A DNA stretch of 14,373 nucleotides from Gemmatimonadota bacterium. Lineage in GTDB: Bacteria > Gemmatimonadota > Gemmatimonadetes > Gemmatimonadales > Gemmatimonadaceae. Location: positions 1 through 14,373 of the forward strand of contig QHUV01000077.1 in assembly GCA_003222065.1 (NCBI GenBank), written 5' to 3'. Positions 1 through 14,373 of the stretch are shown in pieces. Under the pieces are notes generated by a model, which saw nothing but the letters and a program-made list of their open reading frames with translations, had not been told where the DNA came from and did no database searches. Within the stretch, counting starts at the first letter, position 1. Every line of letters begins with the position of its first letter. Both the position numbers and the translations under genes were made by a program.

Positions 1-1158
1 CGCAGCATGCTCCGCGAACGTCTCATTCCGCGCGGCGCCGAGGTGGACGTCGCGGCGCTCGAGACGACGATCGATCACCTGCCGAATCGGGAGCGAGTGG
101 CAGTGGTCGCGGGAGGACAATTCGTCGAATTCACGGAGAGCGTCGATGAATTTGCCAGACTGTTCGGACTGCGCGGTTTCGACGAGGTGGGCTGGCTGTC
201 CGCGCGCGGCATTCGATTCGAGGGGCAGTTGAGCGCGATTCTCGTGCTTTACGAGACCCGCAAGATCTTCGGCACGCGGACGTCGGAGCGATTCGGGCCG
301 ACGGTCGCGTTGTTCGAGTTGGCGATGGTTCGGTTTCTCGAGCACGACGCGCGCACGGAAGCGGTCGAGACGCTCGAGGGCGTGACGCAACGCGTTCACG
401 GCGAGTACGAACGCCGATTGGCAGAGCTGCAGGCGGGACTCGCCGAGCCCGGCGCGACGGAGGGTGGCGCGTCGGAGCGGGTTGTCGCGCTCGAGCGCGA
501 GCTGGCGCGATCCGAGGAATCGACTCGTCAGGCGGCGCGACGGGCCGATTCCGTAGAGGCGACGGTCGTGTCGGCCGTGGAGCAGCTCGAGAAGGCACAC
601 ATCGAGTTAGCACGACGCAACGAGATTCTTCGTCAGAAGACGCGCACGCTCCATCTCATCGACCGCGTGTTGAGCCTCGATGCGAGCACGAACGATCCGC
701 GCCAGCTCGTCGACGGCTTGCTCTCGCTCGTCGGCGATGACATGCACGCGCAACGCTGCTCGCTGATGCTGCGCGCGCGCGAGGATGGCTGGCTTTATCT
801 CGCGGCGGCACGGGGACTCGCGCCCGGCGTGGCGGAAGGGGCACGGATTCGCATCGGCGACGGCGTTGCCGGTCGCGTTGCTGCCTCACGAGAGCCGCTC
901 CTGGTGCGCGATGTCAGCGAGGCCAAGCAACATCCGTTGTTGCGTGACCAGTATTTCACGACCGGCTCTTTTATCAGCTTCCCGCTCGTGTATCACGACG
1001 ATCTCGTCGGCGTGGTGAATCTGACGAACCGCGCGATGTACGGAGTGTTTGGTGAGGAGGACGTGGAGCGCGTGAGGTTGCTCGGCTTGGTGATCGCCCT
1101 CGTCGCGTCGCGCGCGCGTCTGCCGGAGCGACTCGGCGAGATGCTCAGTGTCGGTTGA
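1..1158 (+). CDS. GAF-domain signalling protein with central coiled coil, probably 5'-truncated by the window edge
   Basis: The first in-frame ATG is at base 7, but the frame is open to the left edge, so the true start may lie upstream; from that ATG there are 383 residues. Residues about 217-367 form a GAF domain: helix entry LHLIDRVLSLDAS, the strand CSLMLRA, then RIRIGDGVAGRVAASREPLLVRDV and a final SFISFPLVYHDDLVGVVNLTNR. Residues about 115-215 are charged and heptad-like (coiled coil). Residues 30-110 end in a stretch (GFDEVGWLSARGIRFEGQLSAILVLYETR) that could be the tail of another GAF-like fold. GAF domains bind small ligands or mediate dimers; no catalytic output domain follows, so it is probably an adaptor or regulator. 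It overlaps trpD by 11 bp, which suggests co-transcription. Ligand and partner are unknown. Confidence 0.8.
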   Translation, partial: RSMLRERLIPRGAEVDVAALETTIDHLPNRERVAVVAGGQFVEFTESVDEFARLFGLRGFDEVGWLSARGIRFEGQLSAILVLYETRKIFGTRTSERFGPTVALFELAMVRFLEHDARTEAVETLEGVTQRVHGEYERRLAELQAGLAEPGATEGGASERVVALERELARSEESTRQAARRADSVEATVVSAVEQLEKAHIELARRNEILRQKTRTLHLIDRVLSLDASTNDPRQLVDGLLSLVGDDMHAQRCSLMLRAREDGWLYLAAARGLAPGVAEGARIRIGDGVAGRVAASREPLLVRDVSEAKQHPLLRDQYFTTGSFISFPLVYHDDLVGVVNLTNRAMYGVFGEEDVERVRLLGLVIALVASRARLPERLGEMLSVG

Positions 1159-2197
1159 CGGCGCGAGCGCCGTGTCGGCCGCCATCCGCCGCATGGCGCA
1201 TGGCGAGGCGATTCCGAGTGACGAGCTGACGCGGGCGTTCGATCGCGTCATGGCGGGGGAGGCAACCCCCGCGCAAATCGCCGGGCTCCTGATCGGCCTG
1301 CGCGTGAAGGGCGAAACGCCGGAAGAAGTCGCCGCCGTGGTCAGGGCAATGCGCAACGTCATGGTCGTGCTGCGCTCCGAGCGACCCGAGGAGTTGGTCG
1401 ACACGTGCGGCACGGGTGGCGGCTCTATCATGACGTTCAATATTTCGACGGCGGCGGCGCTCGTTGCCGCCGGCGCGGGCGTGCGCATTGCCAAGCACGG
1501 AAACCGGTCATTCACGTCTCTTTGCGGCAGCGCGGACGTGCTCGAGGCGTTAGGCATCTCGATCGAAGTGCCGCTGCCGGTAATGGAGAGGGCACTACGC
1601 GACGCGGGGATCGTGTTCATGTTCGCGCCCTTGATGCATCCGGCGATGCGTCACGTCGGACCCGTTAGGCGCGAGCTGGCGATACCGACGGTGATGAATA
1701 TCGTCGGCCCGTTGGCGAATCCCGCATTCGCCGGCCGTCAGGTCGTCGGGGTCGCCGACGAACGGCGATTGCCATTGATCGCCGGGACGCTGCGAGAGCT
1801 GGGAACCATGCACGCGCTCGTCGTGCACGGCGCGCCGGGGCTGGATGAGGTTTCACCGCTCGGCCCGACGCGGGTGATCGAAATTCGGAGTGGTACGATT
1901 CGCGAGTGGACAATCGAACCAGATCGTTATGACCTCGGTGCACCGCGCCCAGAACATCTCGCCGGCGGATCGCCAAAGGAAAACGCTGAGATGGTGCTGG
2001 CAGTACTTGGCGGAGAAGGGAGTAGCGGCGCTACCGCGGCCGTGGTATTGAATGCCGCCGCCGCGATCTATGTGTCGAGTGCGTCGAGTGCCGTCCGCAC
2101 ATTCGACGATGCCGTGAGCGCGGCACGGGAGGCGGTGCGCAGCGGCGCCGGCCTGCGCGCGCTCGAGCGGCTGCGCGCGGCGTTCGGCGCAGCCTAA
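1148..2197 (+). CDS. trpD: Anthranilate phosphoribosyltransferase
   Basis: TrpD transfers the phosphoribosyl group of PRPP to anthranilate, the second step of tryptophan synthesis, in the cytoplasm. The 349-residue product has the family's normal length. Visible motifs are the PRPP/anthranilate loop DTCGTGGG (residues 85-92), NIST at 98-101, KHGNRS (116-121), GSADVLEALG (127-136), the NIVGPLANP segment (184-192) and GLDEVS (231-236). The GTG start at 1148 lies inside the upstream GAF gene (11 bp overlap) and gives the expected N-terminus. In the conserved loop after KHGNRS, the usual Lys/Arg between Ser and Ser/Cys is Leu (TSLCGSAD); I see no sign that activity is lost. The gene ends 16 bp from the convergent lexA stop, so no terminator fits between them. 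The stop codon lies within a copy of the CGTTAGGC motif (reverse orientation, 2192-2199). Confidence 0.97.
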   Translation: MSVDGASAVSAAIRRMAHGEAIPSDELTRAFDRVMAGEATPAQIAGLLIGLRVKGETPEEVAAVVRAMRNVMVVLRSERPEELVDTCGTGGGSIMTFNISTAAALVAAGAGVRIAKHGNRSFTSLCGSADVLEALGISIEVPLPVMERALRDAGIVFMFAPLMHPAMRHVGPVRRELAIPTVMNIVGPLANPAFAGRQVVGVADERRLPLIAGTLRELGTMHALVVHGAPGLDEVSPLGPTRVIEIRSGTIREWTIEPDRYDLGAPRPEHLAGGSPKENAEMVLAVLGGEGSSGATAAVVLNAAAAIYVSSASSAVRTFDDAVSAAREAVRSGAGLRALERLRAAFGAA

Positions 2198-2213
2198 CGG
2201 TATTCCGCGACCG

Positions 2214-2822
2214 CTAGTAGCGCCTCATCACACCGACAACGATGCCCTGAATCATCACGTCGTTCTCGTTGACGTAGATCGGCGGCATCGTGTCATTGGC
2301 CGGTTGGAGACGAATACGCCCGTCGCGCTCGCGATAGAACTTCTTGACGGTGGCGGACGAACCATTCATCAAGGCAATCACCATCTCGCCGTTGTCGGCG
2401 CTTCGCCGCTCGTTGATGACAACGAAATCGCCATCACGAATTTGCTCATCGATCATCGAATTGCCGCGCACACGGAGCACGTAGTGATTGCCGCCGCGCC
2501 GAACAAACGTGTCAGGGACGCACATCGTCTCACCGTGCTCGATGGACTCGATCGGAACACCAGCGGCGACGCTTCCGAACACGGGTAACTCGATCGCGCG
2601 CGGCGTCGCCTCCGTCGGAAGGATCTCGATCGCGCGACTCTCGTTGTACGAGCGCTTGATGTAGCCCTTGCGCTCGAGATTGGAGAGATGCTCGTGTACC
2701 GTGGCAAGCGACGAATAGCGGAATTGCTCCGCGATCTCCTCGAAGCTCGGCGCGTAGCCGTTTTGTTCGGTATAGGTCGCGAGGTAGTTTAGTATTTCGC
2801 GCTGGCGCTTCGTGAGCGGCAT
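2214..2822 (-). CDS. lexA: LexA, SOS-response transcriptional repressor and self-cleaving protease
   Basis: LexA represses DNA-damage genes and cuts itself when RecA filaments form. I chose the start at 2822 because it gives the classic LexA opening MPLTKRQREILNYL and 202 residues. An upstream ATG would add 53 residues of non-LexA sequence crossing the control region. Residues 1-70 form the winged helix-turn-helix (recognition part about 28-50, PSFEEIAEQF...SLATVHEHLSNLERKGYI). The scissile Ala87-Gly88 is in VAAGVPIES, the nucleophile Ser122 in RGNSMIDEQIRDGDFVVI, and the general-base Lys160 in SATVKKF. All parts of autolysis are therefore present. An AGGA ribosome-binding site lies at 2833-2836. 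The gene is inverted inside the trp cluster between trpD and trpC, and shares the 2823-2917 region with trpC. LexA usually represses its own gene, which makes the repeated elements there candidate operators. Confidence 0.97.
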   Translation of the reverse strand: MPLTKRQREILNYLATYTEQNGYAPSFEEIAEQFRYSSLATVHEHLSNLERKGYIKRSYNESRAIEILPTEATPRAIELPVFGSVAAGVPIESIEHGETMCVPDTFVRRGGNHYVLRVRGNSMIDEQIRDGDFVVINERRSADNGEMVIALMNGSSATVKKFYRERDGRIRLQPANDTMPPIYVNENDVMIQGIVVGVMRRY

Positions 2823-2832
2823 GGCTGACGAT

Positions 2833-2836
2833 TCCT
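2833..2836 (-). promoter_or_regulatory. lexA ribosome-binding site
   Basis: AGGA on the minus strand, 10 bases ahead of the ATG at 2822. It supports the short LexA start over the 53-residue longer alternative. Confidence 0.6.
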
Positions 2837-2874
2837 GGGCTGAGTTTGCGCTCGGGTCCGCGCGATTGCGAATC

Positions 2875-2891
2875 CCGAACAAGCACCGAAT
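2875..2891. promoter_or_regulatory. Candidate LexA operator, copy 1 (GAAC-N7-GAAT)
   Basis: CCGAACAAGCACCGAAT matches the copy at 2902-2918 at 14 of 17 positions. Each copy contains two GAA-type half sites 11 bp apart. The layout is like the GAAC-N7-GAAC direct-repeat operator known for LexA of Alphaproteobacteria. The assignment to LexA is inferred from position beside lexA; the operator of this lineage is not known to me. Confidence 0.45.
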
Positions 2892-2901
2892 CTTACGATA
2901 T

Positions 2902-2918
2902 CCGAAGAAGGACCGAAG
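2902..2918. promoter_or_regulatory. Candidate LexA operator, copy 2, overlapping the trpC ribosome-binding site
   Basis: CCGAAGAAGGACCGAAG is the second copy, 27 bp downstream of the first, with half sites GAAG-N7-GAAG. It covers the trpC ribosome-binding site (2908-2912) and touches the GTG start, so part of the resemblance could come from the purine-rich ribosome-binding site. If bound, it would affect trpC as well as lexA. Confidence 0.35.
2908..2912 (+). promoter_or_regulatory. trpC: trpC ribosome-binding site
   Basis: AAGGA followed by 5 bases and GTG at 2918. It decides the trpC start in favour of 2918 over the ATG at 2846, which has no comparable site and would lie in the control region. 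Confidence 0.6.
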
Positions 2919-3739
2919 TGCAAGCATTTTCCGCGTGGACTCCGCCGTCCGGGACGCTCGGCCGCATCGTTGACGAGGCACGAGTGCGGGCCCGAGCGCT
3001 CGAAAGTCGAATCGCTGAGCTCGAAGAGCGCGCCAAGAACGGCGCGTCTGTGCCTGCGTTCGCGTCGGCCCTCCGCGGAACGACCGTGTCCGTCATAGCG
3101 GAGGTAAAGCGCCGCTCGCCGTCCAAGGGATGGATACAGCCGTCACTCAATGCGGCGACGCAGGCACGGGCATACGCGAGTGCTGGCGCCAAGGCGATCT
3201 CGGTGCTGACCGAGCCACAACACTTCGCCGGCTCGAGCGACGATCTCGTGGACGTCCGGAGTGCCGTGAGCATACCGGTCCTCAAAAAGGACTTTCACGT
3301 CGAAGAGGTCCAGCTCCTCGAGGCGAAATCGATCGGTGCGTCCGCGGCGTTGCTGATCGTGCGGGCACTGGGCCCAGCGCGGCTGCCGGTGATGACGCGG
3401 GCGGCGAACGAGCTGTCGCTGGAGGTGCTCGTCGAGGTTCGTGACGAGCGCGAGCTGGATCTCGCGCTCGAGACCGGCGCCCAGGTGATCGGAATCAACA
3501 ATCGGGACCTCGAGACGCTCGCCATCGATCCGAACACCAGCGCGCGCCTTCTTGGGCGCGTGCCGCCGACCGTCGTCGCCGTAGCGGAGAGTGGCGTCAG
3601 CGCACGCGCTGACGTCGAGCGCGTCGCGCAAGCTGGCGCGGACGCCGTGCTGGTCGGGTCGAGCGTGTCGTCCGCCGCCGATCCGAGCGACGCGGTGCGC
3701 GGCCTAACGGGAGTGCGGCGGATCGCGCGTGGTGACTGA
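2918..3739 (+). CDS. trpC: Indole-3-glycerol phosphate synthase
   Basis: TrpC closes the ring of CdRP to indole-3-glycerol phosphate with loss of CO2. From the GTG at 2918 it has 273 residues, close to the usual 255-270. An ATG at 2846 would add 24 residues lacking family character. Family motifs in order: IAEVKRRSPSKG (Lys64), SVLTEPQHFAGS (Glu98), PVLKKDFHVEEVQ (catalytic Lys124), LVEVRDERELDLAL, GINNRDLETL (192-201), VAESGVSA (Glu224) and VLVGSS phosphate loop. The whole (beta/alpha)8 barrel is present and it is a single-function enzyme, not a TrpC-TrpF fusion. It is the first gene of the long plus-strand operon and overlaps trpF by 11 bp. A CGTTAGGC motif (minus orientation, 3702-3709) lies near its 3' end in codons for Gly-Leu-Thr. 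Confidence 0.97.
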   Translation: MQAFSAWTPPSGTLGRIVDEARVRARALESRIAELEERAKNGASVPAFASALRGTTVSVIAEVKRRSPSKGWIQPSLNAATQARAYASAGAKAISVLTEPQHFAGSSDDLVDVRSAVSIPVLKKDFHVEEVQLLEAKSIGASAALLIVRALGPARLPVMTRAANELSLEVLVEVRDERELDLALETGAQVIGINNRDLETLAIDPNTSARLLGRVPPTVVAVAESGVSARADVERVAQAGADAVLVGSSVSSAADPSDAVRGLTGVRRIARGD

Positions 3740-4365
3740 GATCAAGTTCTGCGGCATGACGCGCGCCGAGGACGCCCTCGAGGCCGCGACGCTCGGCGCG
3801 GCGTACGTCGGTGTGATATTCGCTCCCGGGCCGCGACGTCTCACGACGGCTCGCGCCGCGTCCGTGCTCGCCGCCGTTGGACGAAACGTGCGGACGGCAG
3901 GAGTTTTTTCGGAGCCCTTCACCGACACGATCGCCGAGACGGCAAGAACTTTGGGGCTCCGCGTGATACAACTGCATGGTGAGCAGGACCCGGACGCGAT
4001 CGCGAGGCTCCGCGATTCCTTCGACGGAGAGATCTGGGGCGTGATCCGTGTAGCTGATGGCAGAATTCCAGAGACTGCCGCCGAGCTATTCGGGGCCGCT
4101 GATGCCGTTCTCGTCGACGCGCACGTACCTGGAAGGCTGGGTGGTACCGGCGTGACGCTGCCGTGGAGCGAATTGCGCGATCAGCTCATGCCTTGCCGAG
4201 AGATGAGCTCGGCGAAGCTCGTCCTCGCCGGAGGGCTCCGGCCGGAAAATGTGGGCGAAGCAATCCGTCTGTTGCGACCCGAGATTGTGGACGTCTCCTC
4301 AGGTGTGGAGACGGCACCCGGGATCAAGGATCACGCGCGCATGCGCGCATTCAGGGACGCCGTAC

Positions 4366-4379
<14 letters not shown>
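3729..4379 (+). CDS. trpF: Phosphoribosylanthranilate isomerase
   Basis: TrpF isomerises phosphoribosylanthranilate to CdRP. The 216-residue protein carries the signature start [12 protein letters not shown] with catalytic Cys8, the strand [16 protein letters not shown] (25-40), IQLHGEQD (80-87), catalytic Asp130 in [15 protein letters not shown], and the phosphate-binding segments [10 protein letters not shown] (166-175) and VDVSSGVE (187-194). The gene begins with two consecutive GTG codons (3729 and 3732); either could be used. It overlaps trpC by 11 bp and trpB by 14 bp, so translation of the three is likely coupled. Length and motifs are normal; nothing suggests decay. Confidence 0.96.
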
Positions 4380-5567
<1,188 letters not shown>

Positions 5568-5571
<4 letters not shown>

Positions 5572-7049
5572 CAGCTTCCTCCGCGCCCGCGCCCACCGGG
5601 GGGACGGAGGCTGAGGCCCCCTTTGCTCCCGCTCCCGTCCAGGAGCTCTTGCGACTCTTCGTCAAGGCGGGGCGCGCCCATCAGCTGTATCTCCCCAATA
5701 ATCCGATATACAAAGGCGCGCTGGATGCGCTCCGCGCCGGTTTTTCCGCCATTTGGGCGCGAACGGACGAGCTGCCGCTGACCTTTAGTGAAACCGAGAT
5801 CTGCTGGTTCGAGCAGGTCGTGTTGTCGGAGCCAAGCAAGTCGGCAGACAGCCTCTCATGGATGTTCTTCAAGGACGGCGTCCGCGAGCTCAAGCTTCTG
5901 AAGGGCTTCGAGGACAAGGAAGTCGTCGCGCTGTTGAGCATCCTTCAACGCGCTCGTAAGGCATCGCCGGATGAGGACGACCTCCTGACGATGCTGTGGG
6001 AGGCGGACTTCGCGTACGCGCGATACCGCTATCAGGATCTTGGTATGGACGCCGCGGCGCCGATCGCCGACAGCGGTCCAAAAGCCGATGTGACGCGTGA
6101 GCAAGTCGAGCAGGTAACGCACACTGCCGTCACCGAATCGCAAGCATCGGGGATCGTCAACCTCTCGGACTTCGACGCGACTCTGTACTTCCTGGACGAC
6201 AATGAGATCGAGTATCTCCACGGTGAGATCAGCCGGGAGTACGCGGACGATCTCCGATCGCGTGTGTCGTCGACGCTGTTGGATATCTTCGAGCAGCAAG
6301 GCAAGGGCGACATCCGCCGCGAGATTCTGGAGTTGATGGAGCTGTTCGATCAGCTGCGGCCGATCGCACTCGGAACGGTATTCAGCTGGCTCACGCGCAT
6401 GCACAACCCGCGCGTGCGCCCGCTGCTCGAGGCGGCAGCGGAACGTCTCGCCTCGCTGAACACGACGGAGCTGGTGCGGCTGATTCTCGCGCAGGAACGT
6501 GAGGTGGCACTCGAAGCGATCCGTCGTGCTGGGTCGTTGAAGACGCCGGCCGCGGTGCAATCACTCTCGAAAATCCTCGCCGGATCCGATGTCGAGCTCC
6601 GACAGCTGGCGGTGAGCGCCCTGACGGAAATCGGATCGCCGAGTGCGTTGCAGGCCCTCGAACGAGGGGTGGAGGATTCGGACCGGGAGGTCCGGATCTC
6701 GGCGGTGCGCGCCTTCACGACGCGCCAGTACAAGCTCGTTCTGCCTCGCGTCGATGCGGTGGTGAAGGGCAAAACAATTCGCGAAGCGGATCTCACCGAG
6801 AAGATGGCGTTCTTCGAGGCCTTCGGAACGCTCTCCGGCGAAGGTGGTGTCGAATACCTCGACTCGGTGCTGAACGGAAAGGGATTCCTGGGACGCCGCG
6901 AGGACTCGGAGTTACGAGCGTGCGCGGCGATCGCGCTCGGTCGGATTTCGAGCCCTAAGGCAACCGAGGTCCTCCGCAAATCGTCGTCCGAGAAGGACGT
7001 CGTTGTCAGGAACGCGGTGAATCGCGCGCTGCGCGGAGCGATCACATGA
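5568..7049 (+). CDS. HEAT-repeat protein with an N-terminal domain shared with the next gene's product
   Basis: I recognise no named family. The 493-residue protein starts at a GTG overlapping the trpB stop (GTGA). Residues 1-22 are Ala/Pro-rich and likely disordered. Residues about 25-155 form a globular domain containing [18 protein letters not shown] and ending in VVALLSILQ. It resembles residues 40-137 of the HD-GYP protein encoded downstream. A charged linker covers 160-225. Residues about 228-490 are alpha-helical HEAT-type repeats: units such as [56 protein letters not shown] and [24 protein letters not shown], with a last unit near 447-488 ([21 protein letters not shown]). HEAT solenoids bind proteins; no catalytic motif, signal peptide or membrane segment is seen. 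It is tightly coupled to trpB and the HD-GYP gene. Role: inferred scaffold or effector. Confidence 0.8.
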
Positions 7050-8533
7050 CGGCGTCGCGTCCTCTCTCGGCGCCGGCACAGCGCAACCTCACGGCGAGCG
7101 CCGGCGACCCGAACGCTGGTGACTCGTACATTCGGCGCGCTGGGCGGAGCCTGATCTATTCCTACCACGCCGCGCTCCGCGCCATCAAGCTCTATCCGGT
7201 CGAGAATGCGGCGGTTCAGCGCGCGCTCGCGGAGCTCACGACGATGAGTCGCGAGATCATCGCCGCGGAAGGGGAGCTCGAGATCCGCACCTCGGGCGAA
7301 TTCATATTTGTGAACGCCACGCGACTCCGGTTGGATCTCGACAATTACGCGAGTTTCAGCCACCTGTTGTCGCTCTATCGGCGCGCCGGCCTCGGGACGC
7401 AGCAGATCGACGCCACGGTGACGGCGCGCGATTGGCTCGTCTTCCTGTCGCTGCTGCAGACGGCGCCGGGGAACGAGGAGCCGGAACAACGCTTCGAGAT
7501 CCTGCACGCAAAGCTCGACGCGGCCGGCATTCGCGCTTTCACCCTGGCGCGGCCCGCCGAAGCGGACGAAGACGACAAAGAGAAGAGCAAGGAACGCGCG
7601 AAGCGCACATACGCGCAGTCGGTCGCCGTGACGAAGGACCTCATGACGGCCGTGCGGTTCGGGAAGAGCCCGAACATCAAGAAGATCAAGCGGGTCGTTC
7701 AGGGTATCGTCGATCAAATCCTCAACGAAGAGACGTCGCTCGTCGGCCTAACGGCGATCCGCGATTATGATGAATACACGTTCACCCACAGCGTGAACGT
7801 GTGCATCTTCTCCGTCGCCATCGGCAAGCGACTCGGCCTAACGAAGCTGCAGCTCTACGACCTGGGCATGGCGGCGCTGTTCCACGACATCGGCAAGTCG
7901 CGCGTGCCGTCGGAAGTACTCAACAAGGTCGAGGGGCTCACCGACGAGGAGTGGAAGCAGATCGCCGCCCATCCCTGGATGGGCGTGCTTTGCCTCTTCC
8001 AGTTGCGCGGCACGCAGGATCTGCACTATCGCGCGATGATCGTGGCCCACGAGCACCACATGAAGGTCGATCTCACCGGCTATCCGCGTACCGTGCGGCC
8101 GCGGCAGATGAGCGTGTTCAGCAAGATCGTCGCCGTGGCTGATGGATTCGACGCGGCGACGTCACGTCGTTCCTATCAAACGACGCCGCTCAATCCTGCT
8201 GATGTCATGAAAGAGATGCGCGACAACGCCCGGCGCGGAATGGATCCGGTGCTCGTGAAGGCGTTCGTCAATCTCACGGGCATTTACCCGATCGGCACCC
8301 TCGTCGTGCTCGACACCTTCGAGCTGGGACTCGTGCACGCGGGGAATCCGATCGCCGAGATGCTCTCGCGGCCGATCGTGCGGATCATCAGCGACGCGAG
8401 GGGCAACATCCTGTTCCCAGGCTACCTTGTCGATCTCGCAGACCGCGGGCAGGACGGAGCATTCAAGCGTACAATCATCAAGACGGATCAACCCGATCGG
8501 TACGGCATTCGTGTCGGTGACTATTTCATCTGA
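7046..8533 (+). CDS. HD-GYP domain protein (probable cyclic-di-GMP phosphodiesterase or related signalling hydrolase)
   Basis: HD-GYP proteins hydrolyse cyclic di-GMP or act as its receptors. The 495-residue product starts in an ATGA overlap with the HEAT gene, with GGAG at 7035-7038. Residues 30-140 resemble the N-terminus of the HEAT protein (SYHAALRAIKLYPVENAAVQ...VFLSLLQ). A charged linker follows (170-187). The HD-GYP domain spans about 235-405: His248 in YTFTHSVNV, His280-Asp281 in LFHDIGKSRVP, His309 in AAHPWMG, His337-His338, GYP at 345-347, and Asp366 in AVADGFDA. Metal ligands are kept. The signature is HHMKVDLTGYP rather than the usual HHExxDGxGYP, so Glu and one Gly are changed. 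A C-terminal region of about 85 residues (412-495) resembles the beta-rich extensions of other HD-GYP proteins. There is no membrane segment. It overlaps trpA by 17-23 bp. Confidence 0.9.
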   Translation: MTASRPLSAPAQRNLTASAGDPNAGDSYIRRAGRSLIYSYHAALRAIKLYPVENAAVQRALAELTTMSREIIAAEGELEIRTSGEFIFVNATRLRLDLDNYASFSHLLSLYRRAGLGTQQIDATVTARDWLVFLSLLQTAPGNEEPEQRFEILHAKLDAAGIRAFTLARPAEADEDDKEKSKERAKRTYAQSVAVTKDLMTAVRFGKSPNIKKIKRVVQGIVDQILNEETSLVGLTAIRDYDEYTFTHSVNVCIFSVAIGKRLGLTKLQLYDLGMAALFHDIGKSRVPSEVLNKVEGLTDEEWKQIAAHPWMGVLCLFQLRGTQDLHYRAMIVAHEHHMKVDLTGYPRTVRPRQMSVFSKIVAVADGFDAATSRRSYQTTPLNPADVMKEMRDNARRGMDPVLVKAFVNLTGIYPIGTLVVLDTFELGLVHAGNPIAEMLSRPIVRIISDARGNILFPGYLVDLADRGQDGAFKRTIIKTDQPDRYGIRVGDYFI

Positions 8534-9308
8534 GCGTATCGCCGAGCAATTCGCGCGACTGCGCGCGTCCGGGCGACGCGCGCTGGTGCCGTACGTGACC
8601 GCCGGCCATCCGTCTCCTGACGAGACGCTCGCGCTGTTATCGGGACTCGAGGATGCTGGCGCCGACGTGATCGAGGTCGGCGTGCCGTTCTCCGATCCGA
8701 TGGCGGACGGCCCGATCATTCAAGCCAGTTCCCAACAGGCGCTCGCCGCGGGCATGACGTTCGACGGCGTTCTCGACACCGTTTCACGCGCCAAGCTCGG
8801 CGTGCCGATTGTGTTGTTCACGTATTTGAATCCGTTACTGGCCGCTGGCAGAGACGCGCTCACGCGTGCCGCGGAGGCGGGCGTGCACGGCGTCCTCGTC
8901 ACGGACCTGCCGGTCGGAGCGGACGCCGAGCGCGAACAGTGGCTGGGCGACGGTCCGCTCGCGTTCATTCGGCTCGTCGCGCCGACGACTCCGCAGGCGC
9001 GCATGGCGGAGATTTCACAACACGGCAGTGGATTCGTGTACCTGATCAGCCGCCTCGGCGTCACGGGGGTGCGCGAGACTCTGCCACCCGACTTGCCGGC
9101 GACCGTGCGTCGCCTGCGCCAATCGACGCAGCTGCCGATCTGTGTCGGCTTTGGGGTGTCGCGCCCGGAGCAGGCGCGCGCCGTCGCGGAGCTGGCGGAT
9201 GGAGTCGTCGTCGGCAGCGCGATCGTGCGTGCTGCCGGCGAGAGCGTCGAGAGCGCTGTAACCCTGGCAGCATCACTTCGTGCCGCCATCGATACGGTGT
9301 CGCCATGA
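8511..9308 (+). CDS. trpA: Tryptophan synthase alpha chain
   Basis: TrpA cleaves indole-3-glycerol phosphate to indole, which is channelled to TrpB. The GTG at 8511 gives 265 residues, the standard length; a second GTG at 8517 is also possible. No strong ribosome-binding site is visible, so translation may depend on the overlapping HD-GYP gene (23 bp). Catalytic Glu55 and Asp66 are in [19 protein letters not shown], at the family's 11-residue spacing. Other motifs are [11 protein letters not shown] (25-35), FTYLNPLL (103-110), [14 protein letters not shown] (124-137), [10 protein letters not shown], the [12 protein letters not shown] loop (177-188) and the phosphate-binding GFGVS (213-217) and VVVGSAIV (232-239). 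The enzyme looks complete. Its separation from trpB by two signalling genes is unusual. Confidence 0.97.
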
Positions 9309-11386
9309 AGTTCTTTCTTTCCGGATTCTCGCGCGCGTTAGGCGCGGCCGGGATGCTGCTGCTTGGCATCGTGCTCGTGTTCGATCACCGATGGGCTGGG
9401 TCGTGGGTTGGCATCATTCTCGTTTTTTCGGCGACGGTGCTGCTCCGTACGTATCAGGTGCCGCTCACCAAGTACGGCGCGCTGAACTTTCTGGCATTTC
9501 CGGCGCTGGCCGGGTCGATCATCATCGGTGCGGCGAGCACGTCGCTCGGCATTTACGCCGGCGTGCTTTTTACGGATCTGCTAATCCTTCGGAAGAGCAC
9601 CGAGCCGAGCTGGATCAACGCTGGGCGCGAAGTCGTCGCGCTCGTGAGCGCCTACGGCTTCTTTGCCTGGGCGTCCGTGATGACAGGCGCGGCGCATTCG
9701 GCGGGCATGACGACGGAGGGATTGCCGGCCCTTACCCTCTTCTCGCTGTCGTATTTCATCCTCAGCCGGGCGCTGCTGTATTTCAGTTTGCTCTGGCGCG
9801 ACAAGCTGTTGGAGGAAGAGAAGTCGCTCATCTTGCGGTATGAGGTGATCGGCTTCGGTGCTGGATTGATCGCCGTCGCCGTGGTATTGGCGACGATCAG
9901 CTCGATCGGTCCGGTTGGGTGGGTGTTCGTCGGCGCGACGCTCATTGTCATCGGCGTCCTCGTGAAGCGCATCTTCGAGGAGGCCGTCTCGGCGGAGGAG
10001 CTGAATAAGATCCTCGCCATGGAGCAGGTCGTATCGTCGGACATGAGTCTTGCCGATGCGTTCTTGCGGATCGAGTCGCTGGCGCATCGTCTCGTCGACT
10101 GGCGTGAATTCCGAGTGTTCCGGATGCACGCGACGGGGCCACAGCTGGCGTGGAGCTCGTCGCTTGGCTTTCTCTCGACGCCGCACGAGCCGCCCGAAAT
10201 CGGCATGCGAATGCGTCGCTTGGCGCTCGAGACCGGGCAGGCGGTGATCGTTACCGACGCCACTCAAGATGGCCGTCTCGAGGCGCGCCCCCGCGATGTC
10301 ATGAGCATTGTCGTACTGCCGATGCGGTTCGGCGACCGCAACGTCGGCTTGCTCGAGCTCGAGCACCACAAGCGCGCCGCGTACAGCGTCAAGGACGTGG
10401 CGATGATTCGCCGATTCGCCAATCAGTTGGCGACAACGCTGCACATCGACGAATTGAAGACGCCGCTGCTCGAAGCAATGCGGCGGGTGAGCTCCCAGCT
10501 CGAGACGCTCAACGTGTCGGCGCAGGCGCTTCGCGGCGGCGGCGAGTCGGTGGCGAAGACGATCGGCGACATCTCGCGGGGCATCGTGGAAGAGAGCGAT
10601 CAGCTCGGACGAAGTCTCGAGGCGACGCACTCGCTGCACGAGGCGACGGCGCAGGTCGTCGAGCATGGGAGCAGCGCCGCGAGCGCGAGCCAAAAGGCCA
10701 CGGAGATCGCCGCCGAACATCGGCTCACGATCGGAACGGCCATCGAAAGACTGGTGAGCGCGAAGGGCTTCGTTGCCGAGAGCACCGCGCAGATCGACCA
10801 GCTCGTGCGCACGACGAAGCGCATTACGGAATTCATCGCTGTGATTCGCGAGCTCGCTGACCAGACGAACCTCCTCGCGCTCAACGCCGCCATCGAGGCG
10901 GCGCGCGCCGGGGAGCATGGCCAGGGCTTCGCCGTCGTCGCGGAGGAAGTGCGCAAGTTGGCGGAGCAGAGCGCGCGGGCCTCGGACGAAGCGGGCGACA
11001 TCGTGCTCGGCTTCGAAGAGCAGATGCGCCGCGTCGCGTCGCAGATGCAGCGCGGGCAGTCGATCGTGAGCGACGTCGAAACGCTCTCGGAATCGGCGCG
11101 ACACGCGCTGGATCAAATCGTCGAGGCGACCGCCGCGGCCGCACACGGAGCACAGCGAATCGCGATGACGTCGCGCGATCAGGAGCTCGAGTTCTCCAGG
11201 TTGCGAGACCGTGTCATGCGCGTCGCGGAGATCTCGCGCCGCAACCGCGCCGGCGCCGAGGATGTTACGTCGTCGGCGAAGGATCAAGCGGCGGCGTTGC
11301 GCGAGCTGGAAGGCGCGGCGCACGAGCTGCGCAGCGTTGCCGTCTACCTCAGCGACCTCACCCACCGCATAACGAGCGTCGCATGA
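9305..11386 (+). CDS. Membrane protein with GAF and methyl-accepting chemotaxis (MCP signalling) domains
   Basis: A 693-residue chemoreceptor-like protein. The ATG at 9305 overlaps the trpA stop (ATGA); the frame is open further left only as a trpA shadow. Residues 1-220 hold about six to eight hydrophobic segments (near 9-26, 33-48, 58-95, 108-130, 139-164, 181-200, 204-220) with short loops, so there is no periplasmic ligand domain of ordinary size. Residues about 240-385 form a GAF domain ([39 protein letters not shown]). Residues 390-690 are the long MCP helical hairpin. Its conserved tip runs from about 515 to 556 ([22 protein letters not shown] then [19 protein letters not shown]). The protein should bind CheW/CheA, but no che gene is near, and the CheR-binding tail pentapeptide is absent. 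Likely stimulus: membrane state or a cytosolic GAF ligand (inference). Confidence 0.93.
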
Positions 11387-11820
11387 GCAGCGACGGTTCG
11401 CCGCGGCGTACTGATCCGGCGCGCCGAGGGCGGGCGCATCCGCCCGCCGCCCAATCGACGCCCGTTGCCGGCGAGCGGGAGATCACCCTGCGCGGGATGC
11501 GCTTTCACGCGCTCGTCGGCATTCTCGAGCACGAACGCACGGTACCGCAGCCGCTCGAGGTGGACCTCACCGTGCGATCGGCGGCCGAGGACGGTATTCT
11601 GGACTACCGGCGATTGTACGAGCAAGTCGAGCGCGTCGTCTCGGCTGGCCCGATCGACTATCTCGAGAATATCGCCGAGCGAATCACCCGCGCCGCAATG
11701 GAGGACTCACGAATCCGCTTGGCGCGCGTCGCGGTCCGCAAGCCACACGTCGCGCTGCCGGGGCCACTTGCGTACGCGGAGGTAGTCGTTAGGCGAGAGC
11801 GCGAGGAGGGATCTCGCTAG
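11383..11820 (+). CDS. folB: Dihydroneopterin aldolase
   Basis: FolB cleaves 7,8-dihydroneopterin to 6-hydroxymethyl-dihydropterin in folate synthesis. The 145-residue protein starts in an ATGA overlap with the chemoreceptor-like gene. The family domain begins at about residue 33: [20 protein letters not shown] (conserved Glu51), [18 protein letters not shown], the [11 protein letters not shown] helix (91-101), and the catalytic Lys120 in [10 protein letters not shown]. The first 30 residues are a basic, Pro/Ala-rich extension not usual in FolB, which is generally about 120 residues. No in-frame start closer to the domain stands out, so the extension may be real. It is followed by folK after 2 bases. 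A CGTTAGGC motif lies at 11787-11794 in frame GTT-AGG. Confidence 0.93.
11804..11809 (+). promoter_or_regulatory. folK: folK ribosome-binding site inside the end of folB
   Basis: AGGAGG, the strongest ribosome-binding sequence I saw in the window, 13 bases before the folK ATG at 11823. The spacing is a little long but the match is full. It allows folK to be translated independently of folB. Confidence 0.6.
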
Positions 11821-11822
11821 CC

Positions 11823-12242
11823 ATGCCGCGCGACATCGCCTACGTCGCTCTCGGATCGAACCTCGGTGACCGCGACGCGCATCTCGAGCGCGCGCGAAAG
11901 GCGCTGGCGGCGATTCCGCAATCACGGGTGATCGCGGAATCAAGCATCGAGGAGACAGCACCCCTCGGTCCCGTCGACCAGGATAAGTACCTGAACCAAA
12001 TGGTCGCGCTCGAGACGGAGCTTTCGCCGCGCGAGTTGCTCTCCCAGCTGCAGCGCATCGAGCAAGCAGCCGGCCGGACACGCGAGGTACGATGGGGCCC
12101 GCGGACCCTCGACCTCGACATTGTGCGCTACGAGACGCAAACCGCGTCGGACCGCGATTTGGTCGTGCCACATCCGGCGGCTGGGGCGCGGGGTTTCTGG
12201 CGTCGTGAGATGGCGCAGCTTCGCGCGATGCTAGGTCGGTGA
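11823..12242 (+). CDS. folK: 2-amino-4-hydroxy-6-hydroxymethyldihydropteridine pyrophosphokinase
   Basis: FolK (HPPK) moves pyrophosphate from ATP to 6-hydroxymethyl-dihydropterin, the step after FolB. Motifs: IAYVALGSNLGDRDAHLERA (5-24), ESSIEETAPLGPVDQDKYLNQMVALET (39-65) and the core signature RWGPRTLDLDIV with magnesium-binding Asp97 and Asp99. The VPHP segment (115-118) is present, but the following conserved helix (normally R/A-FVLxPLxEI) reads AAGARGFWRREMAQLRAMLGR. The protein ends at 139 residues, about 20 short of the usual length. The catalytic centre is complete, so it is probably active with a compact C-terminus. It overlaps the next gene by 4 bp (GTGA). Confidence 0.94.
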   Translation: MPRDIAYVALGSNLGDRDAHLERARKALAAIPQSRVIAESSIEETAPLGPVDQDKYLNQMVALETELSPRELLSQLQRIEQAAGRTREVRWGPRTLDLDIVRYETQTASDRDLVVPHPAAGARGFWRREMAQLRAMLGR

Positions 12243-12793
12243 AAACGCGCGTCGATTCGGTACTCGTCGAGCTCCCTCCGTGGGCACAGGTCACCGAGAA
12301 ACGGCGCGCCCACATCCAGCGCGTCGCGGCGCTGCTCGAGCAGTGGGCCGATGTCATGCGCGTCGCGCCGCAGGAGCGTCGAGACTGGCTCGACGCGGCG
12401 CGCTGGCATGACGCGCTGCGCGATGCGCCCCGCGAAGAGCTTCGCCGCCTGGCCGGGAACGCCCCCTATGAGCCGGAGATGCTCCACGGCCCGGCGTCGG
12501 CGGCGCGGCTTGCCCAGGACGGCGAGCAGCGCACCAATGTCCTCGACGCCATTCGATTCCACACCGTAGGTTCGCCGGAGTGGGATCGAACGGGGCGGGC
12601 GCTCTACATGGCCGATTTTCTCGAGCCCGGCCGCTCGTTCTCCCGAGAAGACCGTGCCTTTCTTGCGTCTCAGGTGCCGCACGATTTCGACGGCGTGTTT
12701 CGCCAGGTGGTTCGTATGCGTCTGGTGTACGCCCTCAACGAAGGGCATATGCTCTTCCCAGAGACAGTTCAGCTGTGGAACACGATTCGATGA
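12239..12793 (+). CDS. YqeK-like HD-domain hydrolase (probable diadenosine tetraphosphatase family)
   Basis: The 184-residue HD-superfamily protein matches the pattern of the YqeK family, some members of which hydrolyse diadenosine tetraphosphate symmetrically. Metal-site residues in order: His25 (RRAHIQRVAALLEQWA), His57-Asp58 (AARWHDALRD), His83 (EMLHGPASAARLA), His108 (VLDAIRFHTVG) and Asp126 (ALYMADFLEPGR). The segment IRFHTVGSPEWDRTGRALYMADFLEPGR is the most YqeK-like part. Length agrees with Bacillus YqeK (about 186). The lysine usual after the HD pair in YqeK (HDxxK) is absent, reading HDALRD. It starts at GTG in a GTGA overlap with folK and is followed by a LytR_C gene. That pairing is familiar from YqeK / ribosome-silencing-factor / LytR neighbourhoods, though nadD and rsfS are not present here. 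Confidence 0.85.
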   Translation: MKTRVDSVLVELPPWAQVTEKRRAHIQRVAALLEQWADVMRVAPQERRDWLDAARWHDALRDAPREELRRLAGNAPYEPEMLHGPASAARLAQDGEQRTNVLDAIRFHTVGSPEWDRTGRALYMADFLEPGRSFSREDRAFLASQVPHDFDGVFRQVVRMRLVYALNEGHMLFPETVQLWNTIR

Positions 12794-13209
12794 CTCGCAA
12801 GACGGTCGCGTTTGCCCTGATAGGCTCCTTCGTCGCGTTGGCCGCCACGGCGACGGCATTGCCGGCGCGCCGCGGCCCGGCTCATGGCCACGATGTTCGC
12901 GAGCGGCCGAACACGCCAAGGGTACGCGTTCAGGTGCTCAATGCGACGAAGACGCGCGGTCTCGCTCGGAGAGCGATGATGTACTTGCGCGATCAGGGAT
13001 TTGACGTCGTCGAAGTCGGCACCACAGCAGCCGCGCGTGACACGACGCTCGTGCTCGATCGCTCCCGGCACCCGGAGTGGGCACGGAGCGTCGCGTCCTC
13101 GTTAGGTCAGGCACGCGTGGAGTCGCGCCCGGACACCTCACGCTACCTGGACGTCACCGTGCTCGTTGGGTCCTCGTGGCGGCCGCCGGCCCAGCCGTTC
13201 TACCCGTAG
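12790..13209 (+). CDS. Membrane-anchored or secreted LytR_C-domain protein
   Basis: This 139-residue protein starts in an ATGA overlap with the YqeK-like gene. Residues 1-24 form a signal peptide or single membrane anchor (basic MTRK, then a hydrophobic stretch AFALIGSFVALAATATAL). Residues about 43-132 fit the LytR_C domain: VRVQVLNATKTRGLARRAMMYLRDQGFDVVEVG, DTTLVLDRS, EWARSVASSLGQ, and YLDVTVLVGSSW. This domain is usually the C-terminal part of LytR-CpsA-Psr cell-wall ligases; here it stands alone without the catalytic domain. It probably acts in the periplasm or at the envelope; its ligand is not known to me. Its last 72 bp overlap the 3' end of rlmN on the other strand. It is the last plus-strand gene visible in the operon. 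Confidence 0.82.
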   Translation: MTRKTVAFALIGSFVALAATATALPARRGPAHGHDVRERPNTPRVRVQVLNATKTRGLARRAMMYLRDQGFDVVEVGTTAAARDTTLVLDRSRHPEWARSVASSLGQARVESRPDTSRYLDVTVLVGSSWRPPAQPFYP

Positions 13210-14235
13210 CTGACCGCACGCAGCGGCGATATCCACGCCGCGGCTCTTCCGAATTGCCACCTCGACGCCGTGGCGGCGCAACTCGTGAGCGAAGTCGCGA
13301 ATGCGCGTTGCCGGCGTCGGCACGAAGCCTCTCGCGCCGCCCGGGTGCAGCGGAATCAGGTTCACGAAAGCGCGGCACTCGCGCGCCAGCTCAGCGAGCC
13401 GGATTGCGTGTTCGGTTGCGTCATTCACACCGCCGAGCATCACGTACTCGAACGTCACGCGCCGATCGAATTGTTTCGCCGCCTCGATCACGTCGGAGAG
13501 CGGATACTTGACGTTCACGGGCATGAGCTCACGACGTAGCGAATCGCTCGGCGCATGAATCGAGATCGCGAGACGAAACTGCTCCGGTCGTTCGCCAAGG
13601 GCCACGATTCCGGGCAGGACGCCGACTGTCGAAACGGTTATGTGCCGAGCGCCTAACCCTAAGCCTAACGGGTCATTCAGGAGCGTCAGTGCGTCATTCA
13701 CAGCGCGCCAGTTCATGAGCGGCTCGCCCATGCCCATGAACACGACATTCGTGATTTGCAGCGGCGGATCGAGCAACCGCATTTCACGCACTTGCCCGGC
13801 GATCTCGAAGACCTCGAGGTTGCGCTGAAATCCCATGGCGCCCGTCGCACAGAAGGCGCACTGGAGCGCGCAACCGGCCTGTGAGGAGATGCATAGGGTC
13901 AGTCGGTCGCCCTCGGGAATCGCGACTGACTCGATCGCCTGCCCGTCGCCAAGTATGAACAGGAATTTTTCCGTTCCGTCGGCGGAACGCTGCCGAGCAG
14001 CGATGGACAATCGGGGCAACTCGAACGCGAGCGCAAGCTGAGCACGCAGGGACTTCGGCAGCTCGGTCACGGCTTCGAAGTCCGCGGCGGGATTGACCCA
14101 TAGCCTCCTCAGAATCTGCTTGGCGCGATAGACGGGTAAGCCCCCCTGCGTGAAGAATTCGCGCAGGCGCGACTCCGCCGCGGCCGGCGTAAGGTTCAGG
14201 AGGTTCTCTCGGTTCTTCGGGGACGTCGCGCTCAT
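13138..14235 (-). CDS. rlmN: Dual-specificity RNA methyltransferase RlmN (23S rRNA A2503 / tRNA A37 C2-methylation)
   Basis: RlmN is a radical-SAM enzyme that methylates C2 of adenosine 2503 in 23S rRNA and of A37 in some tRNAs. I prefer the ATG at 14235 (365 residues) because GGAG lies 9 bases before it; the ATG at 14250 adds 5 residues and would have almost no leader from the likely promoter. Features (numbering from 14235): N-terminal accessory domain 10-85 (LPVYRAKQILRRLW), the [4Fe-4S] motif CALQCAFC (Cys122, Cys126, Cys129), NVVFMGMGEPLMNW, ITVSTVGVLPGI, LAISIHAPSDSLRRELMPVN, VTFEYVMLGGVND, FVNLIPLHP, and the methyl-carrying Cys340 in AAACGQL. About 22 residues follow that motif, where many RlmN proteins end; this tail lies wholly within the antisense overlap with the LytR_C gene. 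Confidence 0.96.
   Translation of the reverse strand: MSATSPKNRENLLNLTPAAAESRLREFFTQGGLPVYRAKQILRRLWVNPAADFEAVTELPKSLRAQLALAFELPRLSIAARQRSADGTEKFLFILGDGQAIESVAIPEGDRLTLCISSQAGCALQCAFCATGAMGFQRNLEVFEIAGQVREMRLLDPPLQITNVVFMGMGEPLMNWRAVNDALTLLNDPLGLGLGARHITVSTVGVLPGIVALGERPEQFRLAISIHAPSDSLRRELMPVNVKYPLSDVIEAAKQFDRRVTFEYVMLGGVNDATEHAIRLAELARECRAFVNLIPLHPGGARGFVPTPATRIRDFAHELRRHGVEVAIRKSRGVDIAAACGQLRVERLGRRPPRGPNEHGDVQVA
13651..13670 (-). repeat. Paired CGTTAGGC-type motif inside rlmN
   Basis: On the coding (minus) strand this reads CGTTAGGC, then TTAG, then GGTTAGGC, encoding Leu-Gly-Leu-Gly-Leu-Gly with the rare codon TTA three times. It is the densest site of an octamer found exactly at 1548, 1663, 9336 and 11787 (plus) and 2192, 3702, 7746, 7836 and 13663 (minus), with a one-mismatch copy at 13100 and the one at 13651. 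Its role is unknown. Confidence 0.6.
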
Positions 14236-14244
14236 TCTGATCGA

Positions 14245-14248
14245 CTCC
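14245..14248 (-). promoter_or_regulatory. rlmN: rlmN ribosome-binding site
   Basis: GGAG on the minus strand, 9 bases before the ATG at 14235. It decides the start against the ATG at 14250. Confidence 0.5.
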
Positions 14249-14260
14249 ATCGGCGCCTAG

Positions 14261-14289
14261 AGGCTACTCCGGTGCGGAACGAGGGTCAA
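14261..14289 (-). promoter_or_regulatory. Candidate sigma70-type promoter of rlmN
   Basis: On the minus strand TTGACC (14284-14289) is followed by a 17-base spacer and TAGCCT (14261-14266). The -35 is close to consensus (5 of 6), the -10 is weak (3 of 6). Transcription would begin near 14254, giving a leader of about 18 bases to the ATG at 14235. Confidence 0.4.
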
Positions 14290-14373
14290 GCGACGCTCTA
14301 CCATTAACTTCGCGTCACAATTAGACTTCAGCGCACGAATGGTCCCTTTAGCGAAGCAGCATGCGCTCCCTTG
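14290..14373. other. Intergenic tail with no recognised gene
   Basis: Lower-GC sequence upstream of rlmN reaching the right edge. It contains a short inverted repeat GACGC/GCGTC around 14290-14316 and an AT-richer patch near 14315-14325 that could belong to a promoter. No open frame, tRNA or terminator can be supported. Confidence 0.4.

Follow-up and report, generated by a model that had tools for sequence, protein, structure and literature searches.

Background

DNA uptake words of the DUS and USS type are known from two proteobacterial families only, and inverted-repeat pairs of these words are often, although not always, present (2025 paper). The DUS of Neisseria has a copy number of 943 to 3236, according to an extract of PMC3630211. 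For the Gemmatimonadota, open-licence PubMed Central gave us no paper on a DNA uptake sequence, no uptake experiment, nothing on an overrepresented octamer in Gemmatimonadetes and no paper on Gemmatimonas with integron attC. Searches there for gemmatimonad natural transformation (judged by title and start of the abstract) and for the string GCCTAACG (judged by title) had nothing related among the matches listed. Here we describe an octamer, CGTTAGGC, which is found throughout certain genomes of this phylum. There are about even chances, in our opinion, that it is a genome-wide recognition word, most likely a self-recognition signal for uptake in natural transformation.

The octamer in the window

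The window is the whole stretch of 14,373 nucleotides presented above. It has nine exact copies of CGTTAGGC, all of them at the positions and on the strands given in the initial annotation. The octamer is its top 8-mer by z-score, with 9 copies against 0.18 expected from an order-2 Markov model; the over-representation claimed there is real. Two copies are found on the plus strand of trpD (NCBIfam). The one at 1548..1555 is read GCG TTA GGC (Ala-Leu-Gly); the aligned site is also CGTTAGGC in G200, G358 and G245, and the two congeners have CCCTCGGC (G361) and CGCTCGGC (G242) there. The second, at 1663..1670, is in the Val-Arg phase and is kept in both congeners and in no other aligned genome. 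A minus-strand copy at 2192..2199 lies across the trpD stop codon (GCC TAA CG on the plus strand) and is kept in G361, G242, G200 and G358. Another one on the minus strand, at 3702..3709, is near the end of a trpC-like frame (2846–3739, named by eye) and is kept in the two congeners.

The HD-GYP-like gene at 7046–8533, a label due to an NCBIfam match below cut-off, has two minus-strand copies: that at 7746..7753 is kept in no aligned relative, that at 7836..7843 is kept in G242 and is CGTGAGGC in G361. On the plus strand we find 9336..9343, in a chemotaxis-receptor-like frame which ends at 11386 (matches below cut-off), kept in G361 and GGTTAGGC in G242, and 11787..11794, in a folB-like frame (11383–11820, named by eye), kept in G242 and CGTCAGGC in G361. 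The last copy, at 13663..13670 on the minus strand, is in rlmN (NCBIfam) and is kept in both congeners. At the aligned sites the copies of the window have changed by substitution without gaps, for example from CGCTCGGC to CGTTAGGC.

Both one-mismatch copies which had been reported are also present. CGTTAGGT, at 13100..13107 on the plus strand, is the most enriched variant in the genus of the window; GGTTAGGC, at 13651..13658 on the minus strand, adjoins the exact rlmN copy and may be due to chance here. As a class, one-mismatch copies show no excess in the window: 10 are present and 10.6 are expected by chance at up to one mismatch.

Distribution among genomes

The enrichment is not confined to the window, since its own genome has 2065 copies of CGTTAGGC and 226 of the reversed word. 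Among 395 Gemmatimonadota genomes, 26 have more than 150 copies, with a maximum of 4469, and the remaining 369 have less than 100; we call the former rich and the others poor, a cut-off of 150 chosen after the counts were seen. In the sampled stretches of all four rich genomes studied in depth the octamer is the top 8-mer. Its presence is patchy among close relatives: the poor genome G229, with 3 copies, is a sister of rich lineages in a midpoint-rooted tree built from seven partly covered proteins. Rich lineages with poor sisters are G200, G358 and G363 (sister G229), G080 and G245 (G159, G170), and the genus of the window (G177, G144).

No comparable dispersed octamer was recognised in ten poor genomes, of which 16–40 kb each were searched, a size at which a low-density word could escape. 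The strongest over-represented word among them, in G017, is due for the most part to tandem repeats spaced by about 273 bp; another, in G144, is due in part to an 18-bp tandem array. The word ATTTCCTG has 6 copies against 0.25 in the G144 sample.

Both orientations of CGTTAGGC, which differs from its own reverse complement, are used about equally (114:123, 81:82, 47:55 and 22:27). The first of these counts comes from 21 chromosome stretches of G080, where we found no leading-strand bias: with 21 different placements of the origin, the leading-strand share never exceeds 0.55. In the same stretches the spread is even, with an index of dispersion of 0.90. Neighbouring copies less than 200 bp apart are scarcer than expected by chance (32 vs 54.3). 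Inverted pairs are not in excess in G080, G200 and G242, and the G000 sample has a single adjacent inverted pair. Every sampled replicon of Gemmatirosa carries the octamer: 237 copies in 420 kb of chromosome, 102 in 150 kb of megaplasmids and 12 per unit of a 15-kb phage-like high-copy element; on megaplasmids and element alike the density is at least that of the chromosome. Of the searches for relatives of this element among viral contigs, one gave a weak match, without the octamer, and another gave no match.

Protein constraint and conservation

There is strong support for CGTTAGGC being a signal at the DNA level, and for the view of the initial annotation that protein constraint does not explain the copies. 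We made 30 synonymous shuffles of sampled genes of four rich genomes; the genes were called by a simple method based on codon usage, which in G200 gave a coding fraction of only 0.64. The shuffles have on average 22–25 times fewer copies than observed, with means of 2 to 8 against 45 to 169; six control words have at most about twice the copies of their shuffles, or fall below them. Neither of the two refuting results named in the initial annotation was obtained. In sampled stretches of the four genomes there are 2119 sites where the protein would permit CGTTAGGC, and 426 of them have it, 27–39 times the expectation. In nine poor relatives it is found in 2 of 690 such sites, and in G242 the ratios for 12 permuted control words lie between 0 and 1.2. 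The octamer occurs in every stop-free reading phase, and 95 of the 129 TTA codons in the Gemmatirosa samples fall within it. It looks as if it were held by the choice of unusual synonymous codons, as expected of a self-recognition tag for uptake.

The word is sharply defined. In the G080 sample the exact octamer has 254 copies against 1.2 expected, yet CGTTAGG with A, G or T as the next base has 4 in all, against 2.6. Together with the permuted words, which show no excess, and with the synonymous shuffles, this already contradicts an explanation by neutral mutation dependent on context or by biased codon usage; we found nothing in its favour, and its probability is practically nil. Only particular one-mismatch variants are enriched: CGTTAGGT in the genus of the window (7 vs 0.5 expected in the G000 sample, 38 vs 2.0 in that of G242) and GGTTAGGC in the samples of G242, G200 and G080. 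The relaxed positions depend on the genus: the final T in G242, the first T in G080 and any first base in G200. In the flanks we saw no AT-rich downstream extension, and G/A is only slightly preferred at +1.

Within two genera the sites are conserved above background, with turnover and to a modest extent. From G200 to G358, 9 of 13 octamer sites are kept (31% for control octamers of the same composition); from G242, 9 of 22 are kept in G361 (18–19%) and 10 of 23 in G000 (19–21%). The corresponding p-values, of about 0.005 to 0.01, are modest; the comparisons overlap and were made post hoc. The second region alone gives no significant excess (5/14, 4/15). Between genera conservation is weak or absent, with 0 to 2 sites per comparison, and G156 and G029, of the same genus, share 0 of 3 sites.

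Possible functions

Among the roles proposed in the initial annotation, an uptake signal appears to fit best. We infer that the octamer is bound by a receptor and that selection acts on uptake. A surface receptor for DNA, on a type IV pilus, would bind the word in either orientation, and PilT retraction and ComEC would then draw in the DNA of kin. Copies originate by point substitution at sites where the protein tolerates them; alleles carrying the word would recombine back into genomes more often, and because of this the octamer would build up at such sites.

The genes of the competence machinery, for type IV pilus retraction and ComEC, are present in rich genomes. Of 60 genomes, 54 have ComEC (22 of the 26 rich and 32 of the 34 poor ones), and we found PilT-family ATPases in all 32 genomes searched, poor relatives included. 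Since ComEC, PilT and minor pilins occur in poor relatives too, the tested competence genes do not track the motif. The GspH/FimT profile has matches in 19 of 26 genomes, also without tracking it, and in 20 stretches around such matches we saw minor-pilin clusters of an ordinary kind, in several rich genomes and in some poor ones; this search gave no receptor candidate. The full octamer density of the megaplasmids and of the phage-like element also counts against uptake, as recently acquired DNA might lack the word.

That density would suit a protective mark such as a Chi-type site, where a helicase-nuclease that meets the octamer would switch from degradation to recombination. Chi words are likewise short and over-represented, as stated in an extract of PMC4390886, and RecC is present in two rich genomes, G040 and G090. 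Nevertheless we consider this reading improbable. A classical RecBCD Chi is unlikely because G080 showed no leading-strand bias and 15 of the 17 rich genomes searched gave no RecC; it is found in 3 of 10 poor ones, some of the assemblies being incomplete. Also, 7 of the 13 rich genomes searched for PDDEXK_1, the nuclease domain of AddB/RecB type, gave no match, and the poor genomes G229 and G213 have apparent AddAB pairs. The absence of polarity equally speaks against a KOPS/FtsK-type site, so that the segregation role suggested at first is a poor fit in its polar form. A site for an abundant chromosome-organising or other DNA-binding protein (nucleoid, condensin loading, HIP1-like), with no role in uptake, is unlikely. 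It agrees with the even spread, with the avoidance of close neighbours and with the presence of the octamer on all sampled Gemmatirosa replicons. It agrees less with the patchy distribution in close relatives such as G229, and the octamer is not a palindrome like HIP1.

There is very little chance that CGTTAGGC is the recognition site of a DNA methyltransferase. SMRT sequencing detects 5-methylcytosine poorly. The SMRT methylome of Gemmatirosa kalamazoonensis, which we take to be the rich genome G080, lists only RGATCY, ATGCAC and CCAGN7TCA (PMC3974934), which contradicts an N6-methyladenine site in Gemmatirosa. In favour we can cite that the HIP1 octamer of cyanobacteria is linked to methyltransferases, according to an extract of PMC4390886.

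The octamer could also be a by-product of integrons, its copies being dispersed attC core boxes or footprints of the integrase. The attC core site has the consensus GTTRRRY, and its paired boxes are roughly 60–130 bp apart, beside cassettes. In the attC array of a relative (L019), with paired boxes 83–124 bp apart, the right-hand core box is identical to the octamer and C precedes 9 of 9 GTTAGGC boxes. In the family of the window, a hand count made post hoc on genomes at least 97% complete gives an integrase above cut-off in all 11 rich genomes and in 15 of the 23 poor ones; over all 60 genomes, though, it is equally common in both groups (14 of 26 rich vs 18 of 34 poor). The copies of the window lie within housekeeping genes, come from substitution without inserted DNA, and are single and on both strands rather than paired boxes. 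An integron origin of the dispersed copies is therefore already strongly contradicted and can hardly be believed.

Comparison with known systems

If the uptake reading is right, a soil phylum distant from both known families would provide a third case in which to study how such a code starts, spreads and ends; the octamer code would be equally strong, with repeated gains or losses between sister lineages. A bolder proposal, that this is a third independent uptake code whose word is the attC core of integrons, is a long shot. If it were true, each free gene cassette would carry a built-in uptake tag, and competence for kin DNA would be coupled to the capture of cassettes from soil. Gemmatirosa kalamazoonensis is cultured, with a finished genome and a methylome, so that these ideas are directly testable. 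Adding the octamer to transforming DNA might offer a route of genetic access to a phylum with few cultured members.

With integron attC sites the octamer shares GTTAGGC, the core box of the L019 array, but its copies in the window are single and within housekeeping genes. Chi sites of RecBCD/AddAB are over-represented words of the octamer class too, although CGTTAGGC has no strand polarity and most rich genomes searched gave no RecC. Cyanobacterial HIP1 (GCGATCGC) is also a single octamer extremely over-represented within a phylum and low in some species; it is palindromic and linked to methyltransferases, whereas CGTTAGGC is non-palindromic and not among the published methylation motifs of Gemmatirosa. 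The USS of Pasteurellaceae resembles it in abundance, dispersal throughout the genome and dialects, but has an unrelated sequence and an AT-rich downstream extension. The DUS of Neisseriaceae, for which the minor pilin ComP is the reader, belongs to another phylum, has another sequence and is 10–12 long instead of 8, and the octamer lacks an excess of inverted-repeat pairs. Nevertheless both are short non-palindromic words dispersed in thousands of copies, with dialects at the level of the genus, and accompanied by type IV pilus and ComEC genes. Their copy numbers are also comparable: 2065–4469 in the richest genomes for the octamer and 943 to 3236 for the DUS of Neisseria (extract of PMC3630211).

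The octamer in the window and in coding regions

The octamer CGTTAGGC has nine exact copies in the window, on the strands and at the positions reported by the initial annotation (1548, 1663, 9336 and 11787 on the plus strand; 2192, 3702, 7746, 7836 and 13663 on the minus strand). Its over-representation was also confirmed: it is the top 8-mer by z-score, with 9 copies against 0.18 expected. One-mismatch copies, taken as a class, show no excess in the window. This stretch is one entire contig of an assembly of 3.73 Mb (736 contigs, 82% complete). The enrichment had been staked on its holding beyond the window, and it does: the whole genome (G000) has 1079 + 986 copies on the two strands, against 112 + 114 of the reversed word.

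A tryptophan cluster occupies positions 1148–9308, with trpD identified by profile and trpC-, trpB- and trpA-like frames by eye. It is broken by opposite-strand lexA and by HEAT-repeat-like and HD-GYP-like genes, and its gene order is collinear in two congeners, G361 and G242. Among named genomes, those with the closest relatives of the window's rlmN belong to Gemmatimonadaceae.

We will call rich the genomes with more than 150 copies and poor those below. Four rich genomes were sampled (75, 441, 140 and 340 kb), and in each sample the octamer is the leading 8-mer. The codon-preserving comparison proposed in the initial annotation, 30 shuffles of synonymous codons within genes, gave on average 2.0, 7.7, 2.7 and 6.3 copies, far below the 45, 169, 68 and 144 observed. 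Protein-compatible sites, which are reachable by synonymous choice, hold the octamer in 45 of 172, 169 of 970, 68 of 236 and 144 of 741 cases; pooled, this is 426 of 2119 sites, 27–39 times the codon-usage expectation. Nine poor genomes have it at 2 of 690 such sites (2.3 expected), and 12 permuted words used as a control in G242 have observed/expected ratios of 0 to 1.2. The shuffles and the difference between rich and poor genomes bear out the claim that protein constraint does not account for the octamer: it is a word at the DNA level, not a protein or codon effect. It is found in all four stop-free phases; the other two would make TAG or TAA, and one of them is used at site 2192, the end of trpD, where a stop is required. 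In the sample of Gemmatirosa kalamazoonensis KBS708 (G080), the octamer accounts for 95 of 129 TTA codons, and in the other three rich samples for 27–41%.

The octamer is sharp, yet it comes in dialects. When exact copies are masked, the counts in the G. kalamazoonensis sample are 254 against 1.2 expected for the octamer itself, and 4 in all against 2.6 for CGTTAGG with A, G or T as the next base. Its enriched variants are TGTTAGGC (28 copies, 54-fold) and CGTTGGGC (56 copies, 6-fold). The main one in G242 is CGTTAGGT (38 copies, 19-fold), and in G200, from another genus, every first base is enriched 14–17-fold. The flanks carry little information apart from a G/A preference at +1.

Other repeated words were noticed. 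G242 has a second scattered word, AGGGGCTAGGG, with 16 copies in 340 kb, often clustered (L007, L008, L041, L043, L049), which is perhaps a repeat family; its low-complexity CACCAACCACC-type stretch L009:19734–19815 matches G361 at many dispersed places, on both strands. In Gemmatirosa, CCTGCCCT (93 copies) and GGACTGAA (32 copies) form scattered clusters (L025, L027, L039 and others), which are short tandem arrays at the places inspected. Stretch L076 of G144 has 6 copies of ATTTCCTG in 23 kb (0.25 expected).

Distribution and conservation

At least one copy is present in 394 of the 395 Gemmatimonadota genomes drawn. Just 26 exceed 150 copies; the remaining 369 all have fewer than 100. The rich genomes belong to the window's family (17), a second one (8; in a wider look at this family, 8 of 102 genomes are rich) and a third (1). 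Counts are highest in G. kalamazoonensis (4469), range from 2065 to 3411 in the window's genus, which has three members in this draw, and fall to 168, 172 and 181 in the lowest rich genomes. Rich and poor lineages are interleaved on a tree of 21 taxa, rooted at the midpoint and based on seven proteins encoded in the window's cluster: the poor G229 (3 copies) is sister of three genomes with 2745–3754 copies, and the poor G159 and G170 (26 and 30) group with G245 and G080. Several gains or losses of richness are therefore probable. The syntenic region of six poor genomes has no octamer.

At 79% identity, the congeners G361 and G242 keep 5 and 6 of the 9 window sites, against 21% and 20% for octamers of the same composition. 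In the other genus, G358 keeps 9 of 13 sites of G200 (controls 31%). With two regions combined, G361 keeps 9 of 22 and G000 10 of 23 sites of G242, each with p about 0.01, post hoc and non-independent; the second region alone has no significant excess in these comparisons (5 of 14 and 4 of 15). Less is conserved between genera (0 to 2 sites), and G029 keeps 0 of 3 sites of G156. Site 2192 is common to five genomes from two genera; site 1548 is common to G000, G200, G358 and G245 and absent from the congeners. Individual copies thus originate through point substitution and are subject to turnover, the total staying high.

Integron cassettes

Several poor relatives, among the first ten places listed in 15 genomes, have octamers arranged in rows, with several hundred bp between copies, most of which share a strand. 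Stretch L019 (contig C14 of G256, 6.7 kb) consists of integron cassettes, and its row corresponds to attC sites. GCCTAAC lies 83 to 124 bp ahead of GTTAGGC in the five units with both boxes of that form. C precedes 9 of 9 right-hand GTTAGGC boxes, therefore CGTTAGGC is the right-hand attC core there. Similar-looking rows of octamers in G138:C5, G114:C2, G002:C43 and G395:C298 may be of the same kind. Integrase presence is unrelated to richness in 60 genomes (14 of the 26 rich and 18 of the 34 poor ones); for those of the window's family that are at least 97% complete, a post hoc hand count gives 11 of 11 rich vs 15 of 23 poor. A putative uptake code may be drawn from gene cassettes, or profit from them.

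Possible functions

The strands are balanced, and on the 5.3-Mb chromosome of G. kalamazoonensis (21 stretches) the leading-strand share never exceeds 0.55 over 21 origin/opposite-terminus placements, which tells against polar segregation. RecC is found in 2 of the 17 rich genomes searched for it and in 3 of the 10 poor ones, and the PDDEXK_1 nuclease domain (AddB/RecB) was not found in 7 of 13 rich genomes in a search which matches 12 of 14 control genomes. As for the modified bases suggested for the motif, the published Gemmatirosa methylome reports only RGATCY, ATGCAC and CCAGN7TCA (PMC3974934). These results make a classical Chi unlikely, and likewise a polar segregation site or an N6-methyladenine site, each of them a form of a role initially listed; uptake stands as the best reading, and its main rival is a chromosome-organising protein which would bind the octamer and to which we give a small chance. 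Within the family, enzymes of the RecBCD or AddAB-like type have a patchy distribution (G229, G213, G159, G019, G090, G040), several rich and poor genomes showing neither.

In the four main samples copies lie on average 1.3 to 1.9 kb apart, and neighbours less than 200 bp from each other occur more rarely than chance predicts (32 vs 54.3 expected). The Gemmatirosa 21-kb 'high-copy element' (L001/L002; contig C1, 20,952 bp) consists of a unit of 14,997 bp followed by a second copy of the unit's first part. The element has genes for a tyrosine integrase, a phage-type primase and a repressor-like protein.

That the octamer is a DNA uptake sequence seems to us evenly balanced between right and wrong. 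In its favour, the word is strand-symmetric, non-palindromic and dialect-bearing, has thousands of copies, is favoured over codon usage and renewed by substitution, and its hosts have pilus and ComEC genes. Against it, no competence gene tested tracks richness: ComEC (54 of 60 genomes), PilT-family ATPases (32 of 32) and minor-pilin clusters are found in rich and poor genomes alike, and the latter offered no candidate receptor. Mobile DNA in G. kalamazoonensis also counts against uptake, having at least the density of the chromosome (237 octamers in 420 kb): two megaplasmids have 102 in 150 kb, and the phage-like 15-kb element with the integrase and primase genes, described above, has 12 per unit. 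Inverted pairs likewise speak against it, as they are not in excess in G080, G200 or G242; in the sample of G000 there is one adjacent inverted pair.

In the introduction of PMC12616744, only Neisseriaceae and Pasteurellaceae are given as families known to use uptake sequences. The thousands of octamers in the richest genomes are comparable to the 943 to 3236 DUS per genome which passages of PMC3630211 give for Neisseria.
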